From NCBI RefSeq assembly GCF_024178165.1, contig NZ_JAMZIE010000002.1, positions 434,001 to 498,000 of the forward strand: a DNA stretch of 64,000 bases, read 5' to 3'. Positions 1 to 64,000 of the stretch are shown here, piece by piece. The position numbers were made by a program, and so were the translations under genes. Source of the stretch: Halohasta salina (GTDB lineage Archaea > Halobacteriota > Halobacteria > Halobacteriales > Haloferacaceae). Every line of letters starts with the position of its first letter. The stretch's first letter is position 1. The notes under the pieces were generated by a model. It saw only the letters and a list, made by a program, of their open reading frames with translations, made no database searches and had not been told where the DNA came from.

Positions 1-1351
1 TGAGCTCGTCGTCGATCGCCTCGTCGGGCGAGATGAGATCCGCCTTCGAGCCGTCGTACTTCTCGGGCAGCTCGATACCGGGAGCTTCGAGGTCGTGTTC
101 CTCGGCCAGATCCCGTGGGTCGACGATCTCGCCGGCGATGGCCGCCGCGGTGGCGACTTCCGGCGAACAGAGGTAGACGTTGTCGTCTTCGATCCCCGAG
201 CGACCCTCGAAGTTGCGGTTGAAGGTACGCAGCGAGACCGAATCCGAGGCGGGCACGTGGCCGATGCCGATACAGGCACCACAGGTCGCCTCCGAGAAGT
301 TGACACCGGCGGCCATCAGTTCCGCGACGTGGCCCTGTCGGGCGAGGATCTCGGCGGACTGCTTCGAGGCAGGCGCGATGATCATCTCGGTGTGTTTGGC
401 CACCTCGTTGCCTTTGAGCATCTTCACCGCGGGCAGGATGTCCTCGTAGCTGCCGTTGGTACAGGAGCCGATCATGACCTGCTCGACGCGCTCGCCTTCG
501 ACCTCGCGGACGGGCACGACGTTGTCGGGCATGCTCGGCGTAGCGATGAGCGGTTCGAGCTCCGAGAGATCGATGGTGATCTCGTCGGCGTACTCGGCGT
601 CCTCGTCGGGGCCGAGCTCGACGAACTCGTCGGCGCGGCCGACGCGTTCGAGGTAGTCTTTGGTCTGCTCGTCGGTCGGGAAGATCGACGAGGTCGCACC
701 GAGTTCGGTACCCATGTTGGTGATCGTCGTTCGCTCGGGGACGGTGAGCGACTCGACGCCGGGACCGGTGTACTCGAAGACCTTGCCGACGCCACCCTTC
801 ACGCTGAGGCGGCGGAGCATCTCGAGGATGACGTCCTTCGCGGAGGCCCAGCCTTCGAGCTCGCCCTCAAGTCGGACGTTGACGACTTCCGGCATCTCGA
901 CGTAGTAGGCGCCGCCACCCATGGCAACGGCGATATCGAGGCCACCCGCACCGATGGCGAGTTGGCCAAGGCCGCCGGGGGTCGGTGTGTGGCTGTCCGA
1001 ACCGAGCAGCGTCTTGCCGGGGGCGGCGAAGTTCTCCTTGTGGACGTTGTGGCAAATACCGTTGCCGGGTCGGGAGAAGTGCGCGCCGAAGGTGCCAGCG
1101 GCCGAGCGGAGGAAGCGGTGGTCGTCGGTGTTTTTGAAGTCGAACTGATAGGTCTGGTGATCGCAGTACTGCGCGGCCAGCTCGGTCTGGACGTCTTCGA
1201 GGCCCAGCGCCTCGAACTGGAGCCAGACCATCGTGCCGGTGGTGTCCTGCGTCAGCGTCTGGTCGATTTCGATACCGATCTCCTCTCCGGGGGTGAGTTC
1301 CCCTTCGACGAGATGATCGTCGAGGATCTTCTCTGTGAGCGTCTGTCCCAT
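1..1351 (-). CDS. acn: Aconitate hydratase, N-terminal part (runs off the left edge)
   Basis: This is the first ~450 residues of aconitase, the [4Fe-4S] dehydratase that interconverts citrate and isocitrate in the TCA cycle. On the minus strand the protein starts MGQTLTEKILDDHLVEGE and shows the family motifs GSDSHTPTPGG, IGSCTNGSYED and EATCGACIGIG, which carry the cluster cysteines. The ATG occupies 1349-1351 and no stop occurs before base 1, so the C-terminal part lies outside the window. The large plus-strand open frame over the same bases is a shadow. Cytoplasmic. The gene points away from everything else here, so it is probably an independent unit. Confidence 0.95.
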   Translation of the reverse strand, partial: MGQTLTEKILDDHLVEGELTPGEEIGIEIDQTLTQDTTGTMVWLQFEALGLEDVQTELAAQYCDHQTYQFDFKNTDDHRFLRSAAGTFGAHFSRPGNGICHNVHKENFAAPGKTLLGSDSHTPTPGGLGQLAIGAGGLDIAVAMGGGAYYVEMPEVVNVRLEGELEGWASAKDVILEMLRRLSVKGGVGKVFEYTGPGVESLTVPERTTITNMGTELGATSSIFPTDEQTKDYLERVGRADEFVELGPDEDAEYADEITIDLSELEPLIATPSMPDNVVPVREVEGERVEQVMIGSCTNGSYEDILPAVKMLKGNEVAKHTEMIIAPASKQSAEILARQGHVAELMAAGVNFSEATCGACIGIGHVPASDSVSLRTFNRNFEGRSGIEDDNVYLCSPEVATAAAIAGEIVDPRDLAEEHDLEAPGIELPEKYDGSKADLISPDEAIDDEL

Positions 1352-1531
1352 AACACTCGCCGATGGTCCCTACGCGGGTATAAATCCCGCGTATTTCTCG
1401 ACTGTTAACCGTGTGGAATCGACCGCCGACATCCCCGTCGAGACGGCTCACCACCCCTACGCCATCGATTTTCGAGAATCGAACCAGTCCGATCTCGGTA
1501 CTGTTTAGTCGGTTCCGACGGAGCCTCGGCC

Positions 1532-1996
1532 ATGTTCGAATCAGGCGCGTTCGTCGGTCAGCATCTCACGCCGCTCGACGAGAGCCAACGCCAGCCCAAC
1601 GGCGTCGACCTCACGGCTGCAGTGATCTACGAGCAGACGGGCACTGGGCGGATCGACCGCGACGACAAGACGATCGGCGACCGCGAGGAAATCGGCCCGG
1701 TCGACGGCACCTACCGGCTCGATCCGGGCGCGTACATCGTTCAGTACGGCGAGACCGTCCACATCCCGGAGGATCATATCGGCTTCATCTACCCGCGGTC
1801 GTCGCTGATGCGGAACTCGTGTATGCTCCACACCGCGGTCTGGGATGCGGGCTACGAAGGGAAAGGCGAGGGCCTCCTGGAAGTCCACCACGAGATCGAG
1901 ATCGAACAGGGCGCACGCATCGCCCAGCTCGTCCTCGCCGAGGCCGACCACGAGGGCACCTACGACGGGAGCTATCAGGGCGAACACGTCGACTGA
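1532..1996 (+). CDS. dUTPase / dCTP deaminase-family protein
   Basis: A 154-residue member of the trimeric dUTPase/Dcd superfamily, which hydrolyses dUTP (or deaminates dCTP) to keep uracil out of DNA and to supply dUMP. The short length and the motifs NGVDLT near residue 24, YPRSSLMRN near residue 88 (the conserved Arg-Ser-Ser) and DAGYEGKGEG near residue 107 fit the family. It lacks the long N-terminal part typical of bacterial Dcd, so dUTP diphosphatase is the better guess, but a bifunctional activity cannot be excluded. It is transcribed divergently from aconitase. Confidence 0.8.
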   Translation: MFESGAFVGQHLTPLDESQRQPNGVDLTAAVIYEQTGTGRIDRDDKTIGDREEIGPVDGTYRLDPGAYIVQYGETVHIPEDHIGFIYPRSSLMRNSCMLHTAVWDAGYEGKGEGLLEVHHEIEIEQGARIAQLVLAEADHEGTYDGSYQGEHVD

Positions 1997-2025
1997 TACC
2001 GATGGGAGTACCTGTCGGAGTCGTA

Positions 2026-2256
2026 CTACTGCGTGTTTTCGTGGAGTGGATTTGGAAGGCGGTCGCCGAGGATAGCTGTGGTAGCCACTCCGCAGACGAT
2101 GCCGAGGGCCAGACCGATGACCTCACCGAACAGCATATTCCCGGCGATCGCGGTGCCGAAAAAGACCGCCCCACCGACGAGTACGACCGTCCAATCACGT
2201 AGCTCATCGATGATGATCGCTTTCAGCCCAGCGACCAGTTCCGTGAGGAGACCCAT
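2026..2256 (-). CDS. Small two-helix membrane protein, function unknown
   Basis: A 76-residue protein with two hydrophobic helices, roughly residues 23-42 (TVVLVGGAVFFGTAIAGNML) and 46-66, after an amphipathic N-terminus MGLLTELVAGLKAII. The short C-terminus is polar. It converges with the dUTPase gene, leaving 29 bases between the stops. Good haloarchaeal third-position bias supports a real gene. I do not recognise the family. Confidence 0.65.
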   Translation of the reverse strand: MGLLTELVAGLKAIIIDELRDWTVVLVGGAVFFGTAIAGNMLFGEVIGLALGIVCGVATTAILGDRLPNPLHENTQ

Positions 2257-2394
2257 ACGGGCGCATCAGGATGTCAGTACAAAACCATTTTGATCAACAG
2301 CACAGCCCCATGACCATACTGCCTTCTGGAACGGTTTGGCTGCGCCACCGCGGGGACGGCTCACTCGTTCGTCGGTCGGAGACCGTCGACTGAG

Positions 2395-2964
2395 CTACTC
2401 GACGTCCTCGAACGGCGCGTCGACGAGTTCGGCGGCGGCGTCGGCCTCGGTGTCGTCCACCAGCGAGGCGAGATAGGGGGCGTCGGGATTGAAATGCCGG
2501 TGGGTGAGCGTCGAGGCGGCGTGATCCAGCGCCAGCGCCAGACTCGACGTCGTCTGGACGAGCCGGTGGCGGATCCCGCGGTTGCGGTCGTGGACGTAGA
2601 GTTCGATCTCGTCGGTCGGCAGGAAGATGTCGACCGGTTTGAGGATGACGTCGTAGGAGCGCTGGGTGTGGCTGAACACGAGCGCGTCGGCCAGTGGCTC
2701 GTCGCCGAACTTGACGATCTCGGGGTCGACCGCCCAGCCGGGGTCGAGCCGCCGATTCAGCGCGCGATAGTTGATGACGTTGCGGACGGTTGTCCGCTCG
2801 CGGATCGTTTCGAGGTCGACCCGCGGCTCGGATTTGAACACGGTGACGAGCCGCCTGACCAGCACGTCGATCGACTCCGAGGGGACCTCGTCGGCCGCCG
2901 ACTCGTCGGCCGTGGCTGTGGGCACGGACGAATCGGCCTCGGCAGCGGGGTCGGTGTCAGTCAT
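2395..2964 (-). CDS. Conserved haloarchaeal protein of unknown function
   Basis: A 189-residue soluble protein. The first ~35 residues are an acidic, low-complexity tail (MTDTDPAAEADSS...), followed by a folded part from about residue 38 (VLVRRLVTVFKSEPRVDLETI) to 170 with a mix of basic and hydrophobic segments and no membrane helix. I chose the ATG at 2964; an ATG six codons upstream (2982) is possible. No catalytic motif is visible. It stands alone between a membrane protein and tRNA-Lys. Confidence 0.6.
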   Translation of the reverse strand: MTDTDPAAEADSSVPTATADESAADEVPSESIDVLVRRLVTVFKSEPRVDLETIRERTTVRNVINYRALNRRLDPGWAVDPEIVKFGDEPLADALVFSHTQRSYDVILKPVDIFLPTDEIELYVHDRNRGIRHRLVQTTSSLALALDHAASTLTHRHFNPDAPYLASLVDDTEADAAAELVDAPFEDVE

Positions 2965-3093
2965 GCGCTGGCTCGCTGTCACCTCACGCTTGGATCCACT
3001 CCCTCAAAAATTGCTCGTACGGCCGCCGGTTCCCCGCGATATCGATGCGTCTGAACGGTGCTGTCGTTCAAGCCGTTCACGACGACGCAGAGA

Positions 3094-3118
3094 AAGCGGG
3101 CTGGGAGGGAGTTGAACC
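3094..3118. repeat. 25-bp exact copy of the tRNA-Lys 3' end (att-like remnant)
   Basis: Bases 3094-3118 are identical to 3191-3215, which cover the acceptor stem, part of the T arm and flank of tRNA-Lys. The copy lies 97 bases downstream of the tRNA 3' end and the rest of the tRNA is missing. Such tail copies are the classic mark of integration at a tRNA 3' end. Confidence 0.8.
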
Positions 3119-3193
3119 ACGGTCGCAGCAAGCTGCTCCCTGATTCAACGCCCTCGACAGTCGCTTCGCTCTCCACGTTGTTCCGAGCAGAAG

Positions 3194-3267
3194 CGGGCTG
3201 GGAGGGAGTTGAACCCCCGACCGTCTGGTTAAAAGCCAGACGCTCTCCCTAACTGAGCTACCAGCCC
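3194..3267 (-). tRNA. tRNA-Lys (anticodon TTT)
   Basis: Read on the minus strand the sequence folds into a full cloverleaf: acceptor stem GGGCTGG/CCAGCCC, D arm GCTC...GAGC, anticodon stem TCTGG/CCAGA with loop CTTTTAA, T stem GGGGG/CCCTC with TTCAACT loop. The anticodon TTT specifies lysine. Base 3194 gives the discriminator G; the terminal CCA is not encoded. No intron is seen. Confidence 0.95.
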
Positions 3268-3356
3268 TCACTCGAATTTGCCCACACGCGGTCATAAGCG
3301 TTTACATCGTTCGCCGCCGCGGGCTGCGGTCACACTATCCCGTCGACTGACAGGAG

Positions 3357-4019
3357 CTACCCGTCCCGCTCGAAGTACGTCGACAGCGCGTCGGCGACGA
3401 CCGCGCCGGGGTCGCGGTTGGCCATCGAGGCCCGGTGGCGGAGTTCGACGTACAGCTCCGGTGGCAGCGTCATCGATAGCTGGCCGGGCGTCAGCCCGTG
3501 GTCCCGAAGGGCGGCCTCGACGTCGGACCCGTTGTTGATCTCGCTGGCGACCGACCGGATGTCCCGTACCGTGAGGTCGGCATCCAGACTCGCCCACGCC
3601 AGCAGATACCGGTCTTCGGTCGGCACACGGGCGATATGTTTGGCCGCCGTCGGAGCGATATGCCCGCGGGCGACGTGTCGACGGATCGACTGTGGTAGGT
3701 CGTGGACACGGGCCCACTTCCGGATAAACGAGACGGTCACGCCTTCGCCGGCTCGCTCGGCGGCCTGCTTGTACGAGCCGACGCCGCGGACCAGCGCCGC
3801 ACACGCCGCCGCGCCCCGCAGCATCAGCACGTGGTCGTTGCCGCCGACCGCGCCGGTGGCGAACTCGGCGACGACATCGGCGGCTTCCTGTACGCTGGCG
3901 GGATCGTCGGGATCGAAGCCGACCGCTTCGGCGGCCCGCTCGCCGGTGATCGCCGGATCCGCACGCACGACGGGGGTGCCGACCGGTGTGTCTCGGTCCG
4001 AGCCGTACTCCTCACTCAT
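3357..4019 (-). CDS. ParB/KorB-like HTH plus ribbon-helix-helix DNA-binding protein
   Basis: A 220-residue predicted DNA-binding protein. After an acidic N-terminus, residues ~90-160 (GVTVSFIRKWARVHDLPQSI, then ARGHIAPTAAKHIARVP) resemble the HTH region of ParB/KorB proteins, including the GHIAPTAAKHIA stretch that matches their conserved G-x-I-s-x-x-h-A pattern. The last ~40 residues (LSMTLPPELYVELRHRASMA) look like a ribbon-helix-helix strand and helix. A role in gene regulation or chromosome maintenance is inferred; there is no ParA neighbour. I start at ATG 4019; a TTG four codons upstream is less likely. Confidence 0.65.
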   Translation of the reverse strand: MSEEYGSDRDTPVGTPVVRADPAITGERAAEAVGFDPDDPASVQEAADVVAEFATGAVGGNDHVLMLRGAAACAALVRGVGSYKQAAERAGEGVTVSFIRKWARVHDLPQSIRRHVARGHIAPTAAKHIARVPTEDRYLLAWASLDADLTVRDIRSVASEINNGSDVEAALRDHGLTPGQLSMTLPPELYVELRHRASMANRDPGAVVADALSTYFERDG

Positions 4020-4113
4020 CGACTGATCCAACAGCCGCCATGGTCAAAAGTATCGCGCACACTGACGGGCCGTCGACATCGATCGTGGTCGACCGAGAGT
4101 GAGACCGGCGGCC

Positions 4114-4314
4114 CTACGGACACAGCAGTGTGGCGTCGGCCGCGTCGACATCGTCGCCGTCGGGATCGTCGGCCTCGGCCTCGGCTTCGGACGTCTCGGC
4201 ATTCTCGTCGTCGGCGTCACTGTCGCTGTCACGCTGCGCCGACAGGTGTTCCCAGACTTCCGCACAGCCGGCGCCGTCGGAGAGATCTGCCAGATGGTCC
4301 GTCTCGTCGCTCAT
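4114..4314 (-). CDS. Small, very acidic hypothetical protein
   Basis: A 66-residue protein beginning MSDETDHLADLSDGAGCAEV, followed by a run dominated by Asp, Glu, Ala and Ser and ending LLCP. It has one cysteine near residue 17 and one at the C-terminus. No domain is recognised. The start at 4314 is preferred to an upstream in-frame codon because the upstream extension is basic and unlike the rest. Confidence 0.5.
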   Translation of the reverse strand: MSDETDHLADLSDGAGCAEVWEHLSAQRDSDSDADDENAETSEAEAEADDPDGDDVDAADATLLCP

Positions 4315-4562
4315 AGAGTCGCCTCCGTAGGTACTGCTGTCATCGATACCTCGTAGACACCCATCACGCTTAACCACCGTCTAACCCGTAACACTGGCCC
4401 GCGCTCTGTGATAGGGGAGACTCTTGCGCCTATCACCGACGCCGAAACTGGGGCCGAATCGAATCCGGGCGGTCGAATCACCCTCCGGAGTGGCGTCAAC
4501 GGTGCGGTCAGTGATTGCAGCGGTCGACTGATACACCTCCGTGGGGCGCCTACCGATCCGCA

Positions 4563-4880
4563 ATGAGTGTCGCCCTGCGAATCCTCGACGACGGCGCGTG
4601 GCTCTCGGTCGACGACCAGCGCCGGGTCAGCGTCAGCGAACTGTGGCGGCTCGACGCCCCCGAGTTCTGTGACTGTGACCTCGTCGACTTCATCGCCGAG
4701 GGGTTTACCGAGGTGTCGGCCGACGGCCGCGAGGTGGCGGTCACCACCTACGGGAAGTGTATCGCCTGCGGCGAAAGCGGCGTTCCCGGCAGACTCCCAG
4801 TCGGCCGGATCCGCGAGGGGAGCTACGAGGGGTACGACCGCCAACACGTCGTGTTGCGGCCGATCGAACGCCGGGGGTAA
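4563..4880 (+). CDS. Small cysteine-rich haloarchaeal protein, function unknown
   Basis: A 105-residue acidic protein with a CDC motif near residue 38 (PEFCDCDLVDF) and a CxxC motif near residue 65 (KCIACGES), which together could bind a metal such as zinc. No membrane segment. It ends 89 bases before the nitrite reductase start and is co-directional with it, so co-transcription is possible but not shown. Confidence 0.6.
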   Translation: MSVALRILDDGAWLSVDDQRRVSVSELWRLDAPEFCDCDLVDFIAEGFTEVSADGREVAVTTYGKCIACGESGVPGRLPVGRIREGSYEGYDRQHVVLRPIERRG

Positions 4881-4969
4881 TTGTCGGCAACATCATCCGG
4901 TATACGGAACCACCGGGGAGGGTTGACGCGGCAACCGGCTGTTTACGTGTGGGGGGTTTGGGAGGAGAC

Positions 4970-6739
4970 ATGCCAACCGACGTCGAGCGATGGAAATCAG
5001 AGGTCTACGGCAACGAGATCCGGGAGCATCTCTTCCGGTTCGCCGAGGAGGGCTGGGAGTCGATTCCGGAGGACGAACACGACGCGTGGTTCGAGCGCTT
5101 CAAATGGTGGGGACTGTACCACCAGCGAAATGGTCAGGAAAGCTACTTCATGATGCGGATCGGCACGCCCAACGGCGTGCTCGAACCGGGCCAGACCGAG
5201 GTCGTCGCCGAGATCGCCGACGAGTACGCCCGCGGTCCCGAAACGAACCCCGAGTTTGGCGATGGCTACGTCGACTGGACGACCCGCCAATCGATCCAGC
5301 TCCACTGGATCAAACTGGAGGATATCCCCGCGATCTTCGAGAAACTCGAAGCCAACGGGCTGTCGACCCAGCAGGCCTGTGGCGACTCCTGGCGGAACAT
5401 CGTCGGCAACCCGATGGCCGGGAAGGCCCCGGAGTTCGTCGACGCCCTCCCCGTAATCGAAGAACTCAACGAGACGTTCAAAGGCAACGAGGACCACGCG
5501 AACCTCCCGCGCAAATGGAAGGTCTCGGTCACCGGCTCGCCCGACGGCTCGGGACAGGGCGACATCAACGATCTCGCGCTCGAACCCGCCTCCAAGGAGA
5601 TCGACGGCGAGGAAGTACGGGGTTTCAACGTCCGCGTCGGCGGCGGCCTCTCGCGGAACGAACCGCGCTTGGCCCGCGATATCGATGTCTTCGTTCGCCC
5701 GGAGAACGCCGTCGAGGTCGCCGGCGGCATCTCCGCGCTGTTCCGTGAGCACGGCGACCGCGAGGACCGGTACAACGCCCGGATCAAGTTCCTCGTCGAC
5801 GAGTGGGGGCCCGAAAAGCTCCGCCGCGTCTTGCAGGAGGACTTCGTCGACTTCGAACTCGAATCGGCCGGCGAGGACATCCGCGAGCAGTACACCTACA
5901 ACGCCGGCGGCGAGGAACACGGCGACTTGATCGGCGTTCACGAACAGCGCGACGGCAACTACTACGTCGGGCTCAACGTCTTGGTCGGCCGAATGGGTGC
6001 CGACGATACCCTTGAACTCGCCCGACTCGCCGAGGAGTACGGCTCCGGCGAGGTCCGGATCAGCCAGCGGCAGAACGTGATGATTACGGACGTGCCCGAG
6101 GCGGACCTCGACGACCTGCTCGACGAACCGCTCCTTGAGGACTACTCGCCGGACCCCCATCCGTTCATGCGTGGCTCGGTCGCCTGTACCGGAACGGAGT
6201 TCTGTTCGCTCTCGATCGTCGAGACGAAGAACCGTCAAGTACGGTACGCACGGTGGCTCAAGGAGAACGTCGACCTCCCCGAGGGCGTCGAGGACTTCCA
6301 CATTCACCTCTCGGGCTGTACGGCCTCCTGTGCCCAGCCGCAGATCGCCGACATCTCGCTGCGCGGGATGAAAACCCGGAAGGACGGCGAGCCGGTCGAG
6401 GCCCTCGACATCGGACTGGGCGGCGGCCTCGGCGAGAACCCGCAGTTCGCCGACTGGGTCGGCCAACGCGTGCCGGCCGACGAGGTCCCCGGCGCGATCG
6501 AGAACCTGCTGGCGACGTTCGAGGACAACCGCGAGGGCAGCGAAACCTTCCGCGAGTTCATCGCCCGCCACGACGAGGAGGAACTAGAGGAGTTCATCGA
6601 GCCCGAGGAGACCAGCTACGAGGATCCCTACATGCACAACACCAAGATGACGTGGTACCCCTACGCCGAAGACGACGACATGGACGCCTCGCCCGCCCCG
6701 ACCGACGGTGACGGCAACTCCATCGTCGCCGACGACTGA
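4970..6739 (+). CDS. Ferredoxin-type nitrite/sulfite reductase (siroheme, 4Fe-4S)
   Basis: A 589-residue assimilatory nitrite or sulfite reductase, carrying out six-electron reduction of nitrite to ammonium or sulfite to sulfide. The cluster and siroheme ligands are visible as Cys406-x5-Cys412 (ACTGTEFCS) and Cys450-x3-Cys454 (SGCTASCAQPQ). The two ferredoxin-like half domains are present (RQSIQLHWI near residue 105 and RISQRQNVMITDV near 365). The start at 4970 is preceded by GGAGG at 4961-4965. Length fits haloarchaeal assimilatory nitrite reductases; sulfite as substrate cannot be excluded. No nitrate reductase or transporter lies next to it. The extreme C-terminus is acidic. Confidence 0.85.
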   Translation: MPTDVERWKSEVYGNEIREHLFRFAEEGWESIPEDEHDAWFERFKWWGLYHQRNGQESYFMMRIGTPNGVLEPGQTEVVAEIADEYARGPETNPEFGDGYVDWTTRQSIQLHWIKLEDIPAIFEKLEANGLSTQQACGDSWRNIVGNPMAGKAPEFVDALPVIEELNETFKGNEDHANLPRKWKVSVTGSPDGSGQGDINDLALEPASKEIDGEEVRGFNVRVGGGLSRNEPRLARDIDVFVRPENAVEVAGGISALFREHGDREDRYNARIKFLVDEWGPEKLRRVLQEDFVDFELESAGEDIREQYTYNAGGEEHGDLIGVHEQRDGNYYVGLNVLVGRMGADDTLELARLAEEYGSGEVRISQRQNVMITDVPEADLDDLLDEPLLEDYSPDPHPFMRGSVACTGTEFCSLSIVETKNRQVRYARWLKENVDLPEGVEDFHIHLSGCTASCAQPQIADISLRGMKTRKDGEPVEALDIGLGGGLGENPQFADWVGQRVPADEVPGAIENLLATFEDNREGSETFREFIARHDEEELEEFIEPEETSYEDPYMHNTKMTWYPYAEDDDMDASPAPTDGDGNSIVADD

Positions 6740-6759
6740 TCGCCGGCCGACTGCGCGGC

Positions 6760-6797
6760 GGTAGCCGGATGCTACCGTCTGGTAGTCGACGCCTACC
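6760..6797. repeat. Tandem GGTAG-N7-CTACC dyads in a convergent intergenic gap
   Basis: Two perfect 5-bp inverted repeats, 6760-6776 and 6781-6797, each GGTAG, seven bases, CTACC, with centres 21 bp apart (two helical turns). They sit between the stop of the nitrite reductase (6739) and the stop of the convergent acetyltransferase gene (6804). The same dyad recurs upstream of genes in the polysaccharide island. They could bind a protein or form hairpins in RNA. Confidence 0.7.
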
Positions 6798-6803
6798 GAC
6801 GGC

Positions 6804-7649
6804 TCATCGCACGAGATAGTAGGGATCGCTTTCGATCCGCTCGGCGAGGAACGCCTCCATATCGCCGGCCCGAACCCCCATCACGTTCAGTCCGTCGAGC
6901 AGATAGTGATCCATCACTCCCGCGGCCACCATGTCGTCCCGGAGGCCGCGGCGGTTCCAGAAGTAGAGGTAGTTGTTCTTGCTGTAGGTTCGTTGGGTGA
7001 TCGATTCGGTCGACCCGTCGGCACGGAGTTCACCCTCGATTTCGATCGTCGAGGCGTAGGGGACGTCACAGATGCGTTCGATATAGTGAAGCTGTGTCGA
7101 GATCAGCCACGGCGTCCCGATGTTGAGACAGAGGACGTTGTCGTCGCTAAGTCGGCCGTAACAGCCCGCCGGCGAGAAGGTGTCCCGGAACGTACAGTCG
7201 GCGAACCGATACGGCCCCCCGACGAGGATCGAGTGGAGTGGATCCGGCGTCCGGTAGTCGGCGTCCTCGAAGAACAGTCCCGAGAACGCACCCAACTCCG
7301 GCGGCGTGTCGTCGACGTCGAACCGACGGGTCTCCCGGAACGATTTGGTGAATCCCGGCACCAACACCGACTCGAAGGCCCGGTCCAGCCGGTCGACGAT
7401 GGCCTCGTAGGGGTCGCCGCCGAGTGCGGTTTTGACGTCGCTCAGCCCGATATGGACGAAGACGATGTCGTCGGTGTAGCCCTCGATGATCGTATCGAGG
7501 AGGGATCCGTCGATCGGCCCGACCGACCGGCTTCGCTGTTTGTACAGGTAGTGGGTGGCACTACACCACGCCGTTTCGGGGAGGTGTGTGACGCGCTGGA
7601 TGGCGCGGCGAGCGGTCGACCGAGAGCTGTGTGAACTGTTTCGAATCAT
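6804..7649 (-). CDS. AAC(3)-family N-acetyltransferase-like protein
   Basis: A 281-residue protein of the aminoglycoside 3-N-acetyltransferase fold. The family core runs from residue ~65 (DDIVFVHIGLSDVKTALGGD) through VLVPGFTKSF and the segment DPLHSILVGG to NIGTPWLIST. Members in glycan clusters probably acylate amino sugars with acetyl-CoA rather than confer resistance; that role is inferred from position. The start at 7649 (MIRNSSHSS) gives the usual length; an in-frame ATG at 7748 would add 33 residues rich in Arg and Ser. It is divergent from the DUF354 gene and converges with the reductase. Confidence 0.7.
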   Translation of the reverse strand: MIRNSSHSSRSTARRAIQRVTHLPETAWCSATHYLYKQRSRSVGPIDGSLLDTIIEGYTDDIVFVHIGLSDVKTALGGDPYEAIVDRLDRAFESVLVPGFTKSFRETRRFDVDDTPPELGAFSGLFFEDADYRTPDPLHSILVGGPYRFADCTFRDTFSPAGCYGRLSDDNVLCLNIGTPWLISTQLHYIERICDVPYASTIEIEGELRADGSTESITQRTYSKNNYLYFWNRRGLRDDMVAAGVMDHYLLDGLNVMGVRAGDMEAFLAERIESDPYYLVR

Positions 7650-7776
7650 ATTGATCGAACCGCGAGCAACTGATATCGACCGCCGTTTCCCTGTCGCAAG
7701 ACGTTTGCCGGCTGATCGGGCGTAGTCCGACTCGGTACTGGAAGCCATCGGCCGATCACACTTCAGTAGGTGGGGC

Positions 7777-7784
7777 ATAACAAA
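7777..7784 (+). promoter_or_regulatory. ATAACAAA promoter box for the DUF354 operon
   Basis: C-ATAACAAA-CCG starts 33 bases before the ATG of a 28-codon leader ORF at 7810, which overlaps the DUF354 start. The spacing fits a leaderless transcript starting at the leader ORF. Confidence 0.65.
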
Positions 7785-7809
7785 CCGTACAACCCACTGC
7801 TGGCCATCC

Positions 7810-7896
7810 ATGCCAGATTCGAATTGGGTGCAGGCGATCGATCGAACAGCGCCGAGTCGACCGCAGGCCGGCGGGCGCGACCGCCGTGATCACTGA
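7810..7896 (+). CDS. Putative leader peptide ORF coupled to the DUF354 gene
   Basis: A 28-codon ORF starting MPDSNWVQAIDR and ending GGRDRRDH. Its TGA (7894-7896) overlaps the ATG of the DUF354 gene as TGATG. It begins 33 bases after the first base of an ATAACAAA box, the same spacing at which ordinary genes start in this island. The peptide is basic and unlike neighbouring acidic proteins. I infer translation coupling, not a function of the peptide itself. It could be fortuitous; the recurrence of the arrangement at four other genes argues against that. Confidence 0.5.
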   Translation: MPDSNWVQAIDRTAPSRPQAGGRDRRDH

Positions 7897-8942
7897 TGCG
7901 GGTTCAGTTCGACGTGACACACCCCGCACACGTCCATCTGTTCAAGAACGCGATCCGGACGCTGGCGGCCGACGGCCACAGCGTCGCCGTCGCCGCCCGG
8001 GAGAAGGAAGTGACGACGGCGCTGCTGGAGGCATACGGGATCGACCACACGGTGCTCTCCTCGAAGGGCCGGAGCATCGCGGCGCTGGTCGCCGAATGGT
8101 CGCTCCGCGAGCTCCGGACGATCAGCTATACGCGGGCATTCGATCCCGACGTGATCGTTAGCCGGGCGCTTCCCTCGGCGGTCCACGCGGCGGCGCTGAC
8201 CGGTGCCTCGAGCGTGGTCTGTACCGACACCGAGTACGCCCGGGGGATCGCCACCCTGATCGGCCCCTTCGTCGACTACTGGTGGACGCCCGCATGGTTC
8301 ACCGGCGACTACGGCGACCGCCAGCGCGTCCACGAAGGCGTCGACGAACTCGCCTACCTCCACCCCGACCGGTTTTCGCCCGACCCCGATCGACTCCGGG
8401 AGTACGACATCGATCCAGCGGAGCGCTACTTCGTCCTCCGGTTCGTCTCGATGGGGGCTCACCACGACCGCTCGCGGGCGGGGTTTTCGCCGGCGGGCAA
8501 ACGTCGGCTCGCCGAGGCGCTGTCGGCCCATGGGACGGTCTACATCTCCGCGGAGGGGTCGCTTCCGGACGGTATTGCCGGGGAGCCGGTACCGGTGGAG
8601 CCGGCCGACATCCACCATCTGCTGGCGTTTGCCGATCTGCTCGTCGGCGACAGCGAGACGATGGCGACCGAGGCCGCCCTGCTGGGAACGCCGACGATTC
8701 GGGCGAACTCCCATGCGACCGACGAGGCTCTCGGGGTGTTCGTCCGGCTCGACGACTACGGGCTCGTCGACTCGATCAGCGACGAAACGACCGCCCACGA
8801 GCGGGCCATCGAGCTGGCCACCGACCCAGCCGCAGGCGATCGGTGGGACCAGCGGCGGGCGGCGCTGCTGGAGTCGACCCCCGACGTGACCGGCCATCTC
8901 CTCGGTGTGATCGAGGAAGCCGCCGATGGAGGTGGTCGATGA
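7896..8942 (+). CDS. DUF354 family protein (GT-B-like fold)
   Basis: A 348-residue DUF354 protein, a family related in fold to UDP-GlcNAc 2-epimerases and GT-B glycosyltransferases and common in archaeal surface-glycan clusters. It opens with the typical MRVQFDVTHPAHVHLFKNAI and carries a C-terminal nucleotide-sugar-like region ADLLVGDSETMATEAALLGT near residues 245-265. Soluble, so probably acts at the cytoplasmic face of the membrane. The stop overlaps the next glycosyltransferase start by four bases (ATGA), so the two are co-translated. A leader ORF overlaps its own start. Confidence 0.8.
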   Translation: MRVQFDVTHPAHVHLFKNAIRTLAADGHSVAVAAREKEVTTALLEAYGIDHTVLSSKGRSIAALVAEWSLRELRTISYTRAFDPDVIVSRALPSAVHAAALTGASSVVCTDTEYARGIATLIGPFVDYWWTPAWFTGDYGDRQRVHEGVDELAYLHPDRFSPDPDRLREYDIDPAERYFVLRFVSMGAHHDRSRAGFSPAGKRRLAEALSAHGTVYISAEGSLPDGIAGEPVPVEPADIHHLLAFADLLVGDSETMATEAALLGTPTIRANSHATDEALGVFVRLDDYGLVDSISDETTAHERAIELATDPAAGDRWDQRRAALLESTPDVTGHLLGVIEEAADGGGR

Positions 8943-9886
8943 CTTCGACCCGACCGGCAGACGCGGAGTTACGGGTGTTGAGCCTCGTCACGAACCACCG
9001 GGCCCGGTTCTATCGTCAGCAGGTCGACCGGCTCCGGGGGCGTGGAATCGGCGTCGACGTCCTCACGGTGCCGGACGGCGACGGCGGCGGCAGAGGACCG
9101 CACGACTACGCCCGGTTCTACGTCGCGGCCTTCCGGGCCAGCCGCGGGGCCTACGACCTCGTCCACGCCAACTACGGGCTGTCGGCCCCGCCGGCGGTGA
9201 TCCAGCGGAACCATCCGACAGTCGTCTCGCTGTGGGGCAGCGATCTGTTGGGTACCTACGGACCGATCGGCCGGCTGTCGGCCCGGCTGGCCGACGAGGT
9301 GATCGTCATGTCCCCGGAGATGGCCGCCGAACTCGACGGCGACTGCCACGTCATTGCCCACGGCGTCGACAGCGAGCGGTTCCGACCGGAGCCACAGGCC
9401 GACTGCCAGGAGACCCTCGGATGGGCACCGGGGAGTGCCCACGTGCTGTTTCCGTACCCGCCGACACGCGATGTAAAAGATTACCCGCGGGCCGAGCGGC
9501 TCGCCGCGGCCGCCGAGGGCCGGCTGTCGCGGCCGGTCGAACTCCACACCGTCAGCGGCGTCGACCACGAGGAGATGTACCGCTACATGAACGCCGCGGA
9601 CGCGCTGCTGTTGACCTCCCGCCGCGAGGGGTCGCCCAACTCGGTCAAGGAGGCGATGGCCTGTAACCTCCCGGTGGTTGCGACCGACGTCGGCGACGTC
9701 GCCGACCGGCTGGCGGACGTCGAGCCGTCGGCAGTCCACACCGACGACGACGCCCTCGTGGATGCACTCGTCGACATCCTTCGGCGTGGCGAGCGGTCCG
9801 ACGGCCGCGAGCGGATCGCCGAGATCAGCCTCGCCGGACAGATCGATCGCCTCGTCGGCGTCTACCGGCGCGCATGCGACGACTGA
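8939..9886 (+). CDS. GT4-type glycosyltransferase
   Basis: A 315-residue GT-B glycosyltransferase of the GT4 type, probably transferring a sugar from a nucleotide donor to a lipid-linked glycan in the cytoplasm. The donor-binding region is clear: ADALLLTSRREGSPNSVKEA near residues 220-240, including the E-G-x-P-x-x-x-x-E motif, followed by ACNLPVVATDVGD. The N-terminal acceptor domain includes VHANYGLSAP and SLWGSDLLG. The start is fixed by the ATGA overlap with the DUF354 gene. Confidence 0.85.
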   Translation: MTSTRPADAELRVLSLVTNHRARFYRQQVDRLRGRGIGVDVLTVPDGDGGGRGPHDYARFYVAAFRASRGAYDLVHANYGLSAPPAVIQRNHPTVVSLWGSDLLGTYGPIGRLSARLADEVIVMSPEMAAELDGDCHVIAHGVDSERFRPEPQADCQETLGWAPGSAHVLFPYPPTRDVKDYPRAERLAAAAEGRLSRPVELHTVSGVDHEEMYRYMNAADALLLTSRREGSPNSVKEAMACNLPVVATDVGDVADRLADVEPSAVHTDDDALVDALVDILRRGERSDGRERIAEISLAGQIDRLVGVYRRACDD

Positions 9887-9983
9887 GTGGGATATCGGGG
9901 CCCACGTGGCGATGGATTTTTACTCGTAGACGCCGGTTATTCGCTACCTACCAACGGCCCAGTCGTTGAGGGAGCCGTAATCT

Positions 9984-10373
9984 ATGACTACCAACACCGA
10001 CACGGAGACACGCGCGCAAGTCGACGTGATCAACTTCTGGTGTGTGGTAGTGCTGGTCGTCTCGGCGGCCTCGGTCGCGGGTGTCGTAGGTGCGGCAGTC
10101 GTCGCCGGTGAGTTCGCCGACCGTAACTTCAACTCCGATCCCGCCAACGCGACCGAGACGGGCGTCATCATGGAAACCAACGTCGACGGAAAGACCAGCG
10201 TTCGATGGTCCGAGAAGGGCGATGCGAAGTTCTTGGAGCTCCACGTCGACGGCGAGCGGGTCGACGCGCTCAACTACGTCGGCGACGAGGTGACCATGGA
10301 GGCCGAATCCTTCGAGGTCGTCGCCGTCTACGAGGGCCGAGAGACCGAGGTCATTGATAGCCACGGCCTCTAA
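9984..10373 (+). CDS. Membrane-anchored extracellular small protein, function unknown
   Basis: A 129-residue protein with one N-terminal hydrophobic helix (about residues 16-41, INFWCVVVLVVSAASVAGVV) and a soluble acidic remainder that would face outward. No family is recognised. It is co-directional with the glycosyltransferases on its left and the membrane protein on its right, but 97 bases separate it from the former. Confidence 0.6.
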   Translation: MTTNTDTETRAQVDVINFWCVVVLVVSAASVAGVVGAAVVAGEFADRNFNSDPANATETGVIMETNVDGKTSVRWSEKGDAKFLELHVDGERVDALNYVGDEVTMEAESFEVVAVYEGRETEVIDSHGL

Positions 10374-10513
10374 CGGGAGTAGGGACTACTTACCCCGCGG
10401 CTAACTACCGGGGTTCGGTTTCTGTGTGCGGATTCCGGCCGCTGTCGCCTCGCCGACTCGTCTACGGGATCGTTTGCTACCGGCAGCCGGCGAGCCGACG
10501 GCACAAGCGACCT

Positions 10514-10521
10514 ATAACAAA
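10514..10521 (+). promoter_or_regulatory. ATAACAAA promoter box for the multi-spanning membrane protein operon
   Basis: CT-ATAACAAA-GC precedes the ATG at 10560 by 46 bases (first base to first base) and the alternative ATG at 10590 by 76. The spacing to 10560 is longer than the usual 33-35. Confidence 0.6.
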
Positions 10522-10559
10522 GCGCGTCTCGTGACAGTCTCGGGTAGTCCGCACGCCGC

Positions 10560-12389
10560 ATGGCGGCTCGGCGGCGTCGGGGCGCATCTATGACTGACAC
10601 CAGACGACAGGCGACGGTTCTGAAGGCACTGCTCGCGGTCGGCTGTCTCGCGTTCGCCGGCGCGCTCGTGGCCGCCTACAGCCGGCCGGCGACCGGCTAC
10701 GAGCTTTCGATCTACCGGTCGACGCCGGTCGGCTTCTGGATCGGCGTCGTCGTCGCCGGCGTCCTCGGGCTGACGGTCGCGTTCTCCCCGCCGGCTGCCC
10801 GCGGGATTCGGGCGATCGGCCTCGGCCTTGTGACGGGCGTAGCGCTTGCGGTCTTCGCGCTGCCGCTCGTGCGTGGCTACTTCTTCTACGGGGCCGGCGA
10901 CTCGATGACCCACCTCGGCTGGGCCCGTGAGCTTCACGCCGGAACCCTGAGCCCGCTTGAGTTCGTCTATCCGGGGATCCACACGACCGCAGCGTATCTG
11001 GCTGAACTCAGCGGCTTCGCGCTGACCGACACCCTGCAGTTCGTCCCGCTTGTGGTCTTTCCGATCGTGAGCGTCGTCTTTACCGCACTGTGCGTGCAGT
11101 ATCTCACAGGCAACAGGTGGGGCCTGCCGGTCGGCGTCGCCGTCGGTCTGCTGTTGGTCCCGATCAACCACCTCAGCATCCATCTGCTGGCCCACCCGTC
11201 GAGTCAGGCGGTGTTGTTCCTCCCGCTGGTGTTGTATCTCGTCTTGCGGTTCGTCACCGCTCCGGACGATGGGTCGACCCTCGGGACGCCGATCGGGATC
11301 GCGCTGGCGGTCGTCTGCGTGGCGATGGTGTTTATTCACCCACAGGAGACGCTGAGTCTCCTGCTGTTGCTCGGCGGGATCGCAGTCGTCCAGCTGGCGG
11401 CCACCCGGTGGCGACCGACCAGCCGGATCGCTCGCCACCGCCCGATCTACGCCCACGCCGCGCTGACGTTTCTCGTCTTCGCCACGTGGCTCCCCCAGCA
11501 CGACCGGCCCGTCGGGCGGATCCGGTTCGTCGCCTCGCAGTTCCAACAGGTGGGTGTGACCGCGGGCGCGGAGAGCACCGACACGCAGGCCGCGTCGCTG
11601 GCGGCCCTCGGCGGCAGCATCGAGGAACTGTTCGTGAAACTGTTCGGCGTCGCGTTGCTCGTCTCGGTGATCGCGGCGGCGCTGATGGTGGCCGCCCTGC
11701 TCGGTCGACTCGACGACCGACCGACCGACCGGCGGGCACTGGTGACGTATCTGACCGCCGGGCTCGTCCCGCTCGGGTTTGCGTTTCTCGCCGTGTTCGC
11801 GGCCGATCAGGGGGACCACTACTTCCGGTTTCTGGGATTCATCATGGGTCCGGTGACGATTCTGGGGGCGGTCGGGATCGTCGCCCTCGTCGGGCGGGTC
11901 GACGGCGTCGTCTCGCGGCGAACGGTCGCCGCGGGGCTGGTAGTCGTCCTGACGGTGGCGATGGCCGCACAGGCGGCGGCGATACATCCCTCGCCGTACT
12001 ACTACCAGTCGAACGGCCACGTCACCGAGCGCTCGATGGCGGGCCACACGGTCGCTTTCGACCATCGCGTCGAAGACACCGTCTTCATGGGGACCAGAAG
12101 CGGCCCCCGCCGGTACGTCCAGACCTACTACGGCCGGCCGACGGCCGATCGGGTTGAATTCCCCGATGTCGGCGTTCCCGGACCGGTGTTCAACACCAAC
12201 CTGTCGACGGCGTACGACGACGACCGGTATCTCGGGATACAGGAATCGAACTACGCCACCGAAGTCGAACTCTACGATGGACTCCGGTACACCGACGACG
12301 GGTTTGCGGCCCTCGAACGGCGGGGCAACATCTACCGTGTACAGGACAACGGCGGCTTTCGACTGTACCTGATCGACAACGGGGAGTAA
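10560..12389 (+). CDS. Multi-spanning membrane protein, GT-C-like, glycan biosynthesis
   Basis: A ~609-residue protein with around a dozen hydrophobic helices through residue ~490 and an extracellular C-terminal part of about 130 residues. The first large loop after the early helices holds GAGDSMTHLGWARELHAGTL and FVYPGIHTTAAYL, an acidic/His loop reminiscent of GT-C glycosyltransferases that use lipid-linked sugars. A polymerase role (Wzy-like) is also possible. Two starts are in frame: ATG 10560, the first start codon after the promoter box, and ATG 10590 (MTDTRRQATVLKALL). It ends four bases before the flippase start, so the two form an operon. Confidence 0.7.
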   Translation: MAARRRRGASMTDTRRQATVLKALLAVGCLAFAGALVAAYSRPATGYELSIYRSTPVGFWIGVVVAGVLGLTVAFSPPAARGIRAIGLGLVTGVALAVFALPLVRGYFFYGAGDSMTHLGWARELHAGTLSPLEFVYPGIHTTAAYLAELSGFALTDTLQFVPLVVFPIVSVVFTALCVQYLTGNRWGLPVGVAVGLLLVPINHLSIHLLAHPSSQAVLFLPLVLYLVLRFVTAPDDGSTLGTPIGIALAVVCVAMVFIHPQETLSLLLLLGGIAVVQLAATRWRPTSRIARHRPIYAHAALTFLVFATWLPQHDRPVGRIRFVASQFQQVGVTAGAESTDTQAASLAALGGSIEELFVKLFGVALLVSVIAAALMVAALLGRLDDRPTDRRALVTYLTAGLVPLGFAFLAVFAADQGDHYFRFLGFIMGPVTILGAVGIVALVGRVDGVVSRRTVAAGLVVVLTVAMAAQAAAIHPSPYYYQSNGHVTERSMAGHTVAFDHRVEDTVFMGTRSGPRRYVQTYYGRPTADRVEFPDVGVPGPVFNTNLSTAYDDDRYLGIQESNYATEVELYDGLRYTDDGFAALERRGNIYRVQDNGGFRLYLIDNGE

Positions 12390-12392
12390 TTC

Positions 12393-13889
12393 ATGTCCTT
12401 CGCCGACCGCATCGCCGCCGGCGTCAAAGCGAGTTTCGGGGCCCGGATCGTCAAGATCGCCACCAACGCACTGCTGTTGGTGATTCTCACCCGATTCCTG
12501 TTTACCACCGACCAGTACGGCCTGCTGTATACGGTCGTCTCGGTCGTCGGCGTCGCCTCGATGTTTGCGACCCTCGGGTTGCCCTCCTCGGCGGCCCGCT
12601 ACGTCGCCGAGTACTCCGAGGTCGACCCTTCGCAGGTCCCCCGGATCCTCGGGATATCGCTGCTGTTCGTCGCCGGCTTCGGCCTGCTGACGGCGGTCGT
12701 CATCGCCGGCTTCGACGGGCCGATCACGGCGCTGGTCGGCGAGGCGGCGATCGCACCGTTGCTGTCGCTGGCGGCCGTCTACGTCGTCTTCGAGTCGCTG
12801 CATAAGTACCTGACTGCCGTCCTCCAGGGGCTCAACGAGATCCCCCTGAGCGCGGGGCTCAACGCGACCGCCCAGATCGGCCGACTCGTGTTCGCGGTGG
12901 GGCTCGTCGTCGCCGGCTTCGGAGTGTGGGGTGCGCTGGCGGGCTATCTGCTGGGCTTCGTGCTCTCAGTGACGATCGGCGGCTGGCTGCTCTACAGCCG
13001 GATCTATACGTCGCTGCCGACCGCGTCCGAGATGGAAGACGGGCTAGCGCGGCGGCTCGTCGAGTACAGCGTCCCGCTGACCGCGACCCGCGGGGCAACC
13101 GTCATCGACAAAAAGGTCGACACGATCCTCGTGACGTCGCTGGCGGGGCTGACGCCGGCGGCCTACTACGCGGTCGCCAAACAGGTCGCCGATGCCTGCG
13201 TCTCGCCGGCGAGTTCGCTGGGGTATACGATCTCGCCGGCGTTCGGCGAGGACAAGGCCGGCGACCGTCTCGAACGGGCCGCCCGGCTCTACGAGTACTC
13301 GCTGGAACACGTGTTGATCTTCTACATCCCGGCGACTGTCGGGTTGATTTTGGTCGCCGAGCCGACGATGCGGCACGTCTTCGGCGCGTCGTATCTCGGT
13401 GCGACGCCGGTGGTACAGGTGTTCAGCCTCTTTATTCTCGCCAACGCGGTCAACAAGATCACCACCGATAGCCTCGACTACCTCGGGCGGGCCCGGATTC
13501 GGGCGATCTTCAAAGGCGGGATGGCCATCAGTAACGTCTCGCTGAACCTGCTTTTGATCCCGATCTACGGAGCGACCGGCGCGGCGGCGGCGTCGGTCGT
13601 CACCTTCGGGGCCTACACGCTGCTCAGCGTCTACATCATCTCGACCGAGCTACCGATCCGGTTCCGGGTCGTCACTGGCTCGGTCGCCCGGATCGGCCTC
13701 ATCGCCGGAATAATGGGCGTGGGAGTGTGGCTCCTTCGCCCCTACGTGAGCGGCGTCTTCACCCTCGGTGCGGTTATCGCTACGGGGGGCGGGATCTGGT
13801 TGGCGCTGTCGGCGGCGTGGGGCGTCATCGACATCGAACAGCTGTGGTCGTACGTCGCGCCCTCCTCGTCGACTGCCGACGCCGACTGA
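12393..13889 (+). CDS. Polysaccharide flippase (MATE/Wzx-like)
   Basis: A 498-residue integral membrane protein with about 14 predicted helices, typical of Wzx/AglR-type flippases that move lipid-linked oligosaccharides across the membrane. The opening MSFADRIAAGVKASFGARIV, the central segment VEYSVPLTATRGATVIDKKV and the following ILVTSLAGLTPAAYYAVAKQ are characteristic of the family. It directly follows the GT-C-like gene and ends one base before the stop of the convergent oxidoreductase gene. It would export the glycan made by the enzymes in this island. Confidence 0.85.
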   Translation: MSFADRIAAGVKASFGARIVKIATNALLLVILTRFLFTTDQYGLLYTVVSVVGVASMFATLGLPSSAARYVAEYSEVDPSQVPRILGISLLFVAGFGLLTAVVIAGFDGPITALVGEAAIAPLLSLAAVYVVFESLHKYLTAVLQGLNEIPLSAGLNATAQIGRLVFAVGLVVAGFGVWGALAGYLLGFVLSVTIGGWLLYSRIYTSLPTASEMEDGLARRLVEYSVPLTATRGATVIDKKVDTILVTSLAGLTPAAYYAVAKQVADACVSPASSLGYTISPAFGEDKAGDRLERAARLYEYSLEHVLIFYIPATVGLILVAEPTMRHVFGASYLGATPVVQVFSLFILANAVNKITTDSLDYLGRARIRAIFKGGMAISNVSLNLLLIPIYGATGAAAASVVTFGAYTLLSVYIISTELPIRFRVVTGSVARIGLIAGIMGVGVWLLRPYVSGVFTLGAVIATGGGIWLALSAAWGVIDIEQLWSYVAPSSSTADAD

Positions 13890-13890
13890 G

Positions 13891-15024
13891 CTAGTCGTCC
13901 GAGGCGGCCTCGGATTCGACGGCTCCTTCGTCAGCCGCCTCGTCGGCCACGGTGCGCTCCTCCGGAACGCTCGCACGGATCGCCTCCTGAAGCCGGACGG
14001 TCCATCGGGCCTCCTCGACCGAGACCGCCGGCTCGGTGCCGGTCAACAGCGCCTCGGCCTCCCGATCGAACTGGTAGTAGCTGCCGTTGCGCTCCACCGC
14101 CGTCTCCCATTCGCCGGCGCGTTTGTCCGCGAGGACGACCCCGGCGTTGGCGGCGGTCCCCCGGATCCGGTCGGCGATCTGGTCGATATTGTTCCGGGCA
14201 CGGGCCAGCGGCGAGGCCTTGTAATCACGGTCGAGCCGGACCAGCGTCTGGGAGACGAGATCCGCTGCCAGCGTCGACTCCGAGCCGTGGACATACAGAA
14301 TGCGGACCGGCTTGGTACCGGAGAGCATCGTGATCGAACACAGCGCACCCGCCTCGCTGACGTACTGGAGCTGTGCGCCGTCGTAGCCGAACTCCATCTC
14401 GTAGTCGCCGACCAGACTCGTCTGGGCGGCCACGTCGGCCTCGCTCCGGGGGATCCCGCCGGCGGTGAGCCCGAGATACAGCGGATGAGGGAGTCCCTCC
14501 TCGAACTCCCCGCCGAGCAACTCGAAGTTCCACGGCCCGCGGTTGGCCGTATCGGGCTCGGTCGAGCCCGTATACAGCAGGTCGACGCCGCGGACCGTCC
14601 CGATGTCGCCGGCGGCGATCGACTCCCGAAGCTGCCGCATCACCAGCCCGAACTTGTGGTTGTGGACGACCGAGAAGTCGACGCCCTCGCGGTCGGCGAC
14701 CGCCGCGAGCTCCTCGAACTCGTCGATGGTTTCGGTCACCGGCTTTTCGATCAGCACCGGGACGCCGGCTTCGAGGACCTCGGTGGCGACCGCTAGGTGG
14801 GTCTGCGGCGGGGTGCAGACGTGGACCCAGTCGAGCCCTTCGGAGTCCAACAGCTCCGCGACGTCGAAGTAGGCCTTGATCCCGTAGTCGGTGGCTCGAT
14901 CCCTCGCGGTGGCCTCGTCGAGATCACAGATCGCTACTAGCTCCGTCTTTGGGTTGCGGGAGAGTCCCGAGAGGTGGGTCTCGGAGACGGTCCCGCCACC
15001 GATGACTGCCGTCTGAAGTGACAT
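13891..15024 (-). CDS. Gfo/Idh/MocA family oxidoreductase
   Basis: A 377-residue NAD(P)-dependent sugar oxidoreductase. The Rossmann domain starts at the N-terminus (TAVIGGGTVSETHLSGL) and the family signature EKPVTET follows near residue 95; the catalytic-region sequence SVVHNHKF lies near 124. The C-terminal ~35 residues are an acidic tail. It differs clearly from the second family member at 20448, so the two probably act on different sugars. The ATG at 15024 is 33 bases from the first base of an ATAACAAA box on the same strand. Confidence 0.8.
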   Translation of the reverse strand: MSLQTAVIGGGTVSETHLSGLSRNPKTELVAICDLDEATARDRATDYGIKAYFDVAELLDSEGLDWVHVCTPPQTHLAVATEVLEAGVPVLIEKPVTETIDEFEELAAVADREGVDFSVVHNHKFGLVMRQLRESIAAGDIGTVRGVDLLYTGSTEPDTANRGPWNFELLGGEFEEGLPHPLYLGLTAGGIPRSEADVAAQTSLVGDYEMEFGYDGAQLQYVSEAGALCSITMLSGTKPVRILYVHGSESTLAADLVSQTLVRLDRDYKASPLARARNNIDQIADRIRGTAANAGVVLADKRAGEWETAVERNGSYYQFDREAEALLTGTEPAVSVEEARWTVRLQEAIRASVPEERTVADEAADEGAVESEAASDD

Positions 15025-15538
15025 CGCTCCTAGATGCCGTCGACGGTATTTTGTTATGGGCCGGTATTCGGTCGCCAGCCACCCCACCCCGACCGTTGAT
15101 TCGGACGCGAAACGGACGCTACCGCCAGCGTAGTCGGTCGACCGACTCGGATCGGTGACGGCCACAGAGGCCGACAAACAGCTCCGTCGACGCGGGTCGT
15201 TCCGTCGGGCTGTCAGCTATAACCACCGGCTGATCGAACGCACACTCAAGTACCGACGATCGACGAGGCGGTATCGTCGATGAGCAGGAGTTTGGGCGTC
15301 GGAGGGTGGAGATCAACCCGCAGACAGGGTGTATCGACGGACAGCCCCCGACGACGTCGATCCGGCGACTGCAGTAGGTAGAGGTTATTCCCGTCTCGGT
15401 TCGCAACCACGAGGGTAGGAAGCACCTAGTAGCAGCCGTCGAAGCTCTCACCGGCCCGGATCAGGTCGATAATCTCGGTCTAACAGCAAGTGTTTTAAAA
15501 GGCGTCTCCTACTCAGCGGAGTGCATACGGGCCAACTT
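15025..15538. other. 514-base divergent intergenic region
   Basis: It holds the minus-strand ATAACAAA box (15050-15057), an imperfect GGTAG-N7-CTAGT dyad at 15414-15430 and a TTTTAAAA element at 15494-15501 about 45 bases before the HalOD1 gene. I see no convincing gene. Confidence 0.5.
15050..15057 (-). promoter_or_regulatory. ATAACAAA promoter box for the Gfo/Idh/MocA gene at 13891
   Basis: On the minus strand CCC-ATAACAAA-ATACC begins 33 bases before the ATG at 15024, the leaderless spacing. Confidence 0.7.
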
Positions 15539-15850
15539 ATGACAGATGAATCCTCTCCGGGCAGTTCACGGCCGAGCGGTGAACAGGATAGCCAGCCACG
15601 GCGGTTTCGGTACGACCACCCCGACGAGTCGATCGGTGTCTCGATCGCCCACGCGGTGGCGACGGTCTGCGACGTCGACCCGCTGTCGCTGGAACCGCGG
15701 CTCTACGACGTCGTCGACCCCGACGCCCTCGAGACGTTGCTGGCCTCCGGAACGGGCGACAGCGACGTTCGAATCTCCTTTGCCTTCGGCAGCTGCGCGG
15801 TGACGGTGACACAGAACGGCGAGATCCTCGTCGGAGAGATGGCAAAATAA
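15539..15850 (+). CDS. HalOD1 output-domain protein
   Basis: A 103-residue protein with a HalOD1 domain from about residue 30 to the end (SIGVSIAHAVATVCDVDPLS, then LYDVVDPDALETLL), a small haloarchaeal domain thought to act in signalling or regulation. The N-terminus is a polar tail. A TATA-like TTTTAAAA lies 45 bases upstream. A second stand-alone HalOD1 gene lies at 38195, just past the other end of the island, hinting at linked regulation. Confidence 0.75.
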   Translation: MTDESSPGSSRPSGEQDSQPRRFRYDHPDESIGVSIAHAVATVCDVDPLSLEPRLYDVVDPDALETLLASGTGDSDVRISFAFGSCAVTVTQNGEILVGEMAK

Positions 15851-15897
15851 CTATGCTATAAATTGTTACATTCTGGGAATGACCATTACCTCTACAT

Positions 15898-15905
15898 TTT
15901 TATAT
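15898..15905 (+). promoter_or_regulatory. TATA box (TTTTATAT) for the 36-residue gene
   Basis: TTTTATAT begins 31 bases before the ATG at 15929, the canonical spacing for a leaderless haloarchaeal transcript. It contrasts with the ATAACAAA boxes of the surrounding glycan genes. Confidence 0.6.
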
Positions 15906-15928
15906 GAGTGTGCAGAACGTGCAGGTGC

Positions 15929-16039
15929 ATGTCCGATTGGCTGACAGACGACGAACTCGATCGGATCTCGCAGTTCGTCGACACCCCCGCATACGCACGG
16001 CGTCCAGAGATGTTGCTGCCGGACGCCGACGAAGAGTAG
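15929..16039 (+). CDS. Very small acidic protein (36 residues)
   Basis: An ORF of 36 residues starting MSDWLTDDELDRISQF and ending LLPDADEE. It has strongly acidic haloarchaeal composition, a good TATA box at leaderless distance and a helix-like opening, all of which suggest a real microprotein. Its function is unknown; no domain can be assigned at this length. Confidence 0.6.
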   Translation: MSDWLTDDELDRISQFVDTPAYARRPEMLLPDADEE

Positions 16040-16185
16040 CCCTCCAACCGTTTGTCAACTACACCACAGAAACGTGTGTGCCCTCCAGCCAGTGACCGGG
16101 TCACTGGCAGGAATCCCGTCGACTGCTCAGGAGCGGTACCGGATCGACCGGCGGTGGTCGATTGGAGCCGTCTCCACGGACCGAA

Positions 16186-16482
16186 TCAGTCGATAAGGTT
16201 TTTCGCCTGTATCTGGTCCCAGAGCTCCTCGCCACGGTCGGTCACGCCGTAGACCCGACCTTTTTTGCGCTCCTCGGGCACGAGTAGCTCGACGAGCTTG
16301 CGCTCTCGGAGCCGACCGAGTGCTCGCGAAACGTGGGTGATGCCGATCCCGGAGTCTTCGGCGATTCTGGAGGGCGTTGCTGGTCCCTCCGAGAGTCGTT
16401 TCAAGACTGCAATCCGGTACTGAGAGCTGATCACGAAGCCGATTTCGTCCCAATCTTCTGCCATTTGTTGTCCCTCTGTCAT
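16186..16482 (-). CDS. Winged helix-turn-helix transcriptional regulator
   Basis: A 98-residue winged-helix protein. The HTH is seen in VLKRLSEGPATPSRIAEDSG and ITHVSRALGRLRERKLVELL, and the wing in KGRVYGVTDRGEELW. It belongs to the ArsR/MarR-like small regulators common in haloarchaea. The start is ATG 16482; a second ATG at 16464 (MAEDWDEIG) is equally plausible. Targets are unknown; it lies inside the glycan island among other regulators. Confidence 0.75.
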   Translation of the reverse strand: MTEGQQMAEDWDEIGFVISSQYRIAVLKRLSEGPATPSRIAEDSGIGITHVSRALGRLRERKLVELLVPEERKKGRVYGVTDRGEELWDQIQAKNLID

Positions 16483-16888
16483 TATCTCTCTCCGCGGAGC
16501 TGCCGTCGTCGTTCGACGGCCGATCGTAGGACCAACGCCGACCGCTCGCCCGCAGCCCACTGCCAGCCCGCTGGCCGGCCTCGTCACGGGTCTCATACGG
16601 GAGTTGGTGCCGGCGGACGTGCCGCCGACCCGCCTGTGTCTCCCGCCGCCGCTACAGCATTGACCCCTTCGGTACATATGAGGTTGGCGATGCTACCTCT
16701 CTGTTACAGACTGTTTACGCGTCGTTTCCGGGTATTTCTCAGATTATCCATTGTTTGGATCATCTTACCGACTCGGTAATTCGGGCTGAACCGGTCGACC
16801 GACTGTCGACCGATCGGCCGGCGGTCGGATCCCCGCCAGTGTGGTCGCGTTCCGTGCTCGAACGGTTCGAAACGTTCCTACGGTAACT
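16483..16888. other. 406-base intergenic region
   Basis: Lies between the divergent winged-helix gene and the zinc-finger gene. Apart from the promoter box at its right end I see no gene or clear repeat. Confidence 0.4.
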
Positions 16889-16896
16889 ATAACAAA
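16889..16896 (+). promoter_or_regulatory. ATAACAAA promoter box for the zinc-finger gene
   Basis: CT-ATAACAAA-GCCG begins 33 bases before ATG 16922. The match in spacing to other boxes is exact. Confidence 0.7.
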
Positions 16897-16921
16897 GCCG
16901 ATAGCTGTCGGAGGGTCGCGC

Positions 16922-17110
16922 ATGGATGCACTCTCCCCCCAAGAGGCACCAACAAAACGGCGGTCGGCCAACCGGCAGTGTCAGAACTGTGGCCACTACG
17001 TCACCAAGCAGTTCGTCCGGGTCTTCGGCGCGAACGACGGCTCGCTGTACGGCTGTCTGAGTTGCCTGACACTCCGTGACCTCCGCGAAGGTGGTGGCAA
17101 ACAGCCGTAA
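16922..17110 (+). CDS. Small haloarchaeal zinc-finger protein
   Basis: A 62-residue protein with two CxxC pairs, CQNCGHYV near residue 20 and CLSC near residue 48, a typical four-cysteine zinc site seen in small haloarchaeal proteins of unknown role. The basic N-terminus (PTKRRSANR) suggests nucleic-acid contact. It is served by an ATAACAAA box at the leaderless distance, so it appears to belong to the same regulon as the glycan genes. Confidence 0.7.
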   Translation: MDALSPQEAPTKRRSANRQCQNCGHYVTKQFVRVFGANDGSLYGCLSCLTLRDLREGGGKQP

Positions 17111-17119
17111 GCTACCGGC

Positions 17120-17662
17120 TTACTCCCTGTCGACGAGGTTCGAGGGGAGTTCGGTCTGCTCCCTGCGCAACGAGAAATAGTGGGCGGCGGCAACTCCTCC
17201 GAAGGCGACGAGCACCGCCACCCCGACGAGAAACTGGAGGCCGGTGGTGACGCCAGCGATGCCGGCGAGGACGTAGACCGCAAAGCCAACGCCGGCGAGG
17301 GCGAGGTAGTAGTACTGCCACGGCCGGCTGCTCCGCTGTTGGCGGAAGTAGGCCCCGATCTCGCCGGCCCCCGATCCGAGTTCGACTCGGCCGGTTTCGG
17401 CGTCGTAGTGGACTGCCCCCGCGTCCTCTAGCTTCGGAATGTGTGTCTGGTACAGCGAGACGTAGGTCCGCTTGCGTTGCTGGCTGGTGAGTTCTTCGAC
17501 CGACACCTCGTTTTCGATCGCCGCGATCTCGGCGGCGAGCTCGCTGAGCCGAACGGGGCCGTCGGCCTGCTTGAGGTAGTGCAAGACGAACCGTCGTCTG
17601 GGGTTGCTCAGCAGGTCGAAAACCGTATCTTGTGACAGCTGTTGATAATCGGAATCTGACAT
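17120..17662 (-). CDS. DUF7344-type winged-helix protein with two membrane helices
   Basis: A 180-residue protein. Residues ~8-95 form a winged helix (VFDLLSNPRRRFVLHYLKQA, then RTYVSLYQTHIPKLEDAGAV) like other haloarchaeal DUF7344 proteins; residues ~118-160 are two hydrophobic helices, so the DNA-binding part would be tethered to the membrane. The same architecture recurs at 35279. Convergent with the zinc-finger gene, nine bases between stops. A role as a membrane-linked regulator of the island is inferred from position only. Confidence 0.75.
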   Translation of the reverse strand: MSDSDYQQLSQDTVFDLLSNPRRRFVLHYLKQADGPVRLSELAAEIAAIENEVSVEELTSQQRKRTYVSLYQTHIPKLEDAGAVHYDAETGRVELGSGAGEIGAYFRQQRSSRPWQYYYLALAGVGFAVYVLAGIAGVTTGLQFLVGVAVLVAFGGVAAAHYFSLRREQTELPSNLVDRE

Positions 17663-17870
17663 TCGATATCTGGTGTGGTTGTATCTGTGTCGGTCCCCGA
17701 ACACGGCGGGGGATCGCCGAAATCCGATTGGATTGATTCCTGTTCGACACTTTGTTACGAGTAAATTACTCACAGTAGGCGGCTATTTATCCGGGCAGGC
17801 GGTCGGTCGACGCCGAATCGCCGATCCCGGCTACAGGAGCCGACCGCAGGACGCCGACCGATCCGCCGCC

Positions 17871-17887
17871 GGTAGGAGGCGGCTACC
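17871..17887 (+). promoter_or_regulatory. GGTAG-N7-CTACC dyad upstream of a promoter box
   Basis: A perfect 5-bp inverted repeat whose first base is exactly 42 bases before the first base of the ATAACAAA box at 17913. The same offset is seen at 33731. It is a candidate operator or activator site. Confidence 0.6.
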
Positions 17888-17912
17888 GATGGCGGCAGCC
17901 GCTATGCTCGGC

Positions 17913-17920
17913 ATAACAAA
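17913..17920 (+). promoter_or_regulatory. ATAACAAA promoter box for the DUF1616 gene
   Basis: C-ATAACAAA-GCCG begins 34 bases before the ATG of a 14-codon leader ORF (17947), which overlaps the GTG start of the DUF1616 gene. Confidence 0.65.
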
Positions 17921-17946
17921 GCCGACCGCCCTGCGGCCTCCGGTAC

Positions 17947-17991
17947 ATGTATCGGACTCCTACCGAGTCGCCACCGCGAGGTGTCCGGTGA
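17947..17991 (+). CDS. Putative 14-residue leader peptide ORF
   Basis: Encodes MYRTPTESPPRGVR. Its TGA (17989-17991) overlaps the GTG start of the DUF1616 gene as GTGA. It starts at the leaderless distance (34 bases) from the promoter box. Basic and Pro-rich like the other leader ORFs of this island; translation coupling is inferred. Confidence 0.45.
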   Translation: MYRTPTESPPRGVR

Positions 17992-19127
17992 CGCTCAGTG
18001 ACTCGAACGATGCCGACGGTCGGCTGCCCACAGCCGAAACCGTCCCGATCGACATGGTGGCGGTCGTCCTCGTCGTCGCCGCCATCGTCGGGCTCTACGC
18101 AGTCGGAGCGGGCCGACCCGTTCGGTTTCTGGTGGCGGTGCCGCTCCTGTTTTTCCTGCCGGGCTACGTGCTTGTCGGCGTCCTCTTCCCACGGAGCGGG
18201 CCACCAAGCGGTCGGGTACCGGCTGCCGGCGCGCAGTCGACGTCGACCGTCGGGGACCGATCACAGGTGGGGCTGACCGAGCGGCTGGCACTGTCGGTCG
18301 GGCTCAGCGTAGCGCTCGTTCCCCTGTTCGGGATCGGCCTCGAACTGCTGCCGGTGGCGGCGTTCGACGGCGCGATCCTCCCGGCGCTCGTCGTGTTCGT
18401 CCTCGTCGGGGCGGTCGTCGCCTCCGTGCGCCGGCTCCGGACGCCCGCCGTCGACCGGTTTCGGTTCCCGATCGATTCGATCCACGGGGCGATCACGGCG
18501 CCGTTCGACCCGGAGATGGCCCGCGGCGAGCGGCTCGCGACGATCGCGCTGGCGGTGGCCCTGTTGGTGGCGGTCGTGGCCACGGGCTACGTGTTCGCGG
18601 TGCCGCCGTCCGGCGAATCGTTCACCGACCTCCGGGTGATGACCGGCTCGCCGGCCGACCCCACCCTCGGCGAGTATCCCGAGGAGATCACGACCGACGG
18701 CGCGGAGCTGGTCGTCGGGATCGACAACCGAGAGGGGCGCCAGCAGACCTACACGATTGTCGTCACCGCCGACCAGCTCATCGAACGGACGGAGTCGGTG
18801 CGGCCGATCGAGTCGACCGAGCTGCTCCGCTTCGAGACCAGCCTCGATGACGGGCAGCGCCGGCTCCAGCCGATGACGATCACCCCCGATACGGGCGGGG
18901 AGTACCGCATCAGCTACTATCTGTACCGCGGGGTGGCTCCCGACGAAGCCGGCCCGGAGAGCGCCGACCGCCACGTCCACTTCACCACGCGCATGGTCGG
19001 CGATGGGGGATCGCCGGACGGCGAGCCTATCGACGGCGAGCCCGATCTCGACGGGACGGTCGATACCGACCGCGGGCGAACCGAACCGATCCCCGAGCAG
19101 CCGCCGTCGCTGACCGCCGATCGGTGA
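17988..19127 (+). CDS. DUF1616 family membrane protein
   Basis: A 379-residue membrane protein with four hydrophobic helices in the first ~200 residues (FLVAVPLLFFLPGYVLVGVL is the family signature near residue 48) and another at ~190-212, then an extracellular beta-rich part (~215-335) and an acidic tail. DUF1616 genes are frequent in archaeal glycan clusters; the biochemical role is unknown. The GTG at 17988 is the only start that leaves room for the first helix and fits the promoter; an internal ATG at 18054 is an alternative. Confidence 0.7.
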   Translation: MTLSDSNDADGRLPTAETVPIDMVAVVLVVAAIVGLYAVGAGRPVRFLVAVPLLFFLPGYVLVGVLFPRSGPPSGRVPAAGAQSTSTVGDRSQVGLTERLALSVGLSVALVPLFGIGLELLPVAAFDGAILPALVVFVLVGAVVASVRRLRTPAVDRFRFPIDSIHGAITAPFDPEMARGERLATIALAVALLVAVVATGYVFAVPPSGESFTDLRVMTGSPADPTLGEYPEEITTDGAELVVGIDNREGRQQTYTIVVTADQLIERTESVRPIESTELLRFETSLDDGQRRLQPMTITPDTGGEYRISYYLYRGVAPDEAGPESADRHVHFTTRMVGDGGSPDGEPIDGEPDLDGTVDTDRGRTEPIPEQPPSLTADR

Positions 19128-19166
19128 GCCGGCGGGTAAGGTGGCACCTACTGACCAAATGGACTC

Positions 19167-19174
19167 ATAACAAA
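19167..19174 (+). promoter_or_regulatory. ATAACAAA promoter box for the aminotransferase operon
   Basis: C-ATAACAAA-GACCG lies 146 bases before the aminotransferase start but 42 and 45 bases before a GTG (19209) and an ATG (19212) that open a leader ORF overlapping that start. Confidence 0.6.
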
Positions 19175-19211
19175 GACCGGCTCCCGTCTGTCGTCGGGTA
19201 CTGCGACCGTG

Positions 19212-19316
19212 ATGACCCCATCGCGGCTGCGAACACCTATGTATTTCACACAGACGCGTGTCGACGCCGGATCCGTATCGTGTACGGACAGCCCGCCGGC
19301 CGGGAGGCCGCAATGA
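19212..19316 (+). CDS. Putative 34-residue leader peptide ORF
   Basis: Starts MTPSRLRTPMYFTQTR and ends PPAGRPQ. Its TGA (19314-19316) overlaps the ATG of the aminotransferase as ATGA. An in-frame GTG sits one codon upstream (19209), 42 bases after the box start. Basic, Pro/Arg/Thr-rich, unlike the acidic proteome. Translation coupling is inferred; the peptide may have no function of its own. Confidence 0.45.
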   Translation: MTPSRLRTPMYFTQTRVDAGSVSCTDSPPAGRPQ

Positions 19317-20455
19317 GCCGGATCCCGATCGCCGACCCGGATATCGGCCGGGACGAACACCGCCGGGTGGCGGCAGTCCTCGAAGGCGGACGGCTGGCCG
19401 ACGGCCCGACGGTTCGGGCCTTCGAGTCGGCGTTCGCCGACCGCTGTGGAGCCCCCCACGGGGTCGCCACATCCAACGGCACGACCGCCCTCGAGACGGC
19501 GATGCGCGCGCTCGAACTGGGGGCCGGCGACACGGTTCTCACCTCGCCGTTTTCCTTCATCGCCAGTGCGAACGCGATCCGACTCGCGGGCGCGTCGGTC
19601 GCCTTCGCCGACATCGACCCGTCGACCTACAACCTCGATCCGACGGCCGTCGAGGCGGTCCTCGAAGCGCAAGAGGTCGACGCCATCCTCGCAGTCCACC
19701 TCTACGGGCTGCCGGCCCCGATGGACCGGCTCCGGGAGCTGGCCGACGAACACGACTGCCTGCTGATCGAGGACGCCGCCCAGGCCCACGCGGCGGCGAT
19801 CGACGGCCAGCCGGTCGGCTCGCTCGGGGAGGCGGCCTGTTTCTCGTTTTATCCGACGAAGAACATGACTACCGGCGAGGGCGGAATGGTCGTGACCGAC
19901 GACGAGGCGGTCGCCGACCGGGCGGCCCGATGGGTCAACCACGGTCGGACGGAGACCTACGAACACGCCACCGTCGGCCACAACTACCGACTGACGAGCC
20001 TCGCGGCCGCCATCGGGCTGGCCCAGCTGAACAAGCTCGATGAGTTTACGGCCGCCCGCCGGTCGACCGCCGCGCGGCTCACCGAGACGCTGGCCGACGT
20101 CGACGCGATCGTCCCGCCGACCGAACCGGAGGGGTTCCGCCACGTCTACCACCAGTACACCGTCCGCACCGACGACCGGGAGGCCTTCCGGTCGTATCTC
20201 GACGAGGCGGGTGTCGACACTGCGGTCTACTACCCGACGCCGATCCATCACCAGCCGCCGTATGCCGACCACGAGCCGACCGCGCCCGAGGCGGAGGCCG
20301 CCGCCGAATCGGTGGTCTCGCTGCCGGTCCATCCGGGGCTCTCAGAGCGCCAGATCGACCGACTGACGACGATCCTGCGGGCCTACGACCGGCTCGAAGA
20401 CCCCGTCGACGCCGGGCCGCCGGCGACCGCAGAGGGGGAGGGGGCCGATGACTGA
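19313..20455 (+). CDS. DegT/DnrJ/EryC1/StrS aminotransferase (WbpE-like)
   Basis: A 380-residue PLP-dependent sugar aminotransferase. It begins with the family opening IPIADPDIG, has the active-site sequence FYPTKNMTTGEGG with the PLP lysine at about residue 183, and LIEDAAQAHAA near residue 152. These enzymes transfer an amino group from glutamate to a keto sugar nucleotide. It overlaps the Gfo/Idh/MocA gene that follows by eight bases; that pair is the arrangement expected for 3-oxidation and 3-amination of a UDP-sugar uronate (WbpB-WbpE). The exact sugar is inferred. Confidence 0.85.
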   Translation: MSRIPIADPDIGRDEHRRVAAVLEGGRLADGPTVRAFESAFADRCGAPHGVATSNGTTALETAMRALELGAGDTVLTSPFSFIASANAIRLAGASVAFADIDPSTYNLDPTAVEAVLEAQEVDAILAVHLYGLPAPMDRLRELADEHDCLLIEDAAQAHAAAIDGQPVGSLGEAACFSFYPTKNMTTGEGGMVVTDDEAVADRAARWVNHGRTETYEHATVGHNYRLTSLAAAIGLAQLNKLDEFTAARRSTAARLTETLADVDAIVPPTEPEGFRHVYHQYTVRTDDREAFRSYLDEAGVDTAVYYPTPIHHQPPYADHEPTAPEAEAAAESVVSLPVHPGLSERQIDRLTTILRAYDRLEDPVDAGPPATAEGEGADD

Positions 20456-21398
20456 CCGACTCCCGGTCGGCGTGATCGGCGTCGGCAGCATGGGCCAACA
20501 CCACGCCCGGGTGTATCAGGAGTTGCCGAGCGCCGAGTTGGTCGGTGTCGCCGACGTCGACGCCGAGGCGGCCGCCGAGACCGCCGCCCAGTACGGGACG
20601 ACGCCGACGAGCGTCGACTCGCTACTGTCGACGGCGGCGGCGGTCTCGATCGCCGTCCCGACGCCCTACCACTACGACACCGCGATGGCGGCCATCGAGG
20701 CAGGGGTAGGGCTGCTGATCGAGAAGCCGATCGCAGAGGAGCCCGCCCAAGGTCGGGAGCTACTGGTCGCCGCCGAGGAGGCCGGTGTCACCCTGCAGGT
20801 AGGCCACATCGAGCGGTTCAACCCCGCGGTACGGACCTTGGAGACGGTCGCAACCGATCTCGACGTGATCGCGGTCGACAGCCAGCGGCTCGGCCCGCCG
20901 GCGGGCCGGGAGATCGCCGACGGCGTCGCCACGGACCTGATGATCCACGACGCCGACGTGCTGTTGTCGCTGGTCGACGAGCCGGTCGCCGACGTCTACG
21001 CCGCCGAGACCGCCGACGACCAGTACGTCGCCGCAACCGTCGCCTTCGAATCCGGCGTCGTGGCGACGCTGACCGCCAGCCGGGTGACCCAACAGAAGGT
21101 TCGGACGCTGTCGATCACCGCCGAGAGCTGCCGGGTCACCGTCGACTACATCGACCAGTCGGTTCGGATCAACCGCCACTCGCTGCCGGAGTACGTCGAG
21201 ACCGACGGCGAGGTCCGCTACCGCCATGAGAACGTCGTCGAACAGCCGACCGTCGAGAACGGCGAACCGCTCAAAAAGGAGCTGACGGCGTTCGTCGAGG
21301 CCGTCCGAACCGGTTCGGAGCCGGTCGTCACGGCCGCCGACGGCGTCCGCGCGCTCGAACTCGTCCAGCGGGTCGAGGCCGTCGCCGAACGCGAATGA
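20448..21398 (+). CDS. Gfo/Idh/MocA family sugar dehydrogenase (WbpB-like)
   Basis: A 316-residue NAD-dependent dehydrogenase with an N-terminal Rossmann motif (VGVIGVGSMGQHHARVY), the EKPIAEE signature near residue 93 and VGHIERFNP near residue 120. Its placement between the aminotransferase and a UDP-sugar dehydrogenase relative suggests oxidation of C3 of a UDP-N-acetylglucosaminuronate before amination. Substrate is inferred from context. It overlaps both neighbours (8 and 4 bases), so the three genes are translated together. Confidence 0.8.
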   Translation: MTDRLPVGVIGVGSMGQHHARVYQELPSAELVGVADVDAEAAAETAAQYGTTPTSVDSLLSTAAAVSIAVPTPYHYDTAMAAIEAGVGLLIEKPIAEEPAQGRELLVAAEEAGVTLQVGHIERFNPAVRTLETVATDLDVIAVDSQRLGPPAGREIADGVATDLMIHDADVLLSLVDEPVADVYAAETADDQYVAATVAFESGVVATLTASRVTQQKVRTLSITAESCRVTVDYIDQSVRINRHSLPEYVETDGEVRYRHENVVEQPTVENGEPLKKELTAFVEAVRTGSEPVVTAADGVRALELVQRVEAVAERE

Positions 21399-22705
21399 TC
21401 GACGCACTGTTCGACGACCGCCGGTCGGGAGTCGACGGCGACGCGTTGGCCATTGAGCGGCTCGACGTGGCGGTCTACGGACTCGATCGGACCGGCCTCG
21501 CGCTGTCGGTGCTGTGTGCGCAGGCAGTGGGATCGGTGACCGCCGCCGACGCCGACGGGAGCCGGGTGAGCGCGGTCCGTCGCGGTCAGCCGCCGGCCGG
21601 CGGCCCGCTGGTCGCGTCGGCACTGCCCGACGAGATCGAGGCCGGCAGGCTCCGGTCGACGACCGACATCGCGGCCGCGGCGGCCGACGCCCGGATCCAC
21701 CTGCTGGCGGTCGGTGCGGGGCTACGGACCGACGACACGCCGGACTGCTCGGCGCTCCGGTCGACGCTCCGGGATGCCGCCGCCGGCGTCGACCCCGGCG
21801 ATATCGTCGTGGTGATCCCACCGGTACCGCCGGGGACGACCGAGGGCGTCGTCGCCCGGACGCTGGCTGACGGCGGGCCGTCGACTGAGGCGGTCGGATT
21901 GGGGGTGTGGGCGCTGCCGACCGATCGGTCGCTGCGGGCGATCCGGAGCGGTGACTCGGTGGTCGCCGGCACCGACGATCGGAGCCGAGAGGCGGTCGCC
22001 GACCTCGCCGGCGCGACCACCGCCGGCACGGTCTCGACGGTGCCGACGGTGGCGACTGCCGAGTGTGTCGACGCCGTTGAGCGGACCGCCGAAGAGATGT
22101 TGCGATCGCTGAGCAACGAACTGGCGGTATCGGCGGGGATCGACGCCGCGACGGTCGCCGAGTTGGTCTCGATGCGGGTCGACCGGCCACTCCCCGGTCC
22201 GGGTGTCGGTGGCAGCCAGCCGATCGGGGCAGGGTTCCTCCGGGATGCGGTCGCCGACCGGACGCCGCTGACCGACAGCGTCTACCGGTCGACACGGGAG
22301 TTCCCGCGGCTGATCGCCGAGACGGTTCTGGATGCGGTCGACCACGACCCCGAGGACGGAGAGACGACGGTCCTGATCGTTGGCGTCCCCGAGGCAGGGG
22401 CCGACGACGCCGCGGCGATGCCGCTGTCGTTGCTCGTCCGGGCGTTGACTCGGGCCGAGACCCGACCGCTGGTCTGCGATCCGGTCGCCGACCTTCCCCG
22501 GGGTCTCACCCCCCATGCGGTCTCGATCCGGGCGGCCAACCGGCTCAATCCTGACGCGGTCGTCGTGCTCGCCGACCGGCTGGTGTTCGAGGAACTCGAC
22601 TGGGAGCGCTACGACGCCCCGGTCGTCGACTGCTGTGGGTCGGCCCTCGACGTCGGCGAGGACCGCCAACGCCTCGGTCGCCCGGATTCGCTCCGGAGCC
22701 GGTAG
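21395..22705 (+). CDS. Degenerate UDP-sugar 6-dehydrogenase homologue (probable pseudoenzyme)
   Basis: A 436-residue protein whose whole length matches the nucleotide-sugar dehydrogenase at 27671: Rossmann start VAVYGLDRTGLALSV, a central helix ending LSNELAV, and a C-terminal domain. The catalytic centre is gone: GVGGHCIP of the active form reads GVGGSQPIG, so the Cys and His are Ser274-Gln275, and the catalytic Lys region EAVKVFEGAY reads DAVERTAEEM. It is not truncated and retains good codon bias, so it is a maintained protein and not a decaying gene. A structural or regulatory partner role is inferred. Overlaps the preceding gene by four bases. Confidence 0.75.
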   Translation: MIDALFDDRRSGVDGDALAIERLDVAVYGLDRTGLALSVLCAQAVGSVTAADADGSRVSAVRRGQPPAGGPLVASALPDEIEAGRLRSTTDIAAAAADARIHLLAVGAGLRTDDTPDCSALRSTLRDAAAGVDPGDIVVVIPPVPPGTTEGVVARTLADGGPSTEAVGLGVWALPTDRSLRAIRSGDSVVAGTDDRSREAVADLAGATTAGTVSTVPTVATAECVDAVERTAEEMLRSLSNELAVSAGIDAATVAELVSMRVDRPLPGPGVGGSQPIGAGFLRDAVADRTPLTDSVYRSTREFPRLIAETVLDAVDHDPEDGETTVLIVGVPEAGADDAAAMPLSLLVRALTRAETRPLVCDPVADLPRGLTPHAVSIRAANRLNPDAVVVLADRLVFEELDWERYDAPVVDCCGSALDVGEDRQRLGRPDSLRSR

Positions 22706-22758
22706 TCGGCTCCCGCAAGCGCCGACCGCGACGGACCAGTTATGTGCAGCCAAACGCC

Positions 22759-22775
22759 GGTAGTCACCGCCTACT
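22759..22775. repeat. Imperfect GGTAG-N7-CTACT dyad
   Basis: One mismatch from the GGTAG-N7-CTACC dyads. It lies 181 bases upstream of the ATAACAAT box at 22940, so it does not show the fixed 42-base offset. Confidence 0.4.
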
Positions 22776-22939
22776 GGGGGAGCGCCGAACGGGCGGCCGC
22801 GGCCCCGGTCCGGACGCCTAGGTTGACAGCCGGCCGCTCGCTCCCCGATACTGGCCGAGAGGCTGCCGTGGGGACCGCCACGGCCGCGTGTCGACCACCA
22901 CCCGACCGCTAGCGGGAGCCGCCGGCCCGCAAGGTGGAT

Positions 22940-22947
22940 ATAACAAT
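22940..22947 (+). promoter_or_regulatory. Variant promoter box ATAACAAT for the GT2 gene
   Basis: One base different from ATAACAAA. A GTG in frame with the glycosyltransferase lies exactly 34 bases downstream (22974), which is the basis for choosing that start. Confidence 0.55.
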
Positions 22948-22973
22948 ACCCACCGAACCCCGCAGAACGCGTA

Positions 22974-24020
22974 GTGGCCGGGCGTTTCAGTCGGCCAGAG
23001 ACACCCATGTACAACGAACACACGGTCGCGGTCGTGGTGCCGGCATACAACGAATCCGGGTTCGTCGGGGAGGTGATCGAGACGCTTCCGGACTTCGTCG
23101 ACCGCGTCTACGCCATCGACGATCGGTCGACCGACGAGACGTGGGCGGAGATCACCGCGACCGCCGCGACGGTCAACAGCGCGGCCGCGACCGGCGAGAC
23201 GGCGTCGACGGAAGAGAGATCGGCCGTCGACGCGACCTCGACCGACGGCGGGGCGGCGTTCGACCGGCGGGTCGTCCCGATCCGCCACGAAACCAACCGC
23301 GGGGTCGGCGGCGCGATCAAAACCGGCTACCTGCGGGCCCGCGAGGACGAGGTCGACGTCACCGCCGTGATGGGCGGGGACGGACAGATGGACCCCGACT
23401 ACCTCGAACGAATTATCCGGCCCATAACGACCGGCGAGGCCGAGTATACAAAGGGTAACCGGCTGCTCAACCGCGAGGACCACGCCGAGATGCCGCGGTT
23501 CCGGCTGGTCGGCAACCGGATCTTGACGCTGTTGACCAAGATCGCCAGCGGTTACTGGCGGATCGGCGACCCACAGATGGGGTATACGGCGATCTCGTTG
23601 GACGCGCTTCGGGAGACCGACATCGAGAACATGTACGAGTTCTACGGCTACTGCAACGATCTGCTGGTCCGGCTGAACGTCGCCGGCCACCGGGTCGCCG
23701 ACGTCCCCTCGCCGCTGAACTACGGCGACGAACACAGCGACATCAACTATCTCACGTACATCCCCCGCGTCTCGCTCATGCTGCTGCGGACGTTCCTCTG
23801 GCGGCTCTGGTCGGGTCGCCGGACTGCCCGCGGAATGGCAACGCTTGTGTTGTACGTCGGCGGCGCTGCCGGCACGCTCGGCGGACTGGTGACCGGACTC
23901 GCCGACGACGATGGGTCGACGGCCAGCGCTCTCGGTGGGATCTTCGTGCTCTGTGTGGCAATGGTCTTCGACGGCCTGTTCAGCTGGCCGCAGAACAGCC
24001 GCGTCGAGCCCGAAGAATAG
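22974..24020 (+). CDS. GT2 glycosyltransferase with C-terminal membrane helices
   Basis: A 348-residue (from GTG 22974) or 337-residue (from ATG 23007) family 2 glycosyltransferase of the dolichol-phosphate-sugar type. Seen: VAVVVPAYNESGFVGEV, IDDRSTD, the GGDGQMDP metal/acceptor motif and two C-terminal hydrophobic helices. It probably charges a polyprenyl phosphate with a sugar at the cytoplasmic face. Odd: about 35 residues rich in Ala, Thr and Ser (ATVNSAAATGETASTEERSA and on) interrupt the nucleotide-binding domain after the first DxD-like motif. The GTG start agrees with the promoter-box spacing. Confidence 0.85.
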   Translation: MAGRFSRPETPMYNEHTVAVVVPAYNESGFVGEVIETLPDFVDRVYAIDDRSTDETWAEITATAATVNSAAATGETASTEERSAVDATSTDGGAAFDRRVVPIRHETNRGVGGAIKTGYLRAREDEVDVTAVMGGDGQMDPDYLERIIRPITTGEAEYTKGNRLLNREDHAEMPRFRLVGNRILTLLTKIASGYWRIGDPQMGYTAISLDALRETDIENMYEFYGYCNDLLVRLNVAGHRVADVPSPLNYGDEHSDINYLTYIPRVSLMLLRTFLWRLWSGRRTARGMATLVLYVGGAAGTLGGLVTGLADDDGSTASALGGIFVLCVAMVFDGLFSWPQNSRVEPEE

Positions 24021-24030
24021 GTCGGCCGCC

Positions 24031-25026
24031 TTACTGTATCCGCTTGTAGACCTCGGCGGCCAGCGTCAACACCGGCGTCCCGCGCTGGAGCGTCTGGTAG
24101 GTCCGCAGTTCGGGGGCGAACTTCGCCTTGTACTTCGAGATGCGCTCGTTGTTCGCGCCGACCAGATCGTACCGTTCGAGCCCACGCTCGCGGGCCGAAC
24201 TGATAATCGCCCAGTCGAGTAGATCGTTGACCGGGATCGGGGCGTCCATATCGCCCCAGCTCTGCCAGCCGTAGACGGTGTCGCCGGTTTCGAGGGTGAT
24301 GTGGCCGCCGACGAACCGGTCGCCCCGGTGGCAGGCGTAGATCCGGAAGACGTCGTCGGGGAGTTCCCGCCAGAGGTCGACCACGAACTCCGGGGTGATC
24401 TCGAAGGCGACGTCTTGCTCCGCGTGGCGCTGCTGGAGCCGGCGGATCGTCCGGCGGATCTCGACGACGCCACCCCGAGAGATCTCGTAGGCATCGGCAT
24501 CGGTGCCGGTGATGTTGCTGCGGGCGTCGCTGCTGAATGCCGCCAACAGATCGTCTTCCGACCGGTCGAGGTCGACCTCGTAGGTGTAGCGGGTCGTCGG
24601 CTCGAAGCCGGCCCAGACGAAGGGCCGGCTGTCGGTGTAGCCGGTGGCGGTCCGGAGGTGGACGAACGATGGGTCGACCGTCGCGTCGAGTTCGTCGAGA
24701 CAGGCCGCAATAAAGCGGCTGTTGGTCTTCTCTCGGCGGCGCTGTTTCCCGTTGAGGGTTACCAAGGCGGGGCCGAGATAGCTGATCTTCTGTTTGGGCG
24801 GCGGCGAGAAGGCGGCGGTGACCGGCCCCTTCGAGAGCTCGAACAGTGGGAAGATCCCCACCGGTTCCTGACCTTTATAGCCGACATAGGGGTGGAGCCG
24901 CGCATCGGCGTAGTCCGCCATCACGCCGAGGCTCTCGGCGCGGTGAAACGGCGTCGCCTGCGGGCTCCGTTCGACCAGTTCGTTCCACGCATCCGGATCG
25001 TCGACGGAAGTGATATCGAGCACCAT
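24031..25026 (-). CDS. FemAB-like / GNAT-fold acyltransferase
   Basis: A 331-residue protein with the double-GNAT layout of FemAB and BioF2-type acyltransferases. The conserved C-terminal motif DLVGANNERISKYKAKFAPE is shared with the paralogue at 30829. The N-terminal part holds PQATPFHRAESL and the fold's hydrophobic strands. Such proteins transfer aminoacyl or acyl groups to amino sugars or peptides; the donor here is unknown. Stop and start are one base from the next minus-strand gene, so the two form an operon driven by the box at 26674. Confidence 0.75.
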   Translation of the reverse strand: MVLDITSVDDPDAWNELVERSPQATPFHRAESLGVMADYADARLHPYVGYKGQEPVGIFPLFELSKGPVTAAFSPPPKQKISYLGPALVTLNGKQRRREKTNSRFIAACLDELDATVDPSFVHLRTATGYTDSRPFVWAGFEPTTRYTYEVDLDRSEDDLLAAFSSDARSNITGTDADAYEISRGGVVEIRRTIRRLQQRHAEQDVAFEITPEFVVDLWRELPDDVFRIYACHRGDRFVGGHITLETGDTVYGWQSWGDMDAPIPVNDLLDWAIISSARERGLERYDLVGANNERISKYKAKFAPELRTYQTLQRGTPVLTLAAEVYKRIQ

Positions 25027-25027
25027 C

Positions 25028-26647
25028 TTACTCTAAGTAGCCGAGATCAGCGAGCCGCTGTTCGACCGCTTCGTCGTCGGTTGCCGTGGGTCCATCGGTG
25101 TCGAAGGCGGGGTACGATCGCCGCCCGACGGGGTCGACGACCGGCAACGGATCGCCGTCCATCTCCCGGTCGGTAGCCACGCCGAACGCCGCCAGAACCG
25201 TCGGTGCGATCTCGAAGATGTGCCCCTCGATCTCCCGTGGGTCGACGTCGTCGCCGGCGGCCATGACGAGCCCCTCGCGTTTGTGCTCCCACGGCTCGGA
25301 GGGAGGAGCGAACCACGATCCCCGGAGCGACGCCGAGAGGTAGTGGCCGAACCCCGCGGGGACGGTGAGGATGTCGGGGGCCGCATCGAGATGCGGGCCG
25401 TCGAACACCGCCTCCCGCGGGAGGACCTGCTCGAAACACGGCTCGCCGTCGGGGGTACGGACTGCCGACAACGCCTCGATGAGTTCGCCTCGAACCGACT
25501 CGTAGTCGTCGGGATCGACGACGCCGTCGGGCTCCCGGCCGGCGACGTTGAGCCGGACGCCCATCTCGGTCCGCGAGCGCATGTAGGCCGTCGAGGCGGC
25601 GAAGTCGACGCGCTCGCTGCTGGCCCGCACGAGCCCATCGGGAACCCAGGTGGCGACCGCCTCGGCGAGGCCGAGCCGCCGGAGCGCCGAGGCGATCCGC
25701 TGGCCGGTGAGACCGACCCCCGCGGCGAGTTCGAGGGCGCGGGCGGCCGTCGACGGCGGGCTATCGTCGGTGTGGTCGCGAAGCTGACTGCTGGCGAGAC
25801 TCGACCACGAGGGCATTCCACCGTCGCCGGCGGTGGTCGCGGCGTGGCCGCGGTCCCGGAGGAACTCGTTGACCCGGAACTCCCGGTCCATCGGCCCGAG
25901 GCCGTGGTCGCTGACGACGAGCGTGAGGTCGGGATCGCAGGCCTCGATGGTCGCGCCGACCTCCTCGTCGACCGCCTGGTAGACCGCCTCGATGGCCGCC
26001 TCGTCGTCGGGATACTCGTGAAAGACGGTGTCGGTCTGCTGGAACTGGACGAAGCCGAAGTCGGGCTGACGGTCCGCGACCAGATACCGGAACGCCTCGC
26101 CACGCATTTCGATCAGTTCCCGGTAGCTGTCGACCCGGCGGTCCCGTGACATCTCGCCGGAGCCGACCTCGGCGTACAGCCGGTAGCCGCCGAGTTCGGC
26201 CTCCAGTTCGTCCCACGTGCCCTCGGGGTGGCAGGTGGGGGCCTCCGGGGCCATGTAGCCGGGGACGAGTGTGCCGTCGAACGGCCGCGGCGGACTCGTG
26301 ACCGGCACGTTGACGACGACGCTCTCGTAGCCCGCCATCGACAACAGCTCCCACACCGCCCGGGCGTCGACCGCCGAACGGTTGACCACGTCCCAGTCGT
26401 AGCCGTCGAACCGGAGGAAGTCGTAGACGCCGTGTTTACCGGGGTTTTTGCCGGTGTACAGCGAGGGCCACGCGCTGGGCGTCCACGGCGGCAGCTGTGA
26501 CTGCAGCGGGCCGACGGCAGCCTCCTCGGCGAGCGCGGCGAGGTTTGGGGCGACCCCCGACTCGATCAGTGGGTCGAGCACGCGGCGACAGACTCCATCC
26601 AGTCCGACCACGAGCAGCCGCAGCCCGGTGGTCTGGGCGTCAGGCAT
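25028..26647 (-). CDS. Alkaline-phosphatase-fold phosphodiesterase/phosphotransferase
   Basis: A 539-residue enzyme of the type I phosphodiesterase/nucleotide pyrophosphatase superfamily. The metal-binding and catalytic segments are VVGLDGVCRRVL at the N-terminus, PSAWPSLYTGKNPGKHGVYD near residue 58 and VVSDHGLGPMD near residue 245. No signal peptide or membrane helix is seen, so it is probably cytoplasmic. It might release phosphate from sugar or lipid phosphates or transfer phospho-groups onto the glycan. The ATG is 34 bases from an ATAACAAA box. Confidence 0.75.
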   Translation of the reverse strand: MPDAQTTGLRLLVVGLDGVCRRVLDPLIESGVAPNLAALAEEAAVGPLQSQLPPWTPSAWPSLYTGKNPGKHGVYDFLRFDGYDWDVVNRSAVDARAVWELLSMAGYESVVVNVPVTSPPRPFDGTLVPGYMAPEAPTCHPEGTWDELEAELGGYRLYAEVGSGEMSRDRRVDSYRELIEMRGEAFRYLVADRQPDFGFVQFQQTDTVFHEYPDDEAAIEAVYQAVDEEVGATIEACDPDLTLVVSDHGLGPMDREFRVNEFLRDRGHAATTAGDGGMPSWSSLASSQLRDHTDDSPPSTAARALELAAGVGLTGQRIASALRRLGLAEAVATWVPDGLVRASSERVDFAASTAYMRSRTEMGVRLNVAGREPDGVVDPDDYESVRGELIEALSAVRTPDGEPCFEQVLPREAVFDGPHLDAAPDILTVPAGFGHYLSASLRGSWFAPPSEPWEHKREGLVMAAGDDVDPREIEGHIFEIAPTVLAAFGVATDREMDGDPLPVVDPVGRRSYPAFDTDGPTATDDEAVEQRLADLGYLE

Positions 26648-26673
26648 ACGGTCGGCGGTCGGATGGCTGCGGC

Positions 26674-26681
26674 TTTGTTAT
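26674..26681 (-). promoter_or_regulatory. ATAACAAA promoter box for the phosphodiesterase-FemAB operon
   Basis: On the minus strand C-ATAACAAA-GCCG begins 34 bases before ATG 26647. A GGTAG half-site begins exactly 42 bases farther upstream (26723 to 26719), as at the two complete dyads. Confidence 0.7.
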
Positions 26682-26959
26682 GCTTCGCTTTGTCCATTCC
26701 CGCCGATCACCGGCCTCCCTACCCGCCCGCGCTGTCGACGGCGTCGCGGCGTGATCGCCCGGTCGACGGGACGGTGGCTGCCCGGTCGGCGAGCGGCCAG
26801 TGGCGAGCTATCGGCCGGCGTTACTAACCCCGCCTTACCGCGGCCGGTTCGGCAGGGATGGGTTCCGTCGACGCGCCGGAGCGAGACACGGCAGCCCGGA
26901 ACCCGGCGGCCGGCGGACCGGCAGACAGCGGCTGGCGGCCGGCGGACCGAAAGGATCCT

Positions 26960-26967
26960 ATAACAAA
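26960..26967 (+). promoter_or_regulatory. ATAACAAA promoter box for the acyltransferase/dehydrogenase operon
   Basis: CT-ATAACAAA-GCGG precedes a GTG (27013) by 53 and an ATG (27025) by 65 bases; both open a leader ORF that overlaps the acyltransferase start. Confidence 0.55.
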
Positions 26968-27024
26968 GCGGCCGCCACTGGAAGCCGCACCCGGTTCCAC
27001 GGGCAGCGACTCGTGGGGCGAGCC

Positions 27025-27096
27025 ATGAACGCACACGATGCCACATCGACGAGGGGCGGCCCCAGCGCCACCCACCGGGGAGGACCGTACCGATGA
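27025..27096 (+). CDS. Putative 23-residue leader peptide ORF
   Basis: Starts MNAHDATSTRGGPSATHR and ends GGPYR. Its TGA (27094-27096) overlaps the acyltransferase ATG as ATGA. An in-frame GTG at 27013 could add four residues. The distance from the box is longer than in the other cases, so this is the weakest of the five leaders by spacing. Confidence 0.4.
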   Translation: MNAHDATSTRGGPSATHRGGPYR

Positions 27097-27674
27097 GTAC
27101 CGAACCGCGGCTCGGCGAGGGCTGTGAGGTCGGCCCGGACGTCAGCCTCGGGGCGGCCAGCGAGGGCGACCCACCGACGATCGGCCGGGAGTCGACGATC
27201 CGCTCGGGGACGATCATCTACCCCGACGTGACCGTCGGCGACCGGCTTTCGACCGGCCACAACGTCCTGATCCGCGAGGAGACCACCATCGGCGACGACG
27301 TGACCGTCGGCACCAACACCGTCATCGACGGCGCGTCGACGATCGGCTCGGGGGTTAGCATGCAGACCGGAGTGTACGTCCCGCGGGAGACTACCATTGG
27401 CGACGACGTGTTTCTGGGTCCCCACGCCGTCCTGACCAACGACCCCTATCCGATCCGGCAGGACGTCGACCTCGCGGGGCCGATTCTCGAAGCCGGCGTC
27501 TCGGTCGGCGCGAACGCGACGCTGCTGCCGGATGTCGCCGTCGGCGAGGGCTCGTTCGTCGCCGCCGGGGCGGTCGTCACCGAGGACGTGCCGCCGAACC
27601 GGCTGGCGGTCGGCGCTCCGGCGACCCACCGCCGGCTGCCCGAGCCGCTACAGGGGGACAACGAGATCCGATGA
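27093..27674 (+). CDS. Left-handed beta-helix (hexapeptide) acyltransferase, WbpD-like
   Basis: A 193-residue acyltransferase built of hexapeptide repeats (TIGRESTIRSGTIIYPDVTV, TTIGDDVTVGTNTVI and following), with the typical C-terminal FVAAGAVVTEDVPPNRLAVG. Members such as WbpD acetylate the 3-amino group of UDP-2-acetamido-3-amino-uronic acids. Together with the aminotransferase, the Gfo/Idh/MocA protein and the dehydrogenase downstream this completes that pathway, which is the reason for the call. The stop overlaps the next ATG (ATGA), giving translational coupling. Confidence 0.85.
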   Translation: MSTEPRLGEGCEVGPDVSLGAASEGDPPTIGRESTIRSGTIIYPDVTVGDRLSTGHNVLIREETTIGDDVTVGTNTVIDGASTIGSGVSMQTGVYVPRETTIGDDVFLGPHAVLTNDPYPIRQDVDLAGPILEAGVSVGANATLLPDVAVGEGSFVAAGAVVTEDVPPNRLAVGAPATHRRLPEPLQGDNEIR

Positions 27675-29098
27675 GCGATCTCGGCCTCTACAACAGCGAC
27701 CGCGAGGAATCGGCCCAGCGTGAGGCCCTGCTCGGTGGCGAGGTTCCGGTTGCCGTCTACGGCCTCGGAAAGATGGGGCTCCCACTGGCGGGCGTCTACG
27801 CCGATCTGACCGGCAACGTCGTCGGCGCCGACGTCGACCCCGCGGTCGTCCAGTCGGTCAACGACGGCGCGTGCCACGTCGACGGCGAGCCCGGACTCGC
27901 CGAGTTGGTCGACCGAACCGTCGAATCGGGCGCGCTTCGGGCGGTCGACGATCCCACGGCCGCCGCCACCGAGGCGCGGCTTCACGTCGTGATCGTCCCA
28001 ACGCTGATCGACGACGGACGAGCCGATCTCACGGTCGTCGAGTCGGTGATCGAGGACATTGCCGCCGGTCTTCAGCCGGGGGATCTGATCGTCATCGAGT
28101 CGACCGTGCCGCCGCGGACCTGCGAGGACGTGGTCGTCCCGCGGCTGGCGTCCGACAGCGGCCTCCCAGCCGAGGAATTCGGCGTGGCGTTCTGTCCCGA
28201 ACGCACCGAAAGCGGCCGGGCCCTCCGTGATATTCGGGGCTCGTGGCCGAAGGTCGTCGGCGGGGTCGATTCGGAAAGCACGCGCGCGGCGGCGCTGGTC
28301 TACGATCAGGTCACCGACAACGACGTAATCGCTGCCTCGGATGCGACGACCGCCGAGGCGGTCAAAGTCTTCGAGGGAGCCTACCGCGACGTGAACATCG
28401 CGCTGGCAAACGAGTTGGCGACCTACACCGACGCGCTCGGAATCGACGTGCGAGAGGCCATCGCGGTCGCCAACACGGTCGACGAATCCGACATCCTGCG
28501 ACCGGGGCCGGGCGTCGGCGGCCATTGCATCCCCTACTACCCGTATTTCCTGTTCGGCGAGTTCGACGTCGACAGTCCGCTGCTGCGGACCGCCCGCGAG
28601 GTCAACGACGAGATGCCCGCCGTCGTCGTCGGCAAACTCGCCTCGCTGCTGGCCGACCGCGGTCGGTCGCTCGACGACGCGTCGATCCTCGTGTTAGGCG
28701 GCACCTACCGCGCCGGCGTCGCCGAAACACGGGCCAGTCCAGCCATCGGTATCACCGAGACCCTCTCTGCCAACGGGGCGGCAGTCGACATCGTCGATCC
28801 GATGCTCGATTCCTTCGACGAGTTCAACGCCACGCCCGTCTCGCTGGCCGATATCGACGCCGACTACGACGGGATCGTCCTCGTGACAGCCCACGAGGCG
28901 TTCGAAGCAATCGACTGGGCGACCTTCGACGACCCGATCGTCGTCGACACCCGCGCAGTACTCGACCCCGAGACGGTCGACCACGAGGTGTACACGATCG
29001 GTGGACGGGGTGGGGTCGACATCGCCACGCGGATCCGTGGTGGACCGGCAGCCAGCGGCCCCGCGGACGCGGCCGCCACCGACGGGGGTGGCGAGTGA
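27671..29098 (+). CDS. Nucleotide-sugar 6-dehydrogenase (WbpA / UDP-glucose dehydrogenase family)
   Basis: A 475-residue dehydrogenase that oxidises C6 of a UDP-sugar to the uronic acid with two NAD+. The Rossmann motif VAVYGLGKMGLPLAG, the sequence IESTVPPRTCE, FCPERTESGRALRDI and the catalytic GVGGHCIPYYP with Cys286 are all intact. The final ~50 residues are variable and Gly/Ala-rich. UDP-GlcNAc as substrate is inferred from neighbouring WbpB/D/E-like genes; UDP-Glc is possible. Flanked by ATGA and TGATG overlaps in a four-gene operon. Confidence 0.88.
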   Translation: MSDLGLYNSDREESAQREALLGGEVPVAVYGLGKMGLPLAGVYADLTGNVVGADVDPAVVQSVNDGACHVDGEPGLAELVDRTVESGALRAVDDPTAAATEARLHVVIVPTLIDDGRADLTVVESVIEDIAAGLQPGDLIVIESTVPPRTCEDVVVPRLASDSGLPAEEFGVAFCPERTESGRALRDIRGSWPKVVGGVDSESTRAAALVYDQVTDNDVIAASDATTAEAVKVFEGAYRDVNIALANELATYTDALGIDVREAIAVANTVDESDILRPGPGVGGHCIPYYPYFLFGEFDVDSPLLRTAREVNDEMPAVVVGKLASLLADRGRSLDDASILVLGGTYRAGVAETRASPAIGITETLSANGAAVDIVDPMLDSFDEFNATPVSLADIDADYDGIVLVTAHEAFEAIDWATFDDPIVVDTRAVLDPETVDHEVYTIGGRGGVDIATRIRGGPAASGPADAAATDGGGE

Positions 29099-29892
29099 TG
29101 GTCGCCGATTTCGGCGACGAGGCCTACGCCGCCTTGCTGGATGCGGGCCTTGATGCTGGTTACGAGTTTCTCACCGTCAGGGAGTACCTCCGGACCGAGG
29201 AGTTGCCCGAGCGGTTCCTGATCGTCCGCCACGACGTCGACCGCAAACCTCGGAACGCCCTCCAGATGGCCCGCACCGAGGCGGTCCGCGGGGTGTCGAC
29301 GACCTACTACTATCGAATTATTCCGAAGACGTTCCGCCCCGAACTCATCCGCCGGACTGAGGCGCTGGGCCACGAGGTCGGCTACCACTACGAGGACCTC
29401 GATTCGGCCGACGGGGACCGGGAGGCCGCCCACGCGTCCTTCGCCCGCAACCTCCGTCGGTTCCGGCGGCTCTGTTCGGTCGACACCGTCTGTATGCACG
29501 GCAACCCACTGACCGCCCACGACAATCGGGATCTGTGGTCCGGCGACCGAGTATACGCCGACTACGACTTGGTAGGCGAGGCCTACCTCTCGATGGATTT
29601 CGAGGACGTCACCTACTTTTCGGACACCGGGCGGACGTGGAAGGACGGTCCGCTCAAGGTCAAGGACCACACGATGGGCGAGGGCGACAAGCAGGTGCAG
29701 GTCGACTCCACGTGGGAGCTGATCGACCTATTGAGTGCGGGCGACGACCTATTGAGTGCGGGCGAGGTCGACCGTGCCTGCCTGCTTGTCCATCCCAATC
29801 GGTGGGCGGGCTCCTACGCCGAGTTGGTCGCCGAACGCACCAAGGACGCCGCGACGAACGTCGTGAAGTACGGCCTCCAGCTTCGGCCATGA
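29098..29892 (+). CDS. Polysaccharide deacetylase-like protein (HDVD type)
   Basis: A 264-residue protein of the NodB/polysaccharide-deacetylase superfamily. The metal-binding opening is FLIVRHDVDRKP near residue 45; GHEVGYHYEDLD near residue 95 corresponds to the second motif region, and CLLVHPNRW near residue 225 to the C-terminal His region. It may remove N-acetyl groups from sugars. It starts by a TGATG overlap with the dehydrogenase and ends with an ATGA overlap into a second deacetylase. A 21-bp tandem duplication near its 3' end adds seven residues (see 29724). Confidence 0.75.
   Translation: MVADFGDEAYAALLDAGLDAGYEFLTVREYLRTEELPERFLIVRHDVDRKPRNALQMARTEAVRGVSTTYYYRIIPKTFRPELIRRTEALGHEVGYHYEDLDSADGDREAAHASFARNLRRFRRLCSVDTVCMHGNPLTAHDNRDLWSGDRVYADYDLVGEAYLSMDFEDVTYFSDTGRTWKDGPLKVKDHTMGEGDKQVQVDSTWELIDLLSAGDDLLSAGEVDRACLLVHPNRWAGSYAELVAERTKDAATNVVKYGLQLRP
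29724..29765 (+). repeat. 21-bp perfect tandem duplication inside a deacetylase-like gene
   Basis: Two identical 21-bp units, 29724-29744 and 29745-29765, in frame, producing the repeated residues DLLSAGD/DLLSAGE. A perfect match including third positions points to a recent slippage event. Confidence 0.85.
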
Positions 29893-30779
29893 TCGACGAC
29901 TACAACTTCGCGCTCTGTCTGACCCACGACGTCGACCGGCCCTACAAGACGTTTCACGCGCCGCTGTATGCGATTCGGGATCGGGACCCCGAACATCTCC
30001 GGTCGCTTTTGCCCGGCACCAACAGCTTCTGGACGTTCGACCGGATCATGGAACTGGAAGACGATCTCGGCGTCCGGTCGGCCTTTTATTTCCTCTCCGA
30101 GCAGCGACTGTGGGATCGGCCGCCCAGTGAGTGGCTGACGAAAGACGGCTGGCGGCTGTTCGCCGGTCGCTACTCGCTGGACGATCGCCGGATCAGGTCG
30201 CTGATCCGCGAACTCGACGCGGGCGGCTGGGAGGTCGGTTTGCATGGCTCCTACGAGTCGCCGACCGACCGCGAGCGGTTGGCCGCTGAAAAACGCGCTG
30301 TCGAGCGAGTCCTCGGGGAGTCGATTCGGGGCGGTCGACAGCACTACCTTCGGCTCTCGGTCCCCGAGACATGGAGCCATCATCGGGCGATCGGCCTCGA
30401 CTACGACTGTAGTCCGGGGAGCGCCGAGCGCTACGGGTTCGAACACGGCTACGGGATCAAGCGGCCGTTCGACGACTCGTTTGTCGTCTTCCCGCTGACG
30501 CTCATGGAACTGGCCCTGCCGAACGTCGAGACCGATCTCGAAGGTGCATGGCGGGAGTGCGAGCAGTTGCTGGCGGAGGCAGTCGACAACGAGGCGGTGA
30601 TGACGGTGTTGTGGCATCCGCGATTTTTCAGCGAACTCGACTTTCCGAACTACGCGGAGCTGTATCGTCGGCTTATCGAGCGTGCTCGGGAGTTGGGCGG
30701 CTGGGTCGGGCCACCCGGCGAGTACTACGAGCGACTCGACCACCCGAGGCCGTCGATAACGCCGCGACACCCCGGATAA
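29889..30779 (+). CDS. Polysaccharide deacetylase-like protein (HDVD type)
   Basis: A 296-residue relative of the preceding protein with LCLTHDVDRPYKTF near residue 13, AFYFLSEQRLW near 61, the second motif WEVGLHGSYES near 116 and a C-terminal VLWHPRFFS. The HGSYES form (His with a Ser two residues later) is a variation of the NodB His motif. Substrate unknown; removal of acetyl from the exported or lipid-linked glycan is the natural guess. It overlaps its neighbour by four bases and ends the operon; a new promoter box follows at once. Confidence 0.75.
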   Translation: MIDDYNFALCLTHDVDRPYKTFHAPLYAIRDRDPEHLRSLLPGTNSFWTFDRIMELEDDLGVRSAFYFLSEQRLWDRPPSEWLTKDGWRLFAGRYSLDDRRIRSLIRELDAGGWEVGLHGSYESPTDRERLAAEKRAVERVLGESIRGGRQHYLRLSVPETWSHHRAIGLDYDCSPGSAERYGFEHGYGIKRPFDDSFVVFPLTLMELALPNVETDLEGAWRECEQLLAEAVDNEAVMTVLWHPRFFSELDFPNYAELYRRLIERARELGGWVGPPGEYYERLDHPRPSITPRHPG

Positions 30780-30786
30780 CCTGTCG

Positions 30787-30794
30787 ATAACAAA
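30787..30794 (+). promoter_or_regulatory. ATAACAAA promoter box for the second FemAB-like gene
   Basis: CG-ATAACAAA-ACCG begins 42 bases before ATG 30829, within the range seen for other boxes but longer than the modal 33-35. Confidence 0.6.
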
Positions 30795-30828
30795 ACCGTC
30801 GGCTTGGGTTTCTTCGGTCGATTTCAGC

Positions 30829-31833
30829 ATGCGAATCGAACGACTCACGCTGACCGACTGGGACGACGTCCTCCCCGCCCGTGGTTTCGAACCGTTCCAT
30901 ACTGCCGACGCGCTGTCGGTACTCGACGACCACGCGAGTGGTCGACTCCACCTGTTTGCGGGCTACAATGGAGGGAATCCGGTCGCGCTCCTCCCGTTGT
31001 TCGTCCAGCGACGGGCGGTCGGCTCGATCGTAACCTCGCCACCGCCGGGGTTCGGCGTGCCCCGACTCGGACCGATTTTGATGCCGGCCAGCCCGAAACG
31101 CAGCAAGGTCGAGCGGCTCAACCGGCGGTTCGCCGAGGGGATCGTCGACGAACTCTCGCTGGACGACTCGCGGACGCTGTTCCGGATGATCGGCAACACC
31201 AACTACACCGATCCACGTCCCTACCGATGGGCCGAGTTCGAGGTCGAGACCGCCTTTACCTACCGGCTCGATATCGACGGCCACTCGGCCGACGACCTAC
31301 TGGCGAACTGCTCGAAGAGCCTTCGGCGGGAGATCCGGGACGTCCGTGAGTCGGCAGTCACCATCGAGCGGGCGGGGAGTGAGGGGACGAAGGCGATCTA
31401 CGACCGGACCGCCGAGCGCTACGCCCAACAGGACGAACCGTTCGACCTCTCGTGGTCGTACGTCCGGGACCTCGTCGAGGCCCTCGACGACCGCGCACGA
31501 AGCTACGTCGTTCGGGATCCCGACGGCGCGTTCCTGAGCGGGATCACGGTGCTGTACTCCAACGACGCCGCCTACTTCTGGCAGGGCGGCACGCGTGGCG
31601 AGTACGACGGGACGACGGTCAACAGCGCCCTCCACTGGCGGATCGTCGAGGATCTCGTCGACGAGCCGCCGGTCGACTCGATTACCGCCTACGATCTGAT
31701 GGGCGCAAACACCGACCGGCTCTGCCGGTACAAAAGCAAGTTCGGGGCCACGCTCGTCCCCTACTACACCATCGAGTCCAACGGGCCACAGATGGCGCTG
31801 GCGAAGCGTGCCTACCGCGCGATTTCCGGCTGA
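30829..31833 (+). CDS. FemAB-like / GNAT-fold acyltransferase
   Basis: A 334-residue paralogue of the protein at 24031. It shares the N-terminal layout (FEPFHTADALSVLDDHA, then a hydrophobic GSIVTSPPPGFGVPRLGPIL) and the C-terminal motif DLMGANTDRLCRYKSKFGA. Two such proteins in one cluster suggest two acylation steps on the same glycan, or transfer of an amino acid. The donor cannot be told from sequence. It has its own promoter box. Confidence 0.75.
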   Translation: MRIERLTLTDWDDVLPARGFEPFHTADALSVLDDHASGRLHLFAGYNGGNPVALLPLFVQRRAVGSIVTSPPPGFGVPRLGPILMPASPKRSKVERLNRRFAEGIVDELSLDDSRTLFRMIGNTNYTDPRPYRWAEFEVETAFTYRLDIDGHSADDLLANCSKSLRREIRDVRESAVTIERAGSEGTKAIYDRTAERYAQQDEPFDLSWSYVRDLVEALDDRARSYVVRDPDGAFLSGITVLYSNDAAYFWQGGTRGEYDGTTVNSALHWRIVEDLVDEPPVDSITAYDLMGANTDRLCRYKSKFGATLVPYYTIESNGPQMALAKRAYRAISG

Positions 31834-31930
31834 CCCGTTTCGGGCCGATTCTGTCGGCCAAGCTGCAGTTATACCATCCGTCTGTGTGACGTGTGGACGC
31901 GACCGTTCGTCCGCCCGTTTTGGCCACACC

Positions 31931-31938
31931 ATAACAAA
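31931..31938 (+). promoter_or_regulatory. ATAACAAA promoter box for the formyltransferase-like gene
   Basis: C-ATAACAAA-GCCGG begins 35 bases before ATG 31966. Confidence 0.7.
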
Positions 31939-31965
31939 GCCGGTCGTCTGCGAGGCGCTGACAGT

Positions 31966-32964
31966 ATGGACGTTCCTGACGAGACGGAAATCGTGTACAC
32001 GAGCGTGTCGACGCCCGGCCACCACGTTTTGAAGACGCTCCTCGATGAGGGGGTACCGATCACCCAACTCGTTTCGATCACCCCCGAGATGGGCGCGGCT
32101 GCCAACGTGGCGAAGTACACCGATTTTTCGGGGATCGCGGCGGCCAACGACCTGCCGATCTACTACCCCGAGACCTACAGCATGGACGAGACGGACGTCG
32201 ACTTCTTCGAGCAGTTGGACGCCGATCTGATGATCGTCAACGGCTGGAACCGGATCATCCCCGGCGAAGTACTGGAGACCTTCGACCACGGCGTTCTCGG
32301 CAACCACGGCAGCGCCTTCGGCCTCCCCAAGGGACGGGGACGGTCGCCGCTGAATTGGTCGCTGATCGAGGATCTCGACCGGTTTCTGCTCTCGCTGATC
32401 CGCCTTGACGCCGACGTCGACGCCGGGGCGGTCGCCGCGACCCGAAAGTTCGACATCACCGAGTTCGACACCATCCAGTCGCTGTACTACAAGGTCAGCC
32501 TCGCCGTCGAGGAGATGTTGTTGGCGGTCATCCCGCCGATCTGCCGCGGCGACCACGAGTTCCACTCCCAAGAGGGCGAGCCGACCTACTACCCCAAGCG
32601 GACCCCCGACGACGGGGCGATCAACTGGGAAGAGCCCATGGACGCGATCTACAACCTCGTACGGGCAGTGACCCAGCCGTATCCCGGCGCGTTCACGTTC
32701 CACGACGGCCAGCGCGTCGACGTCTGGTCGGTCAGGCCGTTTTCGACCGACTTCGGATTCGACGCTGCGTCGGGCGAGATCCTTGCGGCGTTCCACACCG
32801 ACGAATTCGTCGTTGCGACGCCCGACGGCTCGGTGCTGGTCACCGAGTGGGCCGCCGACGGCTGGCGACCCGAGGCGGGGATGGTCTTCGAGTCCGCGGG
32901 CGACCACGATCGGGTCGACGGCATCGAGCAGAAAGCACATCTGACCGCGAGCGACGATGACTGA
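31966..32964 (+). CDS. Formyltransferase-family protein (sugar N-formyltransferase-like)
   Basis: A 332-residue protein of the Fmt/ArnA formyltransferase fold, expected to move a formyl group from 10-formyl-tetrahydrofolate to an amino group. Residues ~112-126 (GNHGSAFGLPKGRGR) match the active-site loop and DADVDAGAVAATRKF matches the conserved Asp region. Odd: the Asn normally two residues before the catalytic His is Gly112, with Asn113 directly next to His114, so activity is uncertain. The C-terminal ~100 residues form a second domain. Context suggests formylation of an amino sugar, perhaps one exposed by the deacetylase encoded next (8-base overlap). Confidence 0.7.
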   Translation: MDVPDETEIVYTSVSTPGHHVLKTLLDEGVPITQLVSITPEMGAAANVAKYTDFSGIAAANDLPIYYPETYSMDETDVDFFEQLDADLMIVNGWNRIIPGEVLETFDHGVLGNHGSAFGLPKGRGRSPLNWSLIEDLDRFLLSLIRLDADVDAGAVAATRKFDITEFDTIQSLYYKVSLAVEEMLLAVIPPICRGDHEFHSQEGEPTYYPKRTPDDGAINWEEPMDAIYNLVRAVTQPYPGAFTFHDGQRVDVWSVRPFSTDFGFDAASGEILAAFHTDEFVVATPDGSVLVTEWAADGWRPEAGMVFESAGDHDRVDGIEQKAHLTASDDD

Positions 32965-33703
32965 AAGCATCCAGTCGCCGGCGGAGCTCTCGTCGCTCGA
33001 CTACCGCCTCGAGAGCTATGCGGGGCTGCTGCGGTCGTTTCGGGAGGCGGGCTACGAGTTCGGCTCCTTCGAGGGCGGCCGGCCCGCGCCCGGCGAGATC
33101 CTGCTGCGGCACGACGTCGACCTCTCGCTGGATCGGGCGCTGGCGATGGCCGAACGGGAACGGGAACTCGGGGTGGCCTCGACCTACTGTGTCCTGTTGT
33201 CCGCGCCGGTCTACGACCTCACGCGCCCGCGGAACCTGCGGCTGCTCGGGCGGATCGTCGACCTCGGCCACGACCTCGCGCTCCACTTCGATACCCACCG
33301 CTACTGGTCGCCTACCGCCGATCCGGGGCGAGCAGTCATCGAGGCCAAGGCCACCGACGAACTCGACGTCCTCGGACGGCTCGTCGGCGAGACGCCGTCG
33401 ACGGTCTCCTTCCACATCCCTCCCGAGTGGACGATCGACCGATCCTTCGAACCGTTTACCAGTACTTACGCCCCGGCGTTTTTCAGCGAGATCGGCTACC
33501 GCTCGGACTCCAGCCAGAAGTGGCGGTCGACTGATCCGTTCGGCGACACCCTCCCCGAGCGGTTGCAGTTGTTGGTCCATCCGGGGCTGTGGCACGCCGA
33601 CGGCCGGCCGATGGGCGAGATCGTCGACGAGCGCCGCCGCCGATGTTACGGCCGCGTCGACGACTTCTTCGATCCCTTGGATGCGGCCGCCGGCGAGCAG
33701 TAG
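32957..33703 (+). CDS. Polysaccharide deacetylase-like protein (HDVD type)
   Basis: A 248-residue third member of the deacetylase-like set, with ILLRHDVDLSLDRAL near residue 50, the second motif LGHDLALHFDTHRYW near 105 (two His as in active deacetylases) and LLVHPGLWH near 212. Its start overlaps the formyltransferase by eight bases. Removing an acetyl group and then formylating the amine would be a coherent two-step modification; this is inference. Confidence 0.75.
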   Translation: MTESIQSPAELSSLDYRLESYAGLLRSFREAGYEFGSFEGGRPAPGEILLRHDVDLSLDRALAMAERERELGVASTYCVLLSAPVYDLTRPRNLRLLGRIVDLGHDLALHFDTHRYWSPTADPGRAVIEAKATDELDVLGRLVGETPSTVSFHIPPEWTIDRSFEPFTSTYAPAFFSEIGYRSDSSQKWRSTDPFGDTLPERLQLLVHPGLWHADGRPMGEIVDERRRRCYGRVDDFFDPLDAAAGEQ

Positions 33704-33730
33704 GAACCGGCTACGGAGGGCCGACACACC

Positions 33731-33747
33731 GGTAGCAACTGCCTACC
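33731..33747 (+). promoter_or_regulatory. GGTAG-N7-CTACC dyad upstream of a promoter box
   Basis: A perfect inverted repeat beginning exactly 42 bases before the first base of the ATAACAAA box at 33773, the same offset as at 17871. Confidence 0.6.
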
Positions 33748-33772
33748 CGCGGCGAACGGCGACAACCACTCC

Positions 33773-33780
33773 ATAACAAA
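33773..33780 (+). promoter_or_regulatory. ATAACAAA promoter box for the epimerase gene
   Basis: C-ATAACAAA-CCCGG begins 33 bases before ATG 33806. Confidence 0.7.
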
Positions 33781-33805
33781 CCCGGCCTCCCGTCTCGGGC
33801 CGTCA

Positions 33806-34753
33806 ATGAACGACCAGAGAGCCGACACCCCGACGTCGACCGAGCTCGGGCCGACCGGCGAGTCGATCCTGATCACCGGCGGAGCCGGATTCATCGGCAG
33901 CCACCTCGCGGCGGCGCTGGCGGCCGACAACGACGTGACGGTGCTCGACAACTGCGCCGGTGAAGTACCATCGAGGCTCCCCGCGACGGTCGACGTCCGC
34001 CGCGGGGACGTTCGTGAGGCCTCGATACGCGACGCGCTGGTCGCCGAGGCCGATATCGTCTACCACGAGGCGGCGCTGGTCAGCGTCGAGGAGTCACTCG
34101 AACGACCCGCCGAGAGCCACGGAACGAACGTCGCGGCGACCGTCGACCTCCTCGATACCGCACGCAAGCACGGCACTCGAGTCGTCTTCGCCTCCAGTTG
34201 TGCGATCTACGGCGATCCGACCGGGGTCCCGATCGACGAAACCGAGCCGGCCAGCCCGCTGTCGCCCTATGCGGTCGACAAACTCGCCGCCGACCACTAC
34301 GTCCGGGTTTACGGCCGCCAGTACGACTTCCCGACGGTTGCCCTCCGATACTTCAACGTCTATGGCCCCGGCCAGCGCGGCGACTACAGCGGGGTGATCG
34401 ACGCCTTCGTCGAGCGGGCGCGGGCCGACGAACCGCTCGAAGTCCACGGTGAGGGCGACCAGACGCGGGATTTCGTCCACGTTTCGGATATCGTGCGGGC
34501 CAACTTGGCGGCGGCGGTGACGCCCCACACGGGGCGCGCCTACAACGTCGGCACCGGCCGGGAGACCTCGATCCAGGAGTTGGCGGAGACGGTCCGCGAC
34601 CTCGTCGACACCGACGCCCCGATCACCCACACCGATCCCCGCCCGGGCGACATCAGCCGGAGCCGGGCGGATCTCACTCGGTCGACCGAATGGCTCGGCT
34701 ACGAACCGACCGTCGAGCTGTCGGACGGGCTCAAGACGGTACTCGACGCCTAA
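33806..34753 (+). CDS. NAD-dependent sugar-nucleotide epimerase (GalE-like SDR)
   Basis: A 315-residue extended short-chain dehydrogenase. The cofactor motif ILITGGAGFIGSHLAAAL lies at about residues 22-40, the Ser and Tyr-x3-Lys of the active site in FASSCAIYGD and SPYAVDKLAADHY, and NVYGPGQRGDYSGVI follows. It would interconvert UDP-sugars (for example Glc/Gal or GlcNAc/GalNAc) for the glycan. The first ~20 residues are a polar extension. It has its own box and dyad and is followed by a long non-coding stretch. Confidence 0.85.
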   Translation: MNDQRADTPTSTELGPTGESILITGGAGFIGSHLAAALAADNDVTVLDNCAGEVPSRLPATVDVRRGDVREASIRDALVAEADIVYHEAALVSVEESLERPAESHGTNVAATVDLLDTARKHGTRVVFASSCAIYGDPTGVPIDETEPASPLSPYAVDKLAADHYVRVYGRQYDFPTVALRYFNVYGPGQRGDYSGVIDAFVERARADEPLEVHGEGDQTRDFVHVSDIVRANLAAAVTPHTGRAYNVGTGRETSIQELAETVRDLVDTDAPITHTDPRPGDISRSRADLTRSTEWLGYEPTVELSDGLKTVLDA

Positions 34754-35278
34754 TTCGGGGGCGGCGAAACCCGATCCTGTCTGCCGGTCGGCTGCAGTGT
34801 AGCCGCCGACTACCGATCGCCCACGGTAGTACGGTGTGGCTATCGCTGACCCGTAGGAACTACTTACACGCTTGTTGTATCAGTAAACTGTACGTGAGAT
34901 TTATACAATAGGTCTCACAATGTTCGTGTGCAGAGAAACGAACCGATGCGACACCCCACAGACGACACGTTCCGCCGAGGTCCCCAGCGCGTGCCTGACG
35001 CGGCCACTGCCCCCCATGCTCGCCGGTTAGACCGTCGCTACCGACGGTTCGACCGGCGCTCCGGCCGCACCACGGTACCCACATTCCGGAGGAACTGTCA
35101 GCCCGCCGCTGCCGACGACGCCAGTAGCACCTGCATAAACAGGCACTACTGTTGATGTCGGCGGGTGGGCCGACGGCCCGCCGGGGTGGAACGCTCGGCT
35201 GTCGACAGCACACGGTCGAAGCGATCGGGCGCTGGCCCCCCGCCGTAACCCGATCATCCCCCGCTGCATCCGTGACAC
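34754..35278. other. 525-base intergenic region
   Basis: Holds an imperfect TGTAG-N7-CTACC dyad at 34798-34814 and a TATA-like TTTATAC near 34900, but the short ORFs that follow the TATA (a 36-codon frame at 34920 and a GTG frame at 34928) have poor composition and I do not call them. A GC-rich hairpin-prone stretch lies near 35160-35185. Confidence 0.4.
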
Positions 35279-35845
35279 ATGAGTTCACAACTAGCCCCCA
35301 CAGAAACGACACAAAGTACCGAGACAACGACCCCCACACCGACCGACGGCAGCGACGAGATGGGCGCGGAGTCGCTCTCGTTGGACCTCGTCTTCGAGGT
35401 CCTCAAAAACGAGCGCCGCCGCCGCGTACTCGCCTACCTTAGGGAGCACGACGGCACGGTCTCGCTGAGCGACGTCGCCGAGCATATCGCCGCCGTCGAG
35501 AACGAAAAGCCCGAGACGGCTCTGTCCTCACAGGAACGCAAACGGGTCTACGTCGGGCTCTACCAGTGTCATCTGCCGAAGATGGACGACACCGACGTCA
35601 TCGAGTTCGACGGCAACCGCGGGACGGTCGCACTCGGAGACAACGCCGAGCTGCTCTACCCGTTCCTCGAAGCCGAGGCCGACCAGCGCCGGCCGTGGCC
35701 GACCTACTACCTCGGCCACACCGCGCTCAGCCTCACCCTGTTCGGGGCTGTCCTCCTCGCGGTCCCGTCGGTAGCGACCCCCGTCTTCGGTGCGTCACTG
35801 CTCGGGTTCGCCGCGTTGGGAGTGGCCCATCATACGATGAGCTAA
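35279..35845 (+). CDS. DUF7344-type winged-helix protein with membrane helices
   Basis: A 188-residue protein with a Thr-rich N-terminal tail, a winged helix at ~30-120 (VFEVLKNERRRRVLAYLREH, then RVYVGLYQCHLPKMDDTDV) and two hydrophobic helices at ~140-185. It is a close architectural match to the protein at 17120, down to the TYYLGHTA segment before the helices. It faces toward glmS and lies at the other side of the glycan genes. A regulatory role in the island is inferred from position. Confidence 0.75.
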   Translation: MSSQLAPTETTQSTETTTPTPTDGSDEMGAESLSLDLVFEVLKNERRRRVLAYLREHDGTVSLSDVAEHIAAVENEKPETALSSQERKRVYVGLYQCHLPKMDDTDVIEFDGNRGTVALGDNAELLYPFLEAEADQRRPWPTYYLGHTALSLTLFGAVLLAVPSVATPVFGASLLGFAALGVAHHTMS

Positions 35846-36015
35846 CCCCACATAGTCGAGAGCAACACACCCACCGAGGACGTCGACCCTCGTCTTCCAT
35901 GGTCGAGATCTACCCGATCGATCTCGACCCACCCTTCGACGTTCAAACGTGGTGAAACGACACTCGTTTTGAAACAGTTCGGCACTGATCGGTCTGCGTC
36001 GCCACCGACTGGCCA

Positions 36016-36045
36016 CTACCTGTGGGTAGTTGGGTAGTCACTACC
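36016..36045. repeat. Cluster of GGTAG/CTACC half-sites upstream of glmS
   Basis: CTACC-N4-GGTAG followed by GGTAG-N3-CTACC within 30 bases, giving overlapping inverted repeats. The cluster ends 39 bases before the promoter box at 36085. It uses the same half-site as the N7 dyads but with other spacings. Confidence 0.5.
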
Positions 36046-36084
36046 TAGTCGGCTCCGGTCGCGCTGCCGTCGTGACAACCCATC

Positions 36085-36092
36085 TATAACAA
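36085..36092 (+). promoter_or_regulatory. ATAACAAA promoter box for glmS
   Basis: CT-ATAACAAA-GCCCG lies 158 bases before the glmS ATG but 30 bases before a GTG and 33 before a TTG that open a leader ORF running into glmS. Confidence 0.6.
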
Positions 36093-36114
36093 AGCCCGTC
36101 GGGGCCCCCGAGGG

Positions 36115-36243
36115 GGTGTTGACAGTGTCCGCATCGACCAGTCAGCACCGTTTCAGATATCCATGATGGTTCGAGACACCCCCCCACGACGACAGCGAAC
36201 CGGACGCCAACTACGCAGACCGACCACCGGGAGGGTCGACTGA
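36115..36243 (+). CDS. Putative 42-residue leader peptide ORF upstream of glmS
   Basis: An open frame from GTG 36115 (or TTG 36118, exactly 33 bases from the box start, or ATG 36163) to TGA 36241-36243, which overlaps the glmS ATG as TGATG. The second half is very basic (RDTPPRRQRTGRQLRRP). The glmS start itself is fixed because its catalytic Cys must be residue 2, so the long gap between box and gene is real. Translation coupling is inferred. Confidence 0.45.
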   Translation, partial: GVDSVRIDQSAPFQISMMVRDTPPRRQRTGRQLRRPTTGRVD

Positions 36244-38060
36244 TGTGCGGCATTACCGGACGTATCCGCTCGGGCAACGCGGTCGACGACCTGCTGTCGG
36301 GGCTCGAAAACCTCGAGTACCGCGGCTACGATTCGGCGGGCCTCGCCGTCCAGAACGGCCACGGGATCGACGTGCTCAAACGCGAGGGCGAGGCCGACGT
36401 ACTCCGTCGACTGGTCGAGGAACGGGAGCCGACCGGGCCCATCGGCATCGGCCACACCCGCTGGAGCACCCACGGGCCGCCGTCGGATGCCAACGCCCAC
36501 CCACACACCGGGACGACCGACCGCGTGGCGGTGGTTCACAACGGGATCATCGAGAACTACGAATCCCTCCGTGAGGAGCTTCGGGACCGCGGCCACGAGT
36601 TCACCAGCGACACCGACACCGAGGTCGTCCCCCACCTCGTCGAGGCGTTCCTCGACGAGGGATGCGAGCCGTTCGACGCGTTCATGCAGGCGGTCGACCG
36701 GCTGGAGGGAAGCTACGCGCTGGCGGCGATCGTCGAGGGGACCGACGCCATCTTCGCCACGCGGAACGGCTCGCCGCTGGTCGTCGGGCTGGCAGACGAC
36801 GGCTTCTTCCTCGCCAGCGACGTGCCGGCGTTCATCGAGTTCACCGATCGGGTGATCTACCTCGAAAACGAGGACGTCGCGGTGCTGCGGCCCGACTCCT
36901 ACGGGATCTTCGACCGCTCGTCGACGCCGGTCAAGCGGCCGGTCGACACCGTCGAGTGGTCCTCCGAGGACGCCCAGAAGTCGGGGTTCGACCACTACAT
37001 GCTCAAGGAGATCCACGAACAGCCCGCCTCGCTCAATCAGACGATCCATGGCCGGTTCGACCCCGAGGCGGGGTCGATCGAGTTCGAGGACTTCGCGCCC
37101 GGCGAGTTCAGCGATATCTCCCGTGTGGAGTTCGTCGCCTGTGGCACCTCGTATCACGCCGCGCTGTACGGCTGTCACCTGCTGGGCCAGCGCGGGATTC
37201 CGGCCTACGCCCATCGCGCCGGCGAGTACGCCTCCAACCCGCGGCCGGTCGACGAGGAGACGCTCGTGATCGGGGTCACCCAGTCGGGGGAGACGGCCGA
37301 CACCCTCGAATCGCTCCGGCGGCTCGACGACACACCCGCGCGCACACTCGCGTTGACGAACGTGATCGGCTCGACGGCAGCCCGCGAGACGGACGACGTG
37401 CTGTACATCCGGGCCGGCCCGGAGATCGGCGTGGCGGCGACCAAGACGTTCTCCTCGCAGGTGACGGCGCTGGCGCTGCTGGCCGAACGGCTCCACCGCG
37501 ATATCACCGGCGAGCCCAGCGAGCACTCCGCGGAGCTGCTCGACTCACTGAGCGCGCTGCCCGACCAGATCGAGTCGATCCTCGATGCCGATCCGACCGC
37601 CGAGCTCACGCGGAAGTACGAGGGGATGGACGCCCACTTCTTCATCGGTCGGGGGATCGCCCATCCGGTCGCGCTTGAGGGGGCCCTGAAGTTCAAGGAG
37701 ATCACCTACGAGCACGCCGAGGGGTTCGCGGCGGGCCAGCTCAAACACGGGCCGCTGGCGCTTGTGACCCCCAACACCGTCGTCATCGCCGTCTTCACCG
37801 GCGACCACGACGAGAAGACGCTCAACAACGTCCGAGAGGTTCAGGCCCGCGGCGCGTCGGTGATCGCCATCGCCCCGGCCGACGCCGACGAGATCGCCGC
37901 GACGGTCGACGACTTCGTCGGTATCCCGGCGTCGACGCCCGCGCTCAACGGCCTGCTGGCGAACGTCCAACTGCAGTTGCTGTCCTACCACGTCGCCAAC
38001 CGGCTCGAACGCTCGATCGACAAACCACGAAACCTCGCCAAGAGCGTCACCGTCGAGTAG
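36243..38060 (+). CDS. glmS: Glutamine--fructose-6-phosphate aminotransferase (isomerising)
   Basis: A 605-residue complete GlmS, making glucosamine-6-phosphate from fructose-6-phosphate and glutamine, the entry to UDP-GlcNAc. It starts MCGITGRI with the nucleophilic Cys2 of the glutaminase domain; RGYDSAGLA and GHTRWSTHG follow. Two SIS domains occupy ~285-420 and ~455-590, with GTSYHAALYG and IGVTQSGETADT, and the C-terminus KPRNLAKSVTVE is canonical. Its place at the end of the island and its shared promoter box suggest it supplies amino sugar to this glycan pathway. Confidence 0.95.
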   Translation: MCGITGRIRSGNAVDDLLSGLENLEYRGYDSAGLAVQNGHGIDVLKREGEADVLRRLVEEREPTGPIGIGHTRWSTHGPPSDANAHPHTGTTDRVAVVHNGIIENYESLREELRDRGHEFTSDTDTEVVPHLVEAFLDEGCEPFDAFMQAVDRLEGSYALAAIVEGTDAIFATRNGSPLVVGLADDGFFLASDVPAFIEFTDRVIYLENEDVAVLRPDSYGIFDRSSTPVKRPVDTVEWSSEDAQKSGFDHYMLKEIHEQPASLNQTIHGRFDPEAGSIEFEDFAPGEFSDISRVEFVACGTSYHAALYGCHLLGQRGIPAYAHRAGEYASNPRPVDEETLVIGVTQSGETADTLESLRRLDDTPARTLALTNVIGSTAARETDDVLYIRAGPEIGVAATKTFSSQVTALALLAERLHRDITGEPSEHSAELLDSLSALPDQIESILDADPTAELTRKYEGMDAHFFIGRGIAHPVALEGALKFKEITYEHAEGFAAGQLKHGPLALVTPNTVVIAVFTGDHDEKTLNNVREVQARGASVIAIAPADADEIAATVDDFVGIPASTPALNGLLANVQLQLLSYHVANRLERSIDKPRNLAKSVTVE

Positions 38061-38194
38061 CCGGCCGGCGTGGCCACCCGAACGTACGATGAACCGCGGT
38101 CTGTGATTTTCTCAATAACAGTAATTTACTTTACAAGGGAGTGTTTATCTAGAAGTATCCCTCCCGCTGGCGGCATAGCCGGCGACTCCTACGC

Positions 38195-38482
38195 ATGAGC
38201 TACCCCAATACGGACACCGACTCCCACCGGACTGACCGGACAGACCGCGTCTCGTATCTCTCCGACTGGCGGACCGCCGATTCGGCCGCGACGGCCATCG
38301 TTCTCTCGGTTGCCGACAACTTGGACTGTACGCCGATGGCCCTCCCCGCGCTGTCGACGGCCGTCGACCCCGATGCGCTGGATACCGTGCTGGAAAGCGG
38401 CGACGAGTCGATCGTGGTCAGCTTCAGCTACGCCGGCTGTGAGGTGTCGTTGCGGGGCGACGGCGAACTCGTGCTCCGATAA
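38195..38482 (+). CDS. HalOD1 output-domain protein
   Basis: A 95-residue protein, HalOD1 domain from about residue 28 (SAATAIVLSVADNLDCTPMA, then STAVDPDALDTVLE) to the end, where VVSFSYAGCEVSLRGDGEL closes the domain. It is a stand-alone domain like the protein at 15539. Probably a small signalling or regulatory protein. Convergent with the PadR gene. Confidence 0.75.
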   Translation: MSYPNTDTDSHRTDRTDRVSYLSDWRTADSAATAIVLSVADNLDCTPMALPALSTAVDPDALDTVLESGDESIVVSFSYAGCEVSLRGDGELVLR

Positions 38483-38506
38483 GGCGCGAAAAAGGGCGCC
38501 GTAGCG

Positions 38507-38797
38507 CTACTCGGCGGGCGCCGAGACGTACTCGTCTTCCCACTCGCGGCGCTGTTCGATCAACTCTCGGCCCTCGGGGGCGAGTTCGTAGTAGTTGGTG
38601 CGCTGGTCGTGGCGTCCCTTCTCGACCAGTCCATAGTCGACCAGCGTATCGAGGTTGGGGTACAGCCGGCCGTGGTTGACGTTGTCGACGTGCTTTTCGA
38701 TCTCTCTGCGGACCATTTGACCGGAGGGCCGTCCGAGGCCTGCGATGACGTACAACAGGTCCCGCTGGAAGCCGGTCAGTTCGAACATACGGGTCAT
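38507..38797 (-). CDS. PadR-family transcriptional regulator
   Basis: A 96-residue winged-helix protein of the PadR family: LTGFQRDLLYVIAGLGRPSG at the N-terminus, NHGRLYPNLDTLVDYGLVEK as recognition helix and wing, and a C-terminal dimerisation helix LIEQRREWEDEY. It would bind DNA as a dimer. A second ATG three codons in (38788) is possible. Targets unknown; adjacent divergent region is non-coding. Confidence 0.85.
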   Translation of the reverse strand: MTRMFELTGFQRDLLYVIAGLGRPSGQMVRREIEKHVDNVNHGRLYPNLDTLVDYGLVEKGRHDQRTNYYELAPEGRELIEQRREWEDEYVSAPAE

Positions 38798-39242
38798 GCA
38801 GATGGACGGTCACCCCGCACCGTCATTGTTAGTTACTGCTGAAACCGATATGCAGTAATTTACCGGCGTTCCGGCCGAATACGGACCGGTTTACCCCCAT
38901 GTTGGTACGTCGGTAAGCCACAGTGAACGGTCGACCCCGCCTCCGGCTGGCGATTGCAACGATTGCAACGGTGCACAATCACCGATCTATGTGGGTCAGG
39001 GATCTCTGAACGATCACCTTACCAGACAATCGAGTGACAAACTCACGGCGTCCGTCCATCCCGCCGCCGACGCGTCGCTCACTCGAGGCCGCAGAATAAA
39101 CGCCGCTACATACACCTTCAATTTGTTGTGAATAAATCATTTGTGTGTCGGCTGAGTACCGACTACCAATGGTTGGGCTGACTCGGCTGTGGGATTCGTT
39201 CGGTGACAACCGACCGACGGCGAAGCCTTCGGACGGAGCGCG
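38798..39242. other. 445-base intergenic region
   Basis: Relatively AT-rich near 39100-39150 with an AATAAATCATTT element likely to include promoter sequence. A short direct repeat CGATTGCAA is present twice in a row at 38951-38968. No gene recognised. Confidence 0.4.
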
Positions 39243-41018
39243 ATGACAGACGTCGACGACCCCAAGCGGCTGGTCTCGGTCGTCGTCTGTGGGCTCCTCC
39301 TCGTGGCCGGCGGGGGTCCGGCCGTCGGCCCCGCCGGGGCTGTCCCCCCCTCGTCCCCGACGGCGGTTCCGACCGAGGGAGCCGCCCAGCTCTCGGAGGC
39401 GTTGTTCCGGGAGCCCTCGGACACCGTCGGCGAACCCGAACTGGCCGTGGCGCTGGCCGATCCGGTCGTCGAGCCCGGAACCGAGACGACCGTCGAACTC
39501 ACGATCGTGAATACGGGCCAGATCGAGGCCGGGGCGAGCCTCGACGAGGCGACCGCCACCGCCCGCGGGCTCACCGTGACCGTCGACGACGACGAGGCCC
39601 CGGTCGAGGTGGCCGACGGGACGGCCGCCGTCGGCTCGTTGCCGCCGGGGGAGTCGGTAACGGTCCCACTGGCGGTGACCGCGCCGGCGTCGGCCGACGG
39701 CGACGAGGGCGAACTCGACGTCGAGATCGAGTACACCTACACCGAGATCGACGACGACAACACGGCCGACGACGAGACCGACACCGACGAGTTCGACGTC
39801 GACATCGAGGTCGGCGAGCGCTCGCGGTTCGCCATCGAGGACGCCGAGACCGACGCGCAGGTCGGCACCGACGGACTGGTCGACGTCGAACTCGAAAACG
39901 TCGGCGAGGGCGACGCCGAGAACGTCCGGGTTACCGCTCGCTCGCCTACCGGCGGGGTAACGATCGGCGCGGGCTCCGGCGGTGGCACAGCGACAGGGGT
40001 CGACACCCCACCGCAACGCGGCGACAACGGGGGTCGTAACGCGTCGCTGAGCGAGCGAGCCGATATGTCGACGGAGTCGGCGGCCTTCCTCGGCGATCTC
40101 GACGAGGGCGACGACGAGACGGTGAGCTTCGACAGCCGGATCGACTCCGAGGTGAGCGTCGAGAGCTACCTGCTCGAGGTGACCGTCGTCTACGAGGACG
40201 AAGACGGCATTCTTCGGGAGTCCGCGACGCTGGCGGCAGCCGTCGAGCCGACCGGCGCACAGACGTTCGCGCTCAGCGACGTCGACAGCAGCCTCGCAGT
40301 CGGCGAGAGCGGCACCATCACCGCGACGCTCGAAAACACCGGACCGGAGGCCGTCGAGACGCCGGTCGTCAGCGCCGAGCCCGCCTCCGACCGGATCGAT
40401 ATCGGCGAGGGTCAGATCGCAGTTGAGGATCTCGACGAAGACGAGTCGGCGAACATCAGCTTCGAGGCCGACGTCAGCGGCGAAGCCGATCCGGGGCCCC
40501 GGCCGGTGACGTTCACCGTCGAGTACGGCGTCGACGACGAGCGACTCGATAGCGACCCCTTCGTCCGCCGGGTCGCAGTCGCCGACGACGAGCCCGCCTT
40601 CACCATCACCGCCGTCGACGCGGCGGTGCCTGCCGGAACGACCCAAACGGTCCAGTTCAACGTGACCAACAACCGCGCCGAAGCGCTCTCGAACATCAAC
40701 GTCTTCCTCTATCCCGACGGCCCACTCGACGTCGACGCCGACGAGGCGTTCCTCAGCGACCTCGAACCGGGCGAGAGCGAAACGATCAGCGTCGACGTTT
40801 CGGTCGACGAGGGGACCGAACCGCGGACCTACCCGCTCGAGGCCGACGTTCGGTACGACTCCGAGACCGACGACGATCTGATCTCACAGGTGTATCAGGT
40901 GCCGATCGACGTTACCGAACCGCCCGACGACGACGGGCTACTGCCGTCGCTGGTGTCGCTCGTCGGGATAATGGTGATCGCCGGCGGCATCGCCGTCGTC
41001 GTACGGCGACAGCAGTGA
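39243..41018 (+). CDS. Secreted surface protein with CARDB/NEW3-like repeats (COG1361 type)
   Basis: A 591-residue exported protein: N-terminal signal-like helix (VVVCGLLLVAGGGPAVGPAG, residues ~13-32), several ~110-residue beta-sandwich repeats recognisable by ELTIVNTGQ, DVELENVGEGDAENV, ATLENTGPEAVETPV and FNVTNNRAEALSNI, and one C-terminal membrane helix (VSLVGIMVIAGGIAVVVRRQ). It is very acidic. The next gene, an MMPL/RND exporter, starts one base after its stop, and the two probably act together at the cell surface. Confidence 0.8.
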   Translation: MTDVDDPKRLVSVVVCGLLLVAGGGPAVGPAGAVPPSSPTAVPTEGAAQLSEALFREPSDTVGEPELAVALADPVVEPGTETTVELTIVNTGQIEAGASLDEATATARGLTVTVDDDEAPVEVADGTAAVGSLPPGESVTVPLAVTAPASADGDEGELDVEIEYTYTEIDDDNTADDETDTDEFDVDIEVGERSRFAIEDAETDAQVGTDGLVDVELENVGEGDAENVRVTARSPTGGVTIGAGSGGGTATGVDTPPQRGDNGGRNASLSERADMSTESAAFLGDLDEGDDETVSFDSRIDSEVSVESYLLEVTVVYEDEDGILRESATLAAAVEPTGAQTFALSDVDSSLAVGESGTITATLENTGPEAVETPVVSAEPASDRIDIGEGQIAVEDLDEDESANISFEADVSGEADPGPRPVTFTVEYGVDDERLDSDPFVRRVAVADDEPAFTITAVDAAVPAGTTQTVQFNVTNNRAEALSNINVFLYPDGPLDVDADEAFLSDLEPGESETISVDVSVDEGTEPRTYPLEADVRYDSETDDDLISQVYQVPIDVTEPPDDDGLLPSLVSLVGIMVIAGGIAVVVRRQQ

Positions 41019-41019
41019 G

Positions 41020-43482
41020 ATGCGAGCCGACCACGTCGTCGAACGGCTCGCCGACGGGACCGTCGACCACGCGCGCGCAGTGCTCGTCGCCACCGCCCTG
41101 CTGTCGGTCGTCTTCGCGGGTGGGCTCGGGTTGGTCGATCAGGAGGCCGGCACCGACCAGTTCACCGAGGAGGTGCCGGCGGAAGACGCCCGACAGCAGG
41201 TCGACGATGAGTTCGCGGGGACGGTCGGCGACAGCGACACCAGCGCCCAACTGCTGATCGAGGCCGACAACGTCGTCGCCCGGCCCACGCTGCTCCGGAT
41301 CCTCGAAACCCAACGGCGGCTCGAAGACGACGGCACGCTCCGGATCGGCGAGACCACCAGCCACGCCGACCGGATCGCGGCCGAACTCGATCCCGACGCC
41401 GAGACACCCGCCGACCGCCGCCGGGCCATCGAAACCGCCACCGACCGCGAACTGGCGACGGCGATCAGCGCGGCCGATGACGGCTCGACGTTCGACGAGC
41501 AGGTCTCAACCGACTACAACCCGACGACGGGCCGGGCATCGACCGCGCTCGTGACGATCGAGTACGACCTCCCCGACAGCGTCACCACGAGTCGGCTCCA
41601 GACGCTACAGGCCGACAGCGCCGCGACCGTCGACGGGGTTGGGGGTCTCGAAATCGGTGCCAACGCCTACCTGTTCGGCGAGGGGATCCTCCAGACCGAG
41701 ATTACCGCGCTGCTGACCGACACCGCGATCGTCGTCTTTCCGGCGGCCCTCGGCCTCATTCTACTCTTCTTGCTCGTGGCTTACCGCGATCCGGTCGACC
41801 TGCTCGTCGGGCTGTCGGCACTGCTGTTGACCCTCGTGTGGACGTTCGGCTTCATGGGGTATGCCGGCATTCCGTTTTCCGACGCGATCGTCTCGGTCTT
41901 TCCGCTCCTGTTGGCGGTCGGGATCGACTTCGGGATCCACACGATCAACCGCTACCGGGAGGCCCGCCCCGACGAGCCGACCGTCGAGACGGCGATGACG
42001 AACGCGATGCGACAGTTGAACACCGCCTTTCTGATCGTCACCGTTACCACCGTCTGTAGTTTCGCCGCGAACCTCGCCAGCCCGCTGGGCTCGCTCCGGG
42101 AGTTCGGCATCGTCGCGGCCGTCGGGATGATCGCCACGTTCGTGCTGTTCGTCGTCTATCTGCCCGCCGCGAAGGTCACCGTCGACCGACTCCGCGAAGG
42201 GTTTCCGGGGCTCGCGTTCGGCACGACACCGATCATCAGCGAGGGATCGCGGCTGGCTCGCGGGCTCGGCGGTGGCGTCGCCATCTCGCGGCGAGCCCCG
42301 GTCGTGTTTCTCGGTATGGTGTTACTAACGACCGCCGTAGCCGGCGGCTACGGGGCGGGTGTCGACACCGAGTTCTCCGAGGAGGCCTTCTTTCCGAGCG
42401 AGACGTGGATCGACCGCTACGAGCGGCTCCCCGAGCCGTTTGCCCCCTCACAGTACACGTTCATCGAGACGGTCGACATCCTCGAAGAGTCGTTCGACGA
42501 GCCGATCGGCGGCGGGGTGACGCTCTACGTCGACCAGCCGGTCCGTCGGGACGACTCCTTGGAGCGGATCGACCGACTCGGCCGCGATCCCCCCGGCAGC
42601 TTCGCCGAGACGAGCGCCGGCCGCGCCGAGACGGAGAGCATTCTGACGGTGATCGAGCGCCAGCGCGAGGCGGACCCGGCCTTCGACCGGCTGGTCGCCC
42701 AACACGACCGACTCGGCACCGGGGTTCCCGACCGGGATATCGAGGTGGTGTACGACGCTCTCGACGACTCGCCGCGGGCCGAAGAGGCCGACCGGTATCT
42801 CTCCGACAACCGTGAGAGCGCCCGCGTCGACGTCGCGGTCGACCCCGACGCCGACACGGCCACCATCGTCGAGGATGCCGAGGCGGTCGCTGCCCGGTCG
42901 CCGCTGTCGGTGGTCCCGACCGGCGAGCGAGTCGTCCAACAGCAGGTGATCGACGCGACACTCGACTCGGCGATCCGGAGTCTCGTCGTCGCCTTCGGCC
43001 TCACGGCGATCGTCCTCGTCGGTAGCTACCGCCTACTCGAAGGCCGGACCGTGTATGGACTGCTTAACCTCGTGCCGGTGCTCGTGACTGTCGGTCTCCT
43101 GCTGGCTTCGATGCGGCTGCTCGGCATCCCACTGACGCCCATCAACGCGCCGATCCTCTCGATCTCGATCGGGTTAGGCGTCGACTATACGGTGCATTTC
43201 GTCCACCGGTTCGTCGACGAGTTCGAGACGGCGGGGGTTTCCGAGGCACTCGCGGCTACCATCGCCGGGACGGGCGGCGCGCTCACCGGGAGCATGGTGA
43301 CGACCGTCTCGGGAATCGGCGTGCTAGTGATCGCACTGATCCCACTGATCCAGGAGTTCGGGATCCTGATCGCGCTGGGGATCGGCTATGCCTTCCTCGC
43401 GTCGATACTGGTAACGCCGTCGGTGATCGTCGTCTGGGAACGGATCGCGGGTGCGCTGCCAGCGTCGCTGCGGTCGGTGTAG
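41020..43482 (+). CDS. MMPL/RND-superfamily exporter
   Basis: An 820-residue membrane transporter with two copies of the RND layout: a first helix near residues 20-38, an extracytoplasmic domain, then five helices (~225-380), followed by the second helix (~432), second loop and five helices (~655-810). The motif GIDFGIHTINRYREA near residue 305 and its counterpart GLGVDYTVHFVHRFVDE near 715 are the intramembrane signature of MMPL proteins. Proton-driven export of a lipid or other hydrophobic substrate is the family role; the substrate is unknown. Forms an operon with the surface protein. Confidence 0.85.
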   Translation: MRADHVVERLADGTVDHARAVLVATALLSVVFAGGLGLVDQEAGTDQFTEEVPAEDARQQVDDEFAGTVGDSDTSAQLLIEADNVVARPTLLRILETQRRLEDDGTLRIGETTSHADRIAAELDPDAETPADRRRAIETATDRELATAISAADDGSTFDEQVSTDYNPTTGRASTALVTIEYDLPDSVTTSRLQTLQADSAATVDGVGGLEIGANAYLFGEGILQTEITALLTDTAIVVFPAALGLILLFLLVAYRDPVDLLVGLSALLLTLVWTFGFMGYAGIPFSDAIVSVFPLLLAVGIDFGIHTINRYREARPDEPTVETAMTNAMRQLNTAFLIVTVTTVCSFAANLASPLGSLREFGIVAAVGMIATFVLFVVYLPAAKVTVDRLREGFPGLAFGTTPIISEGSRLARGLGGGVAISRRAPVVFLGMVLLTTAVAGGYGAGVDTEFSEEAFFPSETWIDRYERLPEPFAPSQYTFIETVDILEESFDEPIGGGVTLYVDQPVRRDDSLERIDRLGRDPPGSFAETSAGRAETESILTVIERQREADPAFDRLVAQHDRLGTGVPDRDIEVVYDALDDSPRAEEADRYLSDNRESARVDVAVDPDADTATIVEDAEAVAARSPLSVVPTGERVVQQQVIDATLDSAIRSLVVAFGLTAIVLVGSYRLLEGRTVYGLLNLVPVLVTVGLLLASMRLLGIPLTPINAPILSISIGLGVDYTVHFVHRFVDEFETAGVSEALAATIAGTGGALTGSMVTTVSGIGVLVIALIPLIQEFGILIALGIGYAFLASILVTPSVIVVWERIAGALPASLRSV

Positions 43483-43484
43483 TC

Positions 43485-44282
43485 TCAACCGTCGGTATCG
43501 AGAGCCTCGGCGTCGAGCGGGCGGCTCTCGTCGCGATAGCGCTCGTAGGCGTCCCGTGCCCACGCGGCGACGACCGCGTCGTCGGTGTCCAGTGCCGCCT
43601 GTAGCCGGCCGTCGTCGTCGCGGATCAACAGCCCCACCCGGTCGTCGGTCACGGTGACCGCCAGCGGGACCGGGCCCTCGTAGATCCGGATCGTCGACCC
43701 ATCGGCGTCGACGAGTCGGCCGAACAGCCCGGCGAGGGCCTCGTCGTCGGCGACCGGCTCGATCGCCGCGGCCGAAAACACCCCCTCGAAGCGGCCGCCA
43801 CCCTCGACCCACTCGGTGACCGCCTCGAGCATGCGGTCGTTGAACGCATGCGAGAGCACGGTGACCTCGTCGGTCCGCCCGAGGAGTTCGATCACACGGC
43901 CGACCGGCGCGCCGGGGCGGGTCCGGGTCGGGACAGTGACCGTCGCATCCCGAAGCTGCCGGAGGTCGAACGACAGCTCTTCGGCCGGGAGCCACTCGAC
44001 GAACTCCCGGAGCTTCAGCTCCGTTTCGACGACCGCCGAGAACTCCGCGATCCCCTCGGCGACGAGCCGGCCGGTCGGTGTCAGTTCGTACCCCTCCGGC
44101 CGGCGGGTGACCCATGTTCGCTCCTCGAAATCCCGGAGAATCCGCCCCAGCGTCGGCTGGGAGGCCCCGGTCGCCGATCCGAGTTCCTGACGACTCCGAG
44201 GGCCGTCGGCGAGTTCCGTGAGGACCGCGACCCGATTCTCGGAGCGAGCGAGAAACTCGATCTCCGCCAGTGGCCGATCCAT
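43485..44282 (-). CDS. HTH transcriptional regulator with C-terminal sensor domain
   Basis: A 265-residue regulator. The N-terminal winged helix is seen as EFLARSENRVAVLTELADGP and LGSATGASQPTLGRILRDFE; the remainder (~95-250) matches the layout of haloarchaeal and methanogen regulators with a FilR1-like C-terminal domain (VLSHAFNDRMLEAVTEWVEG, then VGLLIRDDDGRLQAALDTDD). It converges with the exporter gene with only two bases between stops. Control of the exporter operon is plausible but unproven. Confidence 0.75.
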   Translation of the reverse strand: MDRPLAEIEFLARSENRVAVLTELADGPRSRQELGSATGASQPTLGRILRDFEERTWVTRRPEGYELTPTGRLVAEGIAEFSAVVETELKLREFVEWLPAEELSFDLRQLRDATVTVPTRTRPGAPVGRVIELLGRTDEVTVLSHAFNDRMLEAVTEWVEGGGRFEGVFSAAAIEPVADDEALAGLFGRLVDADGSTIRIYEGPVPLAVTVTDDRVGLLIRDDDGRLQAALDTDDAVVAAWARDAYERYRDESRPLDAEALDTDG

Positions 44283-44477
44283 ACGTCGGGTTGGACCCTG
44301 CGATGGAAGTGGGTTTCGCCCGCGTTTCACGCCGTGAAATCGTGTCGTGCCGTGAGGAGGTTCCGCACGTCGACCGATTGTCGGCGCGGGTTCGTATTTC
44401 TTCCAATGAAATTTTTACTGAATTAATTTATACGGCTGTGGCCCCTTCTCCTAGTTGATGACCGACACCAGCGAAAT

Positions 44478-45473
44478 ATGGATGTTGTGCCGGGGTCGGA
44501 CTGGAGGTCGACGGTGAGATCTCGATGTCGGACCCTGTGTTCGTTTCTGCTCGTGAGCGTCTTCTTCGGCGGGACGTTCGTCGCGGCGAAAGCCGGACAG
44601 GCGGACGTGCCGCCGCTGCTGTTGGTCGCCCTCCGGTTCGACATCGCGGCAGTGCTGCTGTTGGGCTACGTCGTCCTGTCGACCCCGCGGTCCGAGTGGC
44701 TCCCGACGAGTCGGGGCGACGTGGCGGCCATCCTCGCGGCGGGGCTGTTGGCGATCGGGCTCTCGAACGGCCTGCTGTTCGTCGGGCAGGGCTCTGTCTC
44801 CAGCAGCGTGGCCGCGATCGTCTTCGCGCTCGTCCCGATCTTCGCGCCGCTGTTCGCCGGCGGGCTACTGGCCGACGAACGGCTGTCGGCAGCGGGTGGG
44901 GTCGGCACGCTGGTCGGCCTCGTCGGCGTCGGCCTCGTGATCGACATCTCGCCGTCGACGGTGGCCCAAACGGTCGACGGCGGGGCAGCGATCGTCCTCG
45001 CGGGCGCAATGAGCCTCGCGCTCGGGACCGTGTTGATCCGCCGGGCCGACAGCGGGCTGTCGAGTACCGTCCGGACGGCGTGGGCGCTGCCGATCAGTGC
45101 CCTCCTGCTCCACGGGCTCAGCCTCCGGGCCGGCGAGTCGCTCGCGGCCGCCGACTGGACGCTCGGGGCGATCGTCTCGCTGGGCTACCTCAGCGTGCTG
45201 GCGGGCGCAGTCGCCTACATCTACTACTTCGGACTGGTCGACGAGATCGGGGCGACCCGGTCGAGTCTGGTGTTCTACGCCAGTCCCGTGGTCGCCACCC
45301 TCGGTGGCTGGCTCCTGCTCGGCGAGTCGGTGTCGGCGACGACGATCACCGGCTTCGGCGTGGTCGTCGTCGGCTTCGCCATCATCGGCCACGAGTCGCT
45401 CGCCCCGGTGGTTCGCCGCGTCCTCGGCCGGTCGACCGACCGCTGGGGCCCGGTCGAGACGCGGGGGAACTGA
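44478..45473 (+). CDS. EamA/DMT-family transporter
   Basis: A 331-residue membrane protein with ten hydrophobic helices in two EamA repeats (FLLVSVFFGGTFVAAKAG near residue 24, YLSVLAGAVAYIYYFGLVDE near 245). DMT proteins export or import metabolites such as amino acids; the substrate cannot be told. A TATA-like element in AATTTATAC lies about 50 bases upstream. It is divergent from the regulator at 43485. Confidence 0.85.
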   Translation: MDVVPGSDWRSTVRSRCRTLCSFLLVSVFFGGTFVAAKAGQADVPPLLLVALRFDIAAVLLLGYVVLSTPRSEWLPTSRGDVAAILAAGLLAIGLSNGLLFVGQGSVSSSVAAIVFALVPIFAPLFAGGLLADERLSAAGGVGTLVGLVGVGLVIDISPSTVAQTVDGGAAIVLAGAMSLALGTVLIRRADSGLSSTVRTAWALPISALLLHGLSLRAGESLAAADWTLGAIVSLGYLSVLAGAVAYIYYFGLVDEIGATRSSLVFYASPVVATLGGWLLLGESVSATTITGFGVVVVGFAIIGHESLAPVVRRVLGRSTDRWGPVETRGN

Positions 45474-46139
45474 GCGGGTGTCGACGGCCCGCTGGACGAC
45501 GTCTTTGGCAGCCAGTTCATCCTCGGAAGGCCCGACGACTGCGTATACAACCGACACGTCTGCCTCGGGCGGCTGCTGGATCGCAACTGGGTGCGACGAT
45601 CTAGATCCCAGACGATTGATCTCGAGCCACCAGTTTCGTGGTGTCGATACCACGACCATTAATTCGATATTCTACAAACTATATCCCGAATAAGACCCAG
45701 ATAGAGTCACTAGTTGTGCTATTTGAAACTCAAAATCTGTATTTGTACCACTATTAGCGCGGTTGTGTAAGTTTTATATACGCGTGGCTGTTTGGTAGTG
45801 GTAATGAGTGTCAAGGGGGTGTCGGTCTGAAGTACGGCTATATAATGGGTCGACGCTGGCTCAGTTGCCACCGGTCGACCCACAGACTGCTCGGTTGACT
45901 CGTTCAGCGTTCAGCCCAAGGATTTACTCTCTGCTTGGGTACTGCCTTAACAGTCCGACTGGCCGAATCGAAGCCGCTCACTGCGGCTTCGTGATCCACC
46001 GTTCTCGCGTTCACCACTCGCCGTGTACAATCAAGAGACTGTCCCGAGAGAACCCCGATTCCTCGTCGGCGTCTGCGACTGAGAGAGCGACTGTCCACGT
46101 CGGGACGGCGTACTCAAGCCTTCCTCGACCGACGGACGG
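45474..46139. other. 666-base intergenic region, AT-richer, with a perfect hairpin
   Basis: Base composition drops in A+T-rich runs around 45650-45800 and contains TATA-like elements (TTTTATATAC near 45773, CTATATAA near 45839) without a convincing gene behind them. A 9-bp hairpin lies at 45969-45991. A minus-strand frame at its left edge (45475-45659) has protein-like composition but no stop until inside the transporter gene and is not called. Confidence 0.45.
45969..45991. repeat. Perfect 9-bp inverted repeat (hairpin)
   Basis: CGAAGCCGC, loop TCACT, GCGGCTTCG. No T-run follows. Could be a structure in an unseen RNA, a terminator or a remnant of a mobile element end. Confidence 0.55.
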
Positions 46140-46304
46140 TTAGTCTTCGGACGCAGAACCCTCGCGGCGAGCGAGCAAGATCCCGGCGATGATGAAAACG
46201 GCCCCGAGGACCAACAACCCTACCGTGAGTTCCCTGCCCGAAACGAATACGCCGGCTCCAATAGCACCCGTGCCAAGAATATGAAGGATAGCAGTTTGGT
46301 TCAC
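46140..46304 (-). CDS. Small two-helix membrane protein
   Basis: A 54-residue ORF from GTG 46304. It reads VNQTAILHILGTGAIGAGVF and continues with a second hydrophobic helix LLVLGAVFIIAGILLARREG, ending SASED. An in-frame stop lies nine codons upstream of the GTG, so the GTG is the only reasonable start. Hydrophobic pattern and acidic tail look real. Function unknown; it is divergent from the nitric oxide synthase gene. Confidence 0.55.
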   Translation of the reverse strand: MNQTAILHILGTGAIGAGVFVSGRELTVGLLVLGAVFIIAGILLARREGSASED

Positions 46305-46516
46305 AGAGACAGTACAGGGAGACTGGATTTAACGCCATTGGAAGGCACGTCTATGGTGGATACCGTACCAGCAGTCGCTGACTCCCGTCAGGATTCGGAT
46401 TCGGTGCCAGCCGTGATGCCGAAATCTCGCCGGATACACGTTCGGGCAGACGATGGAAAACACAAGATTTCCGGGATTCTCCGACGGTGTGGGGTAAAAA
46501 AGCTAAACTGATATTC

Positions 46517-47647
46517 ATGACCACCGAACAACTAGTCGTGAACGCTCCGCAGCCGAAGACAGGCAGACAGGAACGATACGAGGCTGCAGCCGAGTTCGTT
46601 CGCCAATGTTACAGCGAATGTGGTCGCGATGCTGCGATCGACGATCGTATCACGGATGTTTGGCATGCGATCGGCCAGACTGGACGCTATACCCACACGC
46701 CGATGGAGCTCGCACATGGTGCGAAAATGGCGTGGCGAAACAGCAATCGGTGTATCGGTCGACACTTCTGGGATCGCCTGCGAGTGCGTGACTGCCGGGA
46801 TGCGACCACCCCAACAGCAGTGTACGAAGCGTTAGTCGACCATATCACTGCTGCCACAAACGGGGGGAACATCCGTCCAACAATCTCCGTGTTTCCAGCG
46901 GCGATGCAGGACTCCCCACGAGTTCGGATTTGGAATACGCAACTAATCCGGTATGCTGGCTACGACACGGGGACAGGAATCGTCGGCGATCCTGACACTG
47001 CGGCGCTAACGAGATATTGTCAGTCCCGTGGGTGGGTGGGTGAAGGCACCCCGTTCGATCTGCTTCCGCTGGTGATCCAGGTCGGGGATCGAGAGCCGGA
47101 ACTGTTCGAACTCCCCGAAGAGACAGTAGTCGAGGTACCACTATCGCATCCGGAACACGAGTGGTTCGCCGATCTCGAACTACAGTGGTATGCTGTCCCG
47201 ATCGTGTCCGATATGATATTGGAAATCGGCGGGCTCCGATATCCTGCTGCGCCGTTCAATGGCTGGTATATGGGCACCGAGATCGGCAGTCGAGATCTCG
47301 GGGATCGAGACCGGTACGACAAACTCCCGGAGATCGGTGAGCGACTCGGGTTCGAGACGACGACCGATAGATCGCTATGGAAAGACCGGGCGCTCACAGC
47401 ACTCAACCGCGCCGTTTTGCACTCGTTCGATCGCCACGGGGTTCGAATCGTCGACCACCACACGGCTGCCGATCAGTTCGAGCGGTTCGAACACGAAGAA
47501 CGAGCCGCAGGGCGTTCGGTGACCGGCGATCGATCGTGGCTGCTCCCGCCGAACGCCTCGTCGACGACACACGTTTTTCATACCGAGTACGACGAGACGG
47601 TTCGGACGCCGAATTTCTTTTATCGGGATGCATCGTTGCCGAACTGA
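46517..47647 (+). CDS. nos: Nitric oxide synthase oxygenase (bacterial-type NOS)
   Basis: A 376-residue NOS oxygenase, oxidising L-arginine to citrulline and NO at a cysteine-ligated heme. Seen: MAWRNSNRCIGRHFWDRL with heme ligand Cys79, VFPAAMQDSPRVRIWNTQLI, FNGWYMGTEIGSRDLG with the arginine-binding Glu at about 255, and WLLPPNASSTTHVFH near the pterin site. No reductase domain is attached, as in bacterial NOS, so electrons must come from other flavoproteins. Codon use and G+C are clearly lower than in neighbouring genes, suggesting transfer. A lone SdhA/FrdA-like flavoprotein follows 129 bases downstream. Confidence 0.93.
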   Translation: MTTEQLVVNAPQPKTGRQERYEAAAEFVRQCYSECGRDAAIDDRITDVWHAIGQTGRYTHTPMELAHGAKMAWRNSNRCIGRHFWDRLRVRDCRDATTPTAVYEALVDHITAATNGGNIRPTISVFPAAMQDSPRVRIWNTQLIRYAGYDTGTGIVGDPDTAALTRYCQSRGWVGEGTPFDLLPLVIQVGDREPELFELPEETVVEVPLSHPEHEWFADLELQWYAVPIVSDMILEIGGLRYPAAPFNGWYMGTEIGSRDLGDRDRYDKLPEIGERLGFETTTDRSLWKDRALTALNRAVLHSFDRHGVRIVDHHTAADQFERFEHEERAAGRSVTGDRSWLLPPNASSTTHVFHTEYDETVRTPNFFYRDASLPN

Positions 47648-47776
47648 GCAGGCGTATGCGGCGGGCCACTAGTCGTGCTTCCAGTCAGATAGCATAATAC
47701 CGTAACCAAACCGGTCTGCTCTCCTTGCGCGCGCACGCGCGAAGACCTCATAAGTCTCAAGCGTCTACTGTTCAGT

Positions 47777-49567
47777 ATGGAAAAAACGGGGGCGGTGACG
47801 ACTGACAGTTCGGCTGAGTACGACCGGATCGATGTCTCAGTGCTGGTCATCGGCGCAGGTGCTGCTGGCGCACGAAGTGCGATCACACTCGCCGAACAGG
47901 GTGTCGACGACATACTCGTCCTCGGCAAACGGAATCACGGCGATGCACATACGACGTGGGCGCGTGGTGGTATCAACGGTGCCCTCGGCACCCACGACCC
48001 CGAAGACAACTGGGCAGTTCACGCCGCCGATACGCTCAACGAGGGCCACTTTCTCAACGATCCCGAGAAAGTAGAAACGGTCGCCAAACAGATGCCCGAC
48101 CGTCTCCGCGAACTCGACGAGTGGGGCATGGAGTACTCGCGGACCGAGGACGGAGCGATCGACCAGCGGTACTTCGGCGCCCAGTCGTTCCGTCGCACCG
48201 CGTTCGCTGGCGATCATACCGGTGAATCGCTGCTCGATACGCTGGTCGACCGGGCCCAAGACCTCGAAATCCCGTACCGGGAGAACGTGATGATCACGAA
48301 GCTCCTCTCGGACGGCGAAGAGGTCCATGGAGCAGTAGGGTTCGATATGGATTCCGGCGACTTCGTGCTGTTCAACGCCGGAAACGTCGTGCTGGCTGCC
48401 GGTGGCTACGCGGCCATCTACAACCGCCATACCTCGCGTGACGACGAAAACAACGGTGACGGTCCCGCACTCGCCTACGATGCCGGCGCGTCGCTGATGG
48501 ACATGGAGTTCGTCCAGTTCCACCCGACCGGGATGGCAGTAGACGACTCAGATCCCGACTGGGAGCCGTGGAGCGGTCGACTCGTCACCGAAGCGGTCCG
48601 CGGCGAGGGTGGTCGACTGTACAACAGCGAGGGAGAGCGGTTCATGGAGCGCTACTCGCCGGACCAGATGGAACTCGATGCGCGGGACGTCGTCGCCCGT
48701 GCAATCGCCCAAGAGATCGCGGAGGGTCGCGGGACCGACAACGGCGGCGTCTATCTCGACATCTCCCACCGTGATGCCGCGTTCATTCAGGAGCGTCTCC
48801 CGCGGATGTACGAGCGGTTCGACGACCTCGGTGTCGATATGGCTGCCGAACCGGTCGAAGTCGCCCCGACGTCCCACTACGGCATGGGCGGAGTCGCCGT
48901 AGACGAGTACGGAGAGACTGACGTGGAGGGACTGTTTGCCATCGGCGAGACGATGGCTGGCGTCCACGGGGCGAACCGCCTCGGGGGGAACTCGCTGGCC
49001 GAGACGGTTGCCTTCGGTGCGGTCACCGGCGACCGCCTCGTAGACCGGGTCGACGGGCCGGGTGCGGTCCCGGCCGACCTCGTCGACGAAGTCGCCGAAC
49101 CCCATTTCGCGGCCCTTGATGCGATGGCCTCCCGTGAGGGGACCTACGACGTCATGGAGGTCGTCGCCGAACTCCAAGAGCTGATGTGGGACCACGCGGG
49201 GATCCTCAGAGACGAGTCGACGCTACAGGCTGGCCTCCAGCGGCTGTCGGAGCTCCGCGAGCAGAGTGCCGATATGGACGTCGGGCCGATCACGAGCGAC
49301 TCCTTCGAGTTCGCCGTCGACATCGGCTTCATGCTGACGGCTGCGGAAGCGGTACTCCGCGGCGCAGCCGAACGCGACGAGTCACGTGGGGCCCACTACC
49401 GGACGGACTACCCCGAGACCGATCCGGAGTGGCAACGAAACATCCTCTTCGAGGACTCCGACATCGGTGGGATGCGGACCGATACCGCTCCGGTTGGCAC
49501 GCCGAGTGACGCTGTGCAGACTGCCCTCGATGAGGGCCACGAACTCGATTACCACCAACTAGAGTGA
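47777..49567 (+). CDS. Stand-alone SdhA/FrdA-like FAD flavoprotein
   Basis: A 596-residue flavoprotein of the succinate dehydrogenase/fumarate reductase/L-aspartate oxidase family. FAD site VLVIGAGAAGARSAITLAEQ near residue 21; AHTTWARGGINGAL with His58 where SdhA proteins bind FAD covalently; FVQFHPTGM, TEAVRGEGGRLYN, SHYGMGGVAVDEYGETDVEG and ANRLGGNSLAETV form the active site. No iron-sulfur or membrane subunit gene is adjacent, and no nad genes, so the partner and reaction are unclear. An L-aspartate oxidase role is less likely because of the SdhA-type motifs. It lies in the NOS segment. Confidence 0.8.
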   Translation: MEKTGAVTTDSSAEYDRIDVSVLVIGAGAAGARSAITLAEQGVDDILVLGKRNHGDAHTTWARGGINGALGTHDPEDNWAVHAADTLNEGHFLNDPEKVETVAKQMPDRLRELDEWGMEYSRTEDGAIDQRYFGAQSFRRTAFAGDHTGESLLDTLVDRAQDLEIPYRENVMITKLLSDGEEVHGAVGFDMDSGDFVLFNAGNVVLAAGGYAAIYNRHTSRDDENNGDGPALAYDAGASLMDMEFVQFHPTGMAVDDSDPDWEPWSGRLVTEAVRGEGGRLYNSEGERFMERYSPDQMELDARDVVARAIAQEIAEGRGTDNGGVYLDISHRDAAFIQERLPRMYERFDDLGVDMAAEPVEVAPTSHYGMGGVAVDEYGETDVEGLFAIGETMAGVHGANRLGGNSLAETVAFGAVTGDRLVDRVDGPGAVPADLVDEVAEPHFAALDAMASREGTYDVMEVVAELQELMWDHAGILRDESTLQAGLQRLSELREQSADMDVGPITSDSFEFAVDIGFMLTAAEAVLRGAAERDESRGAHYRTDYPETDPEWQRNILFEDSDIGGMRTDTAPVGTPSDAVQTALDEGHELDYHQLE

Positions 49568-49647
49568 GGCCGTTCCGAACGTGAGGTAGATAACGGCCCA
49601 CCGTTGTCTGGCGGTTTTGTCTACTTCGCGCGACGTATGGACCGTAG

Positions 49648-49669
49648 TGGGTTGGAGCGGATTCGGACC
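49648..49669. repeat. Degraded 22-bp copy of the tRNA-Val 3' end
   Basis: Bases 49648-49669 match 50050-50071 with two mismatches. This is the more decayed of two tail copies. Confidence 0.6.
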
Positions 49670-49741
49670 CCAATTGCAAGCCACTGCGTAGATAGAAACC
49701 AGTGTAGTAAGTGATTTGACGCTCCTCACAAAGAGTCTCGT

Positions 49742-49825
49742 ATGAATTGGCTGTTATTGGCGGCTGCAGTGGCTGTCAACGTCGTTGTCTGGATCTCACT
49801 GTTGTATCTGTTTTTTACGAACTGA
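49742..49825 (+). CDS. Possible 27-residue single-helix membrane peptide
   Basis: Starts MNWLLLAAAVAVNVVVWISL and ends LFFTN, a single hydrophobic helix of transmembrane length. Short membrane peptides of this kind exist in haloarchaea, but at this size chance cannot be excluded and no clear promoter is visible. Confidence 0.35.
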   Translation: MNWLLLAAAVAVNVVVWISLLYLFFTN

Positions 49826-49914
49826 GACGACCCAACCGGTTTCAGTGCAGCGGTTAGTTGCTATCTGTCGACGACAGACCCCACAGTCGTATTCGGATCC
49901 GCCGAAATCAAAAC

Positions 49915-49937
49915 ATGGGTTGGGGCGGATTCGCACC
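49915..49937. repeat. 23-bp copy of the tRNA-Val 3' end with inverted repeat
   Basis: Bases 49915-49937 match 50049-50071 with one mismatch. The copy is followed about 40 bases on by CGAATCCGCC, the inverse of GGCGGATTCG inside the copy, so the fragment can fold back on itself. It is the main candidate for an old attachment site. Confidence 0.75.
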
Positions 49938-50049
49938 TCAGTCGCTCTCTTCGATCGCTCCCTGCTTCGAATCCGCCAGTCAACCGAACAGACGGCACCG
50001 ACTCCTCGCTCCGCATACGCTCCGCTCGTCGTTGTGATGCCGTCAGAAA

Positions 50050-50124
50050 TGGGTTGGGGCGGATTCGAACCGCCGGCCTGCTCCGTGTGAAGGAGCCGTC
50101 ATAACCTGGCTAGACCACCAACCC
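50050..50124 (-). tRNA. tRNA-Val (anticodon CAC)
   Basis: On the minus strand a complete cloverleaf: acceptor GGGTTGG/CCAACCC with discriminator A, D arm GTC...GAC, anticodon stem GCTCC/GGAGC with loop TTCACAC (anticodon CAC, valine), T stem GGCGG/CCGCC with TTCGAAT loop. CCA is not encoded. It marks the right border of the NOS segment. Confidence 0.95.
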
Positions 50125-50200
50125 GCTACCGTTCGCTACCTGTCGACCGGACTTAAAGGCTTCTTTCTACACCCACCGATAAAAACGCGGAATTACCCGA

Positions 50201-50434
50201 TCAGGCCGTCTGCTCGTCGGGCTGACGGACCTGCCGCAGACGCTGGAATCCCTGGGTGGCAGCGACGCGCACCCGTCCCGTACGCGTTTCGGGCTCCGTG
50301 GGCTCCTCGACCTCGTAGCCGAGACGGGCCCGCACACGCCGCGTGACCGGAGCCAGCTCCTCGCCCAGCCCGAGTTTGAGGTGCGATGCGGCGCGGCCGA
50401 GGTAGTACCGTGCGTCACTGAAGTGCTTGTTCAT
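50201..50434 (-). CDS. Small conserved haloarchaeal protein behind iron-box-like sites
   Basis: A 77-residue protein starting MNKHFSDARYYLGRAASHLK, amphipathic helical, with a basic middle and polar tail. No enzymatic motif. I do not recognise a function. Two TTTAGG-N4-CCTAAA palindromes lie upstream (first one 47 bases before the ATG), and a TATA-like CTATAT lies between, so the gene is probably repressed by a DtxR/SirR-type metal regulator such as the one at 54597. Confidence 0.6.
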   Translation of the reverse strand: MNKHFSDARYYLGRAASHLKLGLGEELAPVTRRVRARLGYEVEEPTEPETRTGRVRVAATQGFQRLRQVRQPDEQTA

Positions 50435-50480
50435 ATCTGACCTAACGGCAGCAACAGATATAGCTTTTGTGCCGACTGTT

Positions 50481-50496
50481 TTTAGGCCGTCCTAAA
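50481..50496 (-). promoter_or_regulatory. Putative DtxR-family operator (TTTAGGCCGTCCTAAA)
   Basis: Perfect 6-bp inverted repeat with a 4-base spacer, 47 bases upstream of ATG 50434. TTAGG/CCTAA half-sites are typical of DtxR/IdeR-type iron regulator sites. Confidence 0.6.
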
Positions 50497-50514
50497 TCGA
50501 AGCCTTGATTATTC

Positions 50515-50530
50515 TTTAGGCAAACCTAAA
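50515..50530 (-). promoter_or_regulatory. Putative DtxR-family operator (TTTAGGCAAACCTAAA)
   Basis: Second copy, same half-sites and spacer length, centre 34 bases from the first. A tandem pair is more likely to be a real operator than a single site. Confidence 0.55.
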
Positions 50531-50719
50531 AACACGGCTGGCGGGCGTGGCTTCCCGCCGCCGCGTATTGCCTCCGTCGCCGGGTCGACGGCACCGTGGG
50601 CTCGATCGATAACCTGACCCGGATCGGCCGCCGCCACACACTCATCCGTCTGTCCCACCACGGCGGCGGTCGAACCCGCTTCCCGCGACAGTACCGTTCC
50701 AGCAGCGCGGCGTCCAGTC

Positions 50720-51253
50720 TCAGTACGTCGGCGACTCCTCGGGGACGCCGTCGCGGGCGTTGACCAGCCGCGCGAACGTAAACAGGGCGTCCGAAAGCCG
50801 GTTGAGGTACGTCACTGCCTCGGCGTTGATCGGTTCGTTCTGAGCGAGTTCGACCGCGCGGCGCTCGGCCCGCCGTGTGACAGACCGGGCGTGATGCAAC
50901 GCCGCCCCCGCGTCGCCGCCACCCGGCAGAATGAACGACGTGAGGGGTTCGAGTTCCTCGTCGGCGGCATCGATCCACTCCTCCAGTTGGTCGACGTGCT
51001 CCTCGCGGATCCGCGGATCCTCGTCGTCGGGCTCGGGGGTGGCGAACTCCGATTGGATGATATGGAGGTGGTTTTGGACCGACGCCAGCCAGTCGTCGAC
51101 GTCGTCGTAGCCGCTGGGACGGGCGGTCCCGATCAGCGAGTTGGCCTCGTCGACGACGCCGTAGGCCTCGATTCGGGGGTTGGTCTTCGAGACGCGGGAG
51201 AGGTCCCGCAGGTCGGTCTCGCCCGCGTCGCCGCGACCAGTGTAGATCGTCAC
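50720..51253 (-). CDS. PduO-type ATP:cob(I)alamin adenosyltransferase
   Basis: A 177-residue trimeric PduO-type enzyme that makes adenosylcobalamin from cob(I)alamin and ATP. It opens with the ATP-binding TIYTGRGDAGETDL, has IEAYGVVDEANSLIGTAR near residue 35, FILPGGGDAGAALHHARSVT near 115 and the C-terminal INAEAVTYLNRLSDALFTFA. The GTG at 51253 is chosen because TIYTGRGD is the normal N-terminus; an upstream in-frame ATG at 51292 is possible. Confidence 0.9.
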   Translation of the reverse strand: MTIYTGRGDAGETDLRDLSRVSKTNPRIEAYGVVDEANSLIGTARPSGYDDVDDWLASVQNHLHIIQSEFATPEPDDEDPRIREEHVDQLEEWIDAADEELEPLTSFILPGGGDAGAALHHARSVTRRAERRAVELAQNEPINAEAVTYLNRLSDALFTFARLVNARDGVPEESPTY

Positions 51254-51329
51254 TGTCGACCGCCTCCGCCGGTGTATCGGATTGACATACATCCCGTTTC
51301 GGTGGCGATCAGCAAGTAGTTTGGTACCG

Positions 51330-51740
51330 TCACTCGATCGCGTCACCTTCGAAGTCGACGATCGCCGACCGCCACGCCTCGGGCACCGCCACCGGCTCGT
51401 CGGCCGCGTAATCGTAGCGTACCACTACCACGGTCGCAGTCGACACGACGTCGCCGTCGACCCGGAGGTCGTGGTCGAGCGTCAGGCTCGTCGTGCCGAT
51501 GGCCGAGACTCGCGTCTCGACGGCGAGGTCGTCACCGAACTCGATCGGTCGGCGGTAGTCGATCGACAGCGAGGCCACCACCGTCCCGACCGAAGCGAGG
51601 TCGACACCCACCACCTGCTCGAAGTAGGCCATCCGAGCCTCCTCGACGTAGCTCGCGTGGACCGCGGTGTTGACGTGGCCGAACGAATCGAGATCACGGA
51701 ACCGGACCGGAAGCTGCGTCACGAACGGCTGGCTGGGCAT
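51330..51740 (-). CDS. Hotdog-fold acyl-CoA thioesterase
   Basis: A 136-residue thioesterase of the 4-hydroxybenzoyl-CoA thioesterase type. The active-site region VRFRDLDSFGHVNTAVHASY, with the conserved Asp and the helix start HVNTA, is clear at residues ~11-30; SIDYRRPIEFGDDLAVETRV follows. It hydrolyses an acyl-CoA; the substrate is unknown. Confidence 0.85.
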   Translation of the reverse strand: MPSQPFVTQLPVRFRDLDSFGHVNTAVHASYVEEARMAYFEQVVGVDLASVGTVVASLSIDYRRPIEFGDDLAVETRVSAIGTTSLTLDHDLRVDGDVVSTATVVVVRYDYAADEPVAVPEAWRSAIVDFEGDAIE

Positions 51741-51800
51741 ACGGGAGCGCTCGGCGGCCGACCATATCGGGCTGTCGGACGGGGGAGCCCCTCCCGCCGC

Positions 51801-52685
51801 TCAGCCACCCATCGGTACACAGCAGATCGGCACGTCCGCGTGCCGGACGACCGACTCGGTGACGCTCCCGATCAGATAGCGCTCGACGCCGCTGCGGCCG
51901 TGGGTTCCCATGGCGATCAGGTCGATCGCGTGCTCGTCGCTATAGCTCCGGATGACGCGAGCGGCCGGACCGGTGCCGATCGTCGCGGTCACGTCGACCT
52001 CGGTTTCGGCCACCTGCTCGCGGATCGCATCCAGGGCGGCCTCCCCGGTCGATTCGAGGGAGTCGTAGACGCCCGCCAGCTCGCCGCCGGCGAACCGCCC
52101 GGTGTCGACCGAATACAGCGCGTGGAGCCGCCCGTCGTCGGCATCGGCCAGCGTGAGCCCCCAGTCGACTGCGCCGGCTGCCGCCTCGCTGCCGTCGGTT
52201 GGGACGAGCACCTCCCGATACCCGGCTCCGATCTCGTCGGTCGACGCCGGCGGGACCACGAGGATCGGGACGCTCGCCGTCCGGAGGACCTTCTCGGCGA
52301 CACTCCCGAGGACGAGGCGTTCGAGCCCGCTGCGGCCGTGGGTGCCCATAACGATCAGGTCGACCCCGTGGCGCTCGGCGTACTCGGTGATCGACCGGAA
52401 GGGACGACCCCACTCGACGGCGGTGGTGGGTTCGGAATCGAGGTGGGGCTGAGCCAGCTCCGTGACGGTCTCGACCGCGCGCCGCGCTTCGGCTTCGAAC
52501 CGCCCCTCTGGATCGGTCTCGTCGACACCCGACAGCGAGGAGTCGAGTTCGAGGGCGTCGACGACCGACAGTACGTGCAGTTCGGCACCCGCCTCGGCCG
52601 CGACCCCGATTCCGTGCCGGGCTCCCGTCTCGGCCCCGTCGCTACCGTCGGTCGGAACCAGAATCGTGTCGATCGGCTGGTACAT
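51801..52685 (-). CDS. Universal stress protein, tandem UspA domains
   Basis: A 294-residue cytosolic protein of two fused UspA domains, each beginning with a strand such as TILVPTDGSD (residue ~7) and EVLVPTDGSEAA (~155) and each ending in the ATP-binding MGTHGRSGLERLVLGSVAEK / MGTHGRSGVERYLIGSVTES pattern, so both may bind ATP. Role in stress adaptation is inferred from the family. Confidence 0.9.
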   Translation of the reverse strand: MYQPIDTILVPTDGSDGAETGARHGIGVAAEAGAELHVLSVVDALELDSSLSGVDETDPEGRFEAEARRAVETVTELAQPHLDSEPTTAVEWGRPFRSITEYAERHGVDLIVMGTHGRSGLERLVLGSVAEKVLRTASVPILVVPPASTDEIGAGYREVLVPTDGSEAAAGAVDWGLTLADADDGRLHALYSVDTGRFAGGELAGVYDSLESTGEAALDAIREQVAETEVDVTATIGTGPAARVIRSYSDEHAIDLIAMGTHGRSGVERYLIGSVTESVVRHADVPICCVPMGG

Positions 52686-52871
52686 GGTCGACGTTCGGTG
52701 CTGGCACAGTTAGCCGTAACTGTCGACAGACGAAGTGTTCCGTCTCCGATCCAACTCGAGTGATACGACCACGATTGTATATCGCGGGATACGATTTATC
52801 AGTGTGTCGGCGGCCACCGTCGAGCACCGATGAACGGATATCTTAACAGGACGCGGTTCGAACGCCGTGGT

Positions 52872-53042
52872 ATGAGTCTGGAACGTAGCCAGTACTGTCC
52901 CGACTGTGGATCCGAGTCGACGTTCTACCGGGCCGCCAGCACCACCCTCCATCTCGGCGAGAAGGTCAAGTGGCGGTGTCCGGACTGCGAGTACACCTTC
53001 GTCGAGATCGACGGCATCGACACCCTCCCGGCCGAGAGCTGA
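52872..53042 (+). CDS. Small zinc-ribbon protein
   Basis: A 56-residue protein with two CPDC motifs, YCPDCGSES near residue 8 and RCPDCEYTF near residue 37, forming a zinc ribbon. An upstream in-frame ATG (52830) is less likely because the extension is basic. It has a TATA-like TATCTTAAC about 33 bases upstream. Function unknown; small zinc ribbons are frequent in haloarchaea. Confidence 0.75.
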   Translation: MSLERSQYCPDCGSESTFYRAASTTLHLGEKVKWRCPDCEYTFVEIDGIDTLPAES

Positions 53043-53405
53043 CCCCCGCGCTGGCCGCGCTGCCGGCGACAGCCGTGGGTCGACGCGTGGCCGATTCACG
53101 GTCGACTGCTGTCCGGACCGGTACCCCGGTTAGCGGGTCGCCCGGCAGCACGCGAGGCCACTTCGCTACTCCCTGTTTCGGCCTCGGCCGTTGGGCGTGA
53201 TACTTCTGGATCCCAGTGTTACCGCTACTGCCCCGCGTCGGGCGGTTCGTCGACTACGCGTAAATGGGATAACGATATACGAAATAGCATAACTCGCACA
53301 GCGCAGCCATGACTGCTGGCCGCACACGGTGATGGGGACTGAGAGGTCCGCTCCGTCTCAGAGCAGAACCACAACCGTGTTGATAGCGCCGCGGTGAGTG
53401 AGGGT
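53043..53405. other. 363-base intergenic region
   Basis: Between the zinc-ribbon gene and the MFS gene. Contains an AT-richer stretch around 53263-53290 (ATAACGATATACGAAATAGC) that may hold the promoter. No gene recognised. Confidence 0.4.
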
Positions 53406-54584
53406 ATGAGGCGGACGCGCGCGACGCTGTGGGTGATCTTGGCGTCGGCGACGCTGACGGTGATGGCCGGCGCGATCCTCGGGCCAATCGTGCCGGCAAT
53501 CCAGTCGAGCCTCGGCGTCTCCGAATCCAGCGCCGGCCTGATCATCACGACTCACGGGGCGCTGATCGTGCTGGTCAGTCCGCTGGCGGGGGCGCTGGTC
53601 GACCGGATCGGCCCGCGCCGTCCGTTCGTATTCGGCCTGCTACTGTACGGGGTCGGCGGCGGGGCCGGCCTCGGGATCGACTCGTTTTGGCCACTGCTGG
53701 CCTCGCGGGCCGTCCTCGGTGTGGGCGTGGCGTTCGTCTACACCGGGATTACGGTCCTGATCTACCAGCTCTACGAGGGCCAGCGGATGAACCGTGCGCT
53801 GGGCCTGCGGAGCAGCGCCAACAGCGTCGGTGCGGTGATCTGGCCGCTCGTGGGCGGCGCGCTCGGGACGCTCTCGTGGCAGGCCCCCTTTGGCGTCTAC
53901 CTGATCGCCTTACCGCTCGGCCTGCTGGCGATCCTGACGGTTCCCGAGACCGGCGGCCGACAGCCGACCGCCGACGGCGGGACCGACGAGTCGGAGACCG
54001 GAGGGGAGACCGGGCTCGCCGGCGTCGTCACCGTGTTCCGCCGTCGACCGACGCTCGTCGGCGTCTACCTGCTGTATTTCGGGGCGAACGCGCTGCTGTA
54101 CACGATCGTCGTCTTCTATCCGCAACTCCTCGAAGGCGTCGGGATCACCTCCTCGTTTTCGATCAGCCTCTATCTCGCCGCCAACGGGCTAGCCGGTGGC
54201 GTCTCGGCGGCGCTCTACGACCGTCTGATCGCCCGGACGAGTCGGCCCGTCCTCGTTGTTGCGGCGCTCACTCTGTGGACGGTTGCGTTCGCTGGGGTGC
54301 TGCTCGTCGACTCGCCGCTCTCGGCGATCCCCTCGGTGGTCGGCTTCGGCCTCGGACTCGGCCTCGTCTTCCCGTCGGCGTTCGGCTGGATCGAGGCGCT
54401 TGCGCCCGCCGGTCGACAGGGACAGTTCAGCTCCTATCTCGCCTCGGCCGGCTACACGGGACAGTTCGTTTCGCCCGTGTTCTTCGGCCCGCTGGTGCCG
54501 GTCGTCGGCGTCCGTGGCGTCTTCGGGGCGGCCGCAGTCGTGGCGACAGCCGGGCTCGTCGTGGTGGCTGTCCTCGGACGGTGA
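53406..54584 (+). CDS. MFS transporter
   Basis: A 392-residue major facilitator with twelve hydrophobic helices and a polar central loop (~185-205, TGGRQPTADGGTDESETGGE). The loop between helices 2 and 3 reads GALVDRIGPRRPF, the MFS signature. Probably a proton-linked efflux pump; substrate unknown. The ATG at 53406 is preferred to a GTG four codons upstream. Convergent with the DtxR gene. Confidence 0.88.
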   Translation: MRRTRATLWVILASATLTVMAGAILGPIVPAIQSSLGVSESSAGLIITTHGALIVLVSPLAGALVDRIGPRRPFVFGLLLYGVGGGAGLGIDSFWPLLASRAVLGVGVAFVYTGITVLIYQLYEGQRMNRALGLRSSANSVGAVIWPLVGGALGTLSWQAPFGVYLIALPLGLLAILTVPETGGRQPTADGGTDESETGGETGLAGVVTVFRRRPTLVGVYLLYFGANALLYTIVVFYPQLLEGVGITSSFSISLYLAANGLAGGVSAALYDRLIARTSRPVLVVAALTLWTVAFAGVLLVDSPLSAIPSVVGFGLGLGLVFPSAFGWIEALAPAGRQGQFSSYLASAGYTGQFVSPVFFGPLVPVVGVRGVFGAAAVVATAGLVVVAVLGR

Positions 54585-54596
54585 GCGAACGGAAAA

Positions 54597-55049
54597 CTAG
54601 TCGGCCGGCTGTTCGGACTCGGGCTCGGACTCGAATGCTACATCGAGACACCGGCAGGCGTCGAGTTCCGGATCGAAACAGTCGGGACACTCGGGTTTGC
54701 GATCGATGATGGTATCGAGTCGCTCGGCGACGGTACCGTCGATGACGGGTTCGAGTTCGCGGGCCTCCGCACGGAACTCCTCGACACCGAGGACGTTGGC
54801 GAGGAATCGCTCGATGATGCAGTAGGTCTGGAGGGCATCCCGCGCGCGAACGATCCCGTCGTCGGTGAGACTCACGCCCTTGTACTTCTCGTGTTCGGCC
54901 AGTCCGCGGTCTTCGAGTTTGCCGATCATCTCGTTGGCGCTGGCGGGACTCACATCGAGCATGTCGGCCACGCGACCGGTCGCGGCGGGTTCGTTGTCCT
55001 GCTGTTGGATCAGATAGATGGCTTTGAGATACTGGTTGGCCGTGTTCAT
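54597..55049 (-). CDS. DtxR/SirR-family metal-dependent repressor
   Basis: A 150-residue metalloregulator. The N-terminal winged helix (NQYLKAIYLIQQQDNEPAAT, then SPASANEMIGKLEDRGLAEH) is followed by the dimerisation and metal-binding domain (IERFLANVLGVEEFRAEARE) and a C-terminal CPDCFDPELDACRC segment that adds Cys ligands. It would repress target genes with Fe or Mn bound. It overlaps the ferritin-like gene upstream by four bases, so both are made together; the palindromes at 50481 and 50515 are good candidate targets. Confidence 0.9.
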   Translation of the reverse strand: MNTANQYLKAIYLIQQQDNEPAATGRVADMLDVSPASANEMIGKLEDRGLAEHEKYKGVSLTDDGIVRARDALQTYCIIERFLANVLGVEEFRAEARELEPVIDGTVAERLDTIIDRKPECPDCFDPELDACRCLDVAFESEPESEQPAD

Positions 55050-55543
55050 TCGCGTTCCTCCATGATCGTGGTTACTCGCTCGACGCCGTCGCGCTCCTCG
55101 TCTTTCAGCCCCTCCAGCACCTCGACCACGTGCTCGCGGTCGACGCTAAACTCGGCGTCGCTGGCCTCGATCGCTTCGATCAGGTCGTCGTAGAACTTGT
55201 AGGCCGTCTCCTCGTTGCAGAGTTGGTCGTAGAGCACGCCGTCGAAATCCTCGGGTTTGGTCTTGCCGTAGCGGGCCTCGACCAGCGTCTCGATCTCGTC
55301 GAAGGGGACGCTGTCGACGGTCAGTCCTTCGATAAGATCTTCGAGCCGCTTGCGGTGGTCGGCGGACTCGTCGGCGGCATGCGAGAGCAACTCCTCGATC
55401 TCGGCATCGAGGTCACGCTCGTCGGCGGCCAGCGACTGGTAGTGGCGGTGGGCGCGAGCCTCGACGACCTCTTCGAGGACGATCCCGATCTGGAGCAGGC
55501 GGGCCAACTGGCGGTCCGACCCCACCTGCTGACCGAGACTCAC
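55046..55543 (-). CDS. Ferritin-like domain protein
   Basis: A 165-residue four-helix protein of the ferritin/rubrerythrin superfamily: LARLLQIGIVLEEVVEARAH with a Glu-Ala-x3-His di-iron pattern at ~26, then HAADESADHRKRLEDLIEGL at ~53 and EETAYKFYDDLIEAIEASD at ~109. Functions in iron storage or oxidative defence are typical. It is translationally coupled to the DtxR gene, which fits joint control by iron. Confidence 0.8.
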   Translation of the reverse strand: MSLGQQVGSDRQLARLLQIGIVLEEVVEARAHRHYQSLAADERDLDAEIEELLSHAADESADHRKRLEDLIEGLTVDSVPFDEIETLVEARYGKTKPEDFDGVLYDQLCNEETAYKFYDDLIEAIEASDAEFSVDREHVVEVLEGLKDEERDGVERVTTIMEERE

Positions 55544-55632
55544 GGCCGTCCCCCGTTCGATACTGTCGATTCCATACGTTCCTCTCTGTGCGTTGGGAAC
55601 TTACGGTTTTCCCCTCGGCCGTTCACCGGGGG

Positions 55633-57930
55633 TCAGCGACCGAACAGCCGGTCGACCAGCGACCGTTTCTGTGGCCGCTCGGCCAGCAGCACCGAGGAGT
55701 CGACGTCGTTGAGCACGTCGAAGGCCAGCGAGCCACGGACCAGCCGCGAGAGGAGCCCCTCGCGGGTCGCCCCGATGATCACCATCGACCGGTCGGCCGC
55801 GTGGTGGGCGATCGCGCCCTCGACATCCCCGGAGGTGTCGACGATCCGGTTTGCCTCGTCGAGCCCGCGGTCTTCGGCCCACTCTTCGAGGAACGCCTCG
55901 CCGTCTTCTTGTTCGGATTCGTCGTCGGCGACGTACAGCAGCGAGACGTCGGACCCCTCTTCGAGGAGGATCTCGGCAATCTCCGCGGAGAGATCCGAAC
56001 TGTAGCCGCCCGCCGTCGGCACGAGCACGTCCGAGAGATCGAAGCCGCGATCCTTCATTACGAGGAAGTCACACGGAAGATTGCTGGTAAGTTCGTCCAG
56101 TGGGGACTCGACACGACCGGCCGACAGCGCGGAGTCGGCACCGCCCCACCCCATCACCACGAGGTCAGCCGCATCGGTTTCGGCGGCGTCGAAGACCTCC
56201 TCGAAGGAGCGATGCGAAAGGATAGTCTTCGTCTCGACGGGCGCGCCGAACGTCTCGGCGTCCTCGCGGGCGGCCTCGAGGAGTTTCTCCGATTCGGCGT
56301 CGATCCGGTCGACGTGCTCCGAGCCAGCGTACAGCGGCGTCTGATCCGGCACCTGGACGATGTGGGTCGCCACGACGGTGCCGCCCTTTGCCTTCGCAAT
56401 CAGGCTGCCGAGTTCGATCAGGTCCCGCTCGGTTCGGGGGTTCGACAGCGGTACCATCACGCGGTACTCGCCGCCGTCAGGTTTGACCGAGGAGGCCGCC
56501 GACACCGCGGCGTCGGGCATCTCCTCGGACCGCGAGAGGATGTACTCCGAGAGCACGCCCTCGGCAGTCGTCCGCGAGCGTGCGTACAGCAGATACCACG
56601 CGACCGCCAGCGCGACGAAGATCCCACACAGCAGGACGACGAACGGCTCAATAAAGCCGATCAGGGCAAAGGAGAGCACGGCTCCGAGAATCGGCACGAT
56701 CGGGTAGAGCGGCACCGTGAACTCCGGGTCGTACTCCTCGGGGTCGGCCTCCCGCATAACGATCAGCCCGATGTTCAACAGCCCGTAGACGACCAGATGC
56801 AGCACGCTCCCGGCGGTCGCCAGCAGTTCGAGGTTTCCGGCCAGAATGAACAGCACGATCAGCCCGCCGGTGAGCGCGATCGATTTGTACGGCGTGCCGA
56901 ACCGCTCGTGGACCTCGTTGAGCTGCGGCGAGACGATCTTGTCCCGACCCATGGCGAAGTTGATCCGCGACGACGAGAGGATCGAGGCGTTGGCCGACGA
57001 CGCGGTCGCCAGCAGCCCGCCGAACAGCATCGCCAGCGCGCCCAGCGGCCCGATCAGTATCTGGGCGACCTCGACGACCGCCGTATCGTTGCCCGCGACG
57101 ATCTCGTTCGGTACGGCCGCCAGCACTGCGAGCAACACGAGCGCGTAGATGACTGTCACGATGACGACGCTGCCGACGATGGCGATCGGGAGATTACGGC
57201 CGGGATCCTGGATCTCCTCGGCAACCGAGGTGATCTGGACGAAGCCGAGATAGGAGACGAAGATCAGTCCCGTCAGCGGGAGCAGCGGCGCGTAGTCGTT
57301 CGGCGCGAACGGACGAAGCGATTCGATATCGGCGTTCAGTACACCGAACAGCGTGAAAACGGTGAGAATACCAAGCAGCGTGAAGACGATGATGTTCTGG
57401 AGTTTGCCGGTCTCCTTCGCGCCGAAGTAGTTGACCGAGACAAAAAAGACCGCCCCGAGCAGGGCGATGATCTTCGCGCTCGACAGCGGGATCGGGGCGA
57501 GGACGATTCCCGGTATTTCGAGCGCCGCAATAACGAGGTCGCCGAAGGGAGCCGACGAAACGATCTCGGTCAACAGCGGCTTGAACGCGATGACGTACTC
57601 GCCGAAGCCGAACATATAAAAGGCGGAAGCGAACGTGAGCCCAATCCAGTTGCCCCACCCGGCGATAGAGCCGAACATCGGCCCCAGCGAGCGGTTGATG
57701 TAGAAGTACGCGCCGCCGGATTTCGGCATCGCCGTCCCGAGTTCGCTGGCCGACAGCGCGGTGAAGATCGCAATAAACCCGCCGAGGACGAACGCCCCCG
57801 CAGCCAGCGGCCCGGCCTGTTCGACGGCTGTCCCCGGCAGGACGAAGATGCCCGCGCCGATCATCGTCCCGATCCCGATGGTCAGCGCCGAGGTCAGCGT
57901 CAGGTCTTTGGCGAGTTCTTGGTCACTCAT
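55633..57930 (-). CDS. APC-family amino acid permease fused to two UspA domains
   Basis: A 765-residue fusion. Residues ~10-440 are a twelve-helix APC transporter (IGIGTMIGAGIFVLPGTAVE, then GGAYFYINRSLGPMFGSIAG). Residues ~475-765 are two UspA domains, with MVPLSNPRTERDLIELGSLI at the start of the first and VLVPTAGGYSSDLSAEIAEI at the start of the second, the latter ending VIIGATREGLLSRLVRGSLA. The UspA part would sit in the cytoplasm and may sense ATP or stress. The start is ATG 57930; the longer frame upstream is not supported. Confidence 0.9.
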   Translation of the reverse strand: MSDQELAKDLTLTSALTIGIGTMIGAGIFVLPGTAVEQAGPLAAGAFVLGGFIAIFTALSASELGTAMPKSGGAYFYINRSLGPMFGSIAGWGNWIGLTFASAFYMFGFGEYVIAFKPLLTEIVSSAPFGDLVIAALEIPGIVLAPIPLSSAKIIALLGAVFFVSVNYFGAKETGKLQNIIVFTLLGILTVFTLFGVLNADIESLRPFAPNDYAPLLPLTGLIFVSYLGFVQITSVAEEIQDPGRNLPIAIVGSVVIVTVIYALVLLAVLAAVPNEIVAGNDTAVVEVAQILIGPLGALAMLFGGLLATASSANASILSSSRINFAMGRDKIVSPQLNEVHERFGTPYKSIALTGGLIVLFILAGNLELLATAGSVLHLVVYGLLNIGLIVMREADPEEYDPEFTVPLYPIVPILGAVLSFALIGFIEPFVVLLCGIFVALAVAWYLLYARSRTTAEGVLSEYILSRSEEMPDAAVSAASSVKPDGGEYRVMVPLSNPRTERDLIELGSLIAKAKGGTVVATHIVQVPDQTPLYAGSEHVDRIDAESEKLLEAAREDAETFGAPVETKTILSHRSFEEVFDAAETDAADLVVMGWGGADSALSAGRVESPLDELTSNLPCDFLVMKDRGFDLSDVLVPTAGGYSSDLSAEIAEILLEEGSDVSLLYVADDESEQEDGEAFLEEWAEDRGLDEANRIVDTSGDVEGAIAHHAADRSMVIIGATREGLLSRLVRGSLAFDVLNDVDSSVLLAERPQKRSLVDRLFGR

Positions 57931-58299
57931 CTCGACCCTCCAGTGAGCGACAGTCGACGCCTCGCCAGTGGCCCGGACCGGTCGACTGACCGAAGCAGCT
58001 GTGCTCAATCATACCGAGTGGTTCGTCGCCTTCGGTTTAATCGATTCGACTGTCCAACGAGGCGGTGTCGCCTGACGCCCCTGCCGGTCACAGTGTCGAC
58101 TCGGTGTATCATACCGATCACTATCTACGATCTGTACTTAACGTGTTCGACAACTACATTCGGCATACACAGATGCATATTTAAACTGATTTGGTATACA
58201 GCATTTGTAACGGATTGTAGTTCGGATTTAGACATCTGGATCTACGACACGTTCCAGTTGCCACAGAACACTTATACAGGCTGTTCGTGTCGACTGCAT
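57931..58299. other. 369-base divergent intergenic region
   Basis: AT-rich from 58120 to 58290, with promoter-like elements CTTATAC (58271, 29 bases before the UspA ATG) and several TTTAAA-type tracts. No gene seen. Confidence 0.5.
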
Positions 58300-58728
58300 A
58301 TGGATCAGTCAGTCGACACGGAGCTTCTCTCTCATGTTATCGTGCCCGTTGCGACCAAGGAAGACGCACGGATAACCGCCCAACAGCTCGCCCCGTACAG
58401 CCCGAATCACGTGACTGCACTCCACGTCGTCGAAAAAGGCGATGGTGTAGTGGACAAGACGCCTGTCGAGCAGTCCGAGGAGATCGCCGAAGCGGCGTTT
58501 GCGGCGGTCCGCGAGGAGTTCCCCAACGCCGACACGCAGACTGCCTACGCACGGAACGTCGTGAAAGCGATCTTCCAGGCCGCCGACGAGGTCGACGCCA
58601 GCGCGATCGCCTACCGCGCACGCGGCGGCAACCGTCTCGTCCAGTTCCTCTCGGGGGATCGCTCGCTGAAACTCGTCACGCAGGCCGACCGCCCCGTAAT
58701 CGCGCTGCCGAACGTCGACGACGAGTAG
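58300..58728 (+). CDS. Universal stress protein (single UspA-like domain)
   Basis: A 142-residue UspA-like protein opening MDQSVDTELLSHVIVPVATK. It lacks a clear G-x2-G-x9-G ATP-binding signature; the equivalent region reads RARGGNRLVQFLSGDRSLKL, so it may not bind ATP. Divergent from the APC-UspA fusion and in a cluster of stress-linked transporters. It has a TATA-like CTTATAC at leaderless distance. Confidence 0.8.
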   Translation: MDQSVDTELLSHVIVPVATKEDARITAQQLAPYSPNHVTALHVVEKGDGVVDKTPVEQSEEIAEAAFAAVREEFPNADTQTAYARNVVKAIFQAADEVDASAIAYRARGGNRLVQFLSGDRSLKLVTQADRPVIALPNVDDE

Positions 58729-58756
58729 TTACCGCTTACGTTCCGGTACCGACAGG

Positions 58757-59503
58757 CTACTTCCGGTTCCGGAAGGCCACAAGCGTCTCGTCGCTGATCC
58801 CGCCACGGGAAAACAGCGTGACGAGGTCCCCCGCCTCGATCCGTGTCTCGCCGTGCGGTGTCAGTACTTTTCCCTCGCGTTCGATGGCGATGACGAGCGT
58901 GTCGTCGTCGAGCAGTCCGCGGCGGCTGGCCCCCGAGAGCGGTCGCCCGACGATCGGCGAATCCTCGCCCGCCGTGACTTCGACGATCTCGGAGCCGCCA
59001 GCCAGACTGGTGAAATCCGACAGCGTCTTGCGTTCCTCCTCGGGTTCGGGGCCGTACGGCGAGTAGGGGTGGACCGATTCGGTCTGGACCAGATCCTCGT
59101 CTTCGATATCGATACCGAGACTGGAGATGGCGCGGGCGATCCGCCGGAGGTCGTCGATCGACTCACCCACCGCCAGCACGTGGAGGTTCCGGCGACCGGT
59201 CATTAGCTCCCGGACGTTGACCACGCCCGGCACCGCGCGGACCTTGCTCGCATACGATTCGCGTTCGTCGACCGGCGCGTTGCAGAGATAGAGGTTCGTC
59301 AGGCGGCCGTCGGCAGCCTCGAAGTCGACCGCGGCGTGGTAGCCGGTGATGACGCCTGCTTCTTCGAGGCGGTCGATCCGGTTGCGGATCGTCGCCGGCG
59401 AGACGTCGACCGCCGCGGCGATCTCGGGGGCCGACGTCCCGCGAGCGTCGGCCATCAACTCGTAGATCACCCGGCGGTCGATCTCGTCGAGCTGCGTGTC
59501 CAT
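58757..59503 (-). CDS. Lrp/AsnC-type regulator with TrkA_C (RCK_C) domain
   Basis: A 248-residue regulator: N-terminal AsnC HTH (LDEIDRRVIYELMADARGTS, then VSPATIRNRIDRLEEAGVIT), a middle RAM-like part (~70-140) and a C-terminal TrkA_C domain (~165-245, IVEVTAGEDSPIVGRPLSGA, then GDLVTLFSRGG). TrkA_C domains bind small ligands such as nucleotides. This architecture is typical of haloarchaeal regulators next to transporters and it may control the two UspA-fused transporters on either side. ATG 59503 is chosen over an upstream frame extension. Confidence 0.88.
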   Translation of the reverse strand: MDTQLDEIDRRVIYELMADARGTSAPEIAAAVDVSPATIRNRIDRLEEAGVITGYHAAVDFEAADGRLTNLYLCNAPVDERESYASKVRAVPGVVNVRELMTGRRNLHVLAVGESIDDLRRIARAISSLGIDIEDEDLVQTESVHPYSPYGPEPEEERKTLSDFTSLAGGSEIVEVTAGEDSPIVGRPLSGASRRGLLDDDTLVIAIEREGKVLTPHGETRIEAGDLVTLFSRGGISDETLVAFRNRK

Positions 59504-59545
59504 ACCCCGGCCACACAGCCGACTCATAAGACGGTTGTCCTCCGG

Positions 59546-61402
59546 CTACGACTCGAGTTCCGGCTCCAGCTCCGACTCCGACTGTTCGCGTCGACCTTTC
59601 CCGAACAACCGCTTGAGCAGCGAGCGCGAGGAGGGTCGTTCGGCCAACAGGACCGAACACTCGACGTCGTTGACGACATCCAGATGGAGCGAGTCGGTCG
59701 CCAGCCGGGAGAGCAGTCCCTTCTCGGTGGCGCCGATCGCGATCAGCGTCGCGTCCCGGGCCTCGCGTTCGATAGCGGCCTCGACATCGCCGGAGTCGTC
59801 GACGATGAACGCCGCGTCTTCGAGGCCGTGTTCTGCGGCCCACGTTTCGAGGAAGGCTTCGCCCGCCTCGCGCTGGGCGGGACTGTCGACGACGTGGAGC
59901 AGCGTGACCGCCGCACCGGTCGTTGCCTGCAAGGCCGCCGCGACCTCGGCGCTGAGTCCCGAGTCCGGACCCCCGGCAGTCGGAATCAGGATGCGCGAGG
60001 TGTCGAGCCCGCGGTCGTTGATGATGGCGAAATCACACGGGAGCTGGTTCGTAACCTCGTCGAGGGGGCGCTCGGCGCGGGCGGCGTTCCAGAGTTGGTC
60101 TTCGCCCCACTCCATGACGACCAGTTCCGGGCGAGTGCGGCGAGCCATGTTGAACACCTCCTCAAAGGAGTGGTGGCTCGCCAGCGACGATACCTTGACA
60201 TCGGTGTTGTACTGCTCGCCGAGCCCGTAGATGTCCGCCATCCGCCTGTCGGATTCGGCCTCGATCCGCTCGATGTTGCCGCCGCTGACCAGCGACATCT
60301 TCGCGGGTGCCTGAACGATGTGGACGACGTGGACGGTGGCGTTCTCGCGGTGGCTGGCGATCCGACAGGCGAGTTCGACGATCGGCACATCCGTCCGGGG
60401 GTTCGTGATCGGCACCATGATCCGGTAGCGGTCCTCGCCGACGATGGCGGCCTCGGCGGCATCCAGGATCGGGACGTAGGATCGGCCAGCGAACCGACCG
60501 AACGTCCACTCGGGGATCGTGAGCCGGCGGTTGAGCCCCTCGAAGCGGGCGGATTCCAGCCGCTCTTCGCTCGTCTGGAAGTAGTTAACCACCGTCACCA
60601 ACCCCACCCCGCCGATGGTGTTGCCGAGGAGGACCGGCAGGACGAAGCTCGTCATCCCGACGACGAGCGAGTAGTCGGTCTCCAAGACGAGATAGATGAC
60701 CTCGGTAAACGACACCACGACGTGGAACAGGTTCCCGTTCGGGATCGCCAGAAAGGCGAGATAGACGGCCAAGAGCCGCGTGACGGTGTCGCCCGCCGCG
60801 AAGCCGACCCAGACGACGCCGGCGACGATGAGCCCGGCGAACACGGCCTTGAAAAACAGCGACCACCACTCGGTGTACAGGGCGCCTTTCTCGGCGATCT
60901 CGATGGCCTTCAGTTGGCTTTCGGGTTCGAAGATCCCGCCGTAGACCAACGAAATCGCGCCCATCGCCCCACCGATGAAGTTCCCCGCCAGAACGATCCC
61001 CCAGTGGCGAAACAGCGTCGGAATACTCGCCAGCCGTTCGAGGGTCAACGCGACCGGCGGCAGCGTGTTTTCGGTGTACAGCTGGTAGCCGCCGATGATG
61101 ATGTAAATGAACCCAAGCGGGTAGAGTAGCGTGCCGACGACTGCGTTGTCGGCGGCCGCGGACATCGAGACATAGAGGAGAAAGGTGATGGTGATGGCAA
61201 AGCCGGCGGCGACCGCGCTGAAAAACAGCTCGCGGCTGCCGGAGGTGATTTCTTCGTCGGCGGCCGCCACGACCCGTTGAAACACTTCGTCCGCCGAAAA
61301 CCGATCGCGGAGGACCTCACCGACAGCGGGTGCGCCGCTCCTGGACCGCTCGACGGCGTCCCGCACCGAGTCTTCCTGCTCGTTGCCGTTCGATTCGCTC
61401 AT
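59546..61402 (-). CDS. Formate/nitrite-type channel (FNT) fused to two UspA domains
   Basis: A 618-residue fusion. Residues ~50-310 are a six-helix FNT channel (ELFFSAVAAGFAITITFLLY, then HWGIVLAGNFIGGAMGAISL and FLAIPNGNLFHVVVSFTEVI); residues ~340-610 are two UspA domains beginning YRIMVPITNPRTDVPIVELA and ILIPTAGGPDSGLSAEVAAA. The UspA pair resembles that of the APC fusion closely, so one probably derives from the other. Substrate could be formate, nitrite, bicarbonate or another small anion. A polar tail at both ends. Confidence 0.88.
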   Translation of the reverse strand: MSESNGNEQEDSVRDAVERSRSGAPAVGEVLRDRFSADEVFQRVVAAADEEITSGSRELFFSAVAAGFAITITFLLYVSMSAAADNAVVGTLLYPLGFIYIIIGGYQLYTENTLPPVALTLERLASIPTLFRHWGIVLAGNFIGGAMGAISLVYGGIFEPESQLKAIEIAEKGALYTEWWSLFFKAVFAGLIVAGVVWVGFAAGDTVTRLLAVYLAFLAIPNGNLFHVVVSFTEVIYLVLETDYSLVVGMTSFVLPVLLGNTIGGVGLVTVVNYFQTSEERLESARFEGLNRRLTIPEWTFGRFAGRSYVPILDAAEAAIVGEDRYRIMVPITNPRTDVPIVELACRIASHRENATVHVVHIVQAPAKMSLVSGGNIERIEAESDRRMADIYGLGEQYNTDVKVSSLASHHSFEEVFNMARRTRPELVVMEWGEDQLWNAARAERPLDEVTNQLPCDFAIINDRGLDTSRILIPTAGGPDSGLSAEVAAALQATTGAAVTLLHVVDSPAQREAGEAFLETWAAEHGLEDAAFIVDDSGDVEAAIEREARDATLIAIGATEKGLLSRLATDSLHLDVVNDVECSVLLAERPSSRSLLKRLFGKGRREQSESELEPELES

Positions 61403-61472
61403 TACGGGTGACGAATCGGCTCCAAACCTAAGGTGTTGGCTTTTCGACTCGGGAGGTCCGGCTGGTGGGGCG

Positions 61473-62120
61473 CTACTGAGGCGCGCCCGCGAGGACCTCG
61501 ACCCCAGCCGAGGCCCCGATCCGCTCGGCCCCCGCATCGAGCATCGCCATCGCCGTCTCGTAGTCGCCGATCCCGCCGCTGGCCTTCACCGGTAGATAGT
61601 CGCTCATCAGTTCGACGTCCGCGACGGTCGCCCCGCTCGGCTCGACGTCCGCGAACCCGGTCGACGTCTTGACCATCGCGGCGTCGGCGTCGACGGCGGC
61701 CTGACAGGCCCGCCGTTTCTCGTCGTCGGTCAACAGTCCGGCCTCGATGATTACTTTGACCGGAACCGGGACCGACGCGACGATCGCTTCGATCTCCTCG
61801 GTGACGGCGTCGGTCTCCCCGGCTTTGAGTCGACCGACGTTGATGACGACGTCGAGTTCGTCGGCACCGGCCTTCCACCCCGAGGCGGCCGCCTCGCGTT
61901 TGATTCGCGTGCTGTCTTGGCCGTGTGGGAAGCCGATCACCGTGGCGAGCGTCAGGGTAGGCGGTGCCTGCTCGGCGGTAGCCGCCACATAACACGGTGG
62001 AATACAGGCGTTCATCCCGTGTTCCGTGGCCTCCGCGACCACGCGGTCGACGTCGGCGGGCGTCGTCTCGGGGCCCAACACCGTGTGATCGATCCGCCCG
62101 GCGAGCTCCTGTCGGTTCAT
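61473..62120 (-). CDS. deoC: Deoxyribose-phosphate aldolase
   Basis: A 215-residue DeoC, cleaving 2-deoxyribose-5-phosphate to glyceraldehyde-3-phosphate and acetaldehyde in deoxynucleoside salvage. Conserved pieces are [18 protein letters not shown] at the N-terminus, [18 protein letters not shown] near residue 90, [20 protein letters not shown] with the active Lys near 125, and [20 protein letters not shown] with the Schiff-base Lys near 155. Confidence 0.93.
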
Positions 62121-62203
62121 GGCTGGTCGACGGAGGGGCGGGATGATAAAGCTCGCTTCGAGCCTTCGGCACAGTTTTGACGCCGAACCGACTGCCTCCG
62201 GGT

Positions 62204-63025
62204 ATGGTCTTGCTCCCCGAAGGGTTCGCGTTGCCGCCGTGGCCCTATTTGCTGGGTTTGCTCGCGGCCGCAGCGGCGGTCGGCGCTGGGCTCTTCCGCC
62301 GACGGCCGCCGGTCACCGCGCGGCACATCGTCGCGTTCGCGCCGTGGATGGCCGTCGGCTCGGCGCTCCACGTCCTCTATGTGGTCGATGGGCTCCCGCC
62401 GGCGCTCGCACCGTTCGGCGGGACGGCCGCAGTGTATCTGACGGTCGCGGTGCTCGCTGGGGCGGTCCTACTGGCTGGGGACGTGAGCCGCACGCGACGG
62501 CAGGTCCCACTCGTGATCGCGGCCACCGGGCTCGTGGTGTTCGTGCCGGTTGTCGGGACGACGCTCGCGGTCGGTGTCGACCGCGGCACGTTGGCGCTGT
62601 GGTGGCCCGCAATCGCGGCGGTCGCTTCGATCGGCCTCACGGGGCTGGCGTGGCTCGCCGTGCGGCGACTCCGCCCGGCAGCAGCGGCGACGACCGGCGG
62701 GGTCGGGCTGCTGGCGGTGTTCGGTCACACCCTCGACGGCCTGTCGACGGCCGTTGGGGTCGACGCCTTGGGGTTCGGCGAGCGGAGCCCCGTCTCGCGG
62801 GCGATCATGGGGGTCGCCGAGGCGTTGCCGACCGCCGAAGCGCTGGGGATCGGTTGGCTGTTCGTTCTGGTCAAACTGGCCGTGGTCGGCGGGGTTGTCG
62901 TGCTGTTCGCCGACTACATCGAGGAGACGCCGACCGAGGGCTACCTGCTGTTGGGATTCATCGCGGCTGTGGGGCTCGGTCCGGGGGTGCACAACCTGCT
63001 GCTGTTCGCCGTCACCGGCGGGTGA
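62204..63025 (+). CDS. DUF63 family membrane protein
   Basis: A 273-residue protein with about eight hydrophobic helices. The segment [20 protein letters not shown] near residues 181-200 and the C-terminal [16 protein letters not shown] are typical of DUF63, an archaeal membrane family of unknown function. ATG 62204 is preferred over an upstream in-frame codon. Divergent from deoC. Confidence 0.8.
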
Positions 63026-63080
63026 CGGCCGTGATCGTCTGACGTGGATTATATACCGGCCGGTCGTGTGAGGGGTGTGT

Positions 63081-63599
63081 ATGGACGGGCTGTTGACGAC
63101 GCTCGGGGCGGCCACCGCGCCGCTGTCGTGGGTCACGGCGGTCGCGCTGGGTGCGCTGGCCGGCCTCGTGGCCGCGATCGTGATGGACTGGCCGATGAGC
63201 CGCCAGCCGGACGGGTTCGTCCCGGCGGCGATCGCCGCGGCGGTCGTCACCCGGCAGTCGGTCGACGACGTGTCGATGCCGGAGCTACTGGTAGTCCACC
63301 ACGTCGCGGGGCTGCTGGCCGGCATCGCCTACGGCGTCGTCGCCCGTGGGCTTGCGGCTGGGCTGCCTGACCTCCTCCGAATCGGCGGTCTCGACCTGCT
63401 GGCCCATCTGTTGTCGGTCGGGCTCGTGGTGGGCTTTATTTACGGCTTCTTCGGCCACCTCGTCCTGCCGCGGGCTGGCGGCCGGAGTTACGAGGAACAG
63501 GCGACGGCGATCCGGGGCCAGTGGCTTCGGTCGGCGCTCGTCTTCGGGGTCACGCTGGCGGTGGTCGTGCCGCTCGTGGCCCCCTCGCTGGCGGGCTAA
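63081..63599 (+). CDS. Four-helix membrane protein, function unknown
   Basis: A 172-residue membrane protein with hydrophobic helices at about residues 8-35, 68-92, 98-127 and 148-170 (LDLLAHLLSVGLVVGFIYGF among them). A motif HHVAGLLAGIAYGVVAR with paired His lies near residue 74. I do not recognise the family. It follows the DUF63 gene by 55 bases in the same direction. Confidence 0.65.
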   Translation: MDGLLTTLGAATAPLSWVTAVALGALAGLVAAIVMDWPMSRQPDGFVPAAIAAAVVTRQSVDDVSMPELLVVHHVAGLLAGIAYGVVARGLAAGLPDLLRIGGLDLLAHLLSVGLVVGFIYGFFGHLVLPRAGGRSYEEQATAIRGQWLRSALVFGVTLAVVVPLVAPSLAG

Positions 63600-64000
63600 T
63601 CAGTCGTTGTCGTCGGTTTTCTCCTCGATCTTCTCTTCGATCTCCTCGGTCTGTTGTTCGAGTTTCTCCTCGACTTTCTCTTCGACCTCGTCGGTCCGCG
63701 GCCGGCGGTCGACCCGCTCGTTGATGTCTTCGAGCTTTTCGATGACCTCCGAGACCTCCTTGCTGACGGTCCGTTCGACCGTCTCTTCGACCGTCTCGTC
63801 TACGGTTTCGCCGACCGTCTTGTCGACCGTCTTCTCGACGGTTTCGCCAACCGTCTTGTCGACCGTCTTTTCGACTGCCTCGTCGACTGTTTTGCCGACC
63901 GTCTCGTCGACCGTCTTCTCGACTGCCTCGTCGACTGTTTTGCCGACCGTCTCGTCGACCGTCTTCTCGACGGTTTCGCCGACGGTCTTTTCGACTGTCT
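63600..64000 (-). CDS. Repeat-rich coiled-coil-like protein, C-terminal part (runs off the right edge)
   Basis: The last ~133 codons of a minus-strand gene whose start lies beyond the window. Its visible N-terminal half is built of about 20 four-residue units T-V-x-x (for example TVDETVGKTVDEAVEK), then a helical Glu/Lys-rich tail VEEKVEEKLEQQTEEIEEKI. Valine at every fourth residue and alternating charge predict a long amphipathic helix or coiled coil. No function can be assigned. The underlying DNA is a near-perfect 12-bp periodic repeat with a 48-bp higher-order unit. Confidence 0.7.
   Translation of the reverse strand, partial: TVEKTVGETVEKTVDETVGKTVDEAVEKTVDETVGKTVDEAVEKTVDKTVGETVEKTVDKTVGETVDETVEETVERTVSKEVSEVIEKLEDINERVDRRPRTDEVEEKVEEKLEQQTEEIEEKIEEKTDDND

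Follow-up and report, generated by a model that had tools for sequence, protein, structure and literature searches.

In Halohasta salina, a gene for a stand-alone nitric oxide synthase (NOS) oxygenase and a gene for a solitary complex II-type flavoprotein lie side by side next to a tRNA-Val gene (Table 1). With a probability of about 0.85, this segment is a slot of variable content next to the tRNA, where genes of unrelated function have accreted as ordinary cargo. Both genes were probably acquired horizontally, within the haloarchaea, as suggested by their composition, by the trees and by their absence from the slot of two congeners. The window considered here is a stretch of 64,000 nucleotides of the genome. 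A previous sequence-only reading of it had proposed that the two genes form a transferred module, in which the flavoprotein might feed or consume NO-related redox equivalents. Composition, trees and congeners' slots argue for the transfer of both genes; the idea of a module is not supported, and the pair is not conserved.

Table 1. Features of the NOS-flavoprotein segment and its surroundings (positions in the window).
Feature	Position	Strand	Remarks
sppA-like signal peptide peptidase gene, decayed fragment	45526..45602	+	77 bp
Small membrane-protein-like ORF	46140..46304	-	54 aa, GTG start
NOS oxygenase, stand-alone	46517..47647	+	376 aa; Pfam PF02898 (NO_synthase)
Solitary complex-II-type FAD protein (fumarate reductase/succinate dehydrogenase flavoprotein-like)	47777..49567	+	596 aa
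tRNA-Val 3'-end copy	49648..49669	+	2 mismatches in 22
Hydrophobic ORF (MNWLLLAAAVAVNVVVWISLLYLFFTN)	49742..49825	+	27 aa; between two tRNA-end repeats
Segment with the 49916 repeat	49911..50049		also in congener G068
tRNA-Val 3'-end copy	49916..49937	+	1 mismatch in 22
tRNA-Val (cac), intact	50050..50124	-	ARAGORN

The two genes and their products

The NOS protein matches the Pfam NO_synthase profile at 521.7 bits (cut-off 22.7; E 1.2e-156), the domain being full-length (profile positions 4-359 of 362). The ORF stops after this domain, which is the only one found, and no reductase domain is fused to it. Cys79 (NSNRCIGR) and Glu255 (GTEIG), which we take to be the heme-ligand cysteine and the substrate glutamate, are invariant in 19 haloarchaeal NOS and align with the NOS of the PDB. 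By its domain and residues, the protein is an intact stand-alone (type I) NOS oxygenase. Among PDB matches (E 1e-134), the Bacillus and Geobacillus oxygenases (2flq, 4d3u; E ~1e-134) align with it nearly end to end but belong to a Firmicutes clade apart from the haloarchaeal one. Reviews describe most bacterial NOS as a single oxygenase domain working with cellular reducing equivalents, and give Natronomonas pharaonis as an archaeal case (Orsini et al., 2020, as cited in PMC9311577 and PMC9500659). As described there, that enzyme is likewise a stand-alone oxygenase of a haloarchaeon, in another organism; the likeness is one of description. The H. salina enzyme would most likely make NO and citrulline from L-arginine and, by analogy with stand-alone bacterial NOS, would rely for electrons on general reductases of the cell whose genes lie elsewhere.

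At the NO-release gate, the H. salina enzyme has Val230. This position is Ile in most bacterial NOS, which slows NO release (PMC6120233, PMC6104048). Val occurs there in 27 of 31 haloarchaeal NOS and also in 9 of the 24 Firmicutes enzymes sampled, so that it cannot serve as a haloarchaeal hallmark.

The flavoprotein combines the Pfam domains FAD_binding_2 (E 6e-94) and Succ_DH_flav_C (E 1.7e-23) and has SdhA matches in the PDB. Its best NCBIfam profile is TfrA, subunit A of thiol:fumarate reductase (550.8 bits, equivalog cut-off 718); it also scores below the cut-off for L-aspartate oxidase NadB (TIGR00551; 388.7 bits against 452.75) and below every other curated equivalog cut-off shown. Residues H58, H249, R303, H367 and R401, aligned with SdhA, are invariant in five haloarchaeal orthologues and presumably include the FAD-attachment histidine and the His/Arg residues of the dicarboxylate site. 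These domains and residues place the protein in the complex II flavoprotein superfamily, and the conservation of the two sites suggests chemistry of the fumarate/succinate type rather than an NAD(P)H reductase. The domain architecture and alignable active-site motifs are common to TfrA and SdhA/FrdA; unlike these, the H. salina protein falls below the curated cut-offs and has no adjoining partner subunit. Its neighbourhood contains no genes for the Fe-S or membrane-anchor subunits expected of an SDH/FRD complex. Thus, a NOS beside an SdhA/FrdA-like flavoprotein without partner subunits, close to tRNA-Val, as had been read from the sequence, is borne out by Pfam, the gene neighbourhood and ARAGORN. 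Most likely, the protein would carry its FAD covalently and act by itself as an oxidoreductase of the fumarate/succinate type.

The unusual composition that had been ascribed to the NOS gene is also found: among the 47 window genes longer than 400 bp, whose median GC3 is 0.865, it ranks last (0.626), just below the flavoprotein gene (0.765).

The slot beside tRNA-Val

In the window, the slot contains the sppA-like fragment, the small membrane-protein ORF, NOS and the flavoprotein gene. The fragment, 87% identical to a gene region at G000:C25:65789-65865 (translations compared), is putatively assigned by inspection of the sequence. In the congener G283, the slot contains genes for a TAXI-type receptor (Pfam NMT1_3), a DUF1850 protein, a TRAP permease (DctM) and a D-glutamate cyclase-like protein. 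In G068, a transporter gene, tRNA-Val and an adenosyltransferase gene lie close together, and no large gene was called in the space from the transporter to the tRNA; judging from its sequence, this spacer may hold a degraded end of the glutamate-cyclase-like gene, which G283 has in intact form. Both NOS and the flavoprotein are absent from the slot in these two congeners. With the present cargo in one genome, a TRAP-TAXI cluster in another and almost nothing in a third, the slot is variable within the genus.

The tRNA 3'-end sequence occurs at 49648, 49916 and 50050, for a chance expectation of 0.06. The attachment-like repeats of the sequence-only reading are therefore real; they do not, however, bracket the genes, all three copies lying to the right of both NOS and the flavoprotein gene, and no fourth copy was found to the left of NOS. 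The repeat at 49648 is specific to the window among the congeners compared. That at 49916 belongs to a segment also present in G068, which has neither gene there; this repeat is consequently not evidence for the arrival of NOS. A single integrated element, marked by the repeats, was considered as the carrier of both genes into tRNA-Val, since tyrosine-recombinase elements leave such matches to the tRNA 3' end. Given cargo without repeats on both sides, a repeat shared with a congener devoid of NOS, and no integrase gene or remnant among the genes called in the segment, this origin is improbable. As for the 27-aa ORF between the repeats, no homologue was found in the fetched loci.

Distribution and phylogeny

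NOS is encoded in 23 of the 391 class genomes sampled (15 of 86 genera) and in 5 of 170 genomes at the family level, among which is one of the three congeners (G391). NOS was already known in haloarchaea, where it is uncommon rather than exceptional, which corrects the rarity presumed for archaea in the sequence-only reading. In the unrooted tree, with Firmicutes as its only bacterial phylum, the 31 haloarchaeal NOS group without exception in a single clade opposite 24 Firmicutes enzymes (support 100/100). The window NOS groups with those of Halonotius pteroides, A07HR60, G135 and G301 (100/100), whereas that of the congener G391 falls in another subclade; the latter sequence is less certain because the G391 genome is 83% complete with 6% contamination. 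This placement and the patchy distribution fit a gene passed between haloarchaea, not one that came recently from bacteria. Vertical descent of NOS, which would have spoken against transfer, is not what the tree shows.

The nearest match of the genome scan, the NOS of Halonotius pteroides (76% identity; L193/L100), has different neighbours from those in the window. At this locus and that of G135 (L065), a thioredoxin-reductase-like FAD protein, a DUF1684 protein and a TrmB-type regulator are found in common, and all are missing from the window. The FAD protein could be a candidate NOS reductase. A reductase conserved beside NOS across all haloarchaeal lineages was not found, synteny being observed at the lineage level only. 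Among archaea, NOS lies on a plasmid only in Natribaculum. Three IMG/VR contigs of 124-165 kb (L245, L246 and L247) encode NOS relatives with 43-51% identity; few neighbours of the L245 gene match PHROGs, so that these contigs are only putatively viral.

The flavoprotein is present in 148 of the 391 class genomes (match at E 1e-120 or better); its family is a widespread haloarchaeal accessory enzyme, also found without NOS. The three congeners G068, G283 and G391 carry a version 64-69% identical to the window copy. These form a clade of their own (100/100), with the window copy outside, adjoining an f3-dominated group with modest support (88/76). In both trees, the placement of the window copy is non-vertical. 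In G068 and G283, the flavoprotein gene is flanked by a Pus10-like/RNase HII pair and, opposite, by ABC transporter genes; the H. salina genome has other genes at this locus. The simplest account would be that the inherited copy was lost and another one acquired. A weak match at G000:C11:118283 was considered as a remnant of the vertical copy and rejected, as it is not at the congeners' locus.

Adjacency without a conserved pair

NOS loci, each with at most 10 kb of flanking sequence, were collected from 22 other class genomes, from a family search (three) and from a set of named archaeal loci (L100-L108, L111); the few contigs that end sooner are less informative. Among these loci, the flavoprotein is found within the flank only in G036, at ~4.2 kb from NOS, with genes of the FAA-hydrolase, metallo-beta-lactamase and uracil-DNA-glycosylase families in between. 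Since the NOS of G036 falls in another subclade, its proximity to the flavoprotein was not inherited together with that seen in the window. At the genome level, co-occurrence is mildly enriched, the flavoprotein being present in 14 of 23 NOS-positive and 134 of 368 NOS-negative genomes (Fisher p 0.026, uncorrected for relatedness). In the nine NOS genomes without it at the 1e-120 threshold, a retest gives matches of ~40-46%, the ordinary SdhA level. The flavoprotein is thus common without NOS, at many loci and not at one conserved locus as had been envisaged, and a conserved NOS-flavoprotein pair is rejected. The family of the 54-aa membrane-protein ORF, which adjoins the flavoprotein gene in G036 and G110, was considered as a third gene of a module and rejected in turn; it occurs in 58 of the 391 genomes, mostly apart from the flavoprotein where both coordinates are listed.

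These data bear on whether the flavoprotein serves NOS as an electron donor or is itself a consumer of NO-related equivalents. Adjacency, the weak co-occurrence excess and G036 would favor such a functional module. The widespread occurrence of the flavoprotein without NOS, the NOS genomes lacking it, the separate subclade of the G036 enzyme, and the complex II-type character of a protein that keeps succinate/fumarate-type motifs, with no flavodoxin or NADPH-reductase family of Pfam or NCBIfam fitting it, make this very unlikely, and the proposed redox partnership is unsupported. It is even less probable that such a partner, as electron donor or NO-linked protein, moves with haloarchaeal NOS as a module.

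The accretion of unrelated cargo may also have taken the form of a single transfer, whose unsampled donor already had the two genes as neighbours, functionally unlinked. The genes are on the same strand, 129 bp apart, with the two lowest GC3 values, and a NOS of the window type is accompanied by a related flavoprotein in the genomes of Halonotius pteroides and G301. However, these two genomes have them on separate contigs, the GC3 values of the window genes are unequal (0.63 vs 0.77), and the nearest relatives differ between the trees, Halonotius for NOS and the f3-dominated group for the flavoprotein. Such a joint arrival is possible but doubtful. Accretion is the reading retained, in which a haloarchaeal-type NOS and a solitary flavoprotein would have come from other haloarchaea, together or one after the other, to lie side by side. 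It should be noted that the mild co-occurrence excess and G036, with both genes in ~4 kb, count against it, as do the adjoining compositional outliers, which are also expected from the joint transfer of a functional pair, and the lack of an integrase in the segment and of repeats that bracket the two genes.

If a partnership did exist, the flavoprotein would represent a new kind of electron donor to NOS, the source of electrons being an open question for stand-alone NOS. Function should not be read from adjacency in variable slots bordered by a tRNA. Overall, the segment documents the movement of NOS between haloarchaeal lineages, which hold it patchily and whose enzymes form a single clade, distinct from those of the Firmicutes that were sampled.
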